Shown here one piece after another: positions 1 through 64,000 of a stretch of 64,000 nucleotides of DNA (its first letter is position 1; each line of letters opens with the position of its first letter). The translations under genes and the position numbers were made by a program. This DNA is from Acinetobacter colistiniresistens (GTDB lineage Bacteria > Pseudomonadota > Gammaproteobacteria > Pseudomonadales > Moraxellaceae). The stretch is from the NCBI RefSeq assembly GCF_024582815.1, contig NZ_CP102099.1:806001-870000 (forward strand). The letters are read 5' to 3'. The notes under the pieces are model-generated. The model saw nothing but the letters and a program-made list of their open reading frames with translations, searched no databases and was not told where the DNA came from.

Positions 1-246
1 GGCATTTAACTCACGGTCAAGTACAGGGATGAGTAACTCATCTAAAGCTTCATGTTGAGCAACCACTTGAGTGAGCAATTCATGGTAATAGTTAAGGTCA
101 ACTTTGTGCATGGCATTTTCAACACGGGTACGTGCTTCAATTTCATGGACTGGGTTATGACTCATTTGCCATTCATAAATCCCTTGTACAGCAAAACGAC
201 GTGCTTTGCGTTTCGCTGCATAAGCGGCCTGAAGTGTTTGCGACAT
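1..246 (-). CDS. nusB: Transcription antitermination factor NusB (partial, N-terminal part)
   Basis: The reverse strand from the ATG at 246 reads [20 protein letters not shown], then a QGIYEW segment and a Glu/His-rich helical stretch typical of NusB N-termini; the gene runs off the window at base 1. NusB binds BoxA RNA with NusE (S10) and supports antitermination at rRNA operons. It starts 3 bp after the ribH stop, so it is the third gene of a ribBA-ribH-nusB operon, an order known from many gamma-proteobacteria. Only about 82 residues are visible, so the C-terminal half could not be checked. Confidence 0.9.
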
Positions 247-249
247 GCT

Positions 250-720
250 TTAAATTGCCTTTAATAAGTTAACCATTTCGATTGCAGTCAATGCAGCTTC
301 GCTACCTTTGTTACCTGCTTTCGTACCAGAACGTTCAATTGCTTGTTCAATACTGTCTGTGGTTAAGACACCATTGATCACCGGCATTGTGCTTTCAAGT
401 GCAACCACACCTAAACCTTTTGCACATTCGCCTGCAACAAAATCAAAATGTGGTGTGCTACCACGAATCACTGCACCTAAAGCAATGATGGCATCAAATT
501 TATTTGATGCAGCAAGTTTTTTTGCAACGATTGGCAGTTCCCATGCACCAGGTGCATGAATCACGGTAATCGCGTCTTCTGCAACACCATGACGTTTTAA
601 GGTGTCGATTGCACCTTCGAGTAAATGTTCAACCACGAAGCTGTTGAAACGACCGACTAAGATCGCATAACGACCTTCGCTTGCGAGATGTAATAAACCT
701 TCAATTCGGCGAATTGCCAT
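250..720 (-). CDS. ribH: 6,7-dimethyl-8-ribityllumazine synthase
   Basis: 156 residues, the usual family length. It condenses 5-amino-6-ribitylamino-uracil with 3,4-dihydroxy-2-butanone 4-phosphate, the penultimate riboflavin step. Visible motifs are the RFN substrate loop (24-26), the HAPGAWELP stretch (55-63) and the [15 protein letters not shown] segment with the likely catalytic His91. Start is the ATG at 720, 11 bp downstream of the ribBA stop, with nusB following after 3 bp. The order fits a single transcript in which the product of RibBA feeds RibH. Confidence 0.96.
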
Positions 721-731
721 AGCAACCTCGA

Positions 732-1853
732 TTATTTTGCTGTGATTTGATCGGCAGTGATGTATTCCACTACCTCTAAATTAAATCCGGATAAGGCATT
801 GAAGCGAAGCGGCGAGCTGAGCAGCTTCATCTTCTCAACACCTAAATCACGTAGAATCTGTGCACCGACACCAATCGTCTGGTATTGATGGGATAATGCT
901 GCATTGGATTTCAGCGGTTTTGGCTGATTTAAGCTATTCAGTGCAGGCCCTAAATCTTCCAGATGATCCTGACCAATCCACACCAACACACCACGATCAC
1001 TTGCTGCAATGGTTTTCATTGCATGATCTAAATTCCAGGCAGATGAACCATCGGCTTTATTGAGTTTTAATAAGTCACGAATTGGGCTGAAACCATGAAC
1101 ACGGACCGTGGTCACCCCTTGCTTTGGGTCACCTTTCACCAACGCCACATGAATGTCTGGATTACCGATTTCACGGTATTTATACAGTTCAAATGCGCCG
1201 TATTCGGTTTCAATGCTTTCTTGAGACAGACGTTCAACGGTTTGTTCATTGGTCATGCGGTAATGAATCAGATCCGCAATAGTGCCAATTTTTAAGCCAT
1301 GTTTTTCTGCAAATACTTCTAAATCAGGACGACGCGCCATGGTGCCATCATCGTTAATAATTTCACAGATCACAGAGGCAGGTTCTAAACCCGCTAGGCG
1401 GGTTAAGTCACAGCCTGCTTCAGTATGACCTGCACGATGCAATACACCGCCAGGTTGTGCCATCAAAGGAAAGATATGACCTGGTTGCACGATATCACTT
1501 GGTTTGGCATGTGCAGCAACCGCAGTGCGAATGGTATGCGCACGTTCAGCTGCTGAAATCCCTGTGCTGATTCCTTCCGCAGCTTCAATGGAGAGCGTAA
1601 AGTTGGTCGCGTGTTGTGCGCCATTTTGATCAACCATCAATGGCAAGTTGAGCTGTTTGCAACGGTCACGACTCAGTGTTAGGCAGACCAGTCCGCGTGC
1701 ATGGGTGATCATGAAGTTAATATCTTCTGGACGAACATGCGTTGCAGCGATGACTAAATCACCTTCATTTTCACGATCTTCATCATCCATGAGGATGACC
1801 ATTTTGCCTGCACGAATATCTGCGACAAGCTCTTCAACACGACTCAGCGGCAT
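732..1853 (-). CDS. ribBA: 3,4-dihydroxy-2-butanone-4-phosphate synthase with degenerate GTP cyclohydrolase II-like domain
   Basis: 373 residues in two parts. Residues 1-200 are an intact DHBP synthase with the acidic [10 protein letters not shown] loop (23-32) and the [12 protein letters not shown] segment, so this half should convert ribulose 5-phosphate to the four-carbon unit of riboflavin. Residues about 205-373 align in position with GTP cyclohydrolase II, but I see none of the three zinc-binding cysteines (C-x10-C-x-C) of active RibA. This half is therefore probably not a working cyclohydrolase and a separate RibA would be expected elsewhere. It is the first gene of the ribBA-ribH-nusB operon. 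Confidence 0.93.
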
Positions 1854-1934
1854 TCGCTTTCACCTTTGATGTTGCCTTTTCAGGCACTAGTATTCGATAA
1901 ATCTGGCATAGTTTACCGCATTTTAAAAAATTTC

Positions 1935-1971
1935 GCCTGTGCTTCTTTAGCAATAAAAAAGACAGGGGCGC
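1935..1971 (-). promoter_or_regulatory. Hairpin followed by T-run upstream of ribBA (possible leader element)
   Basis: On the - strand a CCTGT arm (about 1966-1962) can pair with an ACAGG arm (about 1940-1936), followed by AAATTTTTT. This is a weak intrinsic-terminator shape about 80 bp before the ribBA start. A -10-like TAAACT lies after it, so it may simply end a read-through transcript. No FMN riboswitch (RFN) consensus was found here. Confidence 0.25.
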
Positions 1972-2064
1972 CAAATTTCAAAGCAACACTTTAGCCTGCA
2001 AAGGCATTTCGTGTTGTGCAGATGGTGATTACCCCAGTAGAGCATTAATATTTGGGTGCTGAGA

Positions 2065-2106
2065 AAAAATACAAGGCTTTGTATTGAGACAAAGCCTTGT
2101 ATTTTT
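2065..2106 (-). terminator. Intrinsic terminator after the ahpA-like gene
   Basis: A perfect 17-bp stem (AAAAATACAAGGCTTTG against its complement, loop about 8 nt) with A/T tracts on both sides. It lies just beyond the stop of the 2147-3442 gene and probably ends that transcript. Confidence 0.85.
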
Positions 2107-2146
2107 AATCACTCAACTGTGGAGCTAGAAGAAGTCAAGCCGAGGC

Positions 2147-3442
2147 TTATTCAAACTCTGTGGAAGCTCTGGTTTTTTTACCCATTAAAATTTCAGTGCG
2201 TAAAGTTTGAGCCAGCGTTGCACATTCTTCATTCATGCCGTTAATCATGAACGCATGACGGGTCATAATATTGCTCGGGTTTGGCATTGCCACCAATTCA
2301 TAGTTGTTCTGAATCGTTTTCAGTTGCTCATGGTTTAAATGCAAAGCAGCTTCTTTGGCATGTAAATGCTGTGCCAAACGTTTTGCGGCTTCAAGTGCAT
2401 CTAATTGCATGGCATCGACAGCACTGGCAACAGCCCCGCGGGTTTGCAAGGCAAAACGTTTATCTTCACGATAACGTTTATACAGTACATCGGCCAGGAG
2501 TTGGAAAACAGCACCGACCATCATTAGACACTCAAGTGCATGGGCTTTTTCCGAAGTGGTGGCCAAGCTTGCACCGTCGGCATTAAATTCTTGTACCACC
2601 TGAATTTGGGCAGCATCAATTTGATAATGCTTGGCACACAGATCAATACTTTTGTCCAAGAACAGTTGGCACAGTTTGAAATAAGGCACAGAAACAGATT
2701 GGTTGACACTGTTGAGCAACTGCTTAGGGTCATAAAACTGGATATTAAGTGCCAAAGCCTGATCGTCCAGCGTGATTGGCTCAACTGGATTTTTTTCAAT
2801 ACGGGGTTTGGCTTGGGCTTTTGCCTGTTGTTGCGCTTGGGCAACTAAAGTCACTGCATTCTGTTTTTCAAGTGCGAGTGCTTGAGTGAGGCGTTGAATC
2901 TCATGTTTGAGATGATTTTCCTGATTGATTTTTGCAAGGTATTCACTGCGGGTTGGGCGCGCAATAGCACGATAAGCCAACCAAATCAGACCATGAATAA
3001 ATAAAGAAACTAAAATAGCCAGCCATTGAGTCCGTAGGATTTCACCGATGCTCGGTTGGATTAAGGTGATTTCAACTGTACCTACTTTTTTTTCATTTTG
3101 CAGTGCATCGCGCACAAACACTTCACCTTGGCGGGTTTTGGCCATACCGCTGGTTGCCAGTACTTGTTTATTGGCATCCAAAATGCGAATGGATGCAACA
3201 CTTGGGTTGGTTGCATAGCGATTGGCCACCAATGCCAATGAAACGGTATTGGCTGGTTCCAATTCGGAAAGCGTATCTGCCACTAACTGACTGGTCATCA
3301 GCTGGCCTTGGCTGGCGCGATTTTCATTGAGTTGATGTGTCGTTGCAATCACCAATAAAAAGGTATGCAATGCAAAACTTACGATCAGTAGGCTAGCAAA
3401 TAGCCCTTGGCGAGGCGCATTCAAGTTAAACTTCCAAGGCAA
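2147..3442 (-). CDS. Membrane protein, AhpA/YtjB (SMP) family
   Basis: 431 residues. There is a membrane helix at about 13-33, an extracytoplasmic segment of about 100 residues, a second helix at about 138-155, then a long Gln/Ala-rich cytoplasmic coiled-coil and a helical C-terminal domain. The fold plan and the divergent placement next to serB match the AhpA/YtjB family (ytjB/smp next to serB in E. coli). No catalytic motif is visible and the function is not known with certainty. Transcription ends at the strong hairpin at 2065-2106. Confidence 0.7.
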   Translation of the reverse strand: MPWKFNLNAPRQGLFASLLIVSFALHTFLLVIATTHQLNENRASQGQLMTSQLVADTLSELEPANTVSLALVANRYATNPSVASIRILDANKQVLATSGMAKTRQGEVFVRDALQNEKKVGTVEITLIQPSIGEILRTQWLAILVSLFIHGLIWLAYRAIARPTRSEYLAKINQENHLKHEIQRLTQALALEKQNAVTLVAQAQQQAKAQAKPRIEKNPVEPITLDDQALALNIQFYDPKQLLNSVNQSVSVPYFKLCQLFLDKSIDLCAKHYQIDAAQIQVVQEFNADGASLATTSEKAHALECLMMVGAVFQLLADVLYKRYREDKRFALQTRGAVASAVDAMQLDALEAAKRLAQHLHAKEAALHLNHEQLKTIQNNYELVAMPNPSNIMTRHAFMINGMNEECATLAQTLRTEILMGKKTRASTEFE

Positions 3443-3503
3443 ATAGATTCATGGGTTATGTTATGATTCTTACAATAGTTGTCGCTCAACCACGAGTCAA
3501 TTC

Positions 3504-4724
3504 ATGCGAGAAATCATTCTTATATCCTTTCTAGGACCAGATCAACCGAATCAGTTTACTCGATTAATGCAAGTACTATCCGTACATTCTTTGCAAATAC
3601 TCGATGTAGGTCAGGCCGTTATCCATAATCAACTTACCCTTGGGATTGTTGTTGCTTCGGATAATGAGACTGCAACTGCATTAGCAATGAAAGAGATTCT
3701 GATTTTAGCACATGATATTGGCTTAACTGTGCGATTTAAACCAATCTCCAACGCAGAATATGATCAATGGGTGAGTGAAGGTGGACGAACACGCTATATC
3801 GTCACCGCACTGGCGCCTGAACTGACGGCTGCACATTTGCAAGCCGTCACTCAAATTGTTTCAGGTCAAGGATTCAATATTGAAACGGTTACGCGATTAT
3901 CGGGTCGTTTAGAGCTTGATGTTGAAACTGCATTCCCACGCCGTGCCTGTGTACAATTTGGTCTGAGTGGACAGATGCTCGATGCACAAGCCATGCGAGC
4001 GGCCTGCCTCAGTTTATCGGGTGAACTCAATATTGATGTGGCGGTACAAGAAGATAATGCCTATCGCCGCAATCGTCGTTTAGTTTGCTTTGATATGGAT
4101 TCGACCTTGATTGAGCAAGAAGTGATTGATGAGCTGGCATTAGAAGCAGGCGTGGGGGCTCAGGTCGCTGAAATCACTGAACGTGCGATGTTGGGTGAGC
4201 TTGATTTTCAGCAAAGTTTCCGTGCCCGTGTTGCGTTGCTCAAGGGTCTAGATGCATCGGTTTTACCTAAAATTGCAGAACGTCTAACGGTGACTGAAGG
4301 GGCGGAGCGTCTGATTTCAACGCTGAAAGCATTGGGTTATAAAACCGCAATCCTGTCCGGTGGTTTCCAGTATTTTGCGGAGTATTTACAAGCCAAATTG
4401 GGAATTGATGAAGTCCATGCCAACATTCTGGATGTCGAAAACGGTGTGGTGACAGGTGAGGTCAAAGGTGCAATTGTAGATGGTGCACGTAAGGCTGAAC
4501 TCCTGCGTCAATTGGCCGAGAAGATGGGCATTTCACTTGAGCAGGCCATGGCCGTTGGTGATGGTGCCAATGATTTGCCAATGCTCTCAATTGCAGGTTT
4601 AGGCGTTGCGTTCCGTGCCAAACCGCTGGTTCGTCAAAATGCCAATCAAGCGATTTCAAGTGTGGGTTTAGATGGTGTTTTGTATTTGTTGGGTATGCAT
4701 GACAAAGATTTAAATCGCGCTTAA
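3504..4724 (+). CDS. serB: Phosphoserine phosphatase
   Basis: 406 residues: a duplicated ACT-like regulatory region (about 1-180) followed by a HAD phosphatase domain. The nucleophile motif DMDST is at 197-201, with the ILSGGF motif near 290 and GDGANDLPM near 350. It removes phosphate from O-phosphoserine, the last step of serine synthesis, in the cytoplasm. The length is that of the ACT-containing SerB of pseudomonads rather than the short E. coli form. It is divergent from the AhpA-like gene and followed by a terminator at 4744-4773. Confidence 0.97.
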   Translation: MREIILISFLGPDQPNQFTRLMQVLSVHSLQILDVGQAVIHNQLTLGIVVASDNETATALAMKEILILAHDIGLTVRFKPISNAEYDQWVSEGGRTRYIVTALAPELTAAHLQAVTQIVSGQGFNIETVTRLSGRLELDVETAFPRRACVQFGLSGQMLDAQAMRAACLSLSGELNIDVAVQEDNAYRRNRRLVCFDMDSTLIEQEVIDELALEAGVGAQVAEITERAMLGELDFQQSFRARVALLKGLDASVLPKIAERLTVTEGAERLISTLKALGYKTAILSGGFQYFAEYLQAKLGIDEVHANILDVENGVVTGEVKGAIVDGARKAELLRQLAEKMGISLEQAMAVGDGANDLPMLSIAGLGVAFRAKPLVRQNANQAISSVGLDGVLYLLGMHDKDLNRA

Positions 4725-4743
4725 AACCATGATTCATGTATTA

Positions 4744-4773
4744 AATAAGGCCGCTTTTTAAAGCGGCCTTATT
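4744..4773 (+). terminator. Intrinsic terminator after serB
   Basis: A perfect inverted repeat AATAAGGCCGCTTT / AAAGCGGCCTTATT separated by TT, beginning 19 bp after the serB stop. Confidence 0.85.
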
Positions 4774-5080
4774 GATTTTCAGGACGTCACTATTCCGTCA
4801 TATTTATGTCTAAATGTATAGAAAAACAACAATAAAAAAATCTGAAAAAGTTTTTAGGGCATAAAACAACGATATTTTTTTGTAATGACACGCCGCAATT
4901 GATGCTATATGGAGATTGAGGACTTTTGTAATTTTAAAAAATGTAATGACAAAAGCATATTGCGACAGCTTATGTCGTAAGGTTAATTTCAGGCTCTTCT
5001 TTTCTAAAAAAAACCCTCCATAATGCATAAAGACGTTAATGCAACACCAAGTACTGTTTGAGATTACAGAACAAAATAGA

Positions 5081-5112
5081 GGTCTGAACACAATTGCAGA
5101 CCACCCTTTTTT
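5081..5112 (+). terminator. Terminator-like hairpin in the leader of the 5127 gene
   Basis: GGTCTG (5081-5086) pairs with CAGACC (5097-5102) and is followed by ACCC and six T. It ends only 14 bp before the next start codon and directly before that gene's ribosome binding site. It is either the end of an upstream non-coding transcript or an attenuator. The rest of 4774-5080 is AT-rich, with a GCGACA/TGTCGT dyad near 4960-4980 and no credible gene. Confidence 0.5.
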
Positions 5113-5126
5113 AGACGGAGGTTTCT

Positions 5127-5462
5127 ATGGAAGCAGCGAATTTCACCATGTTGGTTGGATTTGGCTTAATCGCTGTCGCAATTATTGCTGTTTTCTTTTC
5201 TCCTTATCGTCGTTGGTTAGGTTTTATGTTGGCGGGTATGTTGTGCTGGGGACTGTTAGAGGTGGTACGCTTTGGTGCGCAAACCATATTCGATATGTCC
5301 GTGGCCTATAGTTATCTGACTGCCTTGAGCCTCGCGATGATGACGGTTACATTTATTCTTTTACGTGAAGATAAACAAGCACAAAAGCAATTGGCAAATC
5401 GCCAGTATATTGAACATACACCTGTATATAAGGATGATCAGCAACAATGTTCTAGCCGATAA
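5127..5462 (+). CDS. Small hypothetical membrane protein
   Basis: 111 residues with three probable membrane helices (about 5-25, 30-50 and 55-75) and a charged Gln/Lys-rich tail. The start ATG at 5127 is preceded by a strong GGAGG at 5118-5122. I do not recognise the family and see no catalytic motif. It stands alone between two hairpins: one just before the ribosome binding site (5081-5112) and a strong terminator after the stop (5483-5511). Confidence 0.7.
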   Translation: MEAANFTMLVGFGLIAVAIIAVFFSPYRRWLGFMLAGMLCWGLLEVVRFGAQTIFDMSVAYSYLTALSLAMMTVTFILLREDKQAQKQLANRQYIEHTPVYKDDQQQCSSR

Positions 5463-5482
5463 ATCATAATAATTTGAACAGC

Positions 5483-5511
5483 AAAAAAGGCATGCTCAGC
5501 ATGCCTTTTTT
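5483..5511 (+). terminator. Intrinsic terminator
   Basis: AAAAAAGGCATGC, loop TCA, then GCATGCCTTTTTT: a perfect 13-bp stem with a T-run after the small membrane protein gene. Confidence 0.9.
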
Positions 5512-5610
5512 GTATTAATTTTCTGCAACAAAGCTTTTACAGACAACTCTACAATTGTGCTAGGATACTGTTGTCTTAATTTTCATCATTATACTGTAGG
5601 CATAATTGTC

Positions 5611-6090
5611 ATGAAGCTTTCTTCTTTACCTGTGGTTAAGTTACCTATCGTTGATGTCAGCACTGATCCACTTGATTTGTTGGTGGCAGGTTTGGCGCTA
5701 CGGATGAAGCAATTGGCACGTACAAGTCCGAAGTTTATTGAATTGGTGCATGATCGTGAATTTCGTATTCAAATTGGTACAGATTTAGGTTTTGCACGTC
5801 AGATTATTGTGAATCATGGCAAAATTGATACCGTTGCAGGCAGCCCGCAACAAGCAGATTTCATTTTGCAATTTGCTTCAAGTGAGCAAGGTGTCAAGAC
5901 TCTCATTAAGGGTGACCCCACTGCATTTATGACGGGGATGCAAGATGGCAGTATCAAAATGGAAGGTGACTTTAGCTTATTGGTTTGGTTTAACCAAGCG
6001 GCAAAATTGATTCCACCCAAAGTGCCAAAACCGGTAAAAGAGAAAATTCGTCAGGCACGTGCATTTATTAAAGAAAAAACTGGCAAATAA
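5611..6090 (+). CDS. SCP2 sterol-binding domain protein
   Basis: 159 residues from the ATG at 5611; an in-frame upstream TTG would add an implausible 18 residues. The middle and C-terminal parts show the SCP2 pattern: a strand-rich core, then KTLIKGDPTAFMTGMQDGSI and GDFSLLVWFNQA. SCP2-fold proteins hold lipidic ligands in a hydrophobic pocket; in bacteria the ligand is usually unknown, although UbiJ-like members serve ubiquinone synthesis. No operon partner; a terminator follows at 6107. Confidence 0.75.
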   Translation: MKLSSLPVVKLPIVDVSTDPLDLLVAGLALRMKQLARTSPKFIELVHDREFRIQIGTDLGFARQIIVNHGKIDTVAGSPQQADFILQFASSEQGVKTLIKGDPTAFMTGMQDGSIKMEGDFSLLVWFNQAAKLIPPKVPKPVKEKIRQARAFIKEKTGK

Positions 6091-6106
6091 TAAAAGAGCT
6101 GTAATC

Positions 6107-6132
6107 AAAAAACTCCCTCTCGGGAGTTTTTT
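6107..6132 (+). terminator. Bidirectional terminator between the SCP2 gene and dtd
   Basis: AAAAAACTCCC / GGGAGTTTTTTT around a short loop between two convergent genes, with A and T tracts on both sides. Confidence 0.85.
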
Positions 6133-6144
6133 TATGTTTTATGA

Positions 6145-6585
6145 TTATTCAACTTCCAGATTAAACGTCACCGGGCCATCATTGATTAAATGAACTTTCA
6201 TATCGGCCGCAAAAATACCTGTTTGTACCTGATTGAACTGTTGACGGGCATAGTCAACCAGTTGCTCATATAAGGCTTGCGCCTCGGCAGGTGGCATTGC
6301 GGGGCCAAAGTCTGGTCGCAAGCCTTTCTGGGTTTGAGCCATTAGGGTAAATTGTGAGACCAGTAGCAGGCCACCATTGGCTTGGCTGAGGTTCCAGCCC
6401 ATTTTGCCTTGCTCATCATCAAAAATCCGATATTTCAGAATCTTATCAATCAGTTTTTGGCCTTTTTCAAGGTTATCTTCTTTACCTAAGCCTAAAAACA
6501 CCAAGAGGCCGTGTTGGATCTCACCTGTAGTTTGGCCCTCAACGACAACTTTGGCTTCGAGGACACGTTGAATTAATGCACGCAT
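6145..6585 (-). CDS. dtd: D-aminoacyl-tRNA deacylase
   Basis: 146 residues from the ATG at 6585 (MRALIQRVLEAKVVVEG), matching the family length of about 145; a longer frame to 6675 is open but adds non-family sequence. Dtd hydrolyses D-amino acids from mischarged tRNA. Both signature stretches are present: LLLVSQFTLMAQTQKG with the SQ cross-subunit motif, and the NDGPVTFNLE tail (the NxGPxT motif). It is convergent with the SCP2 gene. Confidence 0.95.
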   Translation of the reverse strand: MRALIQRVLEAKVVVEGQTTGEIQHGLLVFLGLGKEDNLEKGQKLIDKILKYRIFDDEQGKMGWNLSQANGGLLLVSQFTLMAQTQKGLRPDFGPAMPPAEAQALYEQLVDYARQQFNQVQTGIFAADMKVHLINDGPVTFNLEVE

Positions 6586-6782
6586 AGAAAAGTGAAAATT
6601 TGTCTGGTAGAGATGTCGCAGTCTAGCAGATTCAGCGGCTTTACATCGAGCTTGAAAAATGAGGAGATTTTCCATGATCTTATTTTTCGATTTGTTTTAT
6701 TAAAATTATCTTTTTATCTATTGTTAAAATCTTTGTATAGTTGCCGTGCAGGAAAGGTATTTAGATTTTTGGATTTAACAGT

Positions 6783-8306
6783 ATGTTTAAGCGAACATTT
6801 TTATTCACAATAATGGCGGCAATGCTCGGCACAGCGTATGCAGCTCCTTTAACAAAAGACAATGGTGCACCTGTTGGTGACAATCAAAACTCAATGACAG
6901 CGGGTGCCAATGGTGCAACCTTGTTGCAAGATGTTCAGCTGATTCAGAAGTTGCAACGTTTCGGCCGTGAACGTATCCCAGAACGTGTGGTGCATGCCCG
7001 TGGTACAGGGGTTTATGGTGATTTTGTGGCGACCAAAGATCTTTCTGATCTGACCGTTGCTTCTATGTTTAAAGCAGGAACAACCACTCCCGTATTTGTT
7101 CGGTTCTCGACCGTGATTCATCCTAAAGGTTCGCCAGAAACCGCGCGTGACCCGCATGGTTTTGCCGTGAAATTCTATACTCAACAGGGGAATTGGGATT
7201 TGGTCGGGAATAACCTCCCTGTGTTCTTTATCCGTGATGCGATCAAGTTTCCAGACTTTGTCCATGCGATGAAGCCTGATCCGGTCACCAACGTTCAAGA
7301 TCCGAACCGAATTTTTGATTTCTTAAAGAGTCAGCCGTGGTCGATTAATATGTTGACCTATGTCTATTCCAATTTGGGGACACCAGAAAGTTACCGTACC
7401 CTAGATGGTTTTGGCGTACATGCATTTAAGCTTTATAACGATAAAGGTGAATATAAATACGTCAAATTTAACTGGCGTTCTAAACAAGGCGTGAAAGGTC
7501 TAAACTTAGATCAGGTCAAAGAAGTACAAGGTCGTGACTGGAGTCATTTGACCAATGATATGTACCAAACCATTTATGCAGGTAACTATCCAAAATGGGA
7601 TCTGTATATTCAGGTACTTGATCCCAAAGACCTCGATAAATTTGATTTCAACCCATTAGATGCAACCAAAATCTGGCCGAATGATCTGGTGCCTGAAGTC
7701 AAAGTCGGAACCTTAACCCTGAATCGTATGCCAAAGAACTTCTTTCAGGAAACTGAGCAATCTGCGTTTGCTCCAGGCAATTTGATCCCGGGTATTGAGC
7801 CATCGGAAGATCGTTTACTGCAAGGTCGTGTCTTCTCTTACTCGGATACACAGTTATATCGCCTAGGCGCCAATCATCAGCAAATTCCTGTAAATCGCCC
7901 TCGTGTCGCGGTGAATAACAATAATCAGGAAGGGGCGATGAACATGGGACAGACTGAGTCGCATGTCAATTATGAGCCAAGTACGATTGAACCAAAGCCT
8001 TCAACTGAGAGTGCACGTGCGGTTGCTACACCTTTACAAGGAACAGTGATGCAGCATGCGATTCAAAAACAGCAGCCATTTAAACAGGCGGGCGAGTTAT
8101 ATCGGAGTTATTCGGCAACGGAAAAGAATGACTTGATTCGTAACCTGACTGCGGATTTAGGCCAAGTTAAGGATATGGAAACCAAGACCATCATGCTGTC
8201 TTACTTCTATAAGGCAGACGCCGACTATGGAACGCGTTTAGCCAAGTCGCTCAATGTTAACCTTAAAAATGTGCAGGCCAAAGCAGCACAATTGCAAGAC
8301 CAATAA
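6783..8306 (+). CDS. katB: Periplasmic catalase KatB
   Basis: 507 residues with a cleavable signal (MFKRTFLFTIMAAMLGTAYA-A), so the enzyme should be exported. It is a clade-3-like small-subunit haem catalase. The distal His71 lies in PERVVHARGTG, the Asn in VGNNLPVFFIRD (141-152), and the haem Tyr in RVFSYSDTQLYRLG. The mature N-terminus (LTKDNGAPVGDNQNS) closely matches the signal-bearing KatB of Pseudomonas aeruginosa as I recall it. As in that organism it is followed by an exported ankyrin gene, supporting the katB-ankB assignment. A clear OxyR site could not be made out upstream. Confidence 0.93.
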   Translation: MFKRTFLFTIMAAMLGTAYAAPLTKDNGAPVGDNQNSMTAGANGATLLQDVQLIQKLQRFGRERIPERVVHARGTGVYGDFVATKDLSDLTVASMFKAGTTTPVFVRFSTVIHPKGSPETARDPHGFAVKFYTQQGNWDLVGNNLPVFFIRDAIKFPDFVHAMKPDPVTNVQDPNRIFDFLKSQPWSINMLTYVYSNLGTPESYRTLDGFGVHAFKLYNDKGEYKYVKFNWRSKQGVKGLNLDQVKEVQGRDWSHLTNDMYQTIYAGNYPKWDLYIQVLDPKDLDKFDFNPLDATKIWPNDLVPEVKVGTLTLNRMPKNFFQETEQSAFAPGNLIPGIEPSEDRLLQGRVFSYSDTQLYRLGANHQQIPVNRPRVAVNNNNQEGAMNMGQTESHVNYEPSTIEPKPSTESARAVATPLQGTVMQHAIQKQQPFKQAGELYRSYSATEKNDLIRNLTADLGQVKDMETKTIMLSYFYKADADYGTRLAKSLNVNLKNVQAKAAQLQDQ

Positions 8307-8320
8307 TACGTTGAGCATGT

Positions 8321-8402
8321 GGTAACAGGTGCCATCATTGTTACCCCCAGCAAGTCCTGTAACCTCAATCGCCTTTCCTGCACCTAGGGTGAGTGTTACA
8401 GG
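8321..8402 (+). promoter_or_regulatory. Two nested-choice hairpins between katB and ankB
   Basis: GGTAACA (8321-8327) pairs with TGTTACC (8339-8345), and CCTGTAAC (8356-8363) with GTTACAGG (8395-8402). GTTAC (8340-8344) can alternatively pair with GTAAC (8359-8363), so the two structures can exclude each other. The second hairpin is followed by CACTCC and five T just before the ankB ribosome binding site. This may be a partial terminator that sets the katB:ankB ratio. Confidence 0.45.
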
Positions 8403-8432
8403 CACTCCTTTTTAAATTCAGAGGATGTTGTG

Positions 8433-8918
8433 ATGATTGGTTTAAGAGCGACAGTCTGTGCAATTTGTATCGTGTGCAGTAGTTTATCCATCTCGAGTTA
8501 TGCGAACCCAGCATCGACTACGGTAAACGGCTCAGAAGAGGTGATTGAGCTGTTCTTTTCAGCAGCAAAAGTGGGCAATACTGAAGTTTTACAAGAATTT
8601 TTAAAGCATGGCTTTCCAATTGATATCCAAGATCACTCAGGTTACACCGCATTGATGATGGCGAGTTATTACGGACAGAAAGAGGCGGTTCAGCTGTTGC
8701 TGGATCAAAATGCCAATCGCTGTCTTCGGGATAAGCGAGGACATACGGCATTGATGGGAGCCATTGTCAAAGCTGAATGGAGCATTGCCAAGCAATTGCG
8801 TCGGGTGGATTGTGATACTCATGCTGTGAAAACAGGTCAACTGACCGCTGAGCAGTTTGCGATTGAGTTTGGGCAACTGAAACAGTTGCAGGAAATCCAG
8901 CCTGCTAGTTCGGAGTGA
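8433..8918 (+). CDS. ankB: Exported ankyrin-repeat protein AnkB
   Basis: 161 residues with an N-terminal signal ending near SYA-N. At least two ankyrin repeats are seen (DHSGYTALMMASYYGQKEAV and DKRGHTALMGAIV). A GTG at 8430 precedes the ATG at 8433; GAGG at 8421-8424 gives better spacing to the ATG. In P. aeruginosa the equivalent AnkB sits next to KatB and is needed for full periplasmic catalase activity. Here the gene follows katB by 126 bp with two hairpins between, so it is probably co-transcribed with partial termination. Confidence 0.85.
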   Translation: MIGLRATVCAICIVCSSLSISSYANPASTTVNGSEEVIELFFSAAKVGNTEVLQEFLKHGFPIDIQDHSGYTALMMASYYGQKEAVQLLLDQNANRCLRDKRGHTALMGAIVKAEWSIAKQLRRVDCDTHAVKTGQLTAEQFAIEFGQLKQLQEIQPASSE

Positions 8919-9060
8919 GCTAGGATATTGCTTAACTATTTGAATTTAAAAAGACTCCAGGCAAGATTATGACAAGAACAATAACCATCGTCGTAGACAG
9001 CCTCATTTCTGGCTAAAAGTATGCTTTAATGCTTGAAATAGAATAGATCCTAAGTCAGTC

Positions 9061-10278
9061 ATGTCTACACCCATTATTCAATCTTTGCTGGATACCGACT
9101 TATATAAATTCACCATGTTACAGGTGGTGTTGCATCAGTTTCCGCAAACACATAGTGTTTATTTATTTCGTTGCCGCAATTTAGAAGACACGGTTTATCC
9201 CTTAGTTGATATTTTAGATGACTTGAATCAGCAACTGGATTTGCTCTGTGAACTGCGCTTTGCAGAAGATGAATTACAATACCTGCGTTCATTGCGTTTT
9301 ATTAAAAGTGATTTTGTTGATTACCTCGAATTATTCCAGTTAAAACGTCGTTTTATTCAGGCCAGTATTGATGAGGCTGGACGCTTGGATATCCGAATTG
9401 AAGGCCCTATGGTTCAGGCGATGATGTTTGAAATCTTTGTCTTGGCCATCGTCAATGAATTATATTTCCGTCGTATCCGTAGCGATGAGGTTTTGGCCGA
9501 GGGTGAACGCCGTCTGCAACAAAAACTGTTGCAGTTACAACATTATGCCCAAGAACAACAAGATAAAGAGCCACCCTTTTTAGTGTCTGACTTTGGCACA
9601 CGCCGTCGTTATAGTTTTGCATGGCAGAAACATGTGGTCCAAGCCTTTCAGGCTGTTGCACCGAAAGTCTTTCGCGGCACCAGTAATGTATTACTGGCCA
9701 AGCAATTGGGGATTAGTCCGATTGGTACCATGGCACATGAATTCCTACAGGCTTTTCAGGCACTTGATGTGCGTTTGCGTAATTTCCAAAAAGCTGCTTT
9801 GGAAGCATGGGTACAAGAATATCGCGGTGATTTGGGCATTGCTCTGACCGATGTGGTCGGTATGGATGCCTTCCTGCGTGATTTCGATTTGTATTTTGCC
9901 AAGTTGTTTGATGGCTTACGTCATGACAGTGGCGACCCGTATGAATGGGGTGATAAGGCGTATGCGCATTATCGCAAACTCAAGATTGATACCAAGACCA
10001 AGATGTTGACCTTTAGTGATGGTCTGAATTTGGAAAAAGCCTGGTTATTGCATCAATATTTTAAAGATCGTTTCCAAGTGAGTTTTGGGATTGGTACCAA
10101 TTTAACCAACGATATGGGGCAGAAGCCTTTGAATATTGTGTTGAAACTGGTGGAGTGTAATCGTCAGTCGGTGGCGAAAATTTCGGATAGTCCAGGGAAG
10201 ACCATGACCGATAATGATACTTTCTTGGCGTATTTGCGTCAGGTGTTTGAGATTGAAGAAACAAGTGAGACTTTATAA
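9061..10278 (+). CDS. pncB: Nicotinate phosphoribosyltransferase
   Basis: 405 residues, close to the E. coli enzyme. It makes nicotinate mononucleotide from nicotinate and PRPP in the NAD salvage pathway. Recognisable family blocks are [20 protein letters not shown] at the start, [45 protein letters not shown] and [10 protein letters not shown]. The start ATG is at 9061. It is a single-gene unit followed by an intergenic repeat. Confidence 0.97.
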
Positions 10279-10300
10279 CTTTAATTCGATACGCGTAAAC

Positions 10301-10442
10301 GTCATCCACAACCTGCGTGATATAAGCAAGAAACCTTTTTTGCGATATAGCTAAATAGATGAAAGAAGTGAACAGGTTTTGTGGATGACAATGGTTTTGC
10401 CTACTTTTGTCGAAACAAAAGTAGGTCGAGCCGAAGGCTTAT
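10301..10442 (+). repeat. 142-bp two-hairpin intergenic repeat, copy A
   Basis: The outer arms GTCATCCACAACCTG (10301-10315) and CAGGTTTTGTGGATGAC (10373-10389) form an imperfect long stem. This is followed by a perfect 11-bp hairpin CCTACTTTTGT-CGAA-ACAAAAGTAGG (10400-10425) and GCCGAAGGCTTAT. The same plan, with many identical blocks and the same overall length, occurs inverted at 52371-52512. The stretch 10279-10604 otherwise holds no gene. Confidence 0.75.
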
Positions 10443-10604
10443 CCCGAAATAGGATGAGAACACAGTAAGACTCTGTAATGAAAATTCAATTATTTAACTT
10501 CGCTATATCTTCTTTTCTGCTAAACGAATGCAAAAAATCAGACAAAGATAAAAAGTCGGCTATGCTAAAATCACCCCCAATGCGGATGATAAAACAGCAT
10601 AACA

Positions 10605-11453
10605 ATGACTGACGTAGATTTTAAACTGGGTTTACTGATTGAGCCTGAACAATTGGTGCCTTATTTAGGCAGCGAATTGATTCGAATTGTCGATTTAAGC
10701 CGAGCATCGGTGTATGAACAACTGCATATCCCTCATGCAATGCATTTACAACCTAAATTTCTGGTTGCACAACAAGAACAAGCCAGTGGGGTATTGCCTG
10801 ATTTAGCAGGTTTACAGGCTTTAATCGAGAAGCTGAATATTTCACCTCAGCATCATGTCGTGGTTTATGACGATGAAGGTGGCGCATGGGCAGGGCGTTT
10901 AATCTGGAACTTACATTGCCTTGGTTTTAATCGAACCAGTTTGATTAATGGTGGGATTCATGGCTGGTTGGGGGCAGGTTTGCCGACTACGGCTGAAGTC
11001 GACCCCGTAAAACCTGTTGCAGATCTGTTCCTGATCGATTTAGACACGGTACAGCAGCATCGCATTGAATATCACGAATTGTTACAACAGGTCGAACAGG
11101 ACAATATTCAGCTCTGGGATTGCCGTACCAACGAGGAATATACAGGCTTGCGCTTGGCTGCGCGACGCGGCGGTCACATCCCAAATGCACTGCATTTTGA
11201 ATGGAGTACTGCCCTAAACCGTGAAAATCATCTAAAATTACACCCGCTTGAACGCACACAACAACGCTTAGAACAATTAGGCTTTAATTTACAACAACCT
11301 GTGGTGGTGTATTGTCAGTCTCATCACCGTTCTGGCTTGGCGTATATTTTGGCAAGATTGCTCAACTGGCAAGTGAGAGCCTACGATGGTGCGTGGAGTG
11401 AATGGGGCAATCGCCTCGATAGTCCTATTATTTCAGGGGAGTCACCGTCTTGA
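10605..11453 (+). CDS. rhdA: Thiosulfate sulfurtransferase (rhodanese) RhdA-like
   Basis: 282 residues with two rhodanese domains: an inactive N-terminal one and a C-terminal one carrying the active-site Cys in [14 protein letters not shown]. The six-residue loop C-Q-S-H-H-R resembles the C-Q-T-H-H-R loop of Azotobacter and Pseudomonas RhdA rather than the C-G-S-G-V-T loop of SseA-type mercaptopyruvate enzymes. It transfers sulfane sulfur from thiosulfate to thiophilic acceptors. Its stop overlaps the psd start by 4 nt; I recall rhdA and psd as neighbours in pseudomonads too. Confidence 0.85.
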
Positions 11454-12301
11454 GTTTTGCAGCAGATTTAAAAAAACAACTCTTTATCAAAGCACAGAAT
11501 CTTGTGCCGCAACATCAACTGAGTCGTGTTGTCGGTAAGGTTGCCGCAAGTGAAAATGTCTTGGTAAAAACTGCTGTGATTCAGGCATTCAAAGCAAAAT
11601 ATGGCATTGATATGAGTATTGCGGCGCAAAGCAATGCACTGCAATATAAGTCATTTAATGAATTTTTTACCCGTGCGTTAAAAGAGGGGATCCGTGGAAT
11701 TGACGAACAAGCGGATAGCATTGTTTGTCCTGCGGATGGTGCGATTTCACAGCTCGGTAAAATTGAAGCGGGTGATATTTTTCAAGCTAAGGGTCAAAGC
11801 TTTTCAGTCGAAAAATTGATTGGTGATCCACAGTTAGCGAAGCCTTTCCAAGAGGGTCAATTTGCAACCGTGTATTTATCACCAAAAGATTATCACCGCG
11901 TCCATATGCCTTTGGCGGGCACATTGACTGAAACTTTATATATTCCGGGTGAGTTGTTCTCAGTTAACCAAACCACGGCTGAAAACGTACCAGGTTTATT
12001 TGCACGCAATGAGCGTATGGTGTGTTTATTTGATACCGAACTGGGTCGTATGGCGGTGGTTTTAGTTGGCGCCATGATTGTGGCGGGTATTGAAACGGTT
12101 GCCACAGGCAAAGTAAAACCATCTGGCAAAGTTGAATTGCAGCATCACCAAATGAAATTGGAGAAAGGTGCCGAGTTAGGTCGTTTCTACCTAGGTTCAA
12201 CCGCTGTGGTTTTATTTGAAAAAGATAAAATGGTCTGGGAAGAGCAGTTTAAAGCCAATTCGACGGTGGTGATGGGTGAGCGTTTAGGTCATTCGGTTTA
12301 A
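11450..12301 (+). CDS. psd: Phosphatidylserine decarboxylase proenzyme
   Basis: 283 residues. It makes phosphatidylethanolamine at the inner membrane. The self-cleavage site LGST is visible in [13 protein letters not shown], where the Gly-Ser bond is cut to create the pyruvoyl group; the DYHRVHMP and CPADG blocks are also typical. The start is an unusual TTG at 11450 that overlaps the rhdA stop and has a GGGGAG ribosome binding site 7 nt upstream; no ATG nearby gives the expected N-terminus. A terminator follows at 12317. Confidence 0.95.
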
Positions 12302-12316
12302 TTTAGATGTGATTTT

Positions 12317-12347
12317 AAAAAGCTCTTTAAAATTTAAAGAGTTTTTT
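12317..12347 (+). terminator. Intrinsic terminator after psd
   Basis: CTCTTTAA (12323-12330) pairs with TTAAAGAG (12334-12341) and is followed by six T; A-run before the stem. Confidence 0.75.
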
Positions 12348-12370
12348 ACGTATTTCGCATAAGGCGTATT

Positions 12371-12499
12371 ATGTTAATTTTAGAAAAATTAAATTTAATA
12401 TTCCAAAGTGATGTTCTCTCATACATATCCTCATCTAAAGATATTATGGCTAAAATACGTTTACCTCTACCATTCACCAGATTTCAAGATCCAGATTAA
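12371..12499 (+). CDS. Small hypothetical ORF upstream of the nuclease gene
   Basis: 42 codons from the ATG at 12371, preceded by AAGG with 6-nt spacing, ending TAA at 12499. The tail MAKIRLPLPFTRFQDPD is rich in Pro/Arg; no family is recognised. It lies between the psd terminator and the restriction-like pair, in the same AT-rich DNA and on the same strand. It could be a small accessory gene of that pair or the remnant of a longer gene. Confidence 0.3.
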   Translation: MLILEKLNLIFQSDVLSYISSSKDIMAKIRLPLPFTRFQDPD

Positions 12500-12575
12500 C
12501 TACTATTCTGAAAACCTTTAAGAATATGTTATTAATTTAGATAGGTGTTTGAATTTATTAATAATAAGGATGATT

Positions 12576-13394
12576 ATGTCAAAAGATAGTACAGTTTTCG
12601 ATGTTTTTGAACAATGTGTTTTAGCTATTCAAAATGGTGAGTTGATTGAAGCAATTTCTTCAAAAGATAAAGAATTTCATTTCCAAAACTGGTTTCAAAA
12701 ACGCCTTGAAAACTTAGGTATCTACTTTGAAGGATCTGGAAGAAATACTTATCCTGATTTCTGTTTAGTGAATAAAGCTGAAGGTTTTGAAATTAAAGGA
12801 CTTGCCTGGCCAGGTCGTGAACGTGACTACGACTCAAATAGTCAAGTGCCTACAGGTTTCCATAATGGCCGTACTATATTTTATGTATTTGGCCGTTATC
12901 CTGCAGACCTTTCAGATTATTCTGTCGGTGATAGTAATCAAAAACAGTATCCAGTTGTTGATTTAGTCATATGTCATGGTGACTTCTTAAATGCAGATCA
13001 TAATTACGTCCACAAAAATAAAAATGTTAAAGGATTCGGTACTTATGGCGACATTATGATTCGTGATCGGAAAATGTATGTTGCTCCGACACCTTTTGCT
13101 TTAACAGAAGGTACTACCGGATTAATAACTTTAATTTTACCAGAAGACTTTGGAACAGATATTCGATACCAAGAGGTCGGACAACTTACTAGAGTTGAAG
13201 CAAATTCCTTAGTGGTAGGCTATAACTTCGATTTGCGTACAAATGACTTAGTGGCAGAAAGATGTGTGAATCCTAAAGGAAAAACTGAACACAAATTTAT
13301 TGCATATCGCTTATATAGCCAAACTGATAAACCAGTTCTTATGGCAGATAAATCATCTTTAGTAAAAGATGATAAGAAGTTGCTTAGTAAATGA
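12576..13394 (+). CDS. PD-(D/E)XK-type restriction endonuclease (putative)
   Basis: 272 residues from the ATG at 12576, which has AAGGA at 12566-12570. A PD-(D/E)XK core is visible: YPDF with Asp61, then FEIKG with Glu72 and Lys74. It is followed by a long strand-rich region that I cannot assign to a named restriction family. The gene overlaps the following methyltransferase by ATGA, so the two are surely co-translated. That pairing is what suggests a restriction enzyme. Codons are AT-rich compared with psd upstream, consistent with acquisition. Cleavage specificity cannot be read from the sequence. Confidence 0.7.
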   Translation: MSKDSTVFDVFEQCVLAIQNGELIEAISSKDKEFHFQNWFQKRLENLGIYFEGSGRNTYPDFCLVNKAEGFEIKGLAWPGRERDYDSNSQVPTGFHNGRTIFYVFGRYPADLSDYSVGDSNQKQYPVVDLVICHGDFLNADHNYVHKNKNVKGFGTYGDIMIRDRKMYVAPTPFALTEGTTGLITLILPEDFGTDIRYQEVGQLTRVEANSLVVGYNFDLRTNDLVAERCVNPKGKTEHKFIAYRLYSQTDKPVLMADKSSLVKDDKKLLSK

Positions 13395-15493
13395 TAGATG
13401 TTGCAAAAACAATGCAGGATACAGAAACAACAGCTCTAGAAGGTCAATTTCCTCTAGTTGAAATTAGTCAGATTGCTGAACAAGAGAGTTGGCGTAAAGA
13501 AATTAATCGCCCGATTTACCATATTCATAAATGGTGGGCTACTCGCTTAGGTTCAGTCTTTCGTGCTATCACAATAGGTGCTTTAACTCCTCCAGGAACT
13601 AATATTTGGGAAGAGTTTTATAAGACTCATAATTTAAAGGATAAAGTGGTTTTAGATCCTTTTATGGGTAGTGGAACTTCTCTTGGAGAGGCATTAAAGC
13701 TTGGTGCAAAGGCTATTGGTAATGATATTAACCCCATCAGCACTTTTTTAGTTCGTCAAGCGTTCACACCAGCTGCTGAAGCAGATTTACATGCTGCATT
13801 TGAATACTTAGAGCAAACAGTAGCTCCTAAAATTCGACACTATTATCAAACTCGAGATCCATTAACTGGTGAAAAAATCCCTGTTCTATATTACTTTTGG
13901 GTTAAAACAGTAACGACTCCTGATAATGAAGTAATTCCGCTATTTTCACGTTATGTTTTTTCGCAAGATGCTTATCCGAAAAAAAAACCAAAAGCTCAAA
14001 TTGTCTGCCCTAGTTGCTGGGAAGTACTAGAAGATAGATATGACTCGACTGAATTATGTTGTAAAAGTTGTGCGTATATTTTCAACCCACAAAAAGGTCC
14101 TGCTAGTGGTCAGAACATAACGGCAAAGGATGGAACAAAATATAAAGTTAAAGATTTAATACCTAAGAATTCTCCTCCAAAGCAACGTATGTATGCATTA
14201 ATGGCTTTGCGTAAGGACGGTTCAAAAATCTATTTAAAAGCTACTCCAGAAGACTTTGATTTATATGATGAAGCTGAAAAAAGACTAAATATAGAAAGCC
14301 TTCCACTACCTCAAACAGAGGTTCGTCCTGGTCATAATACAGACCAAGCACGAGGTTATAACTATATTAAATGGCGTGATTTTTTTAACTCTCGTCAACT
14401 GCTTTGCTTGGGATTACTCTTACAGGAAATCTTAAATATAAAAGATCAAATAATTCAGGAGCAGATCCTTTGTCTATTCTCCAGTACATTGGAATTCAAC
14501 AACCTTTTCTGTAGTTTTAAAGGTGAGGGAACTGGTGCTGTCCGCCATATGTTTTCAAACCATATATTAAAGCCTGAGCGCACCCCACTAGAGAATTCCA
14601 TTTGGGGAACTAATCGAAGCAGTGGGACATTCAGTACTTTATTCGAATCTCGATTATTACGAGCTAAACGTTACTTAGATACTCCCTTTGACATAGAGTT
14701 TAAATATGACATGTTTGGTGAGCGGATAGGCTCTAATAAAGTTATCGTAAGTAATCCAATTACAGCTCAGCGTGTAGAAAACTGGGAAGAATTAAAGCGT
14801 CAAGAACATGGAGTACTAATTCTGAACGGAGATAGTTCAAAACTGCCATTACCAAAAAAAACTGTAGATGCAGTTATTACTGATCCACCATATTTTGACT
14901 TTGTACATTATTCTGAACTGAGTGATTTCTTCTTTGCCTGGTTGTCTCCCGTTTTACGTGATCGTTATGACTGGATGTCATCTATAGATTCATCTCATCC
15001 AGGAGAAGTTCAGCACAATGACCCAAGGATATTTTCAAATCAATTATCTTCGGTATTTAGTGAAGCTTGTCGTGTTCTAAAAGATGAAGGAATCCTTGCA
15101 TTTAGTTTTCATCATTCACGTGCTGAAGGATGGGCCGCAATCTATGAAGCTATAAATAAAGCTGGTTTAGCTATTGTTACAGCACATGCAGTTCATGCTG
15201 AGCAACGTTCTGCTAGCCCTAAAACTTCAGCTAAAGAGCCTATCAGTATTGATGCAATTCTTGTTTGTCGTAAAAAAAGATTTGCTACAAATAACTTTGT
15301 TACTGTGCCAGAACTAAACACTATTATCGAAAAAACTTCAGCTCAACTCCAAAATGGGGGAATGAAAATTTCAAATAATGACAAATTTGTTATCAGTGCT
15401 GCTCAAACCTTAATTTCCTATGCTACTCATGACTTAAGCTATGATGAAATTAAAAAGCATTTAGAAGATGTAAGAATGCTATTTAATAGTTAA
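13391..15493 (+). CDS. Zinc-ribbon adenine-type DNA methyltransferase (DUF1156/COG1743-like)
   Basis: 700 residues. The N-terminal segment FPLVEISQIAEQESWRKE and IHKWWATRLGSVFRA (about 20-60) resembles DUF1156-type methylases. AdoMet motif I is LDPFMGSGTS (88-97) and catalytic motif IV is DPPY (498-501). The I-before-IV order with about 400 residues between suggests an alpha-type N6-adenine enzyme with its recognition domain between the motifs. A zinc ribbon with C206-x2-C209 and C224-x2-C227 sits in that insert. It overlaps the nuclease gene by 4 nt, forming a two-gene restriction-modification-like unit. No DUF499/DUF3780 partners are nearby. Confidence 0.8.
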   Translation: MIDVAKTMQDTETTALEGQFPLVEISQIAEQESWRKEINRPIYHIHKWWATRLGSVFRAITIGALTPPGTNIWEEFYKTHNLKDKVVLDPFMGSGTSLGEALKLGAKAIGNDINPISTFLVRQAFTPAAEADLHAAFEYLEQTVAPKIRHYYQTRDPLTGEKIPVLYYFWVKTVTTPDNEVIPLFSRYVFSQDAYPKKKPKAQIVCPSCWEVLEDRYDSTELCCKSCAYIFNPQKGPASGQNITAKDGTKYKVKDLIPKNSPPKQRMYALMALRKDGSKIYLKATPEDFDLYDEAEKRLNIESLPLPQTEVRPGHNTDQARGYNYIKWRDFFNSRQLLCLGLLLQEILNIKDQIIQEQILCLFSSTLEFNNLFCSFKGEGTGAVRHMFSNHILKPERTPLENSIWGTNRSSGTFSTLFESRLLRAKRYLDTPFDIEFKYDMFGERIGSNKVIVSNPITAQRVENWEELKRQEHGVLILNGDSSKLPLPKKTVDAVITDPPYFDFVHYSELSDFFFAWLSPVLRDRYDWMSSIDSSHPGEVQHNDPRIFSNQLSSVFSEACRVLKDEGILAFSFHHSRAEGWAAIYEAINKAGLAIVTAHAVHAEQRSASPKTSAKEPISIDAILVCRKKRFATNNFVTVPELNTIIEKTSAQLQNGGMKISNNDKFVISAAQTLISYATHDLSYDEIKKHLEDVRMLFNS

Positions 15494-15540
15494 GTAATCA
15501 TTTTATATAGGGAAAATGTATTTATTATTTTCCCTATATA

Positions 15541-16514
15541 ACCCGAATCGCGGATAAGAAATTGACTTGAAAAATAAGAGGACTAGAGCCATCAGTTGAG
15601 TTACCACACCAAACTCACAACTCTAGTCCTGATGTTCAATAGTACCGAATTATTCTGCGTAATTGATGATTTTTTTCTTAAATTTGAATCAACTTATTGG
15701 GAGTTTCTCAAACAAAACTGTGGTTCCTTAAGAATCAGAACTGCTCAACTCAAAATTTCAGAAATCTGCTTTATTGCCATTTGGTACAAATGCTCTCATT
15801 TCAATAATTTCAAAGCCTTTTTCACCTGGTTAAAAGAAGATAAAAGCCATTTATTTAAGTACTTGCCTTGCTATCAAAGGATGATTCATCTGATCAATAT
15901 GCACCAATTGGCCCTACACGCTTTACATGTGGCGCTGATGAAAGACCAAACTACACAATATTTATGGATTGATTCAACAACTCTGCCAGTTTGTAAAAAT
16001 CAACGGATTCAGCGTCATAAATCATTAGTCCAAATTGCATCACGTGGTAGAAGCTCAATGGGCTGGTTTTATGGCTGTAAATTACATATTGCGATGAATC
16101 AATTTGGTGAAATTGCCTGTTCTGCTTTATCGAATGGACATGTTGCTGACATAAAAATGGTTGAGCAATTGGTTGCTGGTATAGAAGCAAAACTTTACGG
16201 GGATCGAGGTTACATCAGCCAAGAATTAAAAATCAGATTGAAAGATCAAGGTATTGATTTAATTACTTATCATCGAAAGAATATGCAGGCTATTCAACTC
16301 TGTGCATCAGATGAATATCACCTAAGACAACGCAATAAGATAGAAACATTATTCAGTTTATTGAAGGGGCAATACAATTTAGTGACGAGTAAAGCACGTA
16401 GTATTCATGGATTTCTTGGAGGAATTTATGCCTCGCTATGCGCATATCAATTAACCCATCAAAATAAGCCAACAATTCAAATTAAGGAATCATCGGCTTA
16501 AGCAGGATCCGGGT
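15541..16514 (+). mobile_element. IS982-family insertion sequence
   Basis: Ends are ACCCGAATCGCGGATAAG at the left and, read inward, ACCCGGATCCTGCTTAAG at the right: imperfect terminal inverted repeats. A TATATA repeat flanks both ends (15535-15540 and 16515-16520) and is the likely target duplication. It carries one intact transposase gene. It inserted just after the methyltransferase stop, at the edge of the accessory island. Confidence 0.88.
15632..16501 (+). CDS. IS982-family transposase
   Basis: 289 residues from the ATG at 15632 (MFNSTELFCVIDDFF). An upstream in-frame TTG at 15596 is less likely. DDE-type features are visible: LWIDSTTLPV, a YGDRGYIS block with the second Asp, and RNKIETLFSLLKGQYN with the Glu. 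The reading frame is intact, so the element may still be mobile. Confidence 0.9.
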   Translation: MFNSTELFCVIDDFFLKFESTYWEFLKQNCGSLRIRTAQLKISEICFIAIWYKCSHFNNFKAFFTWLKEDKSHLFKYLPCYQRMIHLINMHQLALHALHVALMKDQTTQYLWIDSTTLPVCKNQRIQRHKSLVQIASRGRSSMGWFYGCKLHIAMNQFGEIACSALSNGHVADIKMVEQLVAGIEAKLYGDRGYISQELKIRLKDQGIDLITYHRKNMQAIQLCASDEYHLRQRNKIETLFSLLKGQYNLVTSKARSIHGFLGGIYASLCAYQLTHQNKPTIQIKESSA

Positions 16515-16688
16515 TATATAAACTATTTAACATAATGAGCGTTATGAGAAACTCGCTTAAAAAATATAAATTAAATCAATAGTTTATTTTTTCAAACATA
16601 CTAAAAAAAACAGCAAAGATCCGAATTAGATACAAGCAGGCCCTTTTTTGAGCAGTTTTGATATATTTTGCCAAGCTCTAACCTTATC

Positions 16689-16706
16689 TGTACGTTTTTG
16701 CTTACA
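16689..16706 (+). promoter_or_regulatory. GacA-box-like upstream element of sRNA 1
   Basis: TGTACG-N6-CTTACA, 18 bp, differs from the Pseudomonas GacA box (TGTAAG-N6-CTTACA) at one position of the left half. It is centred about 64 bp before the predicted start of sRNA 1. An equivalent site with the same half-sites and a different N6 lies before sRNA 2. Confidence 0.65.
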
Positions 16707-16727
16707 GCAATTCAGGGCAATGTCCCA

Positions 16728-16756
16728 TTTTCAACCTAAGCTGAATTGCCTAAGAT
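16728..16756 (+). promoter_or_regulatory. Promoter of sRNA 1
   Basis: TTTTCA (16728-16733), 17-bp spacer, TAAGAT (16751-16756). The same arrangement is kept at sRNA 2 (TTTTCA-17-TAATAT). The poor -35 fits an activator-dependent promoter. Confidence 0.6.
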
Positions 16757-16762
16757 CAACTC

Positions 16763-16890
16763 ATCAGGAACAGGAAGTTCCAAAACATAAAACAAGAATG
16801 ATAAGTTTGCGCATCAGGATGTGAGATATGACAGGAGTTGTATCTAGTGAAAGGAATACGAAAAAGCCCGACAGGATGTCGGGCTTTTTT
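16763..16890 (+). ncRNA. Candidate CsrB/RsmZ-like regulatory RNA, copy 1
   Basis: About 128 nt from a predicted start near 16763 to the T-run of a strong terminator (stem AGCCCGAC/GTCGGGCT, loop AGGAT). Six GGA motifs occur at 16767, 16773, 16817, 16834, 16853 and 16874, several in the form CAGGA(A/T)G. The hairpin GGAAC-AGGAA-GTTCC (16767-16781) puts one GGA in its loop, and the terminator loop carries another. CsrA/RsmA binds such GGA loops. The sequence is repeated with high identity at 18183-18311, where all six GGAs persist. A short frame from 16828 (MTGVVSSERN...) is open but diverges between copies at the terminator, so I treat it as non-coding. Confidence 0.72.
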
Positions 16891-16905
16891 CATTTGAGCT
16901 AAAAC

Positions 16906-17823
16906 TCAGTAAGTTTTTAAGTTCATCTGCTTGGAACTGTAATAGGCATGAATCGCGTCTGCACAGCTATTAATGATCGGGTCTTCATCTTTTTTCCAGA
17001 TGAGTTTTACTTCGCTAAGTGTGTTTTTATCTTGAAGGGGAATCAGTCTGACATCGCTCGGCAAAATTACTTTAAATTCTTCAGGCACAATACAAATGCC
17101 AAAGCCATTGGCGACCAGTTCCAATTGAGACCTTTTTCTTGAATAAATTCGGGTTCTTTTTGGACTAAAACCATTCACCAAACATAAATTGGCTGCCAAA
17201 TAACTTAAACCACCACGTGCTTTATGCGGAACAGAGACAAAATTTAAGGACGCCAACTCACGGATCGAGATACTTTCTTTTTCACTTAAAAATGGATCTG
17301 AAATATGGGCAGCGACATATAAAGGTGCGGTATATAAACTGATGGTATTGACGTCATTTAAATTGTGATAAATCGGCGGTCGAATAAAGCCCAGATCTAT
17401 ACTGCCATTCAATAAATATTCGAGCTGTAATTCAGAGGATAGGGTATTCATTTCGATATCAATGTTATGACGATCACAAAGCTGTTCAAAAATTTCCAGC
17501 TTGCTTTGATCCAACACAATACTGCTGGAATGGGCAATTTTAATGATTCGATCTTCACCTCGACTGATACTTTGGGCGCTGACAATGGAACTTTTTAAAT
17601 GATCAATATTGCTTTTTAAACTTTTATACAGTGCTTCACCTGCAGGTGTGAGTCTAATTTTCTTTTCAGATCGATCAAAAATTTCAAAACCGATTTCTTC
17701 TTCTAAATTTTTAATTTGTCTGCTCAGGGCAGATTGAGCAATAAACAACTTCTCCGAGGCAGCAATAAAGCCCCCAGTTTCTACAATCGTGATTAGATAA
17801 TTAAATTGTTTGAAGGTCCACAT
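16906..17823 (-). CDS. LysR-family transcriptional regulator (first)
   Basis: 305 residues. The N-terminal winged helix-turn-helix (MWTFKQFNYLITIVETGGFI ... SALSRQIKNLEEEIGFEIF) is followed by a type-2 periplasmic-binding-like effector domain. The target is unknown. It is convergent with sRNA 1, whose terminator it shares, and divergent from a small membrane ORF at 17920, the nearest candidate for regulation. It is not an obvious recent duplicate of the second LysR at 18311. Confidence 0.9.
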   Translation of the reverse strand: MWTFKQFNYLITIVETGGFIAASEKLFIAQSALSRQIKNLEEEIGFEIFDRSEKKIRLTPAGEALYKSLKSNIDHLKSSIVSAQSISRGEDRIIKIAHSSSIVLDQSKLEIFEQLCDRHNIDIEMNTLSSELQLEYLLNGSIDLGFIRPPIYHNLNDVNTISLYTAPLYVAAHISDPFLSEKESISIRELASLNFVSVPHKARGGLSYLAANLCLVNGFSPKRTRIYSRKRSQLELVANGFGICIVPEEFKVILPSDVRLIPLQDKNTLSEVKLIWKKDEDPIINSCADAIHAYYSSKQMNLKTY

Positions 17824-17919
17824 ATCTCAAAATTAGATCAGTGCTTGTTTTTTCTATATTAGATGAGATGAGAGAAATCTTATACCTTTTTTATAGATCC
17901 TTGATTCAGGTCGCTGACG

Positions 17920-18045
17920 ATGACAATGAGAAATAAGATTTTGACCTTGATTGCTGCTGTAGTGATTTGTCTACTGGCACAAAGCTATGATCACTATATG
18001 GGCGTAATGAAGACAGAACAGACTATTGATTTATGGGGAGATTGA
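17920..18045 (+). CDS. Small single-pass membrane peptide ORF
   Basis: 41 codons from the ATG at 17920 (or 17926), encoding a basic N-terminus (MTMRNKIL) and one hydrophobic helix (about residues 7-20), then a short polar tail ending LWGD. The ribosome binding site is weak. It is divergent from the LysR gene and lies upstream of sRNA 2. No homologue is recognised; it may be a real small inner-membrane protein or chance. Confidence 0.35.
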   Translation: MTMRNKILTLIAAVVICLLAQSYDHYMGVMKTEQTIDLWGD

Positions 18046-18108
18046 TACATTCACGAGACTTATATCGCTATTCTGAGTTACTTTTTTAAATGATGAGCAG
18101 CTCAGTGA

Positions 18109-18126
18109 TGTACGCTTTTTCTTACA
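18109..18126 (+). promoter_or_regulatory. GacA-box-like upstream element of sRNA 2
   Basis: TGTACG-N6-CTTACA, identical in both half-sites to the element before sRNA 1, with a different N6 (CTTTTT against TTTTTG). It lies the same distance from the promoter: CTTACA ends 44 bp before the -10. Confidence 0.65.
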
Positions 18127-18147
18127 TCGATTAGGGGCAATGTCCCA

Positions 18148-18176
18148 TTTTCAGCCAAGGCAGAATTGCCTAATAT
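18148..18176 (+). promoter_or_regulatory. Promoter of sRNA 2
   Basis: TTTTCA (18148-18153), 17-bp spacer, TAATAT (18171-18176). Conserved with sRNA 1 in spacing and position. Confidence 0.6.
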
Positions 18177-18182
18177 GAACTC

Positions 18183-18311
18183 ATCAGGAACAGGACGTTC
18201 CAAAACATAAAACAAGAATGATAAGTTTGTGCATCAGGACGTGAGATATGACAGGAGTTGTATCTAGTGAAAGGAATACGAAAAAGCCCGACTTGGATGT
18301 CGGGCTTTTTT
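18183..18311 (+). ncRNA. Candidate CsrB/RsmZ-like regulatory RNA, copy 2
   Basis: Paralog of the RNA at 16763. GGA motifs lie at 18187, 18193, 18237, 18254, 18273 and 18295. The hairpin GGAAC-AGGAC-GTTCC keeps its stem while the loop changes A to C. The terminator keeps stem AGCCCGAC/GTCGGGCT, but its loop changes from AGGAT to TTGGAT, still retaining GGA. Substitutions thus avoid the GGA cores. The T-run ends at the stop codon of the convergent LysR gene. Confidence 0.72.
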
Positions 18312-19204
18312 TATGTGAGATTGATTTGTTTTTCCCACAGTTCAATCAAGCATTGCATGGATTTGCTCAAAGGTTTATATGCTGGCCAAATGGCATGAAT
18401 CGGCATATCTAGTCCATTGGTGGTATCGAGAAAGGCCAAGCGTACCAGACTCTGTTTGGCAAAATGTGCTTGTACTACGGAGAGGGGGAAATTGCCCCAA
18501 CCGAGCCCTTGTTCCACCATATCAATGGCTATAGATAAATTATCGCTATACCAGCATGAATCTGAGACCAGTACTCGACTATCAGGCAGTGGATAATGTT
18601 TACTGGCTACAATAATTTGTCTGAGTTCAGACAGCATGGTGAGTTCATTCTTATTCTGGGCTTTGAGCTGTTGTGCATCTTTGGGTGAAACCGCCGCGAC
18701 AAATTGTTCCATGCCCAATAAACGAAAGCGTTCATTATTATCGAGTTGCGATGAACTATAGGCAATATACAGATCAATCTCGTTATTGTGCAATCGTGTC
18801 TTGAGCTCCTGTTGCGGGGCACTGACCATTTCAATATTGAGTAAGGGATAGCGTTGAATTAACTGTTCAATTCCTGCCAATAGAAACTTTTGATTGACAT
18901 CCGCGGCAATCCCAATGCAGAGATTGGTTTCCAGACCCGTTGAAAGCTCGGTCAGATGCAGGTCAAGCTGACGCAACTTGGTCAGAATTAACCGGGCATG
19001 CGGTTCGATCGAGAGTGCAACTTCGGTGGGGGCAAGATGATTTTTACTGCGTTCAAATAATTTTAAATTCAACTCTGCTTCGAGATTGGCAATCGACATA
19101 CTGACGGCTGAAGGCACACGATTCAAGGCACGTGCCGCTGCGGAAAAATTACCTCGGTCAATAATCTCAAGAATCAATTCGAGTTGTTCACGACTGAGCT
19201 TCAT
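18311..19204 (-). CDS. LysR-family transcriptional regulator (AceR-like position)
   Basis: 297 residues with an N-terminal helix-turn-helix (REQLELILEIIDRGNFSAAARALNRVPSAVSMSIANLEAEL) and a LysR effector-binding domain. It is divergent from the PACE efflux gene at 19299, with 94 bp between. This is the same arrangement as AceR and aceI in A. baumannii, so it probably controls that pump. Its stop codon abuts the sRNA 2 terminator. Confidence 0.88.
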   Translation of the reverse strand: MKLSREQLELILEIIDRGNFSAAARALNRVPSAVSMSIANLEAELNLKLFERSKNHLAPTEVALSIEPHARLILTKLRQLDLHLTELSTGLETNLCIGIAADVNQKFLLAGIEQLIQRYPLLNIEMVSAPQQELKTRLHNNEIDLYIAYSSSQLDNNERFRLLGMEQFVAAVSPKDAQQLKAQNKNELTMLSELRQIIVASKHYPLPDSRVLVSDSCWYSDNLSIAIDMVEQGLGWGNFPLSVVQAHFAKQSLVRLAFLDTTNGLDMPIHAIWPAYKPLSKSMQCLIELWEKQINLT

Positions 19205-19298
19205 GGTTACTTCCTTGTCAGTAGAGCTGATAACGATTGACTTTTTTTATCAAATTTAAAGCGTAAAATCCACTCATTATTGATTTCAAGGTGTGGTT

Positions 19299-19751
19299 AT
19301 GCAAGGAACCAAGAGAAGAGTCACCTACGTGTTTTTCTATGAAGTGTTCAGCTTTTTTATCTGTGCGATGGTGTTAGCCGTGCTTTCAGGCACCACTATG
19401 AGTCATACAGGGCCGTTATCAATCTTGATTGCGGTGATCGCAGTGACGGTGAATTTCTTTTATAACGCTGTATTTGAGATGTGGGAAAAGCAGCAGAGCT
19501 CTAAGAAACGTACGGTACTCAGACGTGTGGCACATGCGATTGGTTTTCAAATTGTCTTGGTGATGATTTTGATTCCCCTCATTGCCTGGTGGATGCAGAT
19601 CAGTTTGCTGAAAGCTTTCTTGCTGGATTTTAGCTTGATGCTGCTAATTCCATGTTATACCTTTGTTTATAATTACTTTTTTGACCATATTTTTGGTTTA
19701 CCCAGCCATTTGCTTGAGCCGACAGCGCTGAATGCTAAAACCAGTTCTTGA
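19299..19751 (+). CDS. PACE-family multidrug/biocide efflux transporter (AceI-like)
   Basis: 150 residues from the ATG at 19299; AAGG at 19288-19291 fits it better than the in-frame GTG at 19293. Four membrane helices form two bacterial transmembrane-pair repeats. Glu15 in VFFYEVFSF sits exactly where AceI has its essential proton-coupling Glu15; NFFYNAVFEMWEK is the second signature, and the C-terminal repeat has RVAHAIGFQ. PACE pumps export biocides such as chlorhexidine or natural polyamines; the substrate here is not shown. Confidence 0.85.
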   Translation: MQGTKRRVTYVFFYEVFSFFICAMVLAVLSGTTMSHTGPLSILIAVIAVTVNFFYNAVFEMWEKQQSSKKRTVLRRVAHAIGFQIVLVMILIPLIAWWMQISLLKAFLLDFSLMLLIPCYTFVYNYFFDHIFGLPSHLLEPTALNAKTSS

Positions 19752-19776
19752 TGTGCTAGCTGATGGTTAAAATGAT

Positions 19777-19807
19777 AAAAAAGAGTAGATAAAATATACT
19801 CTTTTTT
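19777..19807 (+). terminator. Bidirectional terminator
   Basis: AAAAAAGAGTA (19777-19787) pairs with TACTCTTTTTT (19797-19807) between convergent genes. Confidence 0.8.
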
Positions 19808-19847
19808 ATGTGATTTTTATCTATTTTGTAGCAAGTAAGGCAGACGC

Positions 19848-20315
19848 TTATAGACGAATCCAAGTCATGTTGCGAAAGTTATTATTGCTTGGGTTTTTGG
19901 CATTGATGCTGAGCATTTTGCCGGTTTTGCTTAAACGCGCATTCAGCTGGTATTTCTGTCCGTCATAGGGGTTGAGCCAAACACCCTGCCCAAATTCTTC
20001 ATTTTGACTGAGCATTTTCAGGCCAGTTAATACTTCCATCCCGATGATCTGCTGATTCTTTAAGGTACCCGTACATGCGCTACATAAAGTCGGCGCAGCT
20101 TCCTTGGCAGAAGGATACATTTTGACAATCACGGCACTGTATTGTTCAGTGGCAGAATGTCTGCGAATCACGATATCAGACAGGTAAGAACCAGTACGTT
20201 CATCCACGACTTTCCACGTTCCAATCAGTGGATCTGTCGGAGCAGCATGAATCGCCAAAGGCGTGCCGAGCCCAAGCAAGAGGGCACATGCACGAAGAAA
20301 AGGTGTGTTTAGCAT
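19848..20315 (-). CDS. DUF2147-domain exported protein (first of two)
   Basis: 155 residues from the ATG at 20315 (MLNTPFLRACALLLGLG), with a signal peptide ending near HAA-P. The frame is open further upstream, but the longer version masks the signal. The domain starts at DPLIGTWKVVDERTG and ends with FRNMTWIRL, as in DUF2147. The pair of Cys in TLCSACTG matches CSKCEG in the paralog at 62281. Function unknown; probably periplasmic lipocalin-like. Confidence 0.8.
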   Translation of the reverse strand: MLNTPFLRACALLLGLGTPLAIHAAPTDPLIGTWKVVDERTGSYLSDIVIRRHSATEQYSAVIVKMYPSAKEAAPTLCSACTGTLKNQQIIGMEVLTGLKMLSQNEEFGQGVWLNPYDGQKYQLNARLSKTGKMLSINAKNPSNNNFRNMTWIRL

Positions 20316-20427
20316 GAGAAATACATCGATAAAAGTAGAAATGATGAAATGAAACAACAATTTATTATATTGTTTTAGTGGAATGATCACATCATATTTC
20401 AGGGAACTTGGCAGTTCCCTGTCTGGT

Positions 20428-21786
20428 TTAAATCATGCGGTACAGACGTTCTTTCGGGAATACTGCAGTAAAAGTTGAACCTTCATTTTCCTTTGAGATA
20501 ATTTCCAAATGGGCGCCGTGTTGCATTAACACGTGTTTTACAATTGCCAAGCCTAGGCCTGTACCACCTGTCTGACGGCTACGCGCGCTATCAACACGAT
20601 AGAAACGCTCGGTTAAGCGCGGTAAATGTTTGGGATTAATTCCGATCCCATTATCCTGTACGGTAAAGTAGGCATGGTCACCATCCTCATGCCAGCCGAT
20701 GGTAATGATTCCACCCGCAGGGGTGTATTTAATGGCATTGGTAATCAGATTACTAAAGGCACTGGCAATTTCGATATCGGAACCAATCAGATCACAATGG
20801 CTATCAATATCCAGATTTAAGGTATGACCATAATCGAGATTGTAGGCACGCGCATCATCAAAGATCTGGTTCATCAGATTGGCCATATCAATAATCTGAT
20901 TTTTCGCGACTTTTTTATTGTTTTCTAAATTGGATAACAGCAGCAAGTCATTTACCAAAGCATTCATACGCTTGGTTTGGGACTGCATCTGGGTAAAAGC
21001 CCGTTTCCAGCGCGGGGTAATGTCATCTTGATCAATAAAGGTTTCGATATAACCACTCAGTACGGTTAGCGGTGTACGTAATTCATGTGAAATATTATCG
21101 ACAAAGTCTTTGCGCATTTGCTCGAGGTTATGTACCCGTGTGGTGTCATAGGCAACCAGTAGACGACTTTCCCCGCCGAAACGGGTCAGTTTGACTTGTA
21201 CATAACGCTCTTCATCCATCTGGGCTTGCAGACGAATTCCATCTGGCGACTGGTCGCTATGGTTAAAATATTCAATAAAACTCGGTTGGCGTAAAATCGA
21301 CAATAAGTTTCGACCACGATCCAAAGGACTAATGCCCAAGAGTTTTTCAGCAGCAGGGTTCCACCATTCGATTTGATGTTGATCATCAATCAAGACCACA
21401 GCTTCGGCCAATGCCACCAAAGAGGATTGTGCACGGTCAATCAAGCCGACCATTTCTGCTTGAACAATACGTTCTTGACGCTGTGCGCGATAGACATTGA
21501 ACAGCAATGCCCCCCAAATCCCATTCAGATTGGGCGGGACATCATAAGGACGGTTGGAAATCCATTCATTGACCAGATAAAGCGAGCGCAGCTGTAGAAA
21601 AAAGAACAGCACGAAGGCAATAAAAACACAGCTCCAGAAGTATCCCACCCCGAATCCGACTAAGCTTGCAATCAATAAGAAAAAAAGTAACAGTCTTAAA
21701 TCTTGTTTTGCAAAGGTCCATAAACTGCTGTAGCGAAAACGCTGATGTTCACGTGCCAGTTCCGGGACGGGGTAAGGCTCATACAT
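20428..21786 (-). CDS. phoR: Phosphate regulon sensor histidine kinase PhoR
   Basis: 452 residues: two membrane helices (about 32-66), a PAS domain (about 120-215), the dimerisation/phosphoacceptor helix with His234 in NISHELRTPL, and a C-terminal ATPase with DNGIGI and TGGTGLGLAI. It senses phosphate status via PhoU/PstSCAB and phosphorylates PhoB. It lies 10 bp after phoB in the same operon. Confidence 0.95.
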   Translation of the reverse strand: MYEPYPVPELAREHQRFRYSSLWTFAKQDLRLLLFFLLIASLVGFGVGYFWSCVFIAFVLFFFLQLRSLYLVNEWISNRPYDVPPNLNGIWGALLFNVYRAQRQERIVQAEMVGLIDRAQSSLVALAEAVVLIDDQHQIEWWNPAAEKLLGISPLDRGRNLLSILRQPSFIEYFNHSDQSPDGIRLQAQMDEERYVQVKLTRFGGESRLLVAYDTTRVHNLEQMRKDFVDNISHELRTPLTVLSGYIETFIDQDDITPRWKRAFTQMQSQTKRMNALVNDLLLLSNLENNKKVAKNQIIDMANLMNQIFDDARAYNLDYGHTLNLDIDSHCDLIGSDIEIASAFSNLITNAIKYTPAGGIITIGWHEDGDHAYFTVQDNGIGINPKHLPRLTERFYRVDSARSRQTGGTGLGLAIVKHVLMQHGAHLEIISKENEGSTFTAVFPKERLYRMI

Positions 21787-21796
21787 AAAGGATTTT

Positions 21797-22507
21797 TTAA
21801 CCTACTGCTAAATCTGCTCGTGTGGAGAAGCGGTAACCAGTGCCACGAACGGTTTGTACAAAGCGATCGACACCAAATGGCTCTAACACTTTGCGTAAAC
21901 GACGGATATGCACATCAATGGTACGGTCTTCGATATAGACATTGCCACCCCAGACCTGATCCAGCAATTGAGCACGGGTATAGGCCCGCTCTGGATGAGT
22001 CATAAAGAAAGCCAATAAACGATATTCGGTTGGACCCATGTCTAAAATGCTATTGCCAAAGCTGACACGCTGGCTGACAGGATCAAGCAATAGGCCATTG
22101 GCGTCAATGACTTTTTCACCGCTCAGCGCATTGGCACGACGCAGTACCGCCTTGATACGGGACACCAGTTCACGCGTCGAGAACGGTTTGGTCATGTAAT
22201 CATCGGCACCGGCATCCAGACCCTGAACTTTGTGGTCTTCTTCGCCACGTGCAGTCAGCATGATCACTGGAATCTCGGCCAAGTTCTCATCACGTTTGAG
22301 GCGGCGGCATAAATCCACACCACTCACACCACCCGGTAGCATCCAATCCAGCAGAATAAGTGCAGGACGCTGATCAACGATAATTTGATGCGCTTGTTTG
22401 GCATCCTCAGCTTGTAAACATTGGAAGCCTGCCATATCCAAAGAGGTATGGATCATTTCGCGGATCGGTAGCTCATCATCGACAATTAAAATATAGTCAT
22501 CTTTCAC
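21797..22507 (-). CDS. phoB: Phosphate response regulator PhoB
   Basis: 236 residues: receiver domain with phosphoacceptor Asp54 (LLDWMLPG) and an OmpR-type winged helix at about 130-230 ([16 protein letters not shown]). It activates phosphate-starvation genes from Pho boxes. It starts with GTG at 22507, with AGGG 9 nt upstream. A Pho-box-like site lies upstream at 22653-22670, consistent with self-activation. Confidence 0.96.
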
Positions 22508-22652
22508 AGCGCAATACCCTTAAAATCTGTAACGGTGAACCGTTTTGTTGTTATGACAGGCTTATTACAAAGATTAATTATGACAATATCATTGCAAAAG
22601 AATTAATAAAGTCGAATTTAGCAATAAATTGTGACAATCATGGGGCGTAGAG

Positions 22653-22670
22653 GTGACGAATTGATGACAA
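22653..22670 (-). promoter_or_regulatory. Pho box upstream of phoB
   Basis: On the - strand: TTGTCAT-CAAT-TCGTCAC, an 18-bp match to the Pho box (CTGTCAT-A/T-rich 4 nt-CTGTCAC). A further TTGTCAC lies 22 bp on, i.e. on the same 11-bp period. The rest of 22508-22757 shows no gene. Confidence 0.6.
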
Positions 22671-22757
22671 TTTGCCTACCCATAAAGCAAATGAATTCAT
22701 TTGCTTAACTGAATTGTTGTTTTACCGCCGTGCTTGTCACAAAACTGTAAAACGATT

Positions 22758-23435
22758 TTAATTTTTTTGTGATGTGGTTTCGATAAATGACAAAAAGACA
22801 GCACAGCAGGCAGACAAGACATCTTCTAAAGGCTGTTTGAAGCCTTCCGAGACCCAGCGAATAATAATATGGGTGACATAACCATTTAAGCCTGTGGCCA
22901 TCAGTGAAACTTCTTCAGTACTTTGCGGTGCATTGGGCATGGTGATCATCACAAAGCCCTGAATAATGCGATCAAACTGGGTCAAGGTCTCCTGAATAGT
23001 GGCTTGATTATGCAGGTCTTGCACCAGCATGGCATCAATATAAATAATGCGTGCCATACGTGGATCATCTTTAATCGCACTCAACAAAGCCGATAAACCT
23101 GCAGTCACCATATTCTTGGGTTCAGGTGCCGCCATTAGGACAGCCTGAGTTAAACAGCTTTGCATTTTCTCAATCATTTTTAAGAACACGGTTTGAAACA
23201 GCTCTTCGCTTTTCTTAAATGATTCATAGAAGTAGCGCTCAGTCAGTTTGGCTTCATTACAAACATCTTTCACGGTTACCGAGAAAAAGCCCTGTGTACC
23301 ATAGGTGGCAATACCTGCTTCAATGAGTTTTTCACGACGTGCTTCTTTACGCTCGGTTAAAGAGAGCCCCTTAAATTGTCGCTCTTTGACTGCGGTATTG
23401 TTTTTCTTGCCTGTCACTTGATCTTGAGTTGCCAT
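22758..23435 (-). CDS. TetR/AcrR-family regulator
   Basis: 225 residues: a basic N-terminal tail, a TetR helix-turn-helix at about 35-75 (RREKLIEAGIATYGTQGFFS ... VKDVCNEAKLTERYFYESF) and a helical ligand domain. It is divergent from the SDR gene at 23741. The 305-bp gap contains a palindrome lying on the SDR promoter, which makes repression of the SDR gene the simplest inference. The inducer is unknown. Confidence 0.9.
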   Translation of the reverse strand: MATQDQVTGKKNNTAVKERQFKGLSLTERKEARREKLIEAGIATYGTQGFFSVTVKDVCNEAKLTERYFYESFKKSEELFQTVFLKMIEKMQSCLTQAVLMAAPEPKNMVTAGLSALLSAIKDDPRMARIIYIDAMLVQDLHNQATIQETLTQFDRIIQGFVMITMPNAPQSTEEVSLMATGLNGYVTHIIIRWVSEGFKQPLEDVLSACCAVFLSFIETTSQKN

Positions 23436-23642
23436 TGAGAAAACCGTTCCCTAAAAAATCTTTCAATCGTCTGTCTAATGTTTATTTGCATTTCAACGCT
23501 GTTGTGCCGACTTAGCATAACCAAAATTTGAAAATATGCCTTGTCTCTTTTAAACATGTTCGGTCATAAAATGTAAATAGGCCTATTATGACATGTGCAG
23601 TGTCGCTTATTGCCATTTGTCTTAAAGCTGGAGTGTACTATA

Positions 23643-23671
23643 TTGACAACATGTATTGTCAAAATTATATT
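23643..23671 (+). promoter_or_regulatory. SDR promoter with overlapping palindromic operator
   Basis: TTGACA (23643-23648), exactly 17 bp, TATATT (23666-23671): a near-consensus sigma-70 promoter. The palindrome TTGACAA-CATGTA-TTGTCAA (23643-23662) covers the -35 and spacer, as expected for a repressor such as the adjacent TetR protein. The remainder of 23436-23740 shows ATGACATGT-type half-sites near 23590 but no gene. Confidence 0.6.
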
Positions 23672-23740
23672 GGTTATAGCTTAAACTGCACATGATCTAA
23701 GCGAATATGTGCATATCACTCGCAATACAAAGGATAGGCA

Positions 23741-24568
23741 ATGAAAAATTTTAAAAATAAAGTCGCAGCGATCACCGGTGCAGGTTCTGGGATTGGACAG
23801 CAATTGGCAGTTTTATTGGCGAAGCAAGGCTGTCATTTGTCATTGAGTGATATCAATGAAAAAGGTTTGGCGCAAACTGTAGAATTAGTGAAACAGTATC
23901 CTGTCTCGGTCACCACCAAAGTGCTTGATGTTTCAGATCGCGAGGCGGTGAAACAGTGGGCACAAGAAACCGTGCAAGATCATGGTTCAGTCAATATGAT
24001 CTTCAATAACGCAGGTGTTGCTTTGGGTTCAACCGTTGAAGGGGCAAGCTACGAAGATTTAGAGTGGATTGTGGGCATTAACTTCTGGGGCGTGGTGTAC
24101 GGAACCAAAGAATTCCTGCCATTTATCAAACAAAGTAAAGATGGTCATATCATCAATATCTCCAGTATTTTTGGTTTGACCTCACAACCAACCCAATCGG
24201 CGTATAACGCAACTAAATTTGCGGTACGCGGTTTTACTGAATCATTACGTCAGGAACTGGATATTGAAAAGAGTGGTGTCAGCTCACTCTGCGTACATCC
24301 GGGCGGGATTCGTACCAATATCGCTAAAGCAGCGAAAATGAATGACAGCTTGAAGAGTTTGGGGATGGACCCGAACAAATCGATCAAGCAATTCGACAAG
24401 TTCCTGCGCACGCCACCCGAAGAAGCAGCACGTCAGATTCTTAATGCAGTTTTGAAAGATAAACGCCGTTTATTGATTGGGACCGATGCCCGTATTGTGG
24501 ATTCGTTCCAGCGTTTATTCCCAACGGGTTATCAACGGATTGCAGCGTTTGCAACCAAGATGATGTAA
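23741..24568 (+). CDS. SDR-family NAD(P)-dependent oxidoreductase
   Basis: 275 residues of a classical short-chain dehydrogenase: cofactor loop TGAGSGIGQ (14-22), NNAG near 90, catalytic Ser in ISSIFG and Y-x3-K in YNATK. It probably reduces a ketone or aldehyde, possibly lipidic, but the substrate is not evident. It sits alone behind a strong promoter that is likely controlled by the divergent TetR protein, and it ends at a strong terminator. Confidence 0.92.
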   Translation: MKNFKNKVAAITGAGSGIGQQLAVLLAKQGCHLSLSDINEKGLAQTVELVKQYPVSVTTKVLDVSDREAVKQWAQETVQDHGSVNMIFNNAGVALGSTVEGASYEDLEWIVGINFWGVVYGTKEFLPFIKQSKDGHIINISSIFGLTSQPTQSAYNATKFAVRGFTESLRQELDIEKSGVSSLCVHPGGIRTNIAKAAKMNDSLKSLGMDPNKSIKQFDKFLRTPPEEAARQILNAVLKDKRRLLIGTDARIVDSFQRLFPTGYQRIAAFATKMM

Positions 24569-24575
24569 GTCGTTA

Positions 24576-24618
24576 GCAAATAAAAAAGCCATTCTCTGTG
24601 AATGGCTTTTTTATTTGC
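24576..24618 (+). terminator. Intrinsic terminator after the SDR gene
   Basis: GCAAATAAAAAAGCCATT, loop CTCTGTG, then its perfect complement AATGGCTTTTTTATTTGC. Confidence 0.9.
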
Positions 24619-24740
24619 GCCAGAACAAGCAGATATTAAACAATCTGAGTTCGGTTTGACGACTTTCTAAGCTATTGAAAATAATTAGCTTGGTGGAATC
24701 TTGCCATATTCTCACCCAATTTTAGGATCAGCCACTATCT

Positions 24741-24936
24741 CTTGCACGTCATTAAAGCTTCAATCGCTTTAAATTGTTCAGGCTCGCCCTACTTTTGTTT
24801 TGGCATGAGGAGCGAATGCACCGCAAGATGAAAGCTAACTTGAATAGCAAACTACGCACAGTGTTTATCTTGCGCTTCATCAAAGCTTTAGTCGCTTTGG
24901 CTTGCTCAGGTTGTAAATGACGTTTCCAAGTATCAT
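24741..24936. repeat. Degenerate intergenic repeat region
   Basis: Two imperfect direct copies of a roughly 43-bp unit (24741-24784 and 24869-24911) share TCAT-x-AAAGCTT and TCGCTTT blocks. The second runs into CAGGTTGTAAATGACGTTTCC (24907-24927), which matches the arm of the 142-bp repeat at 52498-52518. The stretch 24619-24955 shows no gene. Confidence 0.5.
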
Positions 24937-24955
24937 ATTCAGCCTCGAACTCAGG

Positions 24956-26323
24956 TTAAATAAGGACTTTAATCTTGGTCTTTTTCCAGAAGAATTGATA
25001 ATAAAATGCTTGGAAGACACATAGACTCACAAAGGAAAGTGCGTAAGCAATCCAGATGCCTGTTAAGCCCCAAAGTGAGCTAAACCAATAGGCACACGGT
25101 ACTTCGATCAGCAGAATGGTGAAAATATTGATCAGCATCGGGATATTGACCGCACCGCTGGCCCGCATGATCGAGGCAAAAATGGCACTGGCCCCAAAGA
25201 ACAGAATCGACCAGAGCACGATAAATAACAGCTGTTGGCCCAGTTCAATCACGCTGTGATCGGTAATAAACAGCGCCATTAGATATTTTGAGAACAAATA
25301 GGCTAAGATAATCAACGTGCCTGTAAATAACAGATTCATACCCAAAGCGGTACGGGTGACTTTGGCCAATAAATCGGGTTTACCTGCGCCAATCGCTTGT
25401 GCAGCAAAGATCGAGGCAGCAATTGAAATCGACAGCGCTGGAAATTGAATATAGTTCAGCACCTGATTGACTGCACCATAGGCTGCTGTGGCATGTGCAC
25501 CATAATGGTTAATCAGGCCAATAATCACCAGACCTGCTAAGGAGGTGGTAACCATCTGAATGCCTGTTGGAATTCCAAGTTTTAGAATTAATTTACTGAG
25601 CTCGGCATCATAACGAATATGTTGCAGCAATAGACGGTCGATCTTTAACGGATGATTTTTATAGTTCAGATAAATCGCTAAAAAAATCAGTACCGCGGCA
25701 TAACCGAGAATGGTTGCAATCGCAGGGGCAACAATACCCAAAGCCGGAAAACCAAAGTAACCTTTCAGCAACACCGGTGTTACACCTAAACCAATCAAGC
25801 TGGTCAGGCTCAGGGCAATCAAAGGGGTTACGCTGTCGCCAACACCCCGTAAAATCGAGGTGTAAATAATATAGACGAACAGTAAGGGGCTACCCACCAA
25901 CATCCATTGTACATAAGGCAAAGACAGATGCATGACTTTAGGATCTGTGCCGAGGAGCTCTAAAATATGTTTGGCAAAGATCAAACCCAGTACCGCAATG
26001 ATACTGCCCCCGATCAGGGTCATAAATACGGTAGAGCCAATCACGGAGCGGACTTTTTCCAGATTCTGTGCCCCCCATGCCTGTCCAATCAGTACCGTGC
26101 TGCCTGCAGAAACTCCAATCACAAAGGCCAGTAAAAAGAACAGGATGGGGAAGAAGACCGAGACTGCGGCAATGGCATTGACGCCCATCATTTGACCGAC
26201 AAAGATGGTATTAATCGTGCCTGACAGGTTTTGTAAAATATTGGTGGCAATCAGCGGCACCAGAAACACAAAAAAGGTTTTCCAGAGATTCGGTTGCATC
26301 ACCAGAGGTTGGCGTGGTGTCAT
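24956..26323 (-). CDS. MATE-family efflux transporter
   Basis: 455 residues with about 12 membrane helices in two homologous halves, the usual MATE plan (ATNILQNLSGTINTIFVGQ at the start of helix 1-2). It exports cationic compounds in exchange for Na+ or H+; the substrate is not shown by sequence. It follows the aminotransferase gene on the same strand with 97 bp between. Confidence 0.92.
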   Translation of the reverse strand: MTPRQPLVMQPNLWKTFFVFLVPLIATNILQNLSGTINTIFVGQMMGVNAIAAVSVFFPILFFLLAFVIGVSAGSTVLIGQAWGAQNLEKVRSVIGSTVFMTLIGGSIIAVLGLIFAKHILELLGTDPKVMHLSLPYVQWMLVGSPLLFVYIIYTSILRGVGDSVTPLIALSLTSLIGLGVTPVLLKGYFGFPALGIVAPAIATILGYAAVLIFLAIYLNYKNHPLKIDRLLLQHIRYDAELSKLILKLGIPTGIQMVTTSLAGLVIIGLINHYGAHATAAYGAVNQVLNYIQFPALSISIAASIFAAQAIGAGKPDLLAKVTRTALGMNLLFTGTLIILAYLFSKYLMALFITDHSVIELGQQLLFIVLWSILFFGASAIFASIMRASGAVNIPMLINIFTILLIEVPCAYWFSSLWGLTGIWIAYALSFVSLCVFQAFYYQFFWKKTKIKVLI

Positions 26324-26420
26324 TCAATTTCCTTCACGCTTCATCCTGAAACGATTGTATTTTTGTCAACATAACATTCTCAGTTGTGTTGAAGATGAGG
26401 GTTCAGTTTCTTTTTGTTGA

Positions 26421-27575
26421 TCAACATTGTACGAGAATTTCACCGGCACGTTGTAAGGTTTGATCGGTCTTGGCGAAGCAGAAGCGAATCAGTCGCAATG
26501 ATTCAGGTGCCTGCTGATAAAACACTGAAATTGGAATCGCCACAATTTTGTGTTGCTCGGCAAGGAATTGGCACATCTCGACATCATTCAGATCAGGGCG
26601 AATGTTGCTGTAATCCAGATTCTGGAAATAAGTCCCTGGGGAGGGAATAAAGTTAAAACGCGAGTTTTGAATCTGGGTATTGAACATGTCACGCTTGGCC
26701 TGATAAAAGCTTGGCAATTGCTGAATATGCTCAGGATGCTGCTGCATATAGTTAGCCAATGCAATCTGGCACGGGGTAGTGCCACAGAAATTGGCAAACT
26801 GATAAATCTGGCGAAATAGACGCATGAGTTGTGGTGCAGCAACACAATAGCCGGTTTTCCAGCCTGTGACATGATAGGTTTTGCCAAAAGAACCAATCAC
26901 GAAACTACGTTCACGTAATTCAGGGAATTGCAGTGCACTATGGTGTTTTTGCCCATCAAAAATCAGATGTTCATAGACTTCATCGGAAAGCACCACGATA
27001 TTTTTATCTTGGATCAGCTCAATCAGTTGGCGCCAATCCTGCTCTGACCAGACCGCACCTGTGGGATTGTGTGGCGTGTTGACAATGATCATACGGGTGT
27101 TGGCATTGATACTGTCTTTGACCTTCTGCCAGTTCACCTGAAAGCTGGGTGCTTCTAAATGAATATGTACTGATTTTCCACCTGCCAACTGAACCGCAGG
27201 GGCATAGCTGTCATAGCTTGGGTCGAAAATAATCACTTCATCGCCTGCATGGATACTGGCTTGAATGGCACAGAAAATCGCAATGGTTGCACCAGGGGTG
27301 ATGGTGATTTCAGTGACTGGGTCGAGTTGCAGTTGATCTCGTGCCAAGAATTGTGTCGCCAGCTGCTGTCTTAACGCCAGTACGCCGTCACCTGCAGGGT
27401 ATTGGTTATAGCCTGAAAGCGTGGCTTGGCTCAGCGCTTCGAGTAGGGCTGGCGGGGCTGGGAAATCGGGGAAGCCTTGGGAGAGATTCAGTGCATTGAG
27501 TCGTTGTGCGAGTTCAGTCATGACGCTAAAGATGGTCACGCCTTGGCTTGGGAGTTTTGACTGAAGTTGCAACAT
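26421..27575 (-). CDS. PLP-dependent aminotransferase (YbdL/MtnE-like)
   Basis: 384 residues of a fold-type I aminotransferase. Visible residues are N170 in PHNPTG, D198 and Y201 in SDEVYEH, and the PLP lysine K232 in GSFGKTYHVTGWK. The start (LPSQGVTIFSVMTELAQ, LSQGFPDF) matches methionine/glutamine-type transaminases related to YbdL. It may take part in methionine salvage or keto-acid recycling; no pathway neighbours are present. Confidence 0.88.
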   Translation of the reverse strand: MLQLQSKLPSQGVTIFSVMTELAQRLNALNLSQGFPDFPAPPALLEALSQATLSGYNQYPAGDGVLALRQQLATQFLARDQLQLDPVTEITITPGATIAIFCAIQASIHAGDEVIIFDPSYDSYAPAVQLAGGKSVHIHLEAPSFQVNWQKVKDSINANTRMIIVNTPHNPTGAVWSEQDWRQLIELIQDKNIVVLSDEVYEHLIFDGQKHHSALQFPELRERSFVIGSFGKTYHVTGWKTGYCVAAPQLMRLFRQIYQFANFCGTTPCQIALANYMQQHPEHIQQLPSFYQAKRDMFNTQIQNSRFNFIPSPGTYFQNLDYSNIRPDLNDVEMCQFLAEQHKIVAIPISVFYQQAPESLRLIRFCFAKTDQTLQRAGEILVQC

Positions 27576-27670
27576 CGGATGTCCTTTTTAATATCTAATT
27601 TCTTTTTTACGATGACTCTGCACAGCCTCGTATGCTGTGAGAAATTATATGTAATTTGCATAGGCATGTT

Positions 27671-27763
27671 TTACTTTTCAAGGATGAAAAGTAACAAAAA
27701 TCCTTTGTAGTGCTGACGGCCCGTCCTTGAGGCCGCAGCACTACGGGCGGCATCCATGCCGCC
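27671..27763. repeat. Three-hairpin intergenic element
   Basis: Three consecutive perfect or near-perfect hairpins: TTACTTTTCA-AGGA-TGAAAAGTAA (27671-27694); GTAGTGCTG with CGGCC against GGCCG-CAGCACTAC (27707-27744); and GGCGGCA-TCCA-TGCCGCC (27746-27763). The middle and last are GC-rich against an AT-rich flank. No gene is present in 27576-27820. Confidence 0.6.
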
Positions 27764-27820
27764 ATCACGATAGCTAATCCTGATTTAAATTGAGCTAGAG
27801 GATTTTAGGATTTGATTTAT

Positions 27821-29128
27821 TTACAAAACATTTTCAACAATGGCACGGATCACACCAAGTGCTAAACCAATAAAGGCACCGACAATCACACCATTGACGC
27901 GGATCATATGCAGATCACCGCCCACCTCGCTTTCGATTTTGGCAATCATTTCTCGTGAATCCCACTCATGAATCCGTTCACTGATATAACGAATGATCTT
28001 GTCACTGTATTGCTCACTGAAATTAATGGCCAAGCCGACCATTTTTTCATTCAGTACCTGACGTACTTTTTCATTTTGAATCAGACTTTCACCGAGTTGC
28101 TGGATCGCCGCCTGTAGGTTAGTGGCAATGCCTGAATCTTGCTGCATTAAATCGGTTTTAATCGCATCACATAATATTCCCACCGCACCACTGATAAAAT
28201 TCAGGACCTGTGGGCTATCAAGTAGTGCATCTTTACCACGATTTAAACGCTGGCTAGCTTCACTATCGGGTTCTGCCAGTTCCAGCATCAGCTTATGGGT
28301 GGTGGCTTCAATATCCTGACGCCATGGATGGTCGGGATTGGCCAGCATCGATTCAACTTTTTCAATCAGAGAGTCAATGGTGCGTTGCTGTACATCAATG
28401 CCGATCCAGCTTGCGCCTTTGGCCAGCTTCCAGACCCCTAATTCTTGGAATAATTTACGTGATAAATCACGTGCTTCTTCCGGATGTGACACCATCCATT
28501 CATGTGCCAGATCGAGACCACGCTGTAACACATCTTGGTGGAAATCATTTTCCAGTACCGCACGTAGCATTTCACTGGCCAGTTTATTGACCTTGGTACT
28601 TCTGACCCACTGCACACTGTTGTTCTGGACGAAGTGTGCAATTTGCTCTTGGCTGACAAATTCAAAGATTCTCGGCACGGTGTGCTGAATCATCTGCACC
28701 ACTTGCTGATTGTTTTTGGGACTGGCTAACCATTGGCCTACAGCCAAACTGATATCAGCATTTTGTAGACTGCGTTGCACGATCTGTGGGGAAAGAAAAT
28801 TTTCCTGTACAAAGCGACCCATTGACTCGGCAATACGAGCCTTATTGCGTGGGATAATTTCGGTGTGGTCACGCAACAGTTTCGGTAGCGGCATTCTGCC
28901 AAAGGGGTTGCGGAATAACACAGTCACCGCATACCAGTCCGCCAAGCCACCGACCACGCCTGCTTCTGCACCGAGCATGAAAATATGGATGAGCCATTTA
29001 TATTCAGGCAGAAAGTGCGCCGCGACCATGAAAGCGATCCATGACACCACTGCAATGATCAGTGCCATGGTGGCGAAGTATTTACTTCGTTGTAAGCTCG
29101 GGACGTGGATTTCTTCGACTGAACTCAT
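27821..29128 (-). CDS. DUF445-domain membrane protein (YjiN-like)
   Basis: 435 residues: two N-terminal membrane helices (about 17-60), a long helical cytoplasmic or periplasmic middle part, and a final membrane helix near the C-terminus (NGVIVGAFIGLALGVIRAI). It contains the EAGVVGGLADWYAVTVLF block characteristic of DUF445. Function unknown. It precedes the lipoprotein gene direction-wise with 17 bp between, so the two may be co-transcribed. Confidence 0.85.
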   Translation of the reverse strand: MSSVEEIHVPSLQRSKYFATMALIIAVVSWIAFMVAAHFLPEYKWLIHIFMLGAEAGVVGGLADWYAVTVLFRNPFGRMPLPKLLRDHTEIIPRNKARIAESMGRFVQENFLSPQIVQRSLQNADISLAVGQWLASPKNNQQVVQMIQHTVPRIFEFVSQEQIAHFVQNNSVQWVRSTKVNKLASEMLRAVLENDFHQDVLQRGLDLAHEWMVSHPEEARDLSRKLFQELGVWKLAKGASWIGIDVQQRTIDSLIEKVESMLANPDHPWRQDIEATTHKLMLELAEPDSEASQRLNRGKDALLDSPQVLNFISGAVGILCDAIKTDLMQQDSGIATNLQAAIQQLGESLIQNEKVRQVLNEKMVGLAINFSEQYSDKIIRYISERIHEWDSREMIAKIESEVGGDLHMIRVNGVIVGAFIGLALGVIRAIVENVL

Positions 29129-29145
29129 GGAGTCATCCTTTTAAT

Positions 29146-29703
29146 TTATTTTTTGTTTTGAGGCGGTGCAGGAGGCTGCAACACGTCTCCTGTCGGGCTC
29201 AAGCCATATTTTGGCCCTAAAGACTGCAAAATCATTTGAGCATCAAAGGCATCAGGAGATTGCTGCTGTGTCTTAAAGCACTCGATAGTATACGACACTT
29301 GAATTGGATCAAGATTGACCACTTGTGGGGTATCGTAGAATGGATCCGGCCAAAAGGCAGGATGACGACGATAATAACCATAAGGGTAATACGATGGCGT
29401 CGGATAAATCACGGCTTGGCGCGGTGTCTTATGGCGGGCATTACTTGGATCATCCACCACACTAAAATAACGGAAACCATTTTTAACCGTGGTTTGTGCG
29501 GCTTTGAGCAAGGTAATTTCCTCAGCTGTACCATAACTCAAGTTATTGTCTGCTTGGAAACCGACACGGTAAGTTTTGTTATTTAACGGATAAGTGGTGA
29601 ATTGGCCCAGTTGGTCAAAGGTTCTGGGTTTGGACGGAACCGTTGCACATCCTGCAAATGTCAGTGCGACAAGCAGCGGGGTGCATATTAATACGCTTTT
29701 CAT
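29146..29703 (-). CDS. Lipoprotein, CC0125/CC1285-like
   Basis: 185 residues with a lipoprotein signal ending in the lipobox FAGC (Cys19). The middle (YRVGFQADNNLSYGTAEEIT, LLKAAQTTVKNGFRYFSVVDD) resembles the CC0125/CC1285 lipoprotein family. The rest is rich in Tyr and Pro. Likely outer-membrane anchored; role unknown. Upstream of DUF445 on the same strand. Confidence 0.75.
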   Translation of the reverse strand: MKSVLICTPLLVALTFAGCATVPSKPRTFDQLGQFTTYPLNNKTYRVGFQADNNLSYGTAEEITLLKAAQTTVKNGFRYFSVVDDPSNARHKTPRQAVIYPTPSYYPYGYYRRHPAFWPDPFYDTPQVVNLDPIQVSYTIECFKTQQQSPDAFDAQMILQSLGPKYGLSPTGDVLQPPAPPQNKK

Positions 29704-29739
29704 ATGCTATTCCTATGTACAGTGTCGAGGGGAGTCGAC

Positions 29740-30279
29740 TTAAAAACTGCTATTCGGTTGAGTTAAAAACTCCAATTCTTCAGCGCTTGAGTGACGTCCT
29801 AATAGTGCATTGCGATGCGGATAACGCCCAAAACGATCAATGATCACTTTGTGCTTTTTCTCAAAGCTTAGATTTATTTCATTGCCTAAGCGTTGAAATA
29901 ATTTCAGGGCAAATTCATGCATGCGTTTGGATTCACTATGCATAAACGGCATATACAGGAAGGAACGTTGCTCTGGGCTGAGTTGTGCGTCCAGCTGTAA
30001 GCTAATCGCTTCTTGTGCCAATGCGAGTGCAAGGCTGTCATAAGCAAAAGCTTGGGCTTGATCCCGATATAAATTTCGGGAGAATTGGTCGAGTATAATA
30101 ATTTCCGCCAAACGACCTTCAGGTGTCTGGCGCCATGACCACAGCTCCGCCTGAGCAGCTTGTTGATGGATCTCTGCAAAGGACGCGCGAATTTTTGCAT
30201 CAAAATCATCACTTTTAGCAAACCAAAGTGAACGATGGTCAGGGTCAAACCAAAAATTAAGAATGTCTTGCGCTTGCAT
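29740..30279 (-). CDS. DUF924 family protein
   Basis: 179 residues from the ATG at 30279 (MQAQDILNFWFDPDHRSLWF); a longer frame to 30321 is open but adds non-family residues. The block ILDQFSRNLYRDQAQAFAYD and the C-terminal FGRYPHRNALLGR are diagnostic of DUF924, an all-helical TPR-like fold of unknown function. It is divergent from gshA. Confidence 0.88.
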   Translation of the reverse strand: MQAQDILNFWFDPDHRSLWFAKSDDFDAKIRASFAEIHQQAAQAELWSWRQTPEGRLAEIIILDQFSRNLYRDQAQAFAYDSLALALAQEAISLQLDAQLSPEQRSFLYMPFMHSESKRMHEFALKLFQRLGNEINLSFEKKHKVIIDRFGRYPHRNALLGRHSSAEELEFLTQPNSSF

Positions 30280-30399
30280 GGGGGAGTATCCACTGGAAGA
30301 TTTATTTTTTAATAAAATCACAATTTCAGCGTGTCTTATGTAACAAGATTGTGATAAAAATTGCCAAACTAAATCAGATGACTAGATTGTAATTGTCGT

Positions 30400-30476
30400 T
30401 ATAATTGGCTGAGTCGAAGGGATTGGCATGCAGATCATGCCTGTAGAATCGACGATGTCGTTACCATGCATGTGGT
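30400..30476 (+). promoter_or_regulatory. Promoter and structured leader of gshA
   Basis: A perfect -10 TATAAT (30400-30405) predicts a start near 30412. The transcript would begin with a nested stem GTCGA...TCGAC enclosing GGCATG-CAGAT-CATGCC (30413-30453), then an ACCA/TGGT dyad (30463-30476). A leader of about 95 nt thus has two stem-loops before gshA. Confidence 0.4.
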
Positions 30477-30507
30477 CGGCTGATCCTGAATAAGCGAGCA
30501 ATAGAAT

Positions 30508-32082
30508 ATGAATCAACCCAGCCTTACTTCCTCTGTGATACCAACTTGGGTAGATGCCTCGCTATTAAAGGGGATGTTACGTGGCATTGAGCGTGAAAGC
30601 CTGCGAATGCAAAGTAATGGATTTTTATCACAAAAAAATCATCCAGAAGCGCTCGGTTCAGCCCTGACACATCCATATATTACGACGGATTATTCAGAAG
30701 CATTGATGGAGTTTATCACCACGCCACAAACAACGATTGCGGCGGCACTCAATGAACTGAGTGATATTCATAGTATCGTCCATGAGCAACTGGAAGATGG
30801 CGAACGCTTATGGCCTCTGTCGATGCCCTGTATGCTGGATGATAACGAAGAAAATATTAAACTGGCACAATATGGCAGTTCCAATATTGGTCGCTTTAAA
30901 ACCTTATATCGTCGTGGTTTAGGCGTGCGTTATGGTCGCCGTATGCAGACCATTTCCGGGGTGCATTATAATTTATCTTTTCCAGAACAATTATTTGCGC
31001 TTTTGCAGCAGCATGAAAGCAACCCACAATTAAAACAGCTCAGCCTGCAAGATTATCGTAGTCATCGCTATTTCGGTTTGATCCGCAACTTTATTCGTTT
31101 GATTCCTTTGGTGATGTATATGTTGGGTGCGAGCCCATCGGTGTGTCGTTGCTTCCTGACAGGTCGTCAGCACCATTTACAACCTTTGGTTAAAGGTACC
31201 TTATATCTGCCTGAAGCAACCGCTTTACGGATGGGGCGTTTGGGCTATCAAAACTCAGCGCAAAAAGAGCTCGGCATTCATTATAACGACCTGCATGATT
31301 ATCTGGATGGCTTACAAAAAGCCGTGCATACGCCATATCCAGAGTTTACGGCACTGGGCCTCAACGATGAGCAGGGTGAGCCGATTCAGATCAATGATCA
31401 TGTGCTACAGATTGAAAATGAATACTACAGTCTGGTACGCCCTAAACAGGTACCACAAGCGGGTGAAACACCATCACAAGCCTTAAAAAATCGTGGTGTG
31501 GGTTATGTCGAATTGCGTGCCGTGGATGTGAATCCGTATAGTGCGATTGGGATTGATGAAATTTCGGCAGGCTTCCTTGAAAGTCTGGCGTTGTATTGCT
31601 TGCTCAAAGACAGCCCAGATTTATTTGCTGAAGAACAAGAACAGATTGACCGCAATCAAACAGAAGTGGTCAATCGTGGGCGTGCAGCAGATGCCAAGAT
31701 CGAAGAGGGAGAGCACTCGATTGCATTAAAAGATTGGGCACAAACCCATTTAAATGCGATTCAAGACTGCGCCAAGCTATTAGACCAAATGGATGGCACA
31801 CAGCTGTATCAAGATGCGATCCAAGTGATGCAGCAGCGCCTAGACCATGTCGAAAATACCCCTTCGGCTCATGTGATTGCAGACACCTTGCAGCATGGCG
31901 GCACATGGAGTTTTGGCAGTGTCATGGCGCAGCAACATGTTGATCATTATCACCAACATCCACTCAGTGAAGAACGCAAACACTATTTTGAACAATTGGC
32001 GCAAACATCGTTGCAAAAACAGGCGCAACTTGAACAAGATAACGACATGAGTTTTGAACAATATCTTGCACAATACCGTTAA
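30508..32082 (+). CDS. gshA: Glutamate-cysteine ligase
   Basis: 524 residues, the length of the E. coli GshA type. It joins glutamate and cysteine using ATP, the first step of glutathione synthesis. Typical blocks are LRGIERESLRM near the N-terminus, TTDYSEALMEFITTP, GRRMQTISGVHYNLS and YVELRAVDVNPYS. It is followed at 18 bp by dsbB, so thiol synthesis and disulfide formation genes are adjacent. Confidence 0.97.
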   Translation: MNQPSLTSSVIPTWVDASLLKGMLRGIERESLRMQSNGFLSQKNHPEALGSALTHPYITTDYSEALMEFITTPQTTIAAALNELSDIHSIVHEQLEDGERLWPLSMPCMLDDNEENIKLAQYGSSNIGRFKTLYRRGLGVRYGRRMQTISGVHYNLSFPEQLFALLQQHESNPQLKQLSLQDYRSHRYFGLIRNFIRLIPLVMYMLGASPSVCRCFLTGRQHHLQPLVKGTLYLPEATALRMGRLGYQNSAQKELGIHYNDLHDYLDGLQKAVHTPYPEFTALGLNDEQGEPIQINDHVLQIENEYYSLVRPKQVPQAGETPSQALKNRGVGYVELRAVDVNPYSAIGIDEISAGFLESLALYCLLKDSPDLFAEEQEQIDRNQTEVVNRGRAADAKIEEGEHSIALKDWAQTHLNAIQDCAKLLDQMDGTQLYQDAIQVMQQRLDHVENTPSAHVIADTLQHGGTWSFGSVMAQQHVDHYHQHPLSEERKHYFEQLAQTSLQKQAQLEQDNDMSFEQYLAQYR

Positions 32083-32100
32083 AATTTTAGAGGACTTCCC

Positions 32101-32607
32101 ATGCGATGGAATTACCGCCTAGTCAGCGCTGTTTTGGTACTGACCAGCATCATTGGTATCTCATTTGCGTTGTATCTAGAGCATGTGCAAGGTTTAAACC
32201 CTTGTCCATTGTGTATTTTCCAACGTATCGGCTTGATTATAATGGGCTTGATTGCCCTCGTTGCCTTTATTCATAATCCAGTTTCGAGTGCATTCAAACG
32301 TTTTTATGCTTTCTTGGCGACCGTATCAATTGGCTGGTCAGTCGCCGTCGCAGCACGCCATATCTGGTTGCAGCATTTACCTGCTGACCAAGTGCCAAGC
32401 TGTGGGCCGGGTTTAGATTATCTGGTTGATGTGTTGCCGATGAAGGCGGTATTACAGGAAGTGCTTTCAGGTTCTGGTGAGTGTGCAGTGATTGACTGGA
32501 CGTTCTTGGGACAATCTTTGCCAGTTTGGTCTTTGTTGTATTTCAGCCTGATTTTATTGATCTGCTTATGGCAGCTGTTTAGAAACTATGGTGTTGCTGC
32601 AAAATAA
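32101..32607 (+). CDS. dsbB: Disulfide bond formation protein B
   Basis: 168 residues, four membrane helices. The first periplasmic redox pair is in NPCPLC and the second in VPSCGPG ... GSGECAV. It reoxidises DsbA and passes electrons to ubiquinone. It lies 18 bp after gshA and ends in a terminator at 32631. Confidence 0.95.
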   Translation: MRWNYRLVSAVLVLTSIIGISFALYLEHVQGLNPCPLCIFQRIGLIIMGLIALVAFIHNPVSSAFKRFYAFLATVSIGWSVAVAARHIWLQHLPADQVPSCGPGLDYLVDVLPMKAVLQEVLSGSGECAVIDWTFLGQSLPVWSLLYFSLILLICLWQLFRNYGVAAK

Positions 32608-32630
32608 CAGCATGCCTCTGTACTCGCTGG

Positions 32631-32668
32631 ATAAAGCCCGAAATGTGAATGCACATTTCGGGCTTTAT
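32631..32668 (+). terminator. Intrinsic terminator after dsbB
   Basis: ATAAAGCCCGAAATGTG / CACATTTCGGGCTTTAT: a long, nearly perfect stem closing the gshA-dsbB unit. Confidence 0.88.
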
Positions 32669-32785
32669 ATTCTCTATAACTAAACAAGTTGTGCCATTTT
32701 GTTGCTTGCACGCTTTTTTTTATGGACAGATAAGTCTGTTTTTTGTAAAGTTCAGCCAAATCCCAGCACAATCCGATTATAAAAA

Positions 32786-35700
32786 ATGCTTTTTAATATA
32801 TTTAATGTATTAGAAAAAATAGGGCTAAATGCACAGAAACGTGCTATCCACGTACAGTTTTCTAATCATCTACTGAATAATCAAGTTTTTTTACAACGCA
32901 TACAAGGCCAGCATCAGCTCAATGTGGGTTTGGAAGCTGAGCTGATTTGCCTGTCGACCAATGCCCAGATTCCCCTCAAACAGTTTATTGGGGTTCAGGT
33001 TGCAGTTGATCAGGTTACCGATTCAGGGCAGTTGTTTCGCACCACGGGGATTGTGACTGAGGCCAGCTATGGGCAAAGTGATGGTGCATTAACGCTGTAT
33101 AAGCTGACTATAAACGATGCGACTCATTTATGGCATAAACGCCGTAACAGCCGTGTGTTTATGAATAAAACGGTTGTGGAAATTACCGAAGTTTTATTCA
33201 AGGAGTGGCAGCAAAGAAGCCCACTTTTTGCGGCAAGTCTGAATCTGGATCTGAATGGCTTAAGCCAGAATTATGATATACGCCCCTTTGTGATGGGCTC
33301 GAATGAATCTGATTATGACTTTCTAACGCGCTTATGGCGCAGTGAAGGCATTAGCTGGCTGATTGATGAAGCTGAACTTTTTGTGCCGCATTCGAGTACC
33401 CCTGTTAAAGCGCAGAAGCTAAGATTAATTGATGACAATAGCCAGTATCAGGCTCTGGCTCGACGCAGCATTCGTTATCACCGCAGCAGTGCCACAGAAT
33501 TTCAGGATAGCATTACTGGCTTTGTGGCGGTGCGAAGCCTGCAACCCACAGCCGTGCATCTGCAACGCTGGCAACCCGATGCCTTGGCACAAGAAGAAGG
33601 CGCAGGTTCAGTCGTCACCAGCCATAACCATTCGGACAGTTTCGACTCTGCCAGTTTAAGTCTTGAGCAGGCATGGCATATCAGCCCGGCCTGGATGCAG
33701 GATTTAAAGGGTGAAGACCAAGCGACGGCTTCTGGGAACAGTCAGTTAGAAAAACTGAATCAGCAATTCAATGACATGTATGCCAGTCAAGCCAAATATT
33801 TTAAGGCTTACAGCACGGTACGGGATAGTCAGGTTGGCTATTGGTTTAATCTGAGGGAACATCCTGAAATTGATCAGCATGAAGGGGCCGATCAGGAGTT
33901 CCTGATTATTGCCAAGCATTTCTACAATCAAAATAATTTACCGAAAGATTTACAGCAACAGGTGAGTCAGCTGCTCAGCCAAAGCCGCTGGGATCAACAC
34001 GGCTATGACGAGGCAGAGCGTCAGGGTAATGAACTGACCTTGATTCGCCGTCAGATTAAAATCATCCCTGAATATGATCCAGAGTTGCATCGTCCGGTTG
34101 CCTATCCGCAACGCGCCAAAGTGGTTGGGCCTGAAGGCGAAACCATTTATGTGGATGAATGGGGACGGATCAAGGTGCGCTTTCTGTTTACCCGTAGCGA
34201 TGACCATGGACATGATGGTGGTGCGGGCAGCAATGACAATGACACCGACTCCGCATGGGTGGATGTCCTCACGCCTTGGGCGGGGGAAGGCTATGGTGCA
34301 CGCTTCTTGCCACGGATTGGTGAGGTGGTGGTTATTGACTTCTTTGATGGCAATATCGACCGTCCTTTTGTGACAGGGCGAATCCATGAAGCACAGCGTT
34401 CTCCGGCCAAATTTGATGTCAAAGGACAGCTTCCAGATACTAAAAAACTCAGTGGTATTCGCAGTCAGGAAGTCAATGGCAATGGTTTTAACCAATTACG
34501 CTTTGATGATACGACAGGGCAAATCAGTACCCAGTTACAAAGCAGCCATGCTGCAACACAGCTGAATTTAGGTAATTTAAGTCACCCTAAAGTGCAGGAA
34601 AGCAGCAACGGTCGTGGTGAGGGCTTCGAGCTCAGAACTGATGCTTGGGGGGCAGTACGAGCAGGTAAAGGCATGCTGATCAGTACCTATGCCCAAGAAC
34701 AGGCGATTGCTGATCATCTGGAAGCTGCGCAAGCACAATCTTTGCTGTCACAGGGCTATGACAGCATGAAAATGCTCAGTGAAGTGGCTGCTAAGCAACA
34801 GACCGATGCGCTGAATGTGATTAACCGTTTACCGAAGTTTATTCAGTCACTGGAGCTTAAAACCACAGGTCAAGCACTGGATAGCACTTTAAATTTATTT
34901 AAAGAAGGGATGAGTAATGACCCAATTCATGCTTTAAAGGATTGCGGTGGTTTTATTGAGGATATTGGTGCACTCGGCGGCAATGCCAAAGGCGCGGTCG
35001 AAGAGTTTAATGCGTTCTTTAGTGATGCCAAAGATGCGGTTGAAAATCTGAAAGAGTTCATTGAAAACGTAGAAGAGCATGGCGCTGATATTGTCAAAGG
35101 TAAGCTTGCCAGCATTAAAGATCGGATTCAGCAAAACCCGTTTGAGAGTATTAAAGAAGTCGGAAAGGTTTTGGCCAATGTCGATATTAAAGATTTTGAG
35201 CTGATGAGTACCTGTGGAACCTTTAGTAAAGGCAGCAAGTTAGACATCACTCCGTCCAAAGCATTAAGCTCCCTACAAGGCTTTATGGAGGGTTATACCC
35301 AAGGTTTGGAAAGCAGTTCGAATGCTAAACAGCAAGAGCAAGGCAAGATTTTCAGACAGGCCTTGATGTTGTTGGCATCACCGAATGGAATTGCGTTAAC
35401 CACGCCTGAAAATATTATTTTACAGGCTTCTCAGGATATTGCCGAGAGTGCCAGTGGTTCAATTAACTTGAGCGCACAGAAGAATATTATTGGGCATGCA
35501 CAGGACAAAATCAGTTTGTTTGCCGCGCAAAAGGGCTTTAGAGCTTATGCAGCAAAAGGCAAATTGGAGTTGCAGGCGCAGGATGATGCGATTGAAGCGA
35601 TTGCCAAGAAGGTGATTAAACTGATTTCCACTGAAGATAAGATTGAAATTACCAGTCCTAAAGAGATTGTACTAACAGCGGGTGGTTCTCAGCTGAAGAT

Positions 35701-36112
35701 CAATGCCAACGGGGTATTTTCAACCACAGGTGGTAAGTTTGAGAGCAAGGCTGGTCAGCATTTGTTTGTGAGTGGCGCTAAAGTTTCATATGAGGTTCCG
35801 CAATTACCTAGCACACCGACTTTTAGCAATCGCTTAGATATTTATGATTTATTTTGGGAGAGTGATTTTAGCCAGCTCAGTTATAAAGCTTTTGTACCGG
35901 GAACGAATTCATTTACTTCGGGATCAATAGATGAACATGGTCGTACAGGGAAAATTAGTACGCCAGATCCAACCAAAGTTCAGGTTCTTGTTGGCTCTAA
36001 TGATGAATGGGGATTAGTCATTGATAGTTTTGATGAAGATGATTTTTTAGCAGATCAAAATGTGAGTGACTCAGAAATAGAGAATAATGTAGAAGATAGG
36101 GATTGGAAATGA
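32786..36112 (+). CDS. vgrG: Type VI secretion spike protein VgrG
   Basis: 1108 residues. Residues 1-480 hold the gp27-like part, with the DEWGRIKVRFLF and PWAGEGYGARFLPRIGEVVVIDFFDGN blocks of the gp5-like OB-fold at about 455-530. This is followed by a long helical insert and a DUF2345-type beta-helix (about 840-1000). The last 100 or so residues form an extra domain that probably binds cargo. Its stop overlaps the start of the cell-wall effector, so the effector is very likely its cargo. No T6SS core genes lie in the window, so this is an orphan vgrG island. Confidence 0.93.
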   Translation: MLFNIFNVLEKIGLNAQKRAIHVQFSNHLLNNQVFLQRIQGQHQLNVGLEAELICLSTNAQIPLKQFIGVQVAVDQVTDSGQLFRTTGIVTEASYGQSDGALTLYKLTINDATHLWHKRRNSRVFMNKTVVEITEVLFKEWQQRSPLFAASLNLDLNGLSQNYDIRPFVMGSNESDYDFLTRLWRSEGISWLIDEAELFVPHSSTPVKAQKLRLIDDNSQYQALARRSIRYHRSSATEFQDSITGFVAVRSLQPTAVHLQRWQPDALAQEEGAGSVVTSHNHSDSFDSASLSLEQAWHISPAWMQDLKGEDQATASGNSQLEKLNQQFNDMYASQAKYFKAYSTVRDSQVGYWFNLREHPEIDQHEGADQEFLIIAKHFYNQNNLPKDLQQQVSQLLSQSRWDQHGYDEAERQGNELTLIRRQIKIIPEYDPELHRPVAYPQRAKVVGPEGETIYVDEWGRIKVRFLFTRSDDHGHDGGAGSNDNDTDSAWVDVLTPWAGEGYGARFLPRIGEVVVIDFFDGNIDRPFVTGRIHEAQRSPAKFDVKGQLPDTKKLSGIRSQEVNGNGFNQLRFDDTTGQISTQLQSSHAATQLNLGNLSHPKVQESSNGRGEGFELRTDAWGAVRAGKGMLISTYAQEQAIADHLEAAQAQSLLSQGYDSMKMLSEVAAKQQTDALNVINRLPKFIQSLELKTTGQALDSTLNLFKEGMSNDPIHALKDCGGFIEDIGALGGNAKGAVEEFNAFFSDAKDAVENLKEFIENVEEHGADIVKGKLASIKDRIQQNPFESIKEVGKVLANVDIKDFELMSTCGTFSKGSKLDITPSKALSSLQGFMEGYTQGLESSSNAKQQEQGKIFRQALMLLASPNGIALTTPENIILQASQDIAESASGSINLSAQKNIIGHAQDKISLFAAQKGFRAYAAKGKLELQAQDDAIEAIAKKVIKLISTEDKIEITSPKEIVLTAGGSQLKINANGVFSTTGGKFESKAGQHLFVSGAKVSYEVPQLPSTPTFSNRLDIYDLFWESDFSQLSYKAFVPGTNSFTSGSIDEHGRTGKISTPDPTKVQVLVGSNDEWGLVIDSFDEDDFLADQNVSDSEIENNVEDRDWK

Positions 36113-38319
36113 ATAAAAAATCATTAGTTACGATACAACTCTTAGATTTATTTGGTAGCCCAATCTCAAAAGCACAATATGAAGTAAAAAATCAGAGGAC
36201 TGGGCAAGTTATTGCTGCTGGATTTACGAATTCATCTGGATGTATCGTTGAGATTAGTCGAGATAAGGGTACGGCTTTAGATGTTTATATCAAAAGTATG
36301 TTTAATGGCTTGATGATCAAGGTACAAAGTTTTGTAATGTCTAAAGATCGCATGCTCGTAAAAATTACCAGTCCAAAAGTAATGTTGGATTTAAAAACAC
36401 TAACAAATCAAGGTAACAATGGACAATATAAAAGAAAAACGCATGTTGTAAAAAAGGGTGAAACTTTATTTGAAATAGCTCAAAAAAATCATACTACTGT
36501 TCGAGCATTAGAACGTTTGAATAACATAGATGATCCCAATAAAATTAGTATAGGGCAAGTGATTAAGTTGCCAGTGAATATTCCTGCGACAGGAAATAAT
36601 ACACATCAAGAAAAAGCTAAGCAGACCACTAGAACACAACCTTCGGCTAGCAGCACTAAAACAAAAGCACCACAGGCTCCACCTGTAAGGCCATCTAGTA
36701 CAACACCTCAGAAAAAGCAGGAAGAAGGAATTTTTGGAGCAAATTTTGGCAGTAAAATCCTAGATCAAGTAAATGAACTTTATGAAGAAGGTAAAAAAAC
36801 GCTGAACGAAGCTACAAACGCTGCTTCCAAGATATTGACGGTTGATAATCGCAGTCAGGATGGTGGGACACCTAAAGCAGATGCTCCAAATTTATGTAAA
36901 ACCAATCCGCAATGTATTTCAAGTGGTAAAAGTGAGCTTATTCGAGAAGTGAATATTCGTTTGGCGGGCTTTGGTGGAGCCTTACCTACGGATGAGTTCA
37001 CTGAGCTAACTGAAAATTGTATTAAGCAATTCCAAAGGGATTATATGGGAGTCCCTGAAACAGGGAAAATTTGTGGTTCTGTTGTAGCTGCTTTAGATGA
37101 GTTTAATCAGAAGTATCCTATTCAAAAATATATGCAATCTATAGCATGTCCCTGTGCAAAATTTGGTGGTGGTGTTCAATGTAAAGGTTTTGGTGCTAGT
37201 AGAAAAAAACAATATAAGGCTTTAGGTGTTGAGGCACCAGGAATGCATAGATCTACAATGTGGATTTTAAAAGCTGCTCATTTTTATTTAGAAAAAGAAA
37301 AAGATTTAGGCGTAAAAATAACAGGTATAAGTTCTGGTTACCGATGCATTGAGAATAATGCAGGGCATAATTCAAGTAAACAATCTCGTCAGACAGTGAA
37401 TCATATGAGTGGTGCTGCTCTTGATGTTCTCATCAGCGATAGTACTAAGCTTAATCTTGTCAGGGAAAAAGTATTTATGAAATATATGAATGCAGCTTCT
37501 ACAGGGACAAGAGGTGGAAATCGTATATTTTTAGAATCACGAGGACAGGGAGCAACAGGTTGGGTACATTTTGATATCTTATGGTATGAGAACTTGAATG
37601 TACAAGATTTGGTATATTATGGTACGAATGTTGAGAAAATAATTAATGGTACTTTGAGTGAGCTTTGTAGAAAAAGTAAAATTAACATTCTAAGTTGTAG
37701 CGGAAAAATACTTAATTCGAGCCTTCCAGTAAGCAATAATAAAAGTATAGTGGAATTAGTAAAAGAGCTAGGGGATGCTATTGCAAGTGGTGAAGGAAGT
37801 TATGAAGCTTGGAATGCTGGAGCACCAGAAGGGAAAAGAGTTAAATTCGGTAAAATGAATGATAAAGCTGGAACAATAACAGGAAAGACTATTAATCAGT
37901 TACTAGATGCTTCAAAAAATTATACTTGGGAGGATGAGCGTAGGCGTTTTGCAACTGGAAAATATCAAACAATTCCAAAGACACTTTCAGCTGCTAAAAA
38001 AGCGTTAGGATTATCTGGTGGAGAATTGTATGACAGTGATACGCAAGAGAAGGTTTTTAGGGAATATTTATTGTTGAATCGACGTTCAATTAAAGCACTT
38101 ATTGAAAATGGTAGTGCCACAGTTGATCAGGCAATGACTGATGCTTCAAAAGAATGGGCCTCAATTGCTCTCCCTAACGGTGAAAAGAATAAATTTGGTA
38201 ATGTATCAGACGGTACTATCGGATATCATCAATCGGCTACAAATAAAGCCAATAGTCATTCTACGGCTAAAGTAAGAGCTATTTTTGAAAAAATTAAAGC
38301 AGTTCATTTAAGCAAATAG
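36109..38319 (+). CDS. T6SS cell-wall effector with M15 peptidase and lysozyme-like domains (Tse4-like)
   Basis: 736 residues from the ATG at 36109, overlapping the vgrG stop as ATGA. Order: beta-rich N-terminal domain (1-95), LysM (about 111-155), Pro/Thr/Lys linker (160-205), peptidoglycan-binding-like segment (265-335), M15 peptidase with zinc ligands His432, Asp439 (HMSGAALD) and His487 (VHFD), then a phage-lysozyme-like domain with likely catalytic Glu562 in GEGSYEAWNAG and FATGKYQTIPKTL (614-626). It should cut both peptide cross-links and glycan strands. The A. baumannii effector Tse4 is reported as bifunctional in this way; whether this is an orthologue needs alignment. Confidence 0.85.
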   Translation: MNKKSLVTIQLLDLFGSPISKAQYEVKNQRTGQVIAAGFTNSSGCIVEISRDKGTALDVYIKSMFNGLMIKVQSFVMSKDRMLVKITSPKVMLDLKTLTNQGNNGQYKRKTHVVKKGETLFEIAQKNHTTVRALERLNNIDDPNKISIGQVIKLPVNIPATGNNTHQEKAKQTTRTQPSASSTKTKAPQAPPVRPSSTTPQKKQEEGIFGANFGSKILDQVNELYEEGKKTLNEATNAASKILTVDNRSQDGGTPKADAPNLCKTNPQCISSGKSELIREVNIRLAGFGGALPTDEFTELTENCIKQFQRDYMGVPETGKICGSVVAALDEFNQKYPIQKYMQSIACPCAKFGGGVQCKGFGASRKKQYKALGVEAPGMHRSTMWILKAAHFYLEKEKDLGVKITGISSGYRCIENNAGHNSSKQSRQTVNHMSGAALDVLISDSTKLNLVREKVFMKYMNAASTGTRGGNRIFLESRGQGATGWVHFDILWYENLNVQDLVYYGTNVEKIINGTLSELCRKSKINILSCSGKILNSSLPVSNNKSIVELVKELGDAIASGEGSYEAWNAGAPEGKRVKFGKMNDKAGTITGKTINQLLDASKNYTWEDERRRFATGKYQTIPKTLSAAKKALGLSGGELYDSDTQEKVFREYLLLNRRSIKALIENGSATVDQAMTDASKEWASIALPNGEKNKFGNVSDGTIGYHQSATNKANSHSTAKVRAIFEKIKAVHLSK

Positions 38320-38329
38320 GAAATTTGAA

Positions 38330-38896
38330 ATGAAATTTTTGAAAACAGTAATGATATTTTCTATTGGTTTAGTAGTATCAAGTTGTGGCTTCTCTAAAGA
38401 GAATAATCAAAATATTGATGTCGAAAATAAAAGCATTTTTAATGGTATTGTTACACGAGAAAAAGTTTTAAAATGTAAATTTGAACAAGGATATATTGAT
38501 TTTTGCTCAGATAATTATTTAAAGCTTTATAATAATACATTGAGTAAAAAAGTAAACTTTGCTCAAAATAAAGTTGCTTTAGTGATTGATAAGGAAAGAG
38601 ATACAGGAAAAGGTGTACCCAGAAAAGTTAAATACTTTGTTGTATTGGATCCGACAACTAAAAGAGTCTATCCATTAGAACAATCTGTTGGTTACTTTGT
38701 TAATGATAGGTTGGAAGAAATCACCACAGAGCCTTCGATTATTAAGTTTAGCCAAAATAATAATCAAGTTTGTCTGTCAGGTACAACATTTTCGTATCAA
38801 GATAATAATGTAAATGTTGAGAACGAATGTTATACGTTTAATCCAAATGATAAAAACTTTTTAAAAAAGTACAAAAAGAAAAAGCATAAAATATGA
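38330..38896 (+). CDS. Putative lipoprotein, candidate immunity protein (array copy 1, N-terminal half)
   Basis: 188 residues with a lipoprotein signal and lipobox VSSC (Cys19). It follows the effector stop by 10 bp. It is homologous to the protein starting at 39969 (MxFLKxVMxFSIxLVxSS start, internal Cys pairs, VYPL and LCxSG motifs). It ends in a Lys-rich tail encoded by poly-A tracts; the next frame continues with sequence resembling the second half of the array copies. It may therefore be a truncated form of a longer protein. A periplasmic lipoprotein next to a cell-wall effector is a plausible immunity protein. Very AT-rich. Confidence 0.6.
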   Translation: MKFLKTVMIFSIGLVVSSCGFSKENNQNIDVENKSIFNGIVTREKVLKCKFEQGYIDFCSDNYLKLYNNTLSKKVNFAQNKVALVIDKERDTGKGVPRKVKYFVVLDPTTKRVYPLEQSVGYFVNDRLEEITTEPSIIKFSQNNNQVCLSGTTFSYQDNNVNVENECYTFNPNDKNFLKKYKKKKHKI

Positions 38897-38897
38897 A

Positions 38898-39257
38898 AAT
38901 GGGAATCTTCCAATTTCATTTGAAAAGAAAAAATTTTTGTGTAATGGAGTAAAGTGTAAAGAAAACACTCTCACAATTGAGAGGTTAAAAGAAATATCAA
39001 ATAATGATAAAAATAGTGAGCTTCGCTTTCTTGTAAATGAAAGAGGATTTGATACAACTTATATTAATGCTTCTGCTGGTAGTAAAATTTTATATGTTTT
39101 AAAATATAGTGAAGGAGATAGTGAGCAAGAAAATATTTATTTATCCTATTTTTTAAATGATTCATTTAAAACGAAGGCATTAGGTGAGGTTAAATCATTT
39201 AAAGTGGATAGTAATCAGAAGGTATATTTTAACGGAAATGAAATTTCCTTAAATTAA
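38898..39257 (+). pseudogene. Second half of array copy 1, out of frame
   Basis: The frame ENGNLPISFEKKKFLCNGVKC... onward to the stop at 39257 is open but has no ATG start and no signal. It aligns in layout with the C-terminal parts at 39348 and 40441: the PIS-F-x-C-x-C segment, Leu-x-Glu/Ser-Leu-Lys-x-Ile-Ser, and a Val-Asp-Ser-x-Tyr-Asn-Gly end. A single frameshift in the poly-A region at about 38860-38895 would join it to the 38330 protein. Confidence 0.5.
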
Positions 39258-39262
39258 TTTTT

Positions 39263-39299
39263 AATAAAACAGTGGTGTTTTTATAATCACTGTTTTATT
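39263..39299 (+). terminator. Intrinsic terminator after array copy 1
   Basis: AATAAAACAGTG (39263-39274) pairs with CACTGTTTTATT (39288-39299). Confidence 0.7.
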
Positions 39300-39347
39300 T
39301 TATATATATAGGGTTCCTCTAATAGTGGATAGTTTCTATGAAAATAA

Positions 39348-39866
39348 ATGGGTGGTTATATTTTGAAATATAAATTTTTCTTGATCTGTTTTTTTAATTT
39401 ATCAATTTTAGGATGTTTAGTTAATACATCTGAAGCAAAAAATATTCATAGAGTAGAAGAAAATGTTAGAGTAGTTAAATATCCTATATCATCAAATTTT
39501 TATTCAGAATGTAGGGAAATAAATCTGAAAAAGAATGCAGAAAAATAAGTGATATAAAAGATTATTCTTATCAATCAACGAAAATTTTAAAAGAACTCCC
39601 AGTTGAAGTAAGTTTTTGTCAGATAGTAAGATAAAAGATCTTAATGTCGATAATTTTAGATTTATATCTAAGGGTAATGATATAGTTTACTCTATAGCTG
39701 AAAAGTATGTAGATACAGATGAAGAGGCTAAATCAGAATTTTATTTGATTAAAGTTAAGCCAAAATTGGAAATAGAAAAATAGGTGATTATTACTCAATT
39801 GATAGCTTAGGGATAATGACTTATAAAGACAACAATGGGAAATTATTAAAGAGAAGTTTAAAATAA
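39348..39866 (+). pseudogene. Decayed lipoprotein gene, array copy 2 (C-terminal type with own signal)
   Basis: The first 66 codons (39348-39548) encode a lipoprotein signal with lipobox ILGC, then VKYPISSNFYSEC. Remnants follow in shifted frames: VDNFRFISKGN, IVYSIAEKYVDTDEE and IGDYYSIDSLGIMTYKDNN up to 39866. The last 90 bp are nearly identical in DNA to 40752-40842. At least two small indels have broken the frame. Confidence 0.6.
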
Positions 39867-39891
39867 AAATTACTTAATATTGAGCTGACAT

Positions 39892-39916
39892 GCCCTAACT
39901 GAGTTGGGGTGCTTTT
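39892..39916 (+). terminator. Weak terminator after array copy 2
   Basis: GCCCTAACTGAGTTGGGGTGC followed by TTTT: a short stem with a G-T pair, in the same relative place as the hairpins after copies 1 and 3. Confidence 0.4.
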
Positions 39917-39968
39917 AAAATAAATTAAAAATTAAGAGTGGTTGATTTAGACTAATAGGAAATTTGAA

Positions 39969-40842
39969 ATGAATTTTTTGAAAAAAGTAATGATGTTTTC
40001 TATTTGTTTAGTAATATCAAGTTTTTGTTTTTCTAAAGAGAATGGTCAAAATATTAAAGTTGAGCCTTGTGGTTTTGATTATGATGTTAATAACTATTAC
40101 TGTAAAACGGATAAAATTAAAGTTTTTGAAGGAAATATTGGAAGAAAGTCAGATTTTAATAAAGATTATTCTGTAATAAAAATTGATGATGGAAAATATT
40201 ATAGATTGGTCGCATTAAATCAAAAAAGTTATAAAGTTTATCCTTTGAATTATCAAATAAATAAGAAAAAAGCTAACTTTAATTACTCTGCTGAAAAAGA
40301 TGAGTTGTGTATATCAGGGATTTATATTCTTATAGAGATACATATTTAAATTCAAAAGCGTGCTTTAAAATTATTGATAACGCTTTTGTAAAAGTGAGTA
40401 TTGTAGAGGGTATAAGTCAAAAAATAATAGTAATAGCGTTGTGTTTATTAAAACACCTATCTCATCTGATTTCTTCTCTAAATGTAATGAGAAAAATCCA
40501 GTGAAAAAATGTGAGCAGCTTGAAAGTTCTAATAATCGGGCATATTCTTTATCTGAGTTAAAGAAAATATCTCCTGATTTTTTGAATATATTTGATAATC
40601 CTAAAGTAGATTCATTGAATGCAAATACGTTTAGGTTTCTTCCTAAAATGAAAGATGGTTTTTATTCTATTGCTGAAAAGTATATGGAAACAGATGAAGG
40701 AACTAGTTCTGAGTTTTATCTGATAAAATTAAAACCTATACTAAATGTAGAGAAAATTGGTGATTATTACTCAATTGATAGCTTAGGGATAATGACTTAT
40801 AAAGATAAAAATGGAAAATTATTGAAGAGGAATTTAAATTAA
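39969..40842 (+). pseudogene. Frameshifted exported protein gene, array copy 3
   Basis: The start (39969; MNFLKKVMMFSICLV) and ribosome binding region are near copies of those at 38330. The frame is lost after DELCISG at about 40318. It continues one frame over (YSYRDTYLNSKACFKI), then shifts again near the A-run at 40418-40424 into the frame that ends at 40842 (TPISSDFFSKC ... YKDKNGKLLKRNLN). Restoring both frames would give a roughly 290-residue two-domain exported protein. Unlike copy 1 the signal lacks a good lipobox. Confidence 0.6.
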
Positions 40843-40871
40843 TTTGAGCACTATATTTAGTATTTTTTAGT

Positions 40872-40900
40872 ACACCTCAATAGTTTTGGGGTGTGTTTTT
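40872..40900 (+). terminator. Intrinsic terminator after array copy 3
   Basis: ACACCTCAA / TTGGGGTGT with a following GTTTTT. Confidence 0.6.
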
Positions 40901-40943
40901 ATAAATTAATCTAATTTTTTATAGGGAGGTTGAAATAAAGATT

Positions 40944-41644
40944 ATGAATAAATTTATTTTTTTAAAGATGATAGTTGCTTATAGTTTTTCTTTAACTTTT
41001 GTTATGCAAAAGAAAATTCTTCATGGAATGATTATCTTCAAGATTCTACCCAAGTGAAATCACCTGTGGAATATCTAGATGTATATAATAAGTATTCAGT
41101 TATTAATCCTAATTTAAAAATAAAGTTAATAGATTTTGGTAATATTGATAAAACAAAGAAAAATATTAACTACACATTAAAAAAATATGGTGTCCAAATA
41201 TTAAATGGTAAGATTGTATATGATGTTTTAAGGACAGTAGTGCCTGTGGAGTCTAATATTGACTTAGCTTTACTATATCACGATAAAGCTATTCTAGCTT
41301 TTAGAATAAGAGAGTTAAGTACTATTAACTATGTTAAAGCTCCATTTAAAAGTAATAAAGTCACTGTTTTTATATATAATATAAATAATAATAATTTTAC
41401 CGAAATACCCGTTATACATTCTGATAGTGAAGATAAGAGTGAACAAACAGACCAACTCATGGGTGATCAGGTAACATATGACACTAAGAAAGGACAGTAT
41501 ACGTACCTTGCAAATGTTAAAACTTATAAAGATGGAAAAATTTCCCAATTCAAGGCTGTTTTGAATGGTAGCTTAAAATGTATTTCATCGACCTTAGGTT
41601 GTGAAACAACAGGAATTCTGTCTGCTGAAAAACAAGCTAAGTAA
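40944..41644 (+). pseudogene. Exported protein gene with a frameshift in its signal peptide
   Basis: An ATG at 40944 after AGGGAGG (40923-40929) begins a signal-like stretch (MNKFIFLKMIVAYSFSLTF). The frame then goes out. One extra T in the TTTT near 41000 would join it to CYAKENSSWNDYLQDS and the long open frame that ends at 41644. As it stands, translation could only start at an internal GTG (41054), giving 196 residues without export signal. Family not recognised. Confidence 0.5.
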
Positions 41645-41690
41645 TTTAATTTAGATTTTGGTTAGGTATTTTATATTAAAGGAATTTATT

Positions 41691-42239
41691 ATGACTTCAC
41701 TCTATAAAAAATATACCTATATTCTAGGTTTGGTCAGCCTAAGTCTCTTAGCTTCTTCCTGTAGCGCTACCTCAGAAAAGAAACATGAGATTTCTCATCA
41801 AAGCCAAACTCAAAAAGCTTCATCAAATCCTGAAAAGTTAAAAAATGATGATGGTTTTCTGATCACTTCTCTTCCTTATAACTCAAATGCACATCTTAAC
41901 TGTATTTTATCGGCACAAAGAATGAACTGTGGCTTAATTAATTTGATTGATAGTGTTGGTTTGACCAAAGTTTATAAATTTATGAATCCAAGTTATGGCG
42001 ATTCCGTTGTTTTTCCACAAACAAAACATGGTGTTCTATTAATTGCCTCGCCATCATCAAGTAAGAGTGGAAACCCAGAAATAAATCTGACAACGGTAAA
42101 CCGATTTGGCTTGGTTAAAAGCATTACCTTAGATGCATCTCAAAATATTGTCATTAATCAGAAGTATGAAGTTTTATACAAAGAATATGGAAAAGATCTA
42201 AAACTAAAATTAAATGACCAAGGTGAATTTGTTCAGTAA
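41691..42239 (+). CDS. Putative lipoprotein, candidate immunity protein
   Basis: 182 residues from the ATG at 41691 with an AAAGGA site; lipobox ASSC in SLLASSCSATSEKK. Shares with the preceding array proteins a VYK/VY-P-L-like core but is not an obvious copy. It is the last gene of the effector island and its frame is intact. The role is inferred only from position. Confidence 0.6.
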   Translation: MTSLYKKYTYILGLVSLSLLASSCSATSEKKHEISHQSQTQKASSNPEKLKNDDGFLITSLPYNSNAHLNCILSAQRMNCGLINLIDSVGLTKVYKFMNPSYGDSVVFPQTKHGVLLIASPSSSKSGNPEINLTTVNRFGLVKSITLDASQNIVINQKYEVLYKEYGKDLKLKLNDQGEFVQ

Positions 42240-42281
42240 GGGTATTTCTAAGCTGATGAGGTTTGTCACTGATTTTGATCG

Positions 42282-42316
42282 ATAAAAGCTCAGCTAGATC
42301 CTAACTGAGCTTTTAT
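42282..42316. terminator. Bidirectional terminator at the end of the T6SS island
   Basis: ATAAAAGCTCAG (42282-42293) pairs with CTGAGCTTTTAT (42305-42316) between convergent genes. Confidence 0.85.
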
Positions 42317-42319
42317 GGT

Positions 42320-43666
42320 TTAGGTTTCAACAATGCCTTCTAAATCATCAAAGGTATAGTTTTGAGGTACGTTGATCATATGGGTTTGTACACCGGCTTC
42401 AACTTTCTCTTTAGCATCTGGATATAACCAGCGTGTGATTTGTTCGGCCACACTGGAATGATACTGAATTTCAAAATGATTCAACCCATAGAAAACCGCT
42501 TTATGGGTGTCAGGTAATTTCAATTGGAAACGTGGATTTTGGTGTTCACCCAAAGCACTTTTCACACTGACCAGATAATCCCCAATCACTGACAGTGCTT
42601 TGTTACGTAACTTCTCAAATTCCAAAGTTCCTGCGATCAAAAAGGTATTGATATGGGACGGTAGCGGAGCGGGTTTACGATTGTCGTCGGCAAAGCCAAT
42701 GCGAGCATCATTGTGTTCCCAGTCATCATCACGAACACTGCCATAACGCAGATCGAGTATGCCGTTACTACGCACATTCACCAACTGACCAAGCAAGTTG
42801 ATAAAGGGGAAGCCACCGAGTTTGTCCTGCAAGACAAAACCAAAGCGTTCAAGCACTGCACCATGATGAGGCGAACCGATGCAGACCAGATTCTCGACCA
42901 TATGCACCCATTGATACAGATTCTGTTTGCCATAAAACAGGGCACTACGCGAAACCAAGCCGCCCATACTGTGACCAATCAGGTCGATACTGGTGATACG
43001 TGGGTTACGTTGCACCAAATCCTCTAAGGTATTGGCAAAACTACGGCCATTGGCAGAAATTCGGCGTCCGGTGTTGTAGTTGAGATACAACATGGTGTTG
43101 TTATCACGTTGCGCAAGTAAGCGTTCACCAATCCCGCCATAGCGATGATTTGACCAGGTCAAATGGTTCATGCATAAACCATGGGCAAGAATTACCACAC
43201 GTCCAGTTAACTCGCCTTGCTGTAAAGAACCATAGTGATCATAAAGCACCATTGGCAAGGCCATTGGATTGTGTTGCTTTAAAAAGAAATCACCAAAAAT
43301 TCCATTCAGTGCGCCTACTAAAAAATGCAGTGTGGGAGTCAGAGGCTTGTCATGTAAGACTGGAAATTTTTCAATAATGCGACGTAAATTGGGCGCAAGA
43401 AAATGACTGCCGTATTTTTGCAGTGCTACATAAGAGAACTGATAAAATTTTTGCAGTTGTGGGTGCTTTTGTAATTGTTTGGCTTTTTGTGCACTTAAAC
43501 CGAGCGTTGTCCTTAATACCTCAGTCTGCACCACTTGTATCAGTTCGTGTACGCCACTGAGGCTGGTACTGACCAGCTGTGCCAAACCCTCCAAAACATC
43601 TGCCTGACTTGGGGGCGTGCGATCCCACTTACAATAAGTTTCATGCAGAGGTGTTAAACTTGGCAT
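42320..43666 (-). CDS. Alpha/beta hydrolase, lipase/esterase-like
   Basis: 448 residues. The nucleophile elbow GHSMGG is preceded by VVILAHGLCMNHLTW (oxyanion-type HG motif). Further on are GSPHHG and a late FYGLNHFEI with a possible catalytic His. No signal peptide is apparent. It looks like a cytoplasmic or membrane-associated esterase related to PGAP1-like lipases. Single-gene unit; substrate unknown. Confidence 0.82.
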   Translation of the reverse strand: MPSLTPLHETYCKWDRTPPSQADVLEGLAQLVSTSLSGVHELIQVVQTEVLRTTLGLSAQKAKQLQKHPQLQKFYQFSYVALQKYGSHFLAPNLRRIIEKFPVLHDKPLTPTLHFLVGALNGIFGDFFLKQHNPMALPMVLYDHYGSLQQGELTGRVVILAHGLCMNHLTWSNHRYGGIGERLLAQRDNNTMLYLNYNTGRRISANGRSFANTLEDLVQRNPRITSIDLIGHSMGGLVSRSALFYGKQNLYQWVHMVENLVCIGSPHHGAVLERFGFVLQDKLGGFPFINLLGQLVNVRSNGILDLRYGSVRDDDWEHNDARIGFADDNRKPAPLPSHINTFLIAGTLEFEKLRNKALSVIGDYLVSVKSALGEHQNPRFQLKLPDTHKAVFYGLNHFEIQYHSSVAEQITRWLYPDAKEKVEAGVQTHMINVPQNYTFDDLEGIVET

Positions 43667-43928
43667 ATTAATTTCCCCATCCTTGATATATACCGAAGGT
43701 TTGAAGTGATTTTTCTGAATATTGTTTAGATAAACTACAACAAACGCTTACATCTTATGTCTTTCATGCGTAATTTTTTTAGAATACTGATGAACGGAGT
43801 ACAGTATCGTTTTTTGTGTCAGACAATATCGAGCTTAAATGTAATTTATATTGTTGTTTGATTAACAATCAATCAAAATAATGTGATTTATTTCACTTTA
43901 TGTCAAGCTATTGCCTATTTGGGTCCGT

Positions 43929-44519
43929 ATGCAAATTATCTATCTACATGGTTTTCGCAGCAGTCCGATGTCAGTAAAAGGGCAACAGCTGCAACAATTT
44001 TGTGCACAACATGACACGATACAGGTGCATTTACCCGATTTAAATCAAACGCCCGAGCAGGTACTGACACAACTTTCGCAGCTTATCGAAAATTTACCAT
44101 CTGATAAAGTGGTTTTAGTTGGAAGCAGCCTTGGAGGCTTTTACGCGACATATCTTGTCGCCAAATATGCCTGTCCTGCTGTACTGATCAATCCAGCTAT
44201 GCAACCATGGCAATTATTCGAAGATTTATTCGGGATTGAGCAAATCCCGCTCAAAGTCACTGAATCATGGACGCTTGATGCCGATCAATTGCAGCAATTA
44301 CAATCGATTGCTGACACGAAACTCAATCATGCTGATAAAATTCTGGTGCTGTTGCAACAAGGCGATGAAGTCTTGGATTATCGTGAAGCTCAACGTTATT
44401 ATAGTGCTGTTCATCCATCATCATTGATTTTAACCGACGCAGATGGTAATCATGCAATGGATGATTTTGAAGAAAAATTACCTTTAGTTCTCGAATTTTT
44501 ATCGGCAGCCCTCCAATAA
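43929..44519 (+). CDS. yqiA: YqiA-type alpha/beta hydrolase
   Basis: 196 residues from the ATG at 43929 (MQIIYLHGFRSSPMSVKGQQ); an in-frame TTG at 43911 is less likely. Signature motifs are YLHGFRSSP and the nucleophile elbow GSSLGGFYA, with the late His in DGNHAM. YqiA-like esterases are coupled to parE in E. coli, and parE follows here after 14 bp, supporting the name. Confidence 0.85.
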   Translation: MQIIYLHGFRSSPMSVKGQQLQQFCAQHDTIQVHLPDLNQTPEQVLTQLSQLIENLPSDKVVLVGSSLGGFYATYLVAKYACPAVLINPAMQPWQLFEDLFGIEQIPLKVTESWTLDADQLQQLQSIADTKLNHADKILVLLQQGDEVLDYREAQRYYSAVHPSSLILTDADGNHAMDDFEEKLPLVLEFLSAALQ

Positions 44520-44533
44520 GGAAGTCAGACCCA

Positions 44534-46417
44534 GTGACACAATACACGGCACAATCCCTTGAAGTTCTTTCTGGTTTAGATCCAGTTCGTCGTCGACCAG
44601 GCATGTATACCGATACCTCACGTCCAAACCATTTGGCGCAAGAGGTAATTGATAATGCAGTCGATGAAGCGCTTGCAGGGCACGCCAATCAAATTTGTGT
44701 CACGGTTTATGAAGATGGCTCATTGTCGGTTGAAGATAATGGACGAGGTATGCCTGTCGATATCCATCCTGAATATGGACAAAGTGGTATCGAAATCATT
44801 TTGACCAAATTGCATGCCGGTGGCAAATTCAGCACCGATAACTACCAGTTTTCGGGGGGATTGCACGGGGTCGGGATTTCGGTGGTGAATGCACTATCGA
44901 CCCGTGTTGAAGTTGCGGTACAGCGTCAGGGTAACCTGTATCAAATGGCCTTTGAACAAGGTGAGCCTGTTGCTCCTTTATCGGTGCTTGAAGGTAAAGT
45001 GGCCAAGCGCGCAACGGGTACAACGGTGCGTTTCTGGCCTGAAGGCAAGTATTTTGATAGCCCTAAATTTGCACTGAAAGCGCTGAAACATAATTTAAAA
45101 GCCAAAGCCGTTTTAGCTGCGGGCTTAAAGATTATTTATGACGATAAAATCAATAAAGAAAAGATTGAATGGCAGTTTGAAAATGGTCTGGTCGACTATT
45201 TGATGGATGAACTGCAAGATCGGGACATCTTGCCTGATCCTGCTTTTGTCAGCAGTGGCCAAGCAGACCGCGCGGCCTGTGAGTTTGCGATTTGCTGGAA
45301 TGTCGAAGGTGGCGAGCAGATTCAGGAAAGTTATGTCAACTTGATTCCCACCGCGCAAGGCGGGACTCATGTGAATGGTTTACGTTCGGGTGTAACTGAA
45401 GCCTTACGTGAGTTCTGTGAATTACGTAATTTATTGCCACGTAATATGAAGCTGTCTGCGGAAGATGTTTGGGATGGGGTGAATTTTATTCTATCGCTGA
45501 AATTCCAAGAGCCACAATTTTCAGGCCAAACCAAAGAACGGTTATCCAGTCGTGAAGCCTCTAATATTGTACTGAACATCGCCAAAGATGCGTTTGCTTT
45601 ATGGCTGAATCAACATGCGGAGATTGCGACACAACTGGCTGAAATGGCGATTGCCAAAGCTGGACGTCGTCTCAAAGCCGCTAAAAAAGTTGAACGTAAA
45701 AAGATTGTTGCCGGCCCGGCTTTACCTGGAAAGTTGGCAGACTGTGTCGGCTTAACGCGTGAAGACAGTGAGCTGTTTATTGTCGAGGGAGATTCTGCGG
45801 GCGGTAGTGCCAAACAGGCACGCGACAAGAATTTCCAAGCGATTATGCCGATTCGCGGAAAAATCCTGAATACTTGGGAAGTCTCTTCGGATGAAGTCTT
45901 GGCTTCTCAAGAAGTGCATGATATTGCCATCGCCATTGGCGTTGATCCGGGCAGTGATGATCTGTCTGAATTACGCTATGGCAAAATCTGTATCCTTGCC
46001 GATGCTGACTCGGATGGTCTACATATCGCCACCTTATTATGTGCTTTATTTGTCAAGCATTTCCCGACTTTGGTTGAAGAAGGTCATTTGTTCGTAGCAA
46101 TGCCACCACTCTATCGTATCGATATTGGTAAAGAGGTGTACTATGCCTTGGACGATGATGAGCTTGAAAGCATCTTGAAGAAGGTCAAGGGCAATAAAAA
46201 TCCGCAGATCACCCGATTCAAAGGGTTGGGTGAGATGAATGCCAGTCAGTTGCGTGAAACGACTATGGACCCGAACACCCGTCGTTTAGTGCAGCTGGAC
46301 TTGGATGATGCACATTTAACCGCAGGTTTATTGGATAAATTGCTGGCGAAAAAGCGTTCAGCTGACCGCAAACACTGGTTAGAGCAAAAGGGTAATCTCG
46401 CTGATATTACTGTCTAA
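44534..46417 (+). CDS. parE: DNA topoisomerase IV subunit B
   Basis: 627 residues. GHKL ATPase motifs (EVIDNAVDEALAGHA, DNGRGMPVD, GGLHGVGISVVNALS) are followed by a TOPRIM domain (EGDSAGGSAKQARD, LADADSDGLHIATL) and the C-terminal GEMNASQLRETTMDP. With ParC it decatenates replicated chromosomes. The start is a GTG at 44534. A fluoroquinolone-target protein; no resistance change can be called without a reference. Confidence 0.97.
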   Translation: MTQYTAQSLEVLSGLDPVRRRPGMYTDTSRPNHLAQEVIDNAVDEALAGHANQICVTVYEDGSLSVEDNGRGMPVDIHPEYGQSGIEIILTKLHAGGKFSTDNYQFSGGLHGVGISVVNALSTRVEVAVQRQGNLYQMAFEQGEPVAPLSVLEGKVAKRATGTTVRFWPEGKYFDSPKFALKALKHNLKAKAVLAAGLKIIYDDKINKEKIEWQFENGLVDYLMDELQDRDILPDPAFVSSGQADRAACEFAICWNVEGGEQIQESYVNLIPTAQGGTHVNGLRSGVTEALREFCELRNLLPRNMKLSAEDVWDGVNFILSLKFQEPQFSGQTKERLSSREASNIVLNIAKDAFALWLNQHAEIATQLAEMAIAKAGRRLKAAKKVERKKIVAGPALPGKLADCVGLTREDSELFIVEGDSAGGSAKQARDKNFQAIMPIRGKILNTWEVSSDEVLASQEVHDIAIAIGVDPGSDDLSELRYGKICILADADSDGLHIATLLCALFVKHFPTLVEEGHLFVAMPPLYRIDIGKEVYYALDDDELESILKKVKGNKNPQITRFKGLGEMNASQLRETTMDPNTRRLVQLDLDDAHLTAGLLDKLLAKKRSADRKHWLEQKGNLADITV

Positions 46418-46440
46418 ATGGCTTGAGCCATGCACCGATT

Positions 46441-46465
46441 AAAGCCAAGCTGATGCTTGGCTTTT
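46441..46465 (+). terminator. Intrinsic terminator after parE
   Basis: AAAGCCAAGC-TGAT-GCTTGGCTTTTTC. Confidence 0.85.
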
Positions 46466-46543
46466 TCTTTGGCTGCTTGATTCTGATTCGAGCTGAACAA
46501 ATTTGCATCATTTTAGTTCATCGCGTATTTTTTGTATGCAATG

Positions 46544-46629
46544 TTGTATACAAGATCCATGAAATAATCAGAGTCCTTGATTAAATATAATTAAAAACAA
46601 TTGCTTATTGTGTTGGCATAAAAATTGAA
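46544..46629 (+). promoter_or_regulatory. Upstream region of urtA: palindrome and sigma-54-like element
   Basis: A perfect palindrome TTGTATACAA (46544-46553) resembles sites of FadR-type GntR regulators. Further on TTGGCAT-AAAAA-TTGAA (46613-46629) resembles a -24/-12 promoter but has GA where GC is expected at -12. Both are suggestive for nitrogen control of a urea transporter. Confidence 0.35.
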
Positions 46630-46675
46630 TAACTCCACCCAGTAAAAATCACAATATTGATGGGTGGAGAGGAAG

Positions 46676-47953
46676 ATGCAAAATAAATTGTCGATGTCCG
46701 TACTGATGGCTGCCATGATGGGAATCGGTCTGGTCGGCTGTTCAAAACCAGCAGACAAAACAGAACAAACCAAAACAGAAACCAAGACGGCACCCGCAAC
46801 CAGTGGCGACACCATTAAAGTGGGAATCCTGCATTCACTTTCAGGCACCATGGCGATTTCAGAGACGTCGCTGAAAGACACCGCCTTGATGACCATCAAT
46901 GAAATCAATGCCAATGGTGGAGTACTCGGTAAAAAATTAGAACCAGTGATTGTTGACCCTGCGTCGGATTGGCCATTATTTGCAGAAAAAGCCCGTCAGT
47001 TGATTACCCAGGATAAGGTCGCAGTCATTTTTGGCTGCTGGACATCGGTTTCGCGTAAATCGGTGCTGCCTGTGGTCGAAGAGTTGAATGGCTTGTTGTT
47101 CTACCCAGTGCAATATGAAGGCCAAGAACAATCTAAAAATATCTTCTATACCGGTGCAGCACCGAATCAACAAGCGATTCCTGCGGTTGAATATTTGATG
47201 GGGGATGAAGGCGGTAAAGCAGAACGTTTTGTGTTGCTCGGCACCGATTATGTCTATCCACGCACCACCAATAAAATCTTACGTGCCTTCTTGAAGTCGA
47301 AAGGCGTGGCTGATGCCGACATCATGGAAGAATACACCCCATTTGGTCACAGCAATTATCAAACCATTGTTTCCAATATTAAGAAGTTCTCTGCGGGTAA
47401 AAAGACTGCGGTGATCTCGACTATTAATGGCGACTCCAATGTGCCGTTCTATCGTGAATTGGGTAACCAAGGCATTAAAGCATCCGATATTCCAGTCATG
47501 GCCTTCTCTGTAGGTGAGGAGGAATTACGTGGGATCGATACCAAACCATTGGTCGGTCATTTAGCAGCATGGAATTATTTCATGTCGGTGAAAAATCCGA
47601 AGAACACCGAGTTTGTGAATAAATTCAAACAATATGCAGTGCAATACAAATTGCCAAATGCTGACAAAGTCGTGACCAACGATCCGATGGAAGCGACCTA
47701 TGTCGGAATCAATATGTGGAAGCAAGCCGTTGAAAAAGCAGGCACGACTGAGGTCGACAAAGTCCGTGATGCGATGGCGGGTCAGACTTTTGCTGCGCCA
47801 TCGGGTTATACCCTCAAAATGGATGAAAGCAATCACCATCTACATAAGCCAGTGATGATTGGGCAGATCCGTGCGGATGGTCAATTCGATGTGGTCTATA
47901 AAACACCGCAAACCATCAAGGCCGAGCCTTGGAGTCCGTATATCCCGAAATAA
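46676..47953 (+). CDS. urtA: Urea ABC transporter substrate-binding protein
   Basis: 425 residues from the ATG at 46676 (GGAG at 46666-46669). A lipoprotein signal ends at LVGC. The mature protein starts with IKVGILHSLSGTMAISE, the type-1 periplasmic binding protein pattern, and contains the FGCWTSVSRKSVLPVVEE block specific to UrtA/AmiC-type proteins. It captures urea or short amides outside the inner membrane. First gene of urtABCDE, separated from urtB by a terminator-like hairpin. Confidence 0.95.
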   Translation: MQNKLSMSVLMAAMMGIGLVGCSKPADKTEQTKTETKTAPATSGDTIKVGILHSLSGTMAISETSLKDTALMTINEINANGGVLGKKLEPVIVDPASDWPLFAEKARQLITQDKVAVIFGCWTSVSRKSVLPVVEELNGLLFYPVQYEGQEQSKNIFYTGAAPNQQAIPAVEYLMGDEGGKAERFVLLGTDYVYPRTTNKILRAFLKSKGVADADIMEEYTPFGHSNYQTIVSNIKKFSAGKKTAVISTINGDSNVPFYRELGNQGIKASDIPVMAFSVGEEELRGIDTKPLVGHLAAWNYFMSVKNPKNTEFVNKFKQYAVQYKLPNADKVVTNDPMEATYVGINMWKQAVEKAGTTEVDKVRDAMAGQTFAAPSGYTLKMDESNHHLHKPVMIGQIRADGQFDVVYKTPQTIKAEPWSPYIPK

Positions 47954-47962
47954 AGTTTTTTC

Positions 47963-47995
47963 GCCTGCTGTGATGTATTGGCAGCAGGCATTTTT
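47963..47995 (+). terminator. Hairpin between urtA and urtB
   Basis: GCCTGCTG (47963-47970) pairs with CAGCAGGC (47982-47989), then ATTTTTA. A partial terminator here would raise urtA expression over the permease genes. Confidence 0.65.
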
Positions 47996-48045
47996 ATTCT
48001 GATTTTTTTTGATCTATTTAAAACCGTAATAATAAGGGGAGTTCT

Positions 48046-49668
48046 ATGGCGAAACACTATGTTTTGGCACTGCTCTGCATCATGGCACAGATAATGTTTA
48101 GTCCTGCATGGGCAGAAGCCACATCCGCAACAACCGTGACGTCTACAGCTTCTCAAGATGCGATTCAGACCTTTGTGAAGTCCGATTTTGCGACGCGTCG
48201 TGCCATGCTCAATCAATGGCCTGCCAGTATTGAACAACTGGATCAACTGGTGGCCTATATAGATCAAAATGAGCTGTATACCGACAGTGCAGGTAATACC
48301 TATCTGTTAAAAAATGATGACAAACTGTTCAGTTACCCCGCACAGCAAGCCATTGAAAATTGGCCTGCCGATCTCACCCAAGTCACTTTGGTCAATACTT
48401 TACGCAAGGCGCTGAATTTTGGTCAGGCCAAGGCGAAACTCAATTCAACCGATGCTTCACAGCGTTTGGCTGCGGTGGATATCTTAGAAAATAATTTGGC
48501 TGAACTTGACGTGACGATGGTGAAGCAGCTGTATCTAAATGAAAAAAATGATCAGGTCAAAGCACGTTTAGCACAGCTCAAAGCCCGTTTGGATTTTAAC
48601 AGTGCTGATGCGTTTACCCAGCTTGAAGCCGTAAAAGTCTTGGCGGATTCCAATCGTCCTGAGGTGTTTGCCTTAATCACTCAAACTTTAGAACAACCAC
48701 AAAGCAATCCTGCATTGAAGGCAGCGTTGTTGGATGCACACAATAAAATAAAAACCCGTCTGCAAATCAGCGAGTGGTCAGGTCATATCTTTTCTGGCCT
48801 CAGTACCGCCAGTATTTTATTGCTTGCAGCGCTTGGTTTGGCCATTACCTATGGTCTGCTGGGTGTGATTAACATGGCCCATGGTGAGCTGATCATGATT
48901 GGTGCCTATACCACTTATGTAATCCAGAGTTTTTTTAAAACCCATTTTGCGGGGTTGGTGGATTGGTATTTGTTGGCGGCAATTCCTGCGGCTTTTCTGG
49001 TCAGTGCCTTGATCGGGATGTTGATTGAACGCACCGTGATTCGTCCGCTCTATGGTCGACAATTGGAAACCTTGCTCGCCACCTTTGGGGTGAGTCTGAT
49101 CTTGATGCAATTGGTGCGGATGGTATTTGGTGCGCAAAATGTCGAAGTCTCCAATGTGGCATGGCTGAGTGGTGGAATTGCGCTCACACCGAGTCTGATG
49201 TTGCCCTATAACCGTATCGCGATTATTGGCTTTACTGTTGCGGTGTTATTGCTGTTGCTGTTTTTACTCAATAAAACCCGTTTTGGTTTATTCGTTCGAG
49301 CCGTGACCCAAAACCGTCAAATGGCACGCGCTGTGGGTATTCGTTCTGCACGAATTGACATGATGGCCTTTGGACTGGGCTCAGGCTTGGCAGGGTTGGC
49401 AGGCTGTGCTTTGGCGCAGGTGGGTAATGTTGGCCCAGATCTCGGGCAAAACTACATTATTGATGCCTTCCTTGTGGTGGTGGTCGGTGGTGTTGGTCAA
49501 GTCTGGGGCGCGGTATTGGCAGCCCTCGGATTGGGCATTAGTGGCACGGTGCTGGAAATTGGTTTAGGTGCAGTGCTGGCAAAAATTATTCTCTTGGTTC
49601 TTGTGATTTTGTTTATCCAAAAGCGTCCACAAGGTTTGTTCGCCATCAAAGGCCGTTTTGTGGAGTAA
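48046..49668 (+). CDS. urtB: Urea ABC transporter permease UrtB
   Basis: 540 residues: a signal, an N-terminal periplasmic helical domain of about 220 residues (common in UrtB) and a LivH-type permease with about 8 helices (GLAITYGLLGVINMAHGELI, RAVTQNRQMARAVGI). It is followed at once by urtC. The N-terminal domain is longer than in plain LivH. Confidence 0.94.
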   Translation: MAKHYVLALLCIMAQIMFSPAWAEATSATTVTSTASQDAIQTFVKSDFATRRAMLNQWPASIEQLDQLVAYIDQNELYTDSAGNTYLLKNDDKLFSYPAQQAIENWPADLTQVTLVNTLRKALNFGQAKAKLNSTDASQRLAAVDILENNLAELDVTMVKQLYLNEKNDQVKARLAQLKARLDFNSADAFTQLEAVKVLADSNRPEVFALITQTLEQPQSNPALKAALLDAHNKIKTRLQISEWSGHIFSGLSTASILLLAALGLAITYGLLGVINMAHGELIMIGAYTTYVIQSFFKTHFAGLVDWYLLAAIPAAFLVSALIGMLIERTVIRPLYGRQLETLLATFGVSLILMQLVRMVFGAQNVEVSNVAWLSGGIALTPSLMLPYNRIAIIGFTVAVLLLLLFLLNKTRFGLFVRAVTQNRQMARAVGIRSARIDMMAFGLGSGLAGLAGCALAQVGNVGPDLGQNYIIDAFLVVVVGGVGQVWGAVLAALGLGISGTVLEIGLGAVLAKIILLVLVILFIQKRPQGLFAIKGRFVE

Positions 49669-49672
49669 GCCC

Positions 49673-50743
49673 ATGAAAATCACTTCTTTATTTGCCGACA
49701 AACCGTATAGCGCCGTGGCGATTGCAGTTTGTTTCGGTGTGCTCTTATTGTTGCCGTGGTTGCATCTATTGTCGCCTGATTCGGCCTTTTATCTATCCGC
49801 TTATTGGATCACCTTGATTGGTAAAATCATGTGTTTGGCCTTAGTGGCTTTGGCACTGGATTTGGTCTGGGGCTATGCTGGCATTTTGAGCTTGGGGCAT
49901 GGTTTGTATTTTGCTTTGGGCGGTTATGCCTTTGGCATGTACCTGATGCGTCAATCCGCAGGCGATGGGCTGCCTGATTTTATGCGCTTTCTCAGTTGGA
50001 CGGAGTTGCCATGGTATTGGGTCGGTACCGAGCATATTGCCTGGGCCTTGGCTCTAGTCATTCTTGTCCCTGGTCTGATCGCATTTATTTTTGGTTTCTT
50101 TGCCTTTCGCTCCAAAATCAAAGGCGTGTATTTTTCGATTATTACTCAAGCCATGACCTTTGCTGCAGCGTTATTGTTCTTCCGTAATGAAACAGGCTTT
50201 GGCGGTAATAATGGTTTTACAGGCTTTAAAACAATTTTGGGTTTTGATATTACCTCTGCACCAATGCGCGCAACGCTATGCTTTTTGACGGCATTGATGT
50301 TGATGTTGTGCTTCCTTGGTCTGCGCCAACTGATGAATCGTCCTTATGGAAGGGTCTTGGGTGCAATTCGTGACAGTGAAAATCGCTTGCAATATCTTGG
50401 CTATCGCACGCTGTGGTACAAGCTGTCGGCATGGGTATTGTCGGCGGTGATTGCGGGTATTGCTGGGGCGTTATATGTGCCGCAGGCGGGCATCATCAAT
50501 CCCAGTGAAATGAACCCCGTCAACTCAATCGAAATGGCGGTGTGGGTGGCTGCGGGTGGACGCGGTACTTTGATTGGCCCGATTTTAGGGGCTGGTTTAA
50601 TCAATGCAGTGAAAACCTATTTCACGGTGGCTGCACCAGAGGCATGGTTATTGATCTTGGGCGCGCTGTTCATTGTGGTGACCTTATTCTTACCTAAGGG
50701 TGTGATTGGTTTATTTGACCGTTTTAAAAAGGAGCGTGATTAA
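49673..50743 (+). CDS. urtC: Urea ABC transporter permease UrtC
   Basis: 356 residues from the ATG at 49673, 4 bp after the urtB stop, with GGAG inside the urtB end. LivM-type permease with about 9-10 helices (LDLVWGYAGILSLGHGLYFA; GAIRDSENRLQYLGY; VAAGGRGTLIGPILGAG). Its stop is directly followed by the urtD start. Confidence 0.95.
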   Translation: MKITSLFADKPYSAVAIAVCFGVLLLLPWLHLLSPDSAFYLSAYWITLIGKIMCLALVALALDLVWGYAGILSLGHGLYFALGGYAFGMYLMRQSAGDGLPDFMRFLSWTELPWYWVGTEHIAWALALVILVPGLIAFIFGFFAFRSKIKGVYFSIITQAMTFAAALLFFRNETGFGGNNGFTGFKTILGFDITSAPMRATLCFLTALMLMLCFLGLRQLMNRPYGRVLGAIRDSENRLQYLGYRTLWYKLSAWVLSAVIAGIAGALYVPQAGIINPSEMNPVNSIEMAVWVAAGGRGTLIGPILGAGLINAVKTYFTVAAPEAWLLILGALFIVVTLFLPKGVIGLFDRFKKERD

Positions 50744-51571
50744 ATGAGTGATGTATTAATAGACTCAGCTCAACATGGCGGTCAACTGGGCGAGGGCTAT
50801 GGTCGTGCCAAGCCACAAGGTGCGGATTTTAGCCACGGCATAGCCTTGTATCTGGAAAAAGTCAGTGTCTGGTTTGACTCATTTCAGGCTTTAAATGACC
50901 TGTCGCTGTACATTGCCGAGGGCGAATTACGCTGTATTATCGGGCCAAATGGGGCGGGTAAAACCACCTTGATGGATGTGATTACTGGTAAAACTCGTCC
51001 GACCACAGGCACGGCATTTTTTGGGCAAAACTATGATCTTGCCAAAATGAGTACCGAGCAAATTGCCGAAGCGGGCATTGGTCGAAAATTCCAAAAACCA
51101 ACCGTATTTGAAAATTTTACCGTCATGGAAAACCTGCTATTGGCTGCACCACGAGATAAACGGGTGAAAAAAAGTTTATTTTCCCGTTTAGATCCAGAAG
51201 CGCAATTGGCTTTGGATGAAAGTCTGGAACAGATCCGCTTACAGGAATTTGTGCAAAAGCCAGCAGGGTTACTTTCACATGGACAAAAACAGTGGCTGGA
51301 AATTGGCATGTTGCTGATGCAACGACCGCAGTTAATTTTACTGGATGAGCCTGTTGCTGGTATGACCGATGCTGAAACTGAGCGCACCGCTGAACTGTGT
51401 CTGGAGCTGAAGAAAAATCATACTCTTGTGGTGGTCGAGCATGACATGAGCTTTATTGACACCATCAGTGAGAAAGTCACGGTATTGGCACAAGGGGCAA
51501 TCTTGGCCGAGGGTACATTGGCAGAGGTTCAGGCCAATGAAGATGTGATTGAAAAGTATTTAGGACGCTAG
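50744..51571 (+). CDS. urtD: Urea ABC transporter ATP-binding protein UrtD
   Basis: 275 residues. Walker A GPNGAGKTT near residue 67, Walker B LILLDEPVAGM, and a family-type signature LLSHGQKQWLEIGMLL (SHGQK in place of SGGQ, as in LivG). There is an N-terminal extension of about 30 residues. Adjacent to urtC with no gap. Confidence 0.95.
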   Translation: MSDVLIDSAQHGGQLGEGYGRAKPQGADFSHGIALYLEKVSVWFDSFQALNDLSLYIAEGELRCIIGPNGAGKTTLMDVITGKTRPTTGTAFFGQNYDLAKMSTEQIAEAGIGRKFQKPTVFENFTVMENLLLAAPRDKRVKKSLFSRLDPEAQLALDESLEQIRLQEFVQKPAGLLSHGQKQWLEIGMLLMQRPQLILLDEPVAGMTDAETERTAELCLELKKNHTLVVVEHDMSFIDTISEKVTVLAQGAILAEGTLAEVQANEDVIEKYLGR

Positions 51572-51580
51572 GAGAGACAC

Positions 51581-52279
51581 ATGCTAGAAGTGAAACAAAT
51601 CAATCAATTCTATGGTGGCAGTCATATTCTGCGTGATGTGTCTTTTAACGCGCCTGTGGGGGAGTGCAGTGTGGTCTTGGGGCGCAATGGCGTGGGCAAA
51701 ACCACCTTGCTGAAGTGCCTCATGGGAATTCTGCCGATTAAGTCAGGGCAAATTTTGCTAGATGGCAAAGACATCGCCAAAATGTCGCCTGAGCAACGGG
51801 TGCGAGCAGGTTTGGCCTATGTGCCGCAAGGTCGCGATATCTTTTCAACTTTAACGGTAGAAGAAAATATTTTAATTGGCATGGCGAAATTTTCAGGAGC
51901 TAAGACCCGTAAAGTGCCAAGCCATTTATATGAGATTTTCCCTGTGCTGGATGAAATGAAACATCGCCGTGGTGGTGATTTATCCGGTGGGCAACAACAA
52001 CAGCTTGCCATAGCCCGTGCTTTGGCTTCAGAGCCGAGTGTTTTGATTTTGGATGAACCGACCGAAGGGATTCAGCCCTCGATTATTAAAGATATTGGCC
52101 GGGTGATTCGTAAGCTGGCCGATCAGGGCGAAATGGCGATTATTCTGGTAGAGCAGTTTTATGACTTTGCCGAGGAGTTGGCAGATGCGTATACCGTGAT
52201 GGCGCGTGGGCAGGTGATTGCGCAAGGGCGGGGGGAGGAGATGCCTGAGAAGGGGATTCGGGAACTGGTGGCGATTTAG
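51581..52279 (+). CDS. urtE: Urea ABC transporter ATP-binding protein UrtE
   Basis: 232 residues. Walker A GRNGVGKTT (34-42), signature LSGGQQQQLAIARAL, Walker B LILDEPTEGIQPS. LivF-type subunit and last gene of the urt operon, 9 bp after urtD. Urease genes are not in this window. Confidence 0.95.
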   Translation: MLEVKQINQFYGGSHILRDVSFNAPVGECSVVLGRNGVGKTTLLKCLMGILPIKSGQILLDGKDIAKMSPEQRVRAGLAYVPQGRDIFSTLTVEENILIGMAKFSGAKTRKVPSHLYEIFPVLDEMKHRRGGDLSGGQQQQLAIARALASEPSVLILDEPTEGIQPSIIKDIGRVIRKLADQGEMAIILVEQFYDFAEELADAYTVMARGQVIAQGRGEEMPEKGIRELVAI

Positions 52280-52370
52280 TATCAATCTCTACATATTACT
52301 ATTTAGAAAAGTAGATATTAAAAAATGATTATCTTTACGGAGTTATACCAAGTCGTTTTCTAATTTCTAA

Positions 52371-52512
52371 ATAAGCCTTCGGCTGGAGTTACTTTGGTTT
52401 TGCCCAAAGTAACCAAAGGCATTGTCATTCACAAAACCTGTTCAATTCTTGGATTTTTTCTATTGTTTCGCAGAAACAATATCTTTCAAAGATCACGCAG
52501 GTTGTGAATGAC
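52371..52512 (-). repeat. 142-bp two-hairpin intergenic repeat, copy B
   Basis: Inverted relative to copy A (10301-10442) and of equal length. Arms GTCATTCACAAAACCTG (52424-52440) and CAGGTTGTGAATGAC (52498-52512) enclose a hairpin ATTGTTTC-GCA-GAAACAAT (52462-52480). The second hairpin is GTTACTTTGG-TTTTGC-CCAAAGTAAC (52388-52413). The block ATAAGCCTTCGGCT marks one end. Stem sequences differ between copies while pairing is kept. Confidence 0.75.
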
Positions 52513-52570
52513 GTTTCCGAGTCTCATACTTTTTCTTAAATTTTTTGTTGAGTTTGGGTGTAAAGATCAT

Positions 52571-53311
52571 TCATTTGTTTTCCACTTTATAAAACGTGCC
52601 GCCAGCATAGACATTGTGTCCAAAGCCACATGAGGACTCACCACTGTTTTGTTCAACTTCAATTTTTTGTCCAAGCTTTGCATCATTGGCAAATTGAAGT
52701 TTGATCTGACAGTCTTCATAGCGATAGCTGGCTTGCTTTGACTTGAGTGGCATGGTCGTTTCGAATTGCCCCATATTCGGACCATAGATCAAACCGCGCA
52801 GCCCGAAGTAGTAGCCATCGAAGGCGATCTGATATTGATTCTGTTTTTTGCTGACCTTGAGATAATCCCATTGTCCAAAACCATTGGCACGGACATAAGT
52901 CCCTTGTAGATCAGAGGATATTTTAGGTTTAGGCAATTGTTTTAAGTTGTATTGACTAGTTTTCGAGTCTTTATCTCTGAGAAACCAAACGCTTGCCCAT
53001 TGCGGTTTGCCTAATTTGGCATAACTCAAGCCGACATTGTTGTTGGCAATTTCAATGTCTCGGTCACTAACCTGAATGCCACTTTCGTCAGCATTGGCCT
53101 GACAGAAATGTGCCCATGCCGCTTGATCTTCAAATTGTTTGGCAGCTTTGAGATATTGCTTTTGATCGTAAAACTTTTTACCTGCTTGCGCATATTGTTT
53201 CACTTTGGCGCAACTCTGTTGCAATTCTTGTTCAAAAGAAACTTCGGCAAAGCTCGCGCTTGAAACGATTGCAATGGAAAGGCACAGACCGAGTTGAGAT
53301 GTTTTAATCAT
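52571..53311 (-). CDS. Exported hypothetical protein with TPR-like segment
   Basis: 246 residues with a signal ending near SFA-E. Residues 25-110 resemble tetratricopeptide helices (GKKFYDQKQYLKAAKQFEDQ; NNNVGLSYAKLGKPQWASVW). The C-terminal 120 residues are strand-rich, with two Cys (YEDCQIK, ESSCGFG). Family not recognised; periplasmic location inferred. Monocistronic, ending at 52571 next to repeat B. Confidence 0.7.
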   Translation of the reverse strand: MIKTSQLGLCLSIAIVSSASFAEVSFEQELQQSCAKVKQYAQAGKKFYDQKQYLKAAKQFEDQAAWAHFCQANADESGIQVSDRDIEIANNNVGLSYAKLGKPQWASVWFLRDKDSKTSQYNLKQLPKPKISSDLQGTYVRANGFGQWDYLKVSKKQNQYQIAFDGYYFGLRGLIYGPNMGQFETTMPLKSKQASYRYEDCQIKLQFANDAKLGQKIEVEQNSGESSCGFGHNVYAGGTFYKVENK

Positions 53312-53393
53312 TTTGGCTATTTTTTGAAATCAAGTATTGCTTTCATTCTAAGCCACAATTTAGTGGTAGGACAGTAGGGTAAAAGTGAGCTTT

Positions 53394-53945
53394 TTATTGA
53401 GATTCTGTGAGTTGCAGTTGCATCCAGACCAAATCCCGCCATGTCCCAAACTTTTGTCCAACCTGTGGCATATAACCTGTTTGAATAAAGCCAAGCTGTT
53501 CATGTAGCACTATCGAGCCCTTATTTTCACTATCAATGGCAGCCACCATGATATGCATGTTTTGCTGTTTTGCCAGATGAATCAGTTGTTGCATCAGGGC
53601 CTTGCCCAGACCTTGGCGTGCATAGCTGGGGTCAACAAACACAGAATGTTCAATGCTTTGACGATAGCCGCTGATGGTTCGAAAGGCGGTGTAATAGGCA
53701 TAAGCAGCGACTTGATGGCTATTCAGGTCTTCAACCACAATCATGGGGAAATGCTGTTGCTGCATGTTCTGGAAGCGTTGTTGATAATCCGCAAGTGAAA
53801 CAGCTTGATCATTCCAGTTCGCCGTGCCATTGAGAATCTCTGCATTATAGATGGCAAGGATTGTCTCAAGGTCATCAACGGTGGCAAAACGAATCTTGAA
53901 GGGTGCAGCTACACATGATGGGGCAAGCGTGGCATTTATGGACAT
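53394..53945 (-). CDS. GNAT-family N-acetyltransferase (PAT-like)
   Basis: 183 residues. Acetyl-CoA loop in SYARQGLGKALMQQ (R-Q-G-L-G) and the late HEQLGFIQTGYMPQVGQKFGTWRDLVWM block. These are typical of the phosphinothricin/methionine-sulfoximine acetyltransferase group. Substrate cannot be proved from sequence. Stands between two exported-protein genes. Confidence 0.85.
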   Translation of the reverse strand: MSINATLAPSCVAAPFKIRFATVDDLETILAIYNAEILNGTANWNDQAVSLADYQQRFQNMQQQHFPMIVVEDLNSHQVAAYAYYTAFRTISGYRQSIEHSVFVDPSYARQGLGKALMQQLIHLAKQQNMHIMVAAIDSENKGSIVLHEQLGFIQTGYMPQVGQKFGTWRDLVWMQLQLTESQ

Positions 53946-54027
53946 AGGTAAAGGTCATCACATCAATCAATAGATACAGCGTTGATAGAACCAAAATCAA
54001 CGATGCTTAATATTCGGTGATACACAT

Positions 54028-54058
54028 AAAAACAGCAAGGAATTCCTTGCTGTTTTTT
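54028..54058 (-). terminator. Intrinsic terminator after the Tsx-like gene
   Basis: AAAAACAGCAAGGAA directly abuts its complement TTCCTTGCTGTTTTT, a stem of up to 15 bp with a minimal loop when folded, with A/T tracts on both sides. Confidence 0.8.
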
Positions 54059-54073
54059 AACATTTTAAAGCGT

Positions 54074-54799
54074 TTAGAAGTGGTATTTAATTAAAGCGCT
54101 GACGTTGTTTTCGTCACGGTTTTTCATACCGAATTTGTTATTCCAGACCGAGTGCTCTACACCTAAGTAGAGACGTGTATCTGGTGAAATATGTTTACCC
54201 AGATTCCATTTGTATTGCGTGGTCCAGTTCAATTCGCTGGCGTGATCTTTTTCGCCAGTCGACCAGTCGAGGAAGCCATCAACCAGAAAATCTTCATTTG
54301 ATACTTTAAATGGCAAAGCATAAGCGATGGTCATTTGATAGTCATCAGCAGTTTTTTCATTGTTGGCGCGATAGAAGTTGACATTCATATATTGAAAATA
54401 TGGCACTGCAAGATCGAAGCCGACACCATACAAGAAGTTATCAAAACTAGAGAAATCATCGTTATTGCTTTCCCAGGTGGTAGAGATCAATACATCTTTA
54501 ATTGGGCCAAACGCAAGTTTCTGACCTGAAATTTCACCTAGGCTTAAACGAGGAGAAAGCTCGAAATACGTGCTTTTATGATCATCGCTGCCGCGCATAC
54601 GATCCATAAAGAAAAATACATCGGCATATTTGACTTTTGCCGCATACTCAATGGTCAACGTTGTTTGTTTTTTATCAACAACTTCATAGTTTTCACCATA
54701 TAGTCCAGTCAAGCTAAAGTCTTGCCAAATCGGCTTTGCCTGCGCAAAAGTTGCTGTTGATCCTAATAAACATACCGCTGTAAGTTGCTTCAATTGCAT
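54074..54799 (-). CDS. Tsx-like nucleoside-specific outer membrane channel protein
   Basis: 241 residues with a signal ending AQA-K. The mature protein starts IWQDFSLTGLYGENYEV and has alternating strands such as ELSPRLSLGEISG, DGFLDWSTGEKDHASEL and a final aromatic residue (ALIKYHF), as in outer-membrane beta-barrels of the Tsx/OmpK family. Probably admits nucleosides. Own promoter; terminator at 54028. Confidence 0.82.
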   Translation of the reverse strand: MQLKQLTAVCLLGSTATFAQAKPIWQDFSLTGLYGENYEVVDKKQTTLTIEYAAKVKYADVFFFMDRMRGSDDHKSTYFELSPRLSLGEISGQKLAFGPIKDVLISTTWESNNDDFSSFDNFLYGVGFDLAVPYFQYMNVNFYRANNEKTADDYQMTIAYALPFKVSNEDFLVDGFLDWSTGEKDHASELNWTTQYKWNLGKHISPDTRLYLGVEHSVWNNKFGMKNRDENNVSALIKYHF

Positions 54800-55169
54800 T
54801 TAAAAAATCTCCCCCCAAAAAGGCGTGTAAAGCATACAAGGTATTAAGCAAAAATAAAGTCAAATTTGACCAAATGAACAAAAGAATTGTATATGGCAAA
54901 AGCGGGTAATTCAGGTGGTAAAAATAACGCTCTTTTTGCTGAAGATTTCATCAAAATGTCAAAAATCAGCTTGCATATTTGTGAGGAAAGACAGATATTG
55001 AAGTTATAGAAGATCTTCTTACATACTGAAAAGCAACAGATGCAAGCGAGGAGACAACAGGTATTTACATAATCAAAATATACAACTGCACTGAATGATC
55101 GCATGCTCAAAGCGTGCCAAATAAGAAAGTTTTGTAGCACCGTCTCACAGATAAGAGAGGAAGATATTT
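54800..55169. other. Intergenic region between the divergent Tsx-like and hpf genes
   Basis: AT-rich 370 bp with no supported gene. A GAAGATCTTC palindrome lies near 55010-55020. The strands leading to hpf contain GAGGAGA and AGAGAGGAAG; the latter is the ribosome binding site of hpf. A minus-strand frame at 54844-55140 is present but has no coding character. Confidence 0.4.
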
Positions 55170-55544
55170 ATGAATATTGAAATCCGTACAGATAAAAACA
55201 TTCAAGGTAGTGAACGCTTAATCAGTTATGTTCGTGCAGAACTTACACAAGAATTTCAGCGCTATAGCGAGCGTATTACACATTTTTCGGTTCATATTAG
55301 TGATGAGAACGGGGAGAAAACGGGCGATCATGACAAGCGTTGTATGATTGAGGCCCGTCCAGCAGGAATGAAACCTGTTGCAGTGACACATAAAGCAGCA
55401 AATATTGATAATTCGATTCATGGTGCGATTGATAAACTGAAACGTAGTTTGGAGCATCTCTATGAGAAAAAAGAGCATCACCGTGGTGGTTTACCCGAAT
55501 ATGTTGATGTCGATGATGATATAAAAGTAGATGATGAGGCCTAA
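55170..55544 (+). CDS. hpf: Ribosome hibernation promoting factor
   Basis: 124 residues, HPF/RaiA fold: MNIEIRTDKNIQGSERLISYV..., with the basic and acidic-rich helix AAIxNSIHGAIDKLKRSLEHLYEKK pattern. The last 25 residues are acidic (VDVDDDIKVDDEA). Binds the 30S decoding region to store ribosomes in stationary phase. A terminator follows at 55552. Unlike in many gamma-proteobacteria it is not next to rpoN. Confidence 0.85.
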   Translation: MNIEIRTDKNIQGSERLISYVRAELTQEFQRYSERITHFSVHISDENGEKTGDHDKRCMIEARPAGMKPVAVTHKAANIDNSIHGAIDKLKRSLEHLYEKKEHHRGGLPEYVDVDDDIKVDDEA

Positions 55545-55551
55545 GAGGCAA

Positions 55552-55589
55552 CGCATAAAAAAAGCCCTGTGTGGGGCTTTTTTTATGCG
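55552..55589 (+). terminator. Intrinsic terminator after hpf
   Basis: CGCATAAAAAAAGCCC / GGGGCTTTTTTTATGCG. Confidence 0.9.
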
Positions 55590-55687
55590 TGTATCAAATT
55601 TATACATGATTTTTTAGATGCTTTTATAAAATCCTGTCAGGATATTCGGCATAATAGACCCATTAAAAAATATTGTGAGAAATGGTC

Positions 55688-56233
55688 ATGTTAAATAAGC
55701 AGCAGCAGGCCTTGGTGCAAGCCATACAACAACTCGATTTAGACCAAGTGCGAGCTTTACTTGCTGAAGGACTTGATCCGAACTTTATTGACCCCGAACA
55801 AGGCCCTCCGGTTTCCATCATTTGTGATGGTTTATTTGTGTGGTGGGAACAAATCTGTGAGGCCTATGAAGCTGGAAAACCATTGAGCGAAAAAGAAAAG
55901 CAACAACAGCTACAAGTTTATTTAGACATTTTAGACGCGCTCATTCAAGCCAAAGCCAATTTACATTTATGGGACGCAGAAGAATTTTATGGTCCGCTTT
56001 GGGATGCAGCCAGTTCTGCCTGCGTACCTGTGGTCCAACGTTTACTTGATGAAAAAGTAGATCCGAATACCCGTGATGAAGAAGGTCTCACCGTTTTATC
56101 ATCGATCAGTCAATTATTTTTTGATTGCGAATTTGATGAAATTGATTGGTCTGAATCATTGCAGGAAGAGCGTGCAACATTGGAGTTGCTACGTCAACAT
56201 GGTGCAAAAATGTCAAAAGAGCTCAGCGCATAA
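55688..56233 (+). CDS. Ankyrin-repeat protein
   Basis: 181 residues from the ATG at 55688 (an ATG at 55682 is in frame; GAGA spacing favours 55688). No signal. Ankyrin-like units at about 4-30 (QQALVQAIQQLDLDQVRALL) and at 110-140 (PLWDAASSACVPVVQRLLDE, VDPNTRDEEGLTVLSS). A cytoplasmic protein-interaction role is likely; partner unknown. Followed by an exported protein gene after 31 bp. Confidence 0.78.
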   Translation: MLNKQQQALVQAIQQLDLDQVRALLAEGLDPNFIDPEQGPPVSIICDGLFVWWEQICEAYEAGKPLSEKEKQQQLQVYLDILDALIQAKANLHLWDAEEFYGPLWDAASSACVPVVQRLLDEKVDPNTRDEEGLTVLSSISQLFFDCEFDEIDWSESLQEERATLELLRQHGAKMSKELSA

Positions 56234-56264
56234 GCTAAGCCAGCAAAATACAAAGAGGAATATG

Positions 56265-57032
56265 ATGAAAACATTTCAAACATTGAGCTTGGTTACAGCA
56301 TCGATGCTGGCAAGTACGGCTTTTGCGGCTGACTTTTCTTTTGATCGTCCTGGTTCGGGGATCAGTACGGGGATTACCCCTGTAGGGCAGTTAGCTTGGG
56401 AGCAGGGTTTGCCAACCGTCAGCTATCATGAGGGGAGTACCAATGGGGTCAAAGACAAGACCTTAACCTTGAATGGTGACATGTTATTGCGTACTGGTTT
56501 AGCAGATGGCCTGGAATTGCAACTCGGTTGGCAAGGGCCTGTTTGGCAGCAATACAAACGTGCAGGGACGACTAAAGAAAGCAATGGTTTAGGCGACGTC
56601 AGCATTGGTTTGAAAAAAGCGATTGATTTAAAAGATGATCGTTTATCGATGGCATTATTGGCTAAAGCGATTATTGCAACGGGCAATGATGAATTCACGG
56701 CCCATGATGATATCTATAGCTTGACTTCAGCTGTGTCATATAAGTTCAGTGATTTAATTGATACCTCGATTACTATGCGTTATGAAGCGCAGAACAGTAA
56801 TTGGGCGGTGACTGCAATTCCAACCATTGGCTATAAAATTGCCGGGAAATTATCGGGCTATTCTAAATTCGTTTACCACAAAGCAGAGAGCCAAGACTAT
56901 GAATATGGTCTCGGTACGGGCCTGATTTATGCCTTGAATAACCGTATGCAATTGGATGCCAGTGTTGGAGTGGATCTCAATGGAGATCGAAAAGGCTATA
57001 ACGGTGGCTTCGGCGTATCGGTTTTATTCTAA
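56265..57032 (+). CDS. Exported outer-membrane transporter-like protein (PF13557-type)
   Basis: 255 residues from the ATG at 56265 (AGAGGA 5 nt upstream; the tandem ATG at 56262 is too close). A signal ends near AFA-A. Mature start DFSFDRPGSGISTGITPVGQ and strand-rich repeats ending in GVSVLF match the MetA-pathway/phenol-degradation 'transporter' family, probably a small beta-barrel. Substrate unknown. Followed by dsbD. Confidence 0.75.
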   Translation: MKTFQTLSLVTASMLASTAFAADFSFDRPGSGISTGITPVGQLAWEQGLPTVSYHEGSTNGVKDKTLTLNGDMLLRTGLADGLELQLGWQGPVWQQYKRAGTTKESNGLGDVSIGLKKAIDLKDDRLSMALLAKAIIATGNDEFTAHDDIYSLTSAVSYKFSDLIDTSITMRYEAQNSNWAVTAIPTIGYKIAGKLSGYSKFVYHKAESQDYEYGLGTGLIYALNNRMQLDASVGVDLNGDRKGYNGGFGVSVLF

Positions 57033-57111
57033 CCATAATACTCCTGAATTCTCTTAAATTCACTTCTGCATAAGTGGCAGGGAGACTCAGGAGAATAACA
57101 GTGAGATCATC

Positions 57112-58962
57112 ATGAAAATGTCTGTTCAAGGTGGGCATCGTTTCCCGCTGATGCGTTGGTTCATAGGAACCATTTTGCTGTTATGCGGGGTTTTGACTTA
57201 CGCGCAAGCGAATTCATCAACAGCTTTGCTGAGCCCTGAACAGGCATTTGCATTTACAGTTGAATCGACGCAGTCGAATCAGGCCCGTTTACATTGGTCT
57301 ATTCAGCCCAATTATTATCTGTATCAGCATAAATTTGAAGTACAACAAGGCAATCAGCCACTTGTATTAACATTGCCTAAAGCGGTCGAACAGTATGATG
57401 AGAACTATGGTCATAGCCAAGTCTATTATCAACAAGCTGAGTTTAGCATTCCGACTCAGGCATCACAGCATTATCGGGTGACTTGGCAAGGCTGTGCCAA
57501 AGACCGGATTTGTTATCCTCCGCAAAATATTGAATTCCAGACCGATGCCGATGGCCTGGTTAGTGTTCAGAATGTCAGTGCAAATACTAAAAAAAGCTTT
57601 TTAGATGCGGCTCGCTCATCGAGCGCCTTAACTGTTCAAGCAGCAAGCAATGATGACATGCAAGCCGAGCCAACTGCACAAAGCTCAAATTCAAATCATT
57701 CGGCTGGTATGGCACAAGACCAAAAATGGTCCAGTGCACTTGAACAGCACTCCTTGGCCTATAGTCTTTTACTGTTCTTGGGCTTAGGGATTTTATTGGC
57801 TTTTACCCCATGTTCCTTACCAATGTTACCCATTTTGACCTCCTTGATTGTACGAGACAATAAAGGGGTGAAAGCATGGTCGATTGCACTCACTTTTGTG
57901 GTGAGTATGGCTTTGGTCTACGCCGTATTGGGCTTGATTGCATCGGCAGCAGGACTAAATTTTCAGCGTTGGTTACAACAACCTGCCACCTTGATTGCGT
58001 TTAGCTTATTGTTCGTGGTATTTGCGCTTAATTTATTTGGCTTGTTTGAGTTAAAACTGCCACAGAACTGGGTCAATCGACTCGATCAGATGCAATCCAA
58101 CCAAAAAGGTGGCACCTTGGTGGGTGCCAGTGTCATGGGCATGATTTCAGCCCTGTTGGTGGGGCCCTGTATGACTGCACCTTTGGCAGGAGTGTTACTG
58201 TTTATCTCGCAAACGCAGAACCAATGGCAAGGCGCGCTGTTGCTGTTTACACTGGGTTTTGGTATGGGAATTCCCTTGCTGCTCGCCAGTGTATTGGGAG
58301 CAAAAGCCTTACCCAAAGCTGGCGACTGGATGAATCAAATCAAGGTGATTTTTGCCTTTTTGATGTTGGCATTGAGCATTTATTTTATTCGTCCCTTATT
58401 GCCCGAACTGGCGATTCAGGTTCTGAGCCTGATGCTCGGTTTGGCCTTTATTGTTTATGCGGCGTATCGTCTATTTGGACAGAAATCTAAATTGCAATGG
58501 CTGTATGCAGTGTTGCTGATTTTAGCGATTCCAGCATTGGCGTTTAACCAATACCAACATATTCAAAATCTCAGCTCGGTTCAGGCAGATAAATTGGCGG
58601 ATTGGCATGTAGCACAGACGGCAACTGAATTTCAGCAAATCCTTGCTCATGCGCCTAAAGATCGTGGCATTGTGATCGATGTCTATGCGGACTGGTGTGT
58701 GGCATGTCAGCCGATTGAGCACCGCATTTTAAAAGATGCAGAGGTACAACAAGCGTTATCGGGCTATTATCTGGTTAAACTGGATTTAAGCCACTACGAT
58801 GCATCACATCAAGCCTTGTTGGCACAGTGGGATATTTTAGGACCACCCACTTATTTATTTTTAGATCAGCAACAACAAGAAATTCGCTCGCTACGCTTAA
58901 CTGGTGCATTCCAGAAAGCTGAGCTATTACAGCAACTGGCTTTCTTTAAAGGGAAACAATAA
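57112..58962 (+). CDS. dsbD: Thiol:disulfide interchange protein DsbD
   Basis: 616 residues in three parts. A periplasmic alpha domain carries Cys in WQGCAKDRICYPP. A membrane domain of 8 helices has TPCSLPMLPIL and VGPCMTAPLAG. A C-terminal thioredoxin domain has WCVACQP. It moves electrons from cytoplasmic thioredoxin to periplasmic DsbC/DsbG. The GST gene follows after 2 bp. Confidence 0.95.
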   Translation: MKMSVQGGHRFPLMRWFIGTILLLCGVLTYAQANSSTALLSPEQAFAFTVESTQSNQARLHWSIQPNYYLYQHKFEVQQGNQPLVLTLPKAVEQYDENYGHSQVYYQQAEFSIPTQASQHYRVTWQGCAKDRICYPPQNIEFQTDADGLVSVQNVSANTKKSFLDAARSSSALTVQAASNDDMQAEPTAQSSNSNHSAGMAQDQKWSSALEQHSLAYSLLLFLGLGILLAFTPCSLPMLPILTSLIVRDNKGVKAWSIALTFVVSMALVYAVLGLIASAAGLNFQRWLQQPATLIAFSLLFVVFALNLFGLFELKLPQNWVNRLDQMQSNQKGGTLVGASVMGMISALLVGPCMTAPLAGVLLFISQTQNQWQGALLLFTLGFGMGIPLLLASVLGAKALPKAGDWMNQIKVIFAFLMLALSIYFIRPLLPELAIQVLSLMLGLAFIVYAAYRLFGQKSKLQWLYAVLLILAIPALAFNQYQHIQNLSSVQADKLADWHVAQTATEFQQILAHAPKDRGIVIDVYADWCVACQPIEHRILKDAEVQQALSGYYLVKLDLSHYDASHQALLAQWDILGPPTYLFLDQQQQEIRSLRLTGAFQKAELLQQLAFFKGKQ

Positions 58963-58964
58963 CA

Positions 58965-59666
58965 ATGTATCAGCTCTTTATTGGTAATAAAAACTATTCA
59001 ACCTGGTCGATGCGTCCGTGGATTTTATTCACACAAGCGGGGATTTCCTTTCAGGAGCATGTGATTCAGTTCGATAGCTTTGAAGCAGATAGTCAATTTA
59101 AAACAGAGATTTTAAAGCTGAACCCGACAGGCAAAGTTCCTGCATTGCTGAATGGTGAGCTTATGGTGTGGGACAGTCTGGCGATTTGTGAATATATTGC
59201 CGAGCAGCATCCTGAACTTGACCTGTGGCCACAAGAAAAAGCCTTACGTGCACGGGCGCGTTGTATCAGTGCAGAAATGCATAGTAGCTTTCAAAGCTTA
59301 CGCAATTTGTGTCCGATGAATGTAGAAGCTGATCTGACGCATATCGGCAAACAGCTTTGGGCAGAACATGCGCAGTTGCGCACCGATGTGGCGCGGATTG
59401 ACCAGATCTGGTCACAACGTCCGAATGCAGACGGTTTTTTATGTGGTGATGCGTTTAGTATCGCAGATGCCTTTTATGCACCTGTGGTGATGCGTTTTGA
59501 ATGTTATCAACTGCCACTTTCCGCATCTAGCCAAGCCTATGCGCAAAAAATCTTGTCTTTGGCATCAGTACAGCAATGGATTGCAGAAGCCAAACAAGAA
59601 CAGATGTTCGTGCCTTTTGATGAGCCCTATCGTCAACACCGTGAAGAATTTTTGAAAGGTGAATAG
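58965..59666 (+). CDS. Glutathione S-transferase family protein
   Basis: 233 residues: N-terminal thioredoxin-like domain (NKNYSTWSMRPWILFTQAGI, with SxW/Ser near the GSH-binding start, LNPTGKVPAL, WDSLAICEYIAE) and all-helical C-terminal domain. Co-transcribed with dsbD; both act on thiols, though one is membrane and one cytoplasmic. Substrate unknown. Confidence 0.88.
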   Translation: MYQLFIGNKNYSTWSMRPWILFTQAGISFQEHVIQFDSFEADSQFKTEILKLNPTGKVPALLNGELMVWDSLAICEYIAEQHPELDLWPQEKALRARARCISAEMHSSFQSLRNLCPMNVEADLTHIGKQLWAEHAQLRTDVARIDQIWSQRPNADGFLCGDAFSIADAFYAPVVMRFECYQLPLSASSQAYAQKILSLASVQQWIAEAKQEQMFVPFDEPYRQHREEFLKGE

Positions 59667-59704
59667 CGCTTGGACCATAAAGGCGTAGCAAAGCCTTCAT
59701 GCTG

Positions 59705-60898
59705 TTAACTGCTGATCAGATCCGTAAAAATTCTCACCTGATTGCGGCCAGCGGCTTTGACCGCATACAGCGCCTGATCGGCTTGGCTGATAATCAGGTG
59801 AGGTGCATCGGCACTGAGTGAACTGCTGATGCCAAAACTGGCGCTGATGACAAATTGCTGTTTTTGCTCGGTGATAAAATCTAGCTGTGTTATTGCAAGA
59901 CGACAACGTTCTGCCACATTGTGTGCTTGTGCCGTGGTGGTGTTGGGCAGTATCAGAATGAATTCTTCTCCGCCAAAACGACCAATTACATCTTGATCAC
60001 GCAGATTATGGGTGAGACATCTGGCCACTTGCACCAAGACTTGATCCCCCATGCTGTGGCCGAAGTGATCATTAATACTTTTAAAATGATCCAGATCGAG
60101 CAGGATAATTGAATATAAGGGATCAGGCTGCTGATGTAATTTCTCTAAATAGCTGTCGATACTGCGTCGATTGAACACATTGGTTAACGGATCCAGACGG
60201 CTGAGGATCTGAATGGTCATTTCCCGTTTTCGCCATTGTGTCAGCAAAATTTCAAACAGAAACAAACAGGCCAACATGATCGGCAATAAGAAAAACATCA
60301 TGCTACCGACCCAAAACGGGTGCATGGGAACTTGATTAAGATGTTGCATGTTAAACAGCGGTGCGTAGCTTAGAACCCCAATCATGCTTAAATAATTACA
60401 GAACAGTAGCGCCAGTGTTGCTGGAATGAGCGCACAATACACCATTCTACGGTCAAACAGTACTAAGCCCACACCCACAACACTGACATAACCCACCATT
60501 GTTGCCGGACTAAAGCTTCCGACTAAATAGCTGTTATGGCAGAGCATCGCAGTAAAAATCTGTACGCTGAGAATTGGTAAAAAGCTTTGTGCCCAAAGTT
60601 GTTCTCTAAAAATATGGCAAGGAATGATCAGCAACAACAGAATGCCCAGCATAAGCAGACTGGTCGATAATTGCGAACGTACCAGATTCAAATGTACCCA
60701 TTCTGAATACTGTGGATTGAGCAAGACAAAAATGTCCCAGCTGATCCAGAACAGATTCATAAAAGCGGCAAGTATCAGTAATAAAATACTTTTTTTGAGT
60801 ATGGTCCAATTGACGACAATATGATGTTCCCAAGAAAGCCGAAAGCCCCATCTTTTTGTGTCAGTTGACCGATTAAAACGAATCTTGACCATTGGCAT
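59705..60898 (-). CDS. Diguanylate cyclase with membrane sensor
   Basis: 397 residues: six or so membrane helices (about 35-220), then a GGDEF domain with active-site GGEEF in GRFGGEEFILILPN. An RxxD inhibitory site (RDQD) lies five residues before it, so product inhibition by cyclic di-GMP is expected. DPLTNVFNRRSIDSYL and DLDHFKSINDHFGHSMGDQV are intact. Likely makes cyclic di-GMP; the input signal is unknown. Confidence 0.92.
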   Translation of the reverse strand: MPMVKIRFNRSTDTKRWGFRLSWEHHIVVNWTILKKSILLLILAAFMNLFWISWDIFVLLNPQYSEWVHLNLVRSQLSTSLLMLGILLLLIIPCHIFREQLWAQSFLPILSVQIFTAMLCHNSYLVGSFSPATMVGYVSVVGVGLVLFDRRMVYCALIPATLALLFCNYLSMIGVLSYAPLFNMQHLNQVPMHPFWVGSMMFFLLPIMLACLFLFEILLTQWRKREMTIQILSRLDPLTNVFNRRSIDSYLEKLHQQPDPLYSIILLDLDHFKSINDHFGHSMGDQVLVQVARCLTHNLRDQDVIGRFGGEEFILILPNTTTAQAHNVAERCRLAITQLDFITEQKQQFVISASFGISSSLSADAPHLIISQADQALYAVKAAGRNQVRIFTDLISS

Positions 60899-61119
60899 GC
60901 ATCCTTTTATGCAATGAGATTCCCAGCAACTGTAGATTTGTCCTCAAAATATCGAACAATGATTATTGAAATAACAATAGCATCTTTAGAATGAGAAAAA
61001 AGTCGGGTGGTCAGGTTTTAGTGCAAATCAGGACGGGAAAAATGCCTCAAAAAATAGGCTATGATCTAAATATCCAATCATTTTTATTTTCTAATGACAA
61101 AATTGAATTAACAGTGACA

Positions 61120-61145
61120 ATGGTCAGACATAGCTGACCATTTTT
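61120..61145. terminator. Hairpin downstream of the HSL-type hydrolase
   Basis: ATGGTCAG / CTGACCAT with TTTTT on the + strand side. The T-run faces the + strand, while the nearest gene end is on the - strand; the reason is not clear. The remaining 60899-61119 shows only a 31-codon open frame from 61043. Confidence 0.5.
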
Positions 61146-61163
61146 CACACGATTTTATTTTAA

Positions 61164-62075
61164 TCAATCCCGATCAAGTGCATGAGCAAATTCAGCAATA
61201 TCAGCCAGAGCCTGTTTTGCTTCAGGGAACCATGCATTAAACATCTGGAAGTTATGCCACATGCCCGTATACAGTTTGAAGCTGACATCGACATCGGCTT
61301 GCACGGCTTTTTCTCTAAAGCGTTTTGAATCATCTAATAGGATTTCTTTAGAGCCGACTTGCACCAAAGTGGGCGGCAGTCCTGTTAAATCATCAAAGAG
61401 TGGTGAAACACGTGGATCATCGGCTTGGATACTATCCGTCAGATAATGATTGATGCCGGCTTGCAAGGCTTCGATTGACAGCAGTGCATCATGTTTCTGG
61501 TTAAAACGTAGCGATTCGCTGGTCAAGGTCAGATCAAGATAAGGTGACATTAGAATCAGGCCACTTGGCATCAACCCTGGCTGCTGTTTGAGACGTAAAC
61601 ATAAGGCCAAAGCCAGATTGGCACCACAAGAATCACCTGAAATAATAATATCTTTTGGTTTAATGCCTTGTACCAGCAAGGCTTGATAAACATCAAAAAT
61701 CGCATCAATGGCTTCAGGAAAGGGATGCTCGGGCGCAAGAGGATAATCAACATGAATGACTTGCATCTGGGTACGTGCGGCGATATCGGTCATCAAGGCA
61801 CGATGGGTATTTAAACTCCCTAAGAAGAACGCGCCGCCATGGATATGGAAAATCAGCTGAGTTGCCGTAGCTTGCGCCTTAATTTCCTCACCGCGTACAC
61901 CTGCCAGACGTATTGAACGGATTTGTACCGTCGGATCGTGTGGAAATACGCGACACAGTTGATCCAGAAGAGGACGTAAAGCATTGGGAGCCAAGTTAAA
62001 TTGACTTGGTGTCCGGATTGCCGCTTTAAGTAGAGATTCAGTAAAATAATATTTCCAAACAGTAGCAAGTTTCAT
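61164..62075 (-). CDS. Alpha/beta hydrolase, hormone-sensitive-lipase (type IV) family
   Basis: 303 residues. Oxyanion motif HGGAFFLG, nucleophile elbow GDSCGANLA, and late D and H (TLVQVGSKEILLDDSK; GMWHNFQMF). Cytoplasmic esterase for short acyl esters is likely. Single gene. Confidence 0.9.
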   Translation of the reverse strand: MKLATVWKYYFTESLLKAAIRTPSQFNLAPNALRPLLDQLCRVFPHDPTVQIRSIRLAGVRGEEIKAQATATQLIFHIHGGAFFLGSLNTHRALMTDIAARTQMQVIHVDYPLAPEHPFPEAIDAIFDVYQALLVQGIKPKDIIISGDSCGANLALALCLRLKQQPGLMPSGLILMSPYLDLTLTSESLRFNQKHDALLSIEALQAGINHYLTDSIQADDPRVSPLFDDLTGLPPTLVQVGSKEILLDDSKRFREKAVQADVDVSFKLYTGMWHNFQMFNAWFPEAKQALADIAEFAHALDRD

Positions 62076-62280
62076 AATTTTTCCATATTGTTAGATCAGT
62101 ATCGGAATAAGAATATTCTTGAAGATAAGCGATGCCTAAGCGTTACGATAAAAACTGAAAAAATTGTGCGCTACGTCACCCTTACTCAGGTTATACCAAA
62201 TAGTCATAATCAAGAATTGCAATATTGATCGAAGTTCTCAATACTCTGAGTTTGAAAGACCCCTTAAGGATATTACAAAA

Positions 62281-62718
62281 ATGAAGAAAATTGCTTTAGC
62301 ATTTGGATTGCTTGGTTTAACAACTTTTGCCAATGCGGCAGATGCGCTGAACGGCAGTGTTTGGCAGACGATTGATGATGAAACAAAGCAGCCAAAGGCA
62401 ATCGTGAAATTTACGGAACAAAAGGATGGAACACTGACTGCATCTATTCAAAAATATTTAGTTGCAGATCAGGAAAATGCCTGCTCTAAATGTGAAGGAA
62501 CCTATCACAATAAGCCATTGAAAGGTTTAACCATTGTACATGGTCTTAAAAATGTCGGCGGGACAAGCTATGACAATGGTTCGATTATTGATCCTAAAAA
62601 CGGTAAAACCTATCGATTAAAGGCTGAAATCCTAGAAGGTGGCAAGAAGCTGAAATTACGTGGCTATATTGGTGTTGCGGCTTTAGGTCGTAACCAGACT
62701 TGGATTCGCACCAACTAA
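62281..62718 (+). CDS. DUF2147-domain exported protein (second of two)
   Basis: 145 residues from the ATG at 62281; signal MKKIALAFGLLGLTTFANA-A. DUF2147 core with LNGSVWQTIDDETKQ and CSKCEGTYHNKPLKG, ending ALGRNQTWIRTN. Paralog of 19848-20315, with both Cys in the same place. Terminator at 62729. Confidence 0.85.
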   Translation: MKKIALAFGLLGLTTFANAADALNGSVWQTIDDETKQPKAIVKFTEQKDGTLTASIQKYLVADQENACSKCEGTYHNKPLKGLTIVHGLKNVGGTSYDNGSIIDPKNGKTYRLKAEILEGGKKLKLRGYIGVAALGRNQTWIRTN

Positions 62719-62728
62719 GCAAGATTGA

Positions 62729-62768
62729 ATAATAAAAAACCGAGTCGTGAGACTCGGTTTTTTATTAT
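62729..62768. terminator. Bidirectional terminator
   Basis: AATAATAAAAAACCGAGTC-GTGA-GACTCGGTTTTTTATTATT between convergent genes. Confidence 0.92.
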
Positions 62769-62781
62769 TGTAAGATGGTGT

Positions 62782-63132
62782 TTAGGCAGATAAATCCTGA
62801 TAGACGACTTCATCAAAGCCAATCACAAAACCTTGTGGTGTTTGCAGCACTGGGCGCTTGATCAGGCTAGGCTGCGCGATCAGGGTTTCAATCAGGTTCT
62901 GCTCATTACTGGTCGCATGTGTTTGCTGATCTGCGCTTAATTTGCGCCAAGTAGTGCCTTTTTTATTCAGTACTTTGTCTGCACCGATCTCTTTCAGCCA
63001 AATCGCCAAAGTTTCTGCATCAATACCTTGTTTTTTGTAATCATGAAATTCGTAATTGATACCTTTGGCTTGTAATGCATCAAAGGCTTTCTTCATCGAA
63101 TTACAATTTTTAATGCCATAAATTTTAAACAT
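62782..63132 (-). CDS. ArsC/Spx-family protein (YffB-like)
   Basis: 116 residues from the ATG at 63132 (MFKIYGIKNCNSMKKAFDAL), matching the YffB length; the open frame upstream to 63291 has no family similarity. KNCNSMKKAF carries the single N-terminal Cys of the family and the C-terminal LIKRPVLQTPQGFVIGFDE is typical. YffB-type members are glutathione-dependent thiol reductases of uncertain role rather than true arsenate reductases. Confidence 0.85.
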   Translation of the reverse strand: MFKIYGIKNCNSMKKAFDALQAKGINYEFHDYKKQGIDAETLAIWLKEIGADKVLNKKGTTWRKLSADQQTHATSNEQNLIETLIAQPSLIKRPVLQTPQGFVIGFDEVVYQDLSA

Positions 63133-63311
63133 GTGAAAAACCATAGAAAACAATAAAAGAGATGGCTCAAAGCCTAACGTAAAAGTAGGGGAGTGTACCA
63201 GTTGAAATTTTTGATTAGGTTGATCGGCCCTGATTATGAAATAGAAATGATAATATGCTTTGATTACACATGCTTCAGACAGGTCAAACAAAGAAAACGA
63301 AGTTCTAGAAA

Positions 63312-63464
63312 AGAGAAAACCCGCATATAATCTTCCTGATTATGCGGGTCTCATTTCAACGTCCATTGTCTCATCCATGCAAATAAACTTAATCTAAGTT
63401 TATTTTATCTTCCTACGGCTTCCTATCCCTTTTTGGTCATCCTGACCGCTTCCTTGTGCCGTGA
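63312..63464 (-). ncRNA. Candidate CsrB/RsmZ-like regulatory RNA, third copy
   Basis: On the - strand, eight GGA motifs (TCC on + at 63334, 63362, 63374, 63411, 63421, 63426, 63440, 63451) lie in about 150 nt. GGTCA-GGA-TGACC (63435-63447) is a perfect hairpin with GGA as its loop. The terminator (CCCGCATA/TATGCGGG, 63320-63348, followed by TTTT) has AGGAA in its loop. A -10-like TATAGC is at 63471-63466. A CTTACA half-site (63523-63518) ends 46 bp before it; at sRNAs 1 and 2 the gap is 44 bp. The left half of the box is not conserved. Confidence 0.55.
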
Positions 63465-63517
63465 AGCTATAATGCCGTTCTAGCTGTGAAATAAAAATAT
63501 ACAAAAGCGACAAGTTC

Positions 63518-63523
63518 TGTAAG
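63518..63523 (-). promoter_or_regulatory. GacA-box right half-site upstream of the third sRNA candidate
   Basis: CTTACA read on the - strand, 46 bp before the predicted -10, like the complete elements of sRNAs 1 and 2. Only the right half is matched. Confidence 0.35.
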
Positions 63524-63537
63524 CTAAAGAAGCGACC

Positions 63538-63559
63538 TAAGTGAACAAGTGTTCACTTA
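63538..63559. repeat. Perfect 22-bp palindrome at the end of the exonuclease III gene
   Basis: TAAGTGAACA-AG-TGTTCACTTA, overlapping the stop codon of the exonuclease gene. No T-run on either side, so it is not a typical terminator; a protein site or RNA stem is possible. Confidence 0.5.
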
Positions 63560-64000
63560 TTCGTGTATTTTATAGTCGATAATTACCGGTGCATGGTCGC
63601 TAAACCATTGTTCTTTATACACCCACGCATTTGTTGTACGTGCTTTCCAGTCTGGAGAGCAGGCTTGGTAGTCGATACGCCACCCAACATTTTTTGCACG
63701 CGCTTGACCGCGATTTGACCACCATGAATACAATTCTGCTTCAGGGCGAACTTCGCGGAAGGTATCCACATAACCCAACTCATCATAGATATGATCGAGC
63801 CAAGCACGTTCATGTGGCAATACGCCAGATGATTTCTGGTTACCTGACCAGTTTTTAATATCGATGCGTTTATGCACGATATTGTAGTCCCCGCAGACAA
63901 TGATTGATTTATTTTCATCTCGCCACTGTTTGAGTATTTTGGCGTATTCTTGTAAAAACACGTCTTTGCGTGCTTGCGCTTCGTCACCGCTTGATCCTGA
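63557..64000 (-). CDS. Exonuclease III / Crc family protein (partial, C-terminal part)
   Basis: The frame is open from the window edge to the stop at 63557 (about 147 residues visible). Catalytic residues of the exonuclease III family are present: the Asp and Asn in CGDYNIVH and the His in SDHAP. Blocks IDIKNWSGNQKSSG and LPHERAWLD resemble both XthA and the related Crc regulator; in Pseudomonas Crc the catalytic Asn and Asp are replaced. Intact residues favour a nuclease, but Acinetobacter homologues are also called Crc. The N-terminal half lies outside the window. Confidence 0.8.
   Translation of the reverse strand, partial: SGSSGDEAQARKDVFLQEYAKILKQWRDENKSIIVCGDYNIVHKRIDIKNWSGNQKSSGVLPHERAWLDHIYDELGYVDTFREVRPEAELYSWWSNRGQARAKNVGWRIDYQACSPDWKARTTNAWVYKEQWFSDHAPVIIDYKIHE

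Follow-up and report, generated by a model that had tools for sequence, protein, structure and literature searches.

RsmY-type RNAs of Acinetobacter as a genus-wide, multicopy family of probable GacA-switched CsrA sponges, with plasmid copies in putative Xer dif modules

The window analyzed here, a stretch of 64,000 nucleotides from Acinetobacter colistiniresistens, contains two intergenic sequences that are 96% identical, each facing a convergent gene for a LysR-type regulator, raising the question of what these sequences encode and how widely they occur. A first-pass annotation had described them as a paralogous pair of intergenic elements, each with six GGA motifs, a terminator, and a TGTACG-N6-CTTACA box 44 bp before a TAAGAT or TAATAT -10 element. 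All of these were found again on re-reading, with the spacing holding in both copies, as was the poor -35 (TTTTCA) at 17 bp in copy 1. The genus-wide multicopy family, the plasmid copies and the association with dif sites described below were added by the follow-up.

16689..16706, + strand: GacA-type box of copy 1, TGTACG-N6-CTTACA (read in the sequence, re-read by script)
16728..16733, + strand: poor -35 of copy 1, TTTTCA, 17 bp before the -10
16751..16756, + strand: -10 of copy 1, TAAGAT, 44 bp after the box, in a conserved region
16763..16890, + strand: RsmY-type small RNA gene copy 1, predicted ends, 128 nt, intergenic
16906..17823, - strand: LysR-type regulator gene between the two RNA copies, convergent with copy 1
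18109..18126, + strand: GacA-type box of copy 2, TGTACG-N6-CTTACA (read in the sequence, re-read by script)
18171..18176, + strand: -10 of copy 2, TAATAT, 44 bp after the box
18183..18312, + strand: RsmY-type small RNA gene copy 2, predicted ends, 130 nt, intergenic
18311..19204, - strand: LysR-type regulator gene convergent with copy 2

The GGA motifs lie at 16767, 16773, 16817, 16834, 16853 and 16874 in copy 1, and at 18187, 18193, 18237, 18254, 18273 and 18295 in copy 2. All three sense frames contain a stop in both copies, while one antisense frame is open in each. The final two nucleotides of copy 2 overlap the end of the convergent LysR reading frame. Both sequences fold better than their shuffled counterparts (z of -4.3 for copy 1 and -3.2 for copy 2), and four hairpins, each presenting a GGA in its loop, are predicted in each copy.

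16767..16781, + strand: copy 1 hairpin 1, loop GGA 16773-16775 (fold and comparative counts)
16812..16823, + strand: copy 1 hairpin 2, loop GGA 16817-16819 (fold and comparative counts)
16824..16845, + strand: copy 1 hairpin 3, loop GGA 16834-16836 (fold and comparative counts)
16861..16890, + strand: copy 1 terminator hairpin, loop GGA 16874-16876 (fold and comparative counts)
18187..18201, + strand: copy 2 hairpin 1, loop GGA 18193-18195 (centroid fold and comparative counts)
18232..18243, + strand: copy 2 hairpin 2, loop GGA 18237-18239 (absent from its own minimum-energy and centroid folds)
18244..18265, + strand: copy 2 hairpin 3, loop GGA 18254-18256 (fold and comparative counts)
18281..18312, + strand: copy 2 terminator hairpin, loop GGA 18295-18297 (sequence read and fold)

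In the minimum-energy fold of copy 2, the regions of hairpins 1 and 2 pair with each other, and its centroid fold retains hairpins 1 and 3 and the terminator. Comparison across copies likewise places hairpin 2 with the less well paired helices (82.4% of cells paired in an alignment of 18 copies and 90.9% in one of 100), and its support from fold and comparative counts is weak.

Among 100 distinct copies, whose mean column identity is 0.82, the four loop GGAs are intact in 100, 99, 98 and 98; a lack of GGA conservation in other Acinetobacter copies, which the first-pass annotation had named as a ground for refutation, is thus not observed. Paired cells make up 95.1% of this alignment, against 88.3% when shuffled and 33-47% when the structure is slid, and double compensatory changes are seen at 20 of 28 base pairs, against 10.3 in shuffled alignments. 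Since the copies share ancestry, counts over them are not independent. The alignment of 100 copies was fitted to the family model, and the unfitted alignment of 18 copies is concordant (92.8% paired cells against 85.0%, and 15 double-change pairs against 7.2). The copies therefore form a structured, conserved RNA family with a conserved box, loops and terminator.

Two alternative readings of this family were weighed. The RNAs may mainly base-pair with mRNAs in the manner of Hfq-dependent sRNAs, the GGAs being incidental or structural; in the copy 1 fold, an A-rich linker joining hairpins 1 and 2 is left unpaired, and A. baumannii is described as having more than 100 sRNAs with Hfq central to their action in the part of the source consulted (PMC12802169). 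However, it is the loop GGAs that rank 1st, 8th, 9th and 15th among 136 triplets by conservation, while the linker is variable, with an 8-nt gap in many copies; compensatory changes occur in stems around fixed loops, and the promoter carries a GacA-type box, making this reading quite improbable. A second alternative, that the copies amount to no more than strong terminators or a repeat element and encode no regulatory RNA, draws on the predicted intrinsic terminator, which is the best-paired helix (99.6% of cells in the 100 distinct copies), and on the weak match at locus L034, apparently a terminator only. As the promoter, box and upstream hairpins are conserved with covariation, it is scarcely credible.

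By E-value, the best Rfam model for both copies is RsmY (RF00195), which aligns end to end with each (28.3 bits, E 1.7e-4 for copy 1; 24.9 bits, E 0.0015 for copy 2), these scores being about half of the RF00195 gathering score of 57. On copy 1, the model of an unrelated Brucella sRNA does nearly as well (E 8.8e-4), chiefly by matching the terminator. At the gathering threshold, Rfam gives no match in the 64-kb window, and no Csr/Rsm family matches in 20 loci that hold copies; when the cut-off is relaxed to E<=0.05, the RsmY model picks up 8 of another 20 loci.

The RNA family is genus-wide in Acinetobacter and multicopy. A family model, whose E-values are rough, matches 141 of 149 sampled Acinetobacter genomes at E<=1e-8. 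At E<=0.001 it matches 146 of the 149, a count that includes weak matches, five of the 146 lying above 1e-8. As other genera also match at this looser level, in 28 genomes of a family sample of 119 (best 39.6 bits) and 23 genomes of an order sample of 194 (best 40.5 bits), it was not used for the genus count; no other genus in these two samples reaches E 1e-6. At least 80 loci in 119 stretches were found, and among the matches listed 69 come from records titled as Acinetobacter, the remaining 11 being taken as chance matches. The present genome has six good copies and seven matches at E<=0.001, and up to 18 matches occur in one genome when weak ones are counted. One candidate, c5 (locus L008, about 2650-2762), scores 18.9 bits only and is treated as a fragment.

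Upstream of these RNAs, the box is conserved. Pseudomonas GacA uses the half-site TGTAAG in a palindrome upstream of Rsm RNA genes, and the reading of such a box by GacA and the preference of CsrA for GGA loops are known from Pseudomonas and Escherichia. In the window, TGTNNG-N6-CTTACA occurs twice, against 0.17 expected, with one of 100 shuffles giving two, and the box of copy 1 is centered about 65 bp before the predicted start at 16763. Relative to the model start (16756 in copy 1 and 18176 in copy 2), the box lies in register at -67, -66 or -69 in 87 of 99 distinct upstream sequences and is found at none of 12,078 other positions in those upstreams; of the 12 misses, 11 are one base off and one is three bases off. 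Identity at the fixed positions of the box is 91%, against 56% over the remainder of the 95 nt. Across the genome, four of five TGTACG-N6-CKTACA sites precede family RNAs, and a control pattern occurs once per strand.

The genome encodes the proteins that such a circuit would require. There is one csrA gene; a GacA candidate scores 263.7 bits, below the NCBI cut-off of 280, and with 262.8 bits it stands far ahead of any other match to the GacA family model; and a GacS-like kinase scores 570.8 bits, below its cut-off of 890. The RNAs could be CsrA sponges whose box is read by another LuxR-type regulator instead of GacA, given that the commonest half-site is TGTACG rather than the TGTAAG of Pseudomonas, and that a 218-aa frame gives a second, weaker GacA-family match. 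Yet this frame scores 75.5 bits against 262.8 for the GacA candidate, TGTAAG variants occur at the same position in other copies, and a close GacA relative is present in 148 of 149 Acinetobacter genomes, so this alternative is considered improbable. Since the genome encodes CsrA together with a GacA orthologue and a GacS-like kinase, the reading as a CsrA sponge driven by GacA is much the strongest, and the earlier assignment of the pair as RsmY/Z-type CsrA antagonists under GacA gains support from the RsmY match and the conserved loop GGAs.

Taken together, the family very probably consists of GacA-switched CsrA-sponge RNAs, genus-wide and multicopy, with plasmid copies that would travel as Xer dif modules and contribute to sponge dosage. 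Each locus would yield an untranslated RNA of about 128 nt, switched on by GacA through the upstream box; its GGA-bearing hairpin loops would bind CsrA dimers, and titration of CsrA would free mRNAs from CsrA repression, following the logic of RsmY and CsrB. Plasmids would bear further copies as modules bounded by XerC/XerD sites, moving between plasmids and sometimes into chromosomes. From sequence we infer transcription, GacA binding, CsrA titration and a host effect of the plasmid copies alike.

The evidence for mobility comes from the plasmid copies, in which homology to the left of the RNA ends at pdif sites. Of 19 plasmid copies examined, 17 have a pdif site between -320 and -336 relative to the model start, and in 101 of 136 pairs the left end of homology falls within -10 to +38 of the site; among the remaining pairs, five pass the site by 12-28 bp and 30 end nearer the RNA, none extending more than 28 bp beyond. 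On the right, an opposed pdif site is the nearest in 9 of 19 plasmid copies, the others having a different orientation or none within the flank; in loci L045 and L047 it lies 10-11 bp after the RNA. A Klebsiella plasmid also carries one RNA module, placed at an Xer-type junction. Changes between plasmid and chromosome on the copy tree number 6, against 19.9 when shuffled, on a tree whose bootstrap is not settled. PLSDB holds 369 matching records, with at least 80% of the query matched in 94 and 93 for two queries. In A. baumannii ATCC 17978, a full copy lies on a 13.4-kb plasmid (L014); RNA-seq of this strain, as far as the source was consulted, locates just one of the sRNA regions that it quantified on a plasmid, pAB2 (PMC5538643), and this count was weighed against the overall reading. 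Matches in phage records, six per query, are confined to contigs titled 'Acinetobacter phage MD-2021a', two of which, of 128 kb, have four family places each; these are read as probably mislabelled bacterial contigs, and phage carriage was rejected.

The window itself contains two dif-like sites, both with mismatches to the pdif consensus.

12352..12379, + strand: dif-like Xer site, 3 mismatches to the consensus, at the opposite end of the island that precedes copy 1
16525..16552, - strand: dif-like Xer site with 4 mismatches to the consensus, its start 164 bp upstream of box 1

In a pdif scan, copy 1 has only this degenerate left site and none downstream, and copy 2 has no dif-like site of its own; lacking a right-hand site, copy 1 was rejected as a dif module.

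The plasmid copies may instead be passengers, short DNA kept with a dif site and leaving the host unaffected. Such modules shuffle readily, according to the portion of the source consulted (PMC13141974), most of the 369 PLSDB records match part of the query only, down to a 40-bp terminator, and some copies have decayed: a K. pneumoniae plasmid retains a terminator remnant (L025), and in Klebsiella RHBSTW-00464 the copy is split. Nevertheless, the 27 plasmid-labelled copies keep the four loop GGAs in 27, 26, 26 and 25 cases and the strict box in 22, the other five being one base off, as expected under selection for function. Passenger status is therefore unlikely, though the least so of the alternatives. 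If plasmid-borne copies of the sponge move as dif modules, total sponge dosage would depend on the plasmids present, and host GacA switching on decoys from a multicopy plasmid would let plasmid content reset the host set point. That the plasmid sponge is such an Xer-mobilized RNA cassette, shifting global post-transcriptional control, is modestly favored.

In the literature searched, RNA antagonists of CsrA in Acinetobacter are predictions only. The present family, for which a working model now exists, would provide the Gac/Csr pathway with its missing arm throughout the genus; in A. baumannii, CsrA is reportedly essential for growth on rich medium (PMC12802169, consulted in part). Some plasmids of this kind are stated, in the part of the source consulted, to reach 5.8 to 11 copies per cell (PMC13141974). 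If plasmid copies titrate CsrA, plasmid carriage would alter CsrA-controlled traits purely through the dosage of RNA, and the cargo moved by dif modules would extend from protein genes to regulators. Such RNAs have already been predicted in Acinetobacter; the literature searched does not mention CsrA-sponge RNAs carried by dif modules or by plasmids of this genus, and a role as dif-module cargo is apparently unreported.

Among known systems, the closest is RsmY of Pseudomonas, of the RsmX/RsmZ kind (RF00195), which these RNAs resemble in size, loop GGAs, upstream GacA-type palindrome and intrinsic terminator; they differ in being many per genome, in their tandem pair and plasmid dif-module copies, and in reaching half the gathering score.

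Sources consulted in part supply the remaining comparisons. In A. baylyi ADP1, two predicted CsrA/RsmA-regulating sRNAs of 119 and 139 nt, each with a convergent neighbor (PMC5568370, Table 2, reportedly after Kulkarni 2006), share the proposed function, genus and convergent neighbors, a likeness of description; unlike the present RNAs, they are described without a genus-wide family or mobility. The Gac-controlled rsmX-2 gene of Pseudomonas brassicacearum was likewise amplified by duplication, in that case a single one with no mobile form described in the portion consulted (PMC7911923). The putative plasmid modules resemble Acinetobacter dif modules in being bounded by 28-bp XerC/XerD sites (PMC13141974; PMC6449649; PMC10132070), whereas the cargo described in those sources is protein and here would be an RNA gene. 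Elements of the IS1202 group insert beside dif sites (PMC13141974; PMC6449649; PMC10132070), and the ISNCY transposase genes between the pdif site and the RNA in loci L020 and L027 are consistent with such insertion. By description, the 'empty' module without an ORF in that literature is a D module, while the RNA modules are bounded by XerC arms, the C type as read here. Finally, RsmQ, a plasmid-borne CsrA-type protein, also lets a plasmid reach into the host Gac/Rsm pathway (PMC9928087). The Acinetobacter plasmids would carry a decoy RNA of opposite sign, and a gene for a regulatory RNA that travels in dif-module form would, if confirmed, be the mirror image of plasmid-borne CsrA proteins.

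The RNA family to which the two RsmY-type sRNA genes of the window belong is mobile and multicopy, a larger point than the first interpretation of the locus. The genes themselves (copy 1, 16763-16890, and copy 2, 18183-18312, forward strand, predicted ends) are 96% identical, and re-reading of the sequence bore out both the six GGAs per copy and the TGTACG-N6-CTTACA box located 44 bp before each -10. The box pattern TGTNNG-N6-CTTACA occurs twice in the 64-kb window, versus 0.17 expected. A LysR-type gene is convergent with each copy, and copy 2 as predicted runs 2 nt into the end of its convergent ORF. Folded singly, copy 1 forms all four hairpins; copy 2 lacks hairpin 2, and its minimum-energy fold additionally lacks hairpin 1.

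At the Rfam gathering threshold, the 64-kb window gave no match, and no Csr/Rsm family was found in 20 copy-holding loci, window locus included. When 1.8 kb was searched with an E-value threshold, RsmY ranked first by E-value on each copy (1.7e-4 and 0.0015) and aligned end to end with both, at about half the gathering score. The next-best model for copy 1 was a Brucella sRNA (E 8.8e-4), and the search returned 28 further weaker matches, many on the terminators. In 8 of 20 other family loci RsmY matched at E≤0.05, sometimes below the top row. A first family alignment comprised 18 copies from the source genome and PLSDB records; its consensus has 25 pairs, 11 of them with double compensatory change. 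The covariance model, R1, was built after an author-drawn four-hairpin structure had been tested on this alignment.

In the source genome, R1 gives 7 matches at E≤0.001 (24 listed with a looser limit), as follows.

Matches of R1 in the source genome
10,411-bp contig C2: RNA family match, 135.8 bits
Chromosome, 499.5 kb: RNA family match, 89 bits
Chromosome, 678 kb: RNA family match, 76.5 bits
Chromosome, 747 kb: RNA family match, 74.2 bits
Chromosome, 746 kb: weak RNA match, terminator-like, 36.9 bits
Window copies 1 (16763-16890, +) and 2 (18183-18312, +): RNA family matches, among the 7 at E≤0.001

All six good copies have a strict box at -67 or -69 relative to the model start. The pattern TGTACG-N6-CKTACA has five sites genome-wide, four of them upstream of family RNAs, and the reversed control pattern occurs once per strand; the sole site without a family RNA behind it is C1:228473 (near 1501 of locus L270). 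The genome encodes one CsrA gene, a GacA candidate with receiver and LuxR-type domains, and a GacS/BarA-like kinase, the latter two scoring under the NCBI cut-offs. The plasmid-sized contig with the genome's own plasmid copy has, by eye, TetR-like and MFS-efflux-like genes (L006, 50-1944). Near the diverged chromosomal copies L008 3517-3643 and L032 1501-1627, 5S rRNA genes lie within ~3 kb and ~1.2 kb, respectively. A weak 3'-half match (L008, about 2650-2762, 18.9 bits), directly past a gene end and ~0.8 kb before a full copy, may be the remains of an earlier tandem copy.

Conservation was assessed by searching 100 sources with R1, yielding 104 copies at E≤1e-6, 100 of them distinct; because most sources are top-scoring R1 genus matches, diverged paralogues are under-represented. 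Pairwise identity of the RNA falls to 0.43 (median 0.73). The GGA conservation in other Acinetobacter copies that the earlier reading called for is evident, with the loop GGAs intact in 100, 99, 98 and 98 of the 100 distinct copies. The stretch joining hairpin 3 to the terminator holds a fifth consensus GGA, which 7 copies keep intact. Copies carry 3-7 GGAs (4-6 in 98 of 100), mononucleotide shuffles a mean of 2.8 and a maximum of 8. In the alignment of distinct copies, which is fitted to R1, 95.1% of base-pair cells are paired versus 88.3% when shuffled and 33-47% when slid, and 20 of 28 pairs show double changes; the 18-copy alignment, unfitted to the model, agrees. One copy lacks flank, leaving 99 distinct upstreams, of which 87 have the strict box in register, at -67 (79), -66 (5) or -69 (3) of the model start; elsewhere in these upstreams it is absent from 12,078 positions. 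Across all rows it is present in 91 of 103, the misses being 11 one base off and one three off. A second conserved base set lies between box and -10 (-46 to -28 of the model start; about 16710-16728 in the window), comprising A-46 (88%), T-45 (84%), G-40 (97%), T-35 (94%), C-32 (92%) and T-28 (94%).

R1 matches 146 of 149 Acinetobacter genomes at E≤0.001; 141 still match at E≤1e-8. At 1e-6 no other genus matched in the family sample (119) or the order sample (194), where the best other-genus E-values are 9.2e-6 and 6.5e-6, with 28 and 23 other-genus genomes, respectively, matching at E≤0.001. At that limit, weak matches counted, a genome has up to 18 (16 in the genus sample). The box-spacer-hairpin pattern occurs in at least 119 stretches of species genomes, and 69 of the 80 among those listed are titled Acinetobacter. 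A close GacA relative is present in 148 of the 149 genus genomes, including all three without an R1 match, two of which show the lowest identities (71 and 73%). Among 12 chromosomal loci, mostly picked because R1 showed pairs, 10 have two strong same-strand copies within 1.5 kb, spaced ~1.4 kb as in the window (8) or 0.74 kb (2).

A query made of the plasmid copy plus the sequence upstream of it matches 369 of 72,556 PLSDB records, from Acinetobacter (348), Klebsiella (17), Raoultella (3) and Enterobacter (1); a small number, H62 for example, are of chromosome size yet filed as plasmids. Query coverage reaches at least 80% in 94, and many others match only in part, the shortest a 40-bp terminator. 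The window copy as query likewise matches 369 records, 93 above 80%. Fifteen matching records were examined in the first round. Of 19 plasmid-labelled copies, 17 carry a pdif-type XerC/XerD recombination site (≤4 mismatches) in fixed orientation 320-336 bp ahead of the model start. The remaining two have theirs at 1818-1819 bp, with an ISNCY-type transposase gene intervening, as expected of IS1202-group elements, which insert beside XerC arms (PMC10132070). The same left site occurs in 7 of 12 unlabelled contigs with flank and 1 of 11 chromosomal copies. In a comparison of 17 plasmid copies, with up to 900 bp of extra flank each and HSPs unchained, homology broke off at -10 to +38 bp relative to the site in 101 of the 136 pairs; in 30 it stopped closer to the RNA, and in 5 it ran 12-28 bp past the site. 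The nearest right-hand site is an opposed one in 9 of the 19; in L045 and L047 it lies 10-11 bp past the RNA, giving a unit of ~490 bp in which nothing besides the RNA was recognised. Other modules also carry a RelE/HTH pair (L014 and L019) or an HTH gene (L017). On a tree with 27 plasmid and 32 chromosomal copies, 45 unlabelled by location and the bootstrap unsettled, location changes 6 times (5-7) versus ~20 when shuffled.

Upstream of copy 1, the window has mutually opposed dif-like sites at 12352 and 16525, and none (≤4 mismatches) arose in 30 Markov-simulated windows. The island that they bound (12352-16552) lies between a psd-like gene (named by eye) and copy 1; it encodes an N6/N4 DNA methyltransferase and a DDE transposase and also has a gene outside any Pfam family. 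The interval from this psd-like gene to copy 1 is variable among related genomes. In L276, L277, L278 and L286, too, a dif-like site stands 149-165 bp ahead of the copy 1 box; it was not seen in the other 8 of 12 related loci (≤5 mismatches). In L276 the interval contains an RNA copy (L080) with plasmid-type box and dif sites, which groups among plasmid copies on the tree, so plasmid modules seem to reach the interval upstream of copy 1. Copy 1 was rejected as a dif module itself, having no right-hand site.

In Klebsiella grimontii, plasmid pRHBSTW-00054_6 is identical to E. coli pYPE10-4k over the 55 nt shown, through an XerD-like arm, the spacer and two bases, beyond which follow an Acinetobacter-type XerC arm and the module. 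With 8 mismatches, the resident E. coli sequence is a poor match to the dif consensus, and its Xer-site label is therefore inferred. Two Klebsiella-plasmid copies are decayed: L025 2001-2040 is a terminator remnant next to an IS5 transposase and a catalase gene, and L288 (292-410 and 5858-5973) is a single copy split in two. In the K. grimontii locus L015 (5555-5583) the terminator loop is inverted, reading ATCCTG instead of AGGATG, with the GGA lost. Family copies also occur in contigs CAKLQF/CAKLQH, filed as 'Acinetobacter phage MD-2021a' and probably bacterial.

The word 'RNA' is absent from two dif-module papers (PMC13141974, PMC12907356); in a third, PMC6449649, it appears at one place, in an unrelated context. 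An RNA-seq study of A. baumannii ATCC 17978 reports a single quantified plasmid region, on pAB2 (PMC5538643), which weighs against a strongly expressed family copy on the 13.4-kb plasmid of ATCC 17978; at a guess, the objection falls if paralogue reads had been discarded. GacA would switch on transcription of the RNA, which would offer its loop GGAs to CsrA dimers and so titrate CsrA, and plasmid modules, answering to the same host switch, might raise RNA dosage. The earlier reading as RsmY/Z-type CsrA antagonists under GacA stands as inferred. For A. baylyi, published work describes predicted sponge RNAs in strain ADP1 (PMC5568370) and a scheme that includes a CsrB-like RNA (PMC12442408). The step from conserved sequence to putative CsrA titration is carried over from knowledge of Pseudomonas and Escherichia.
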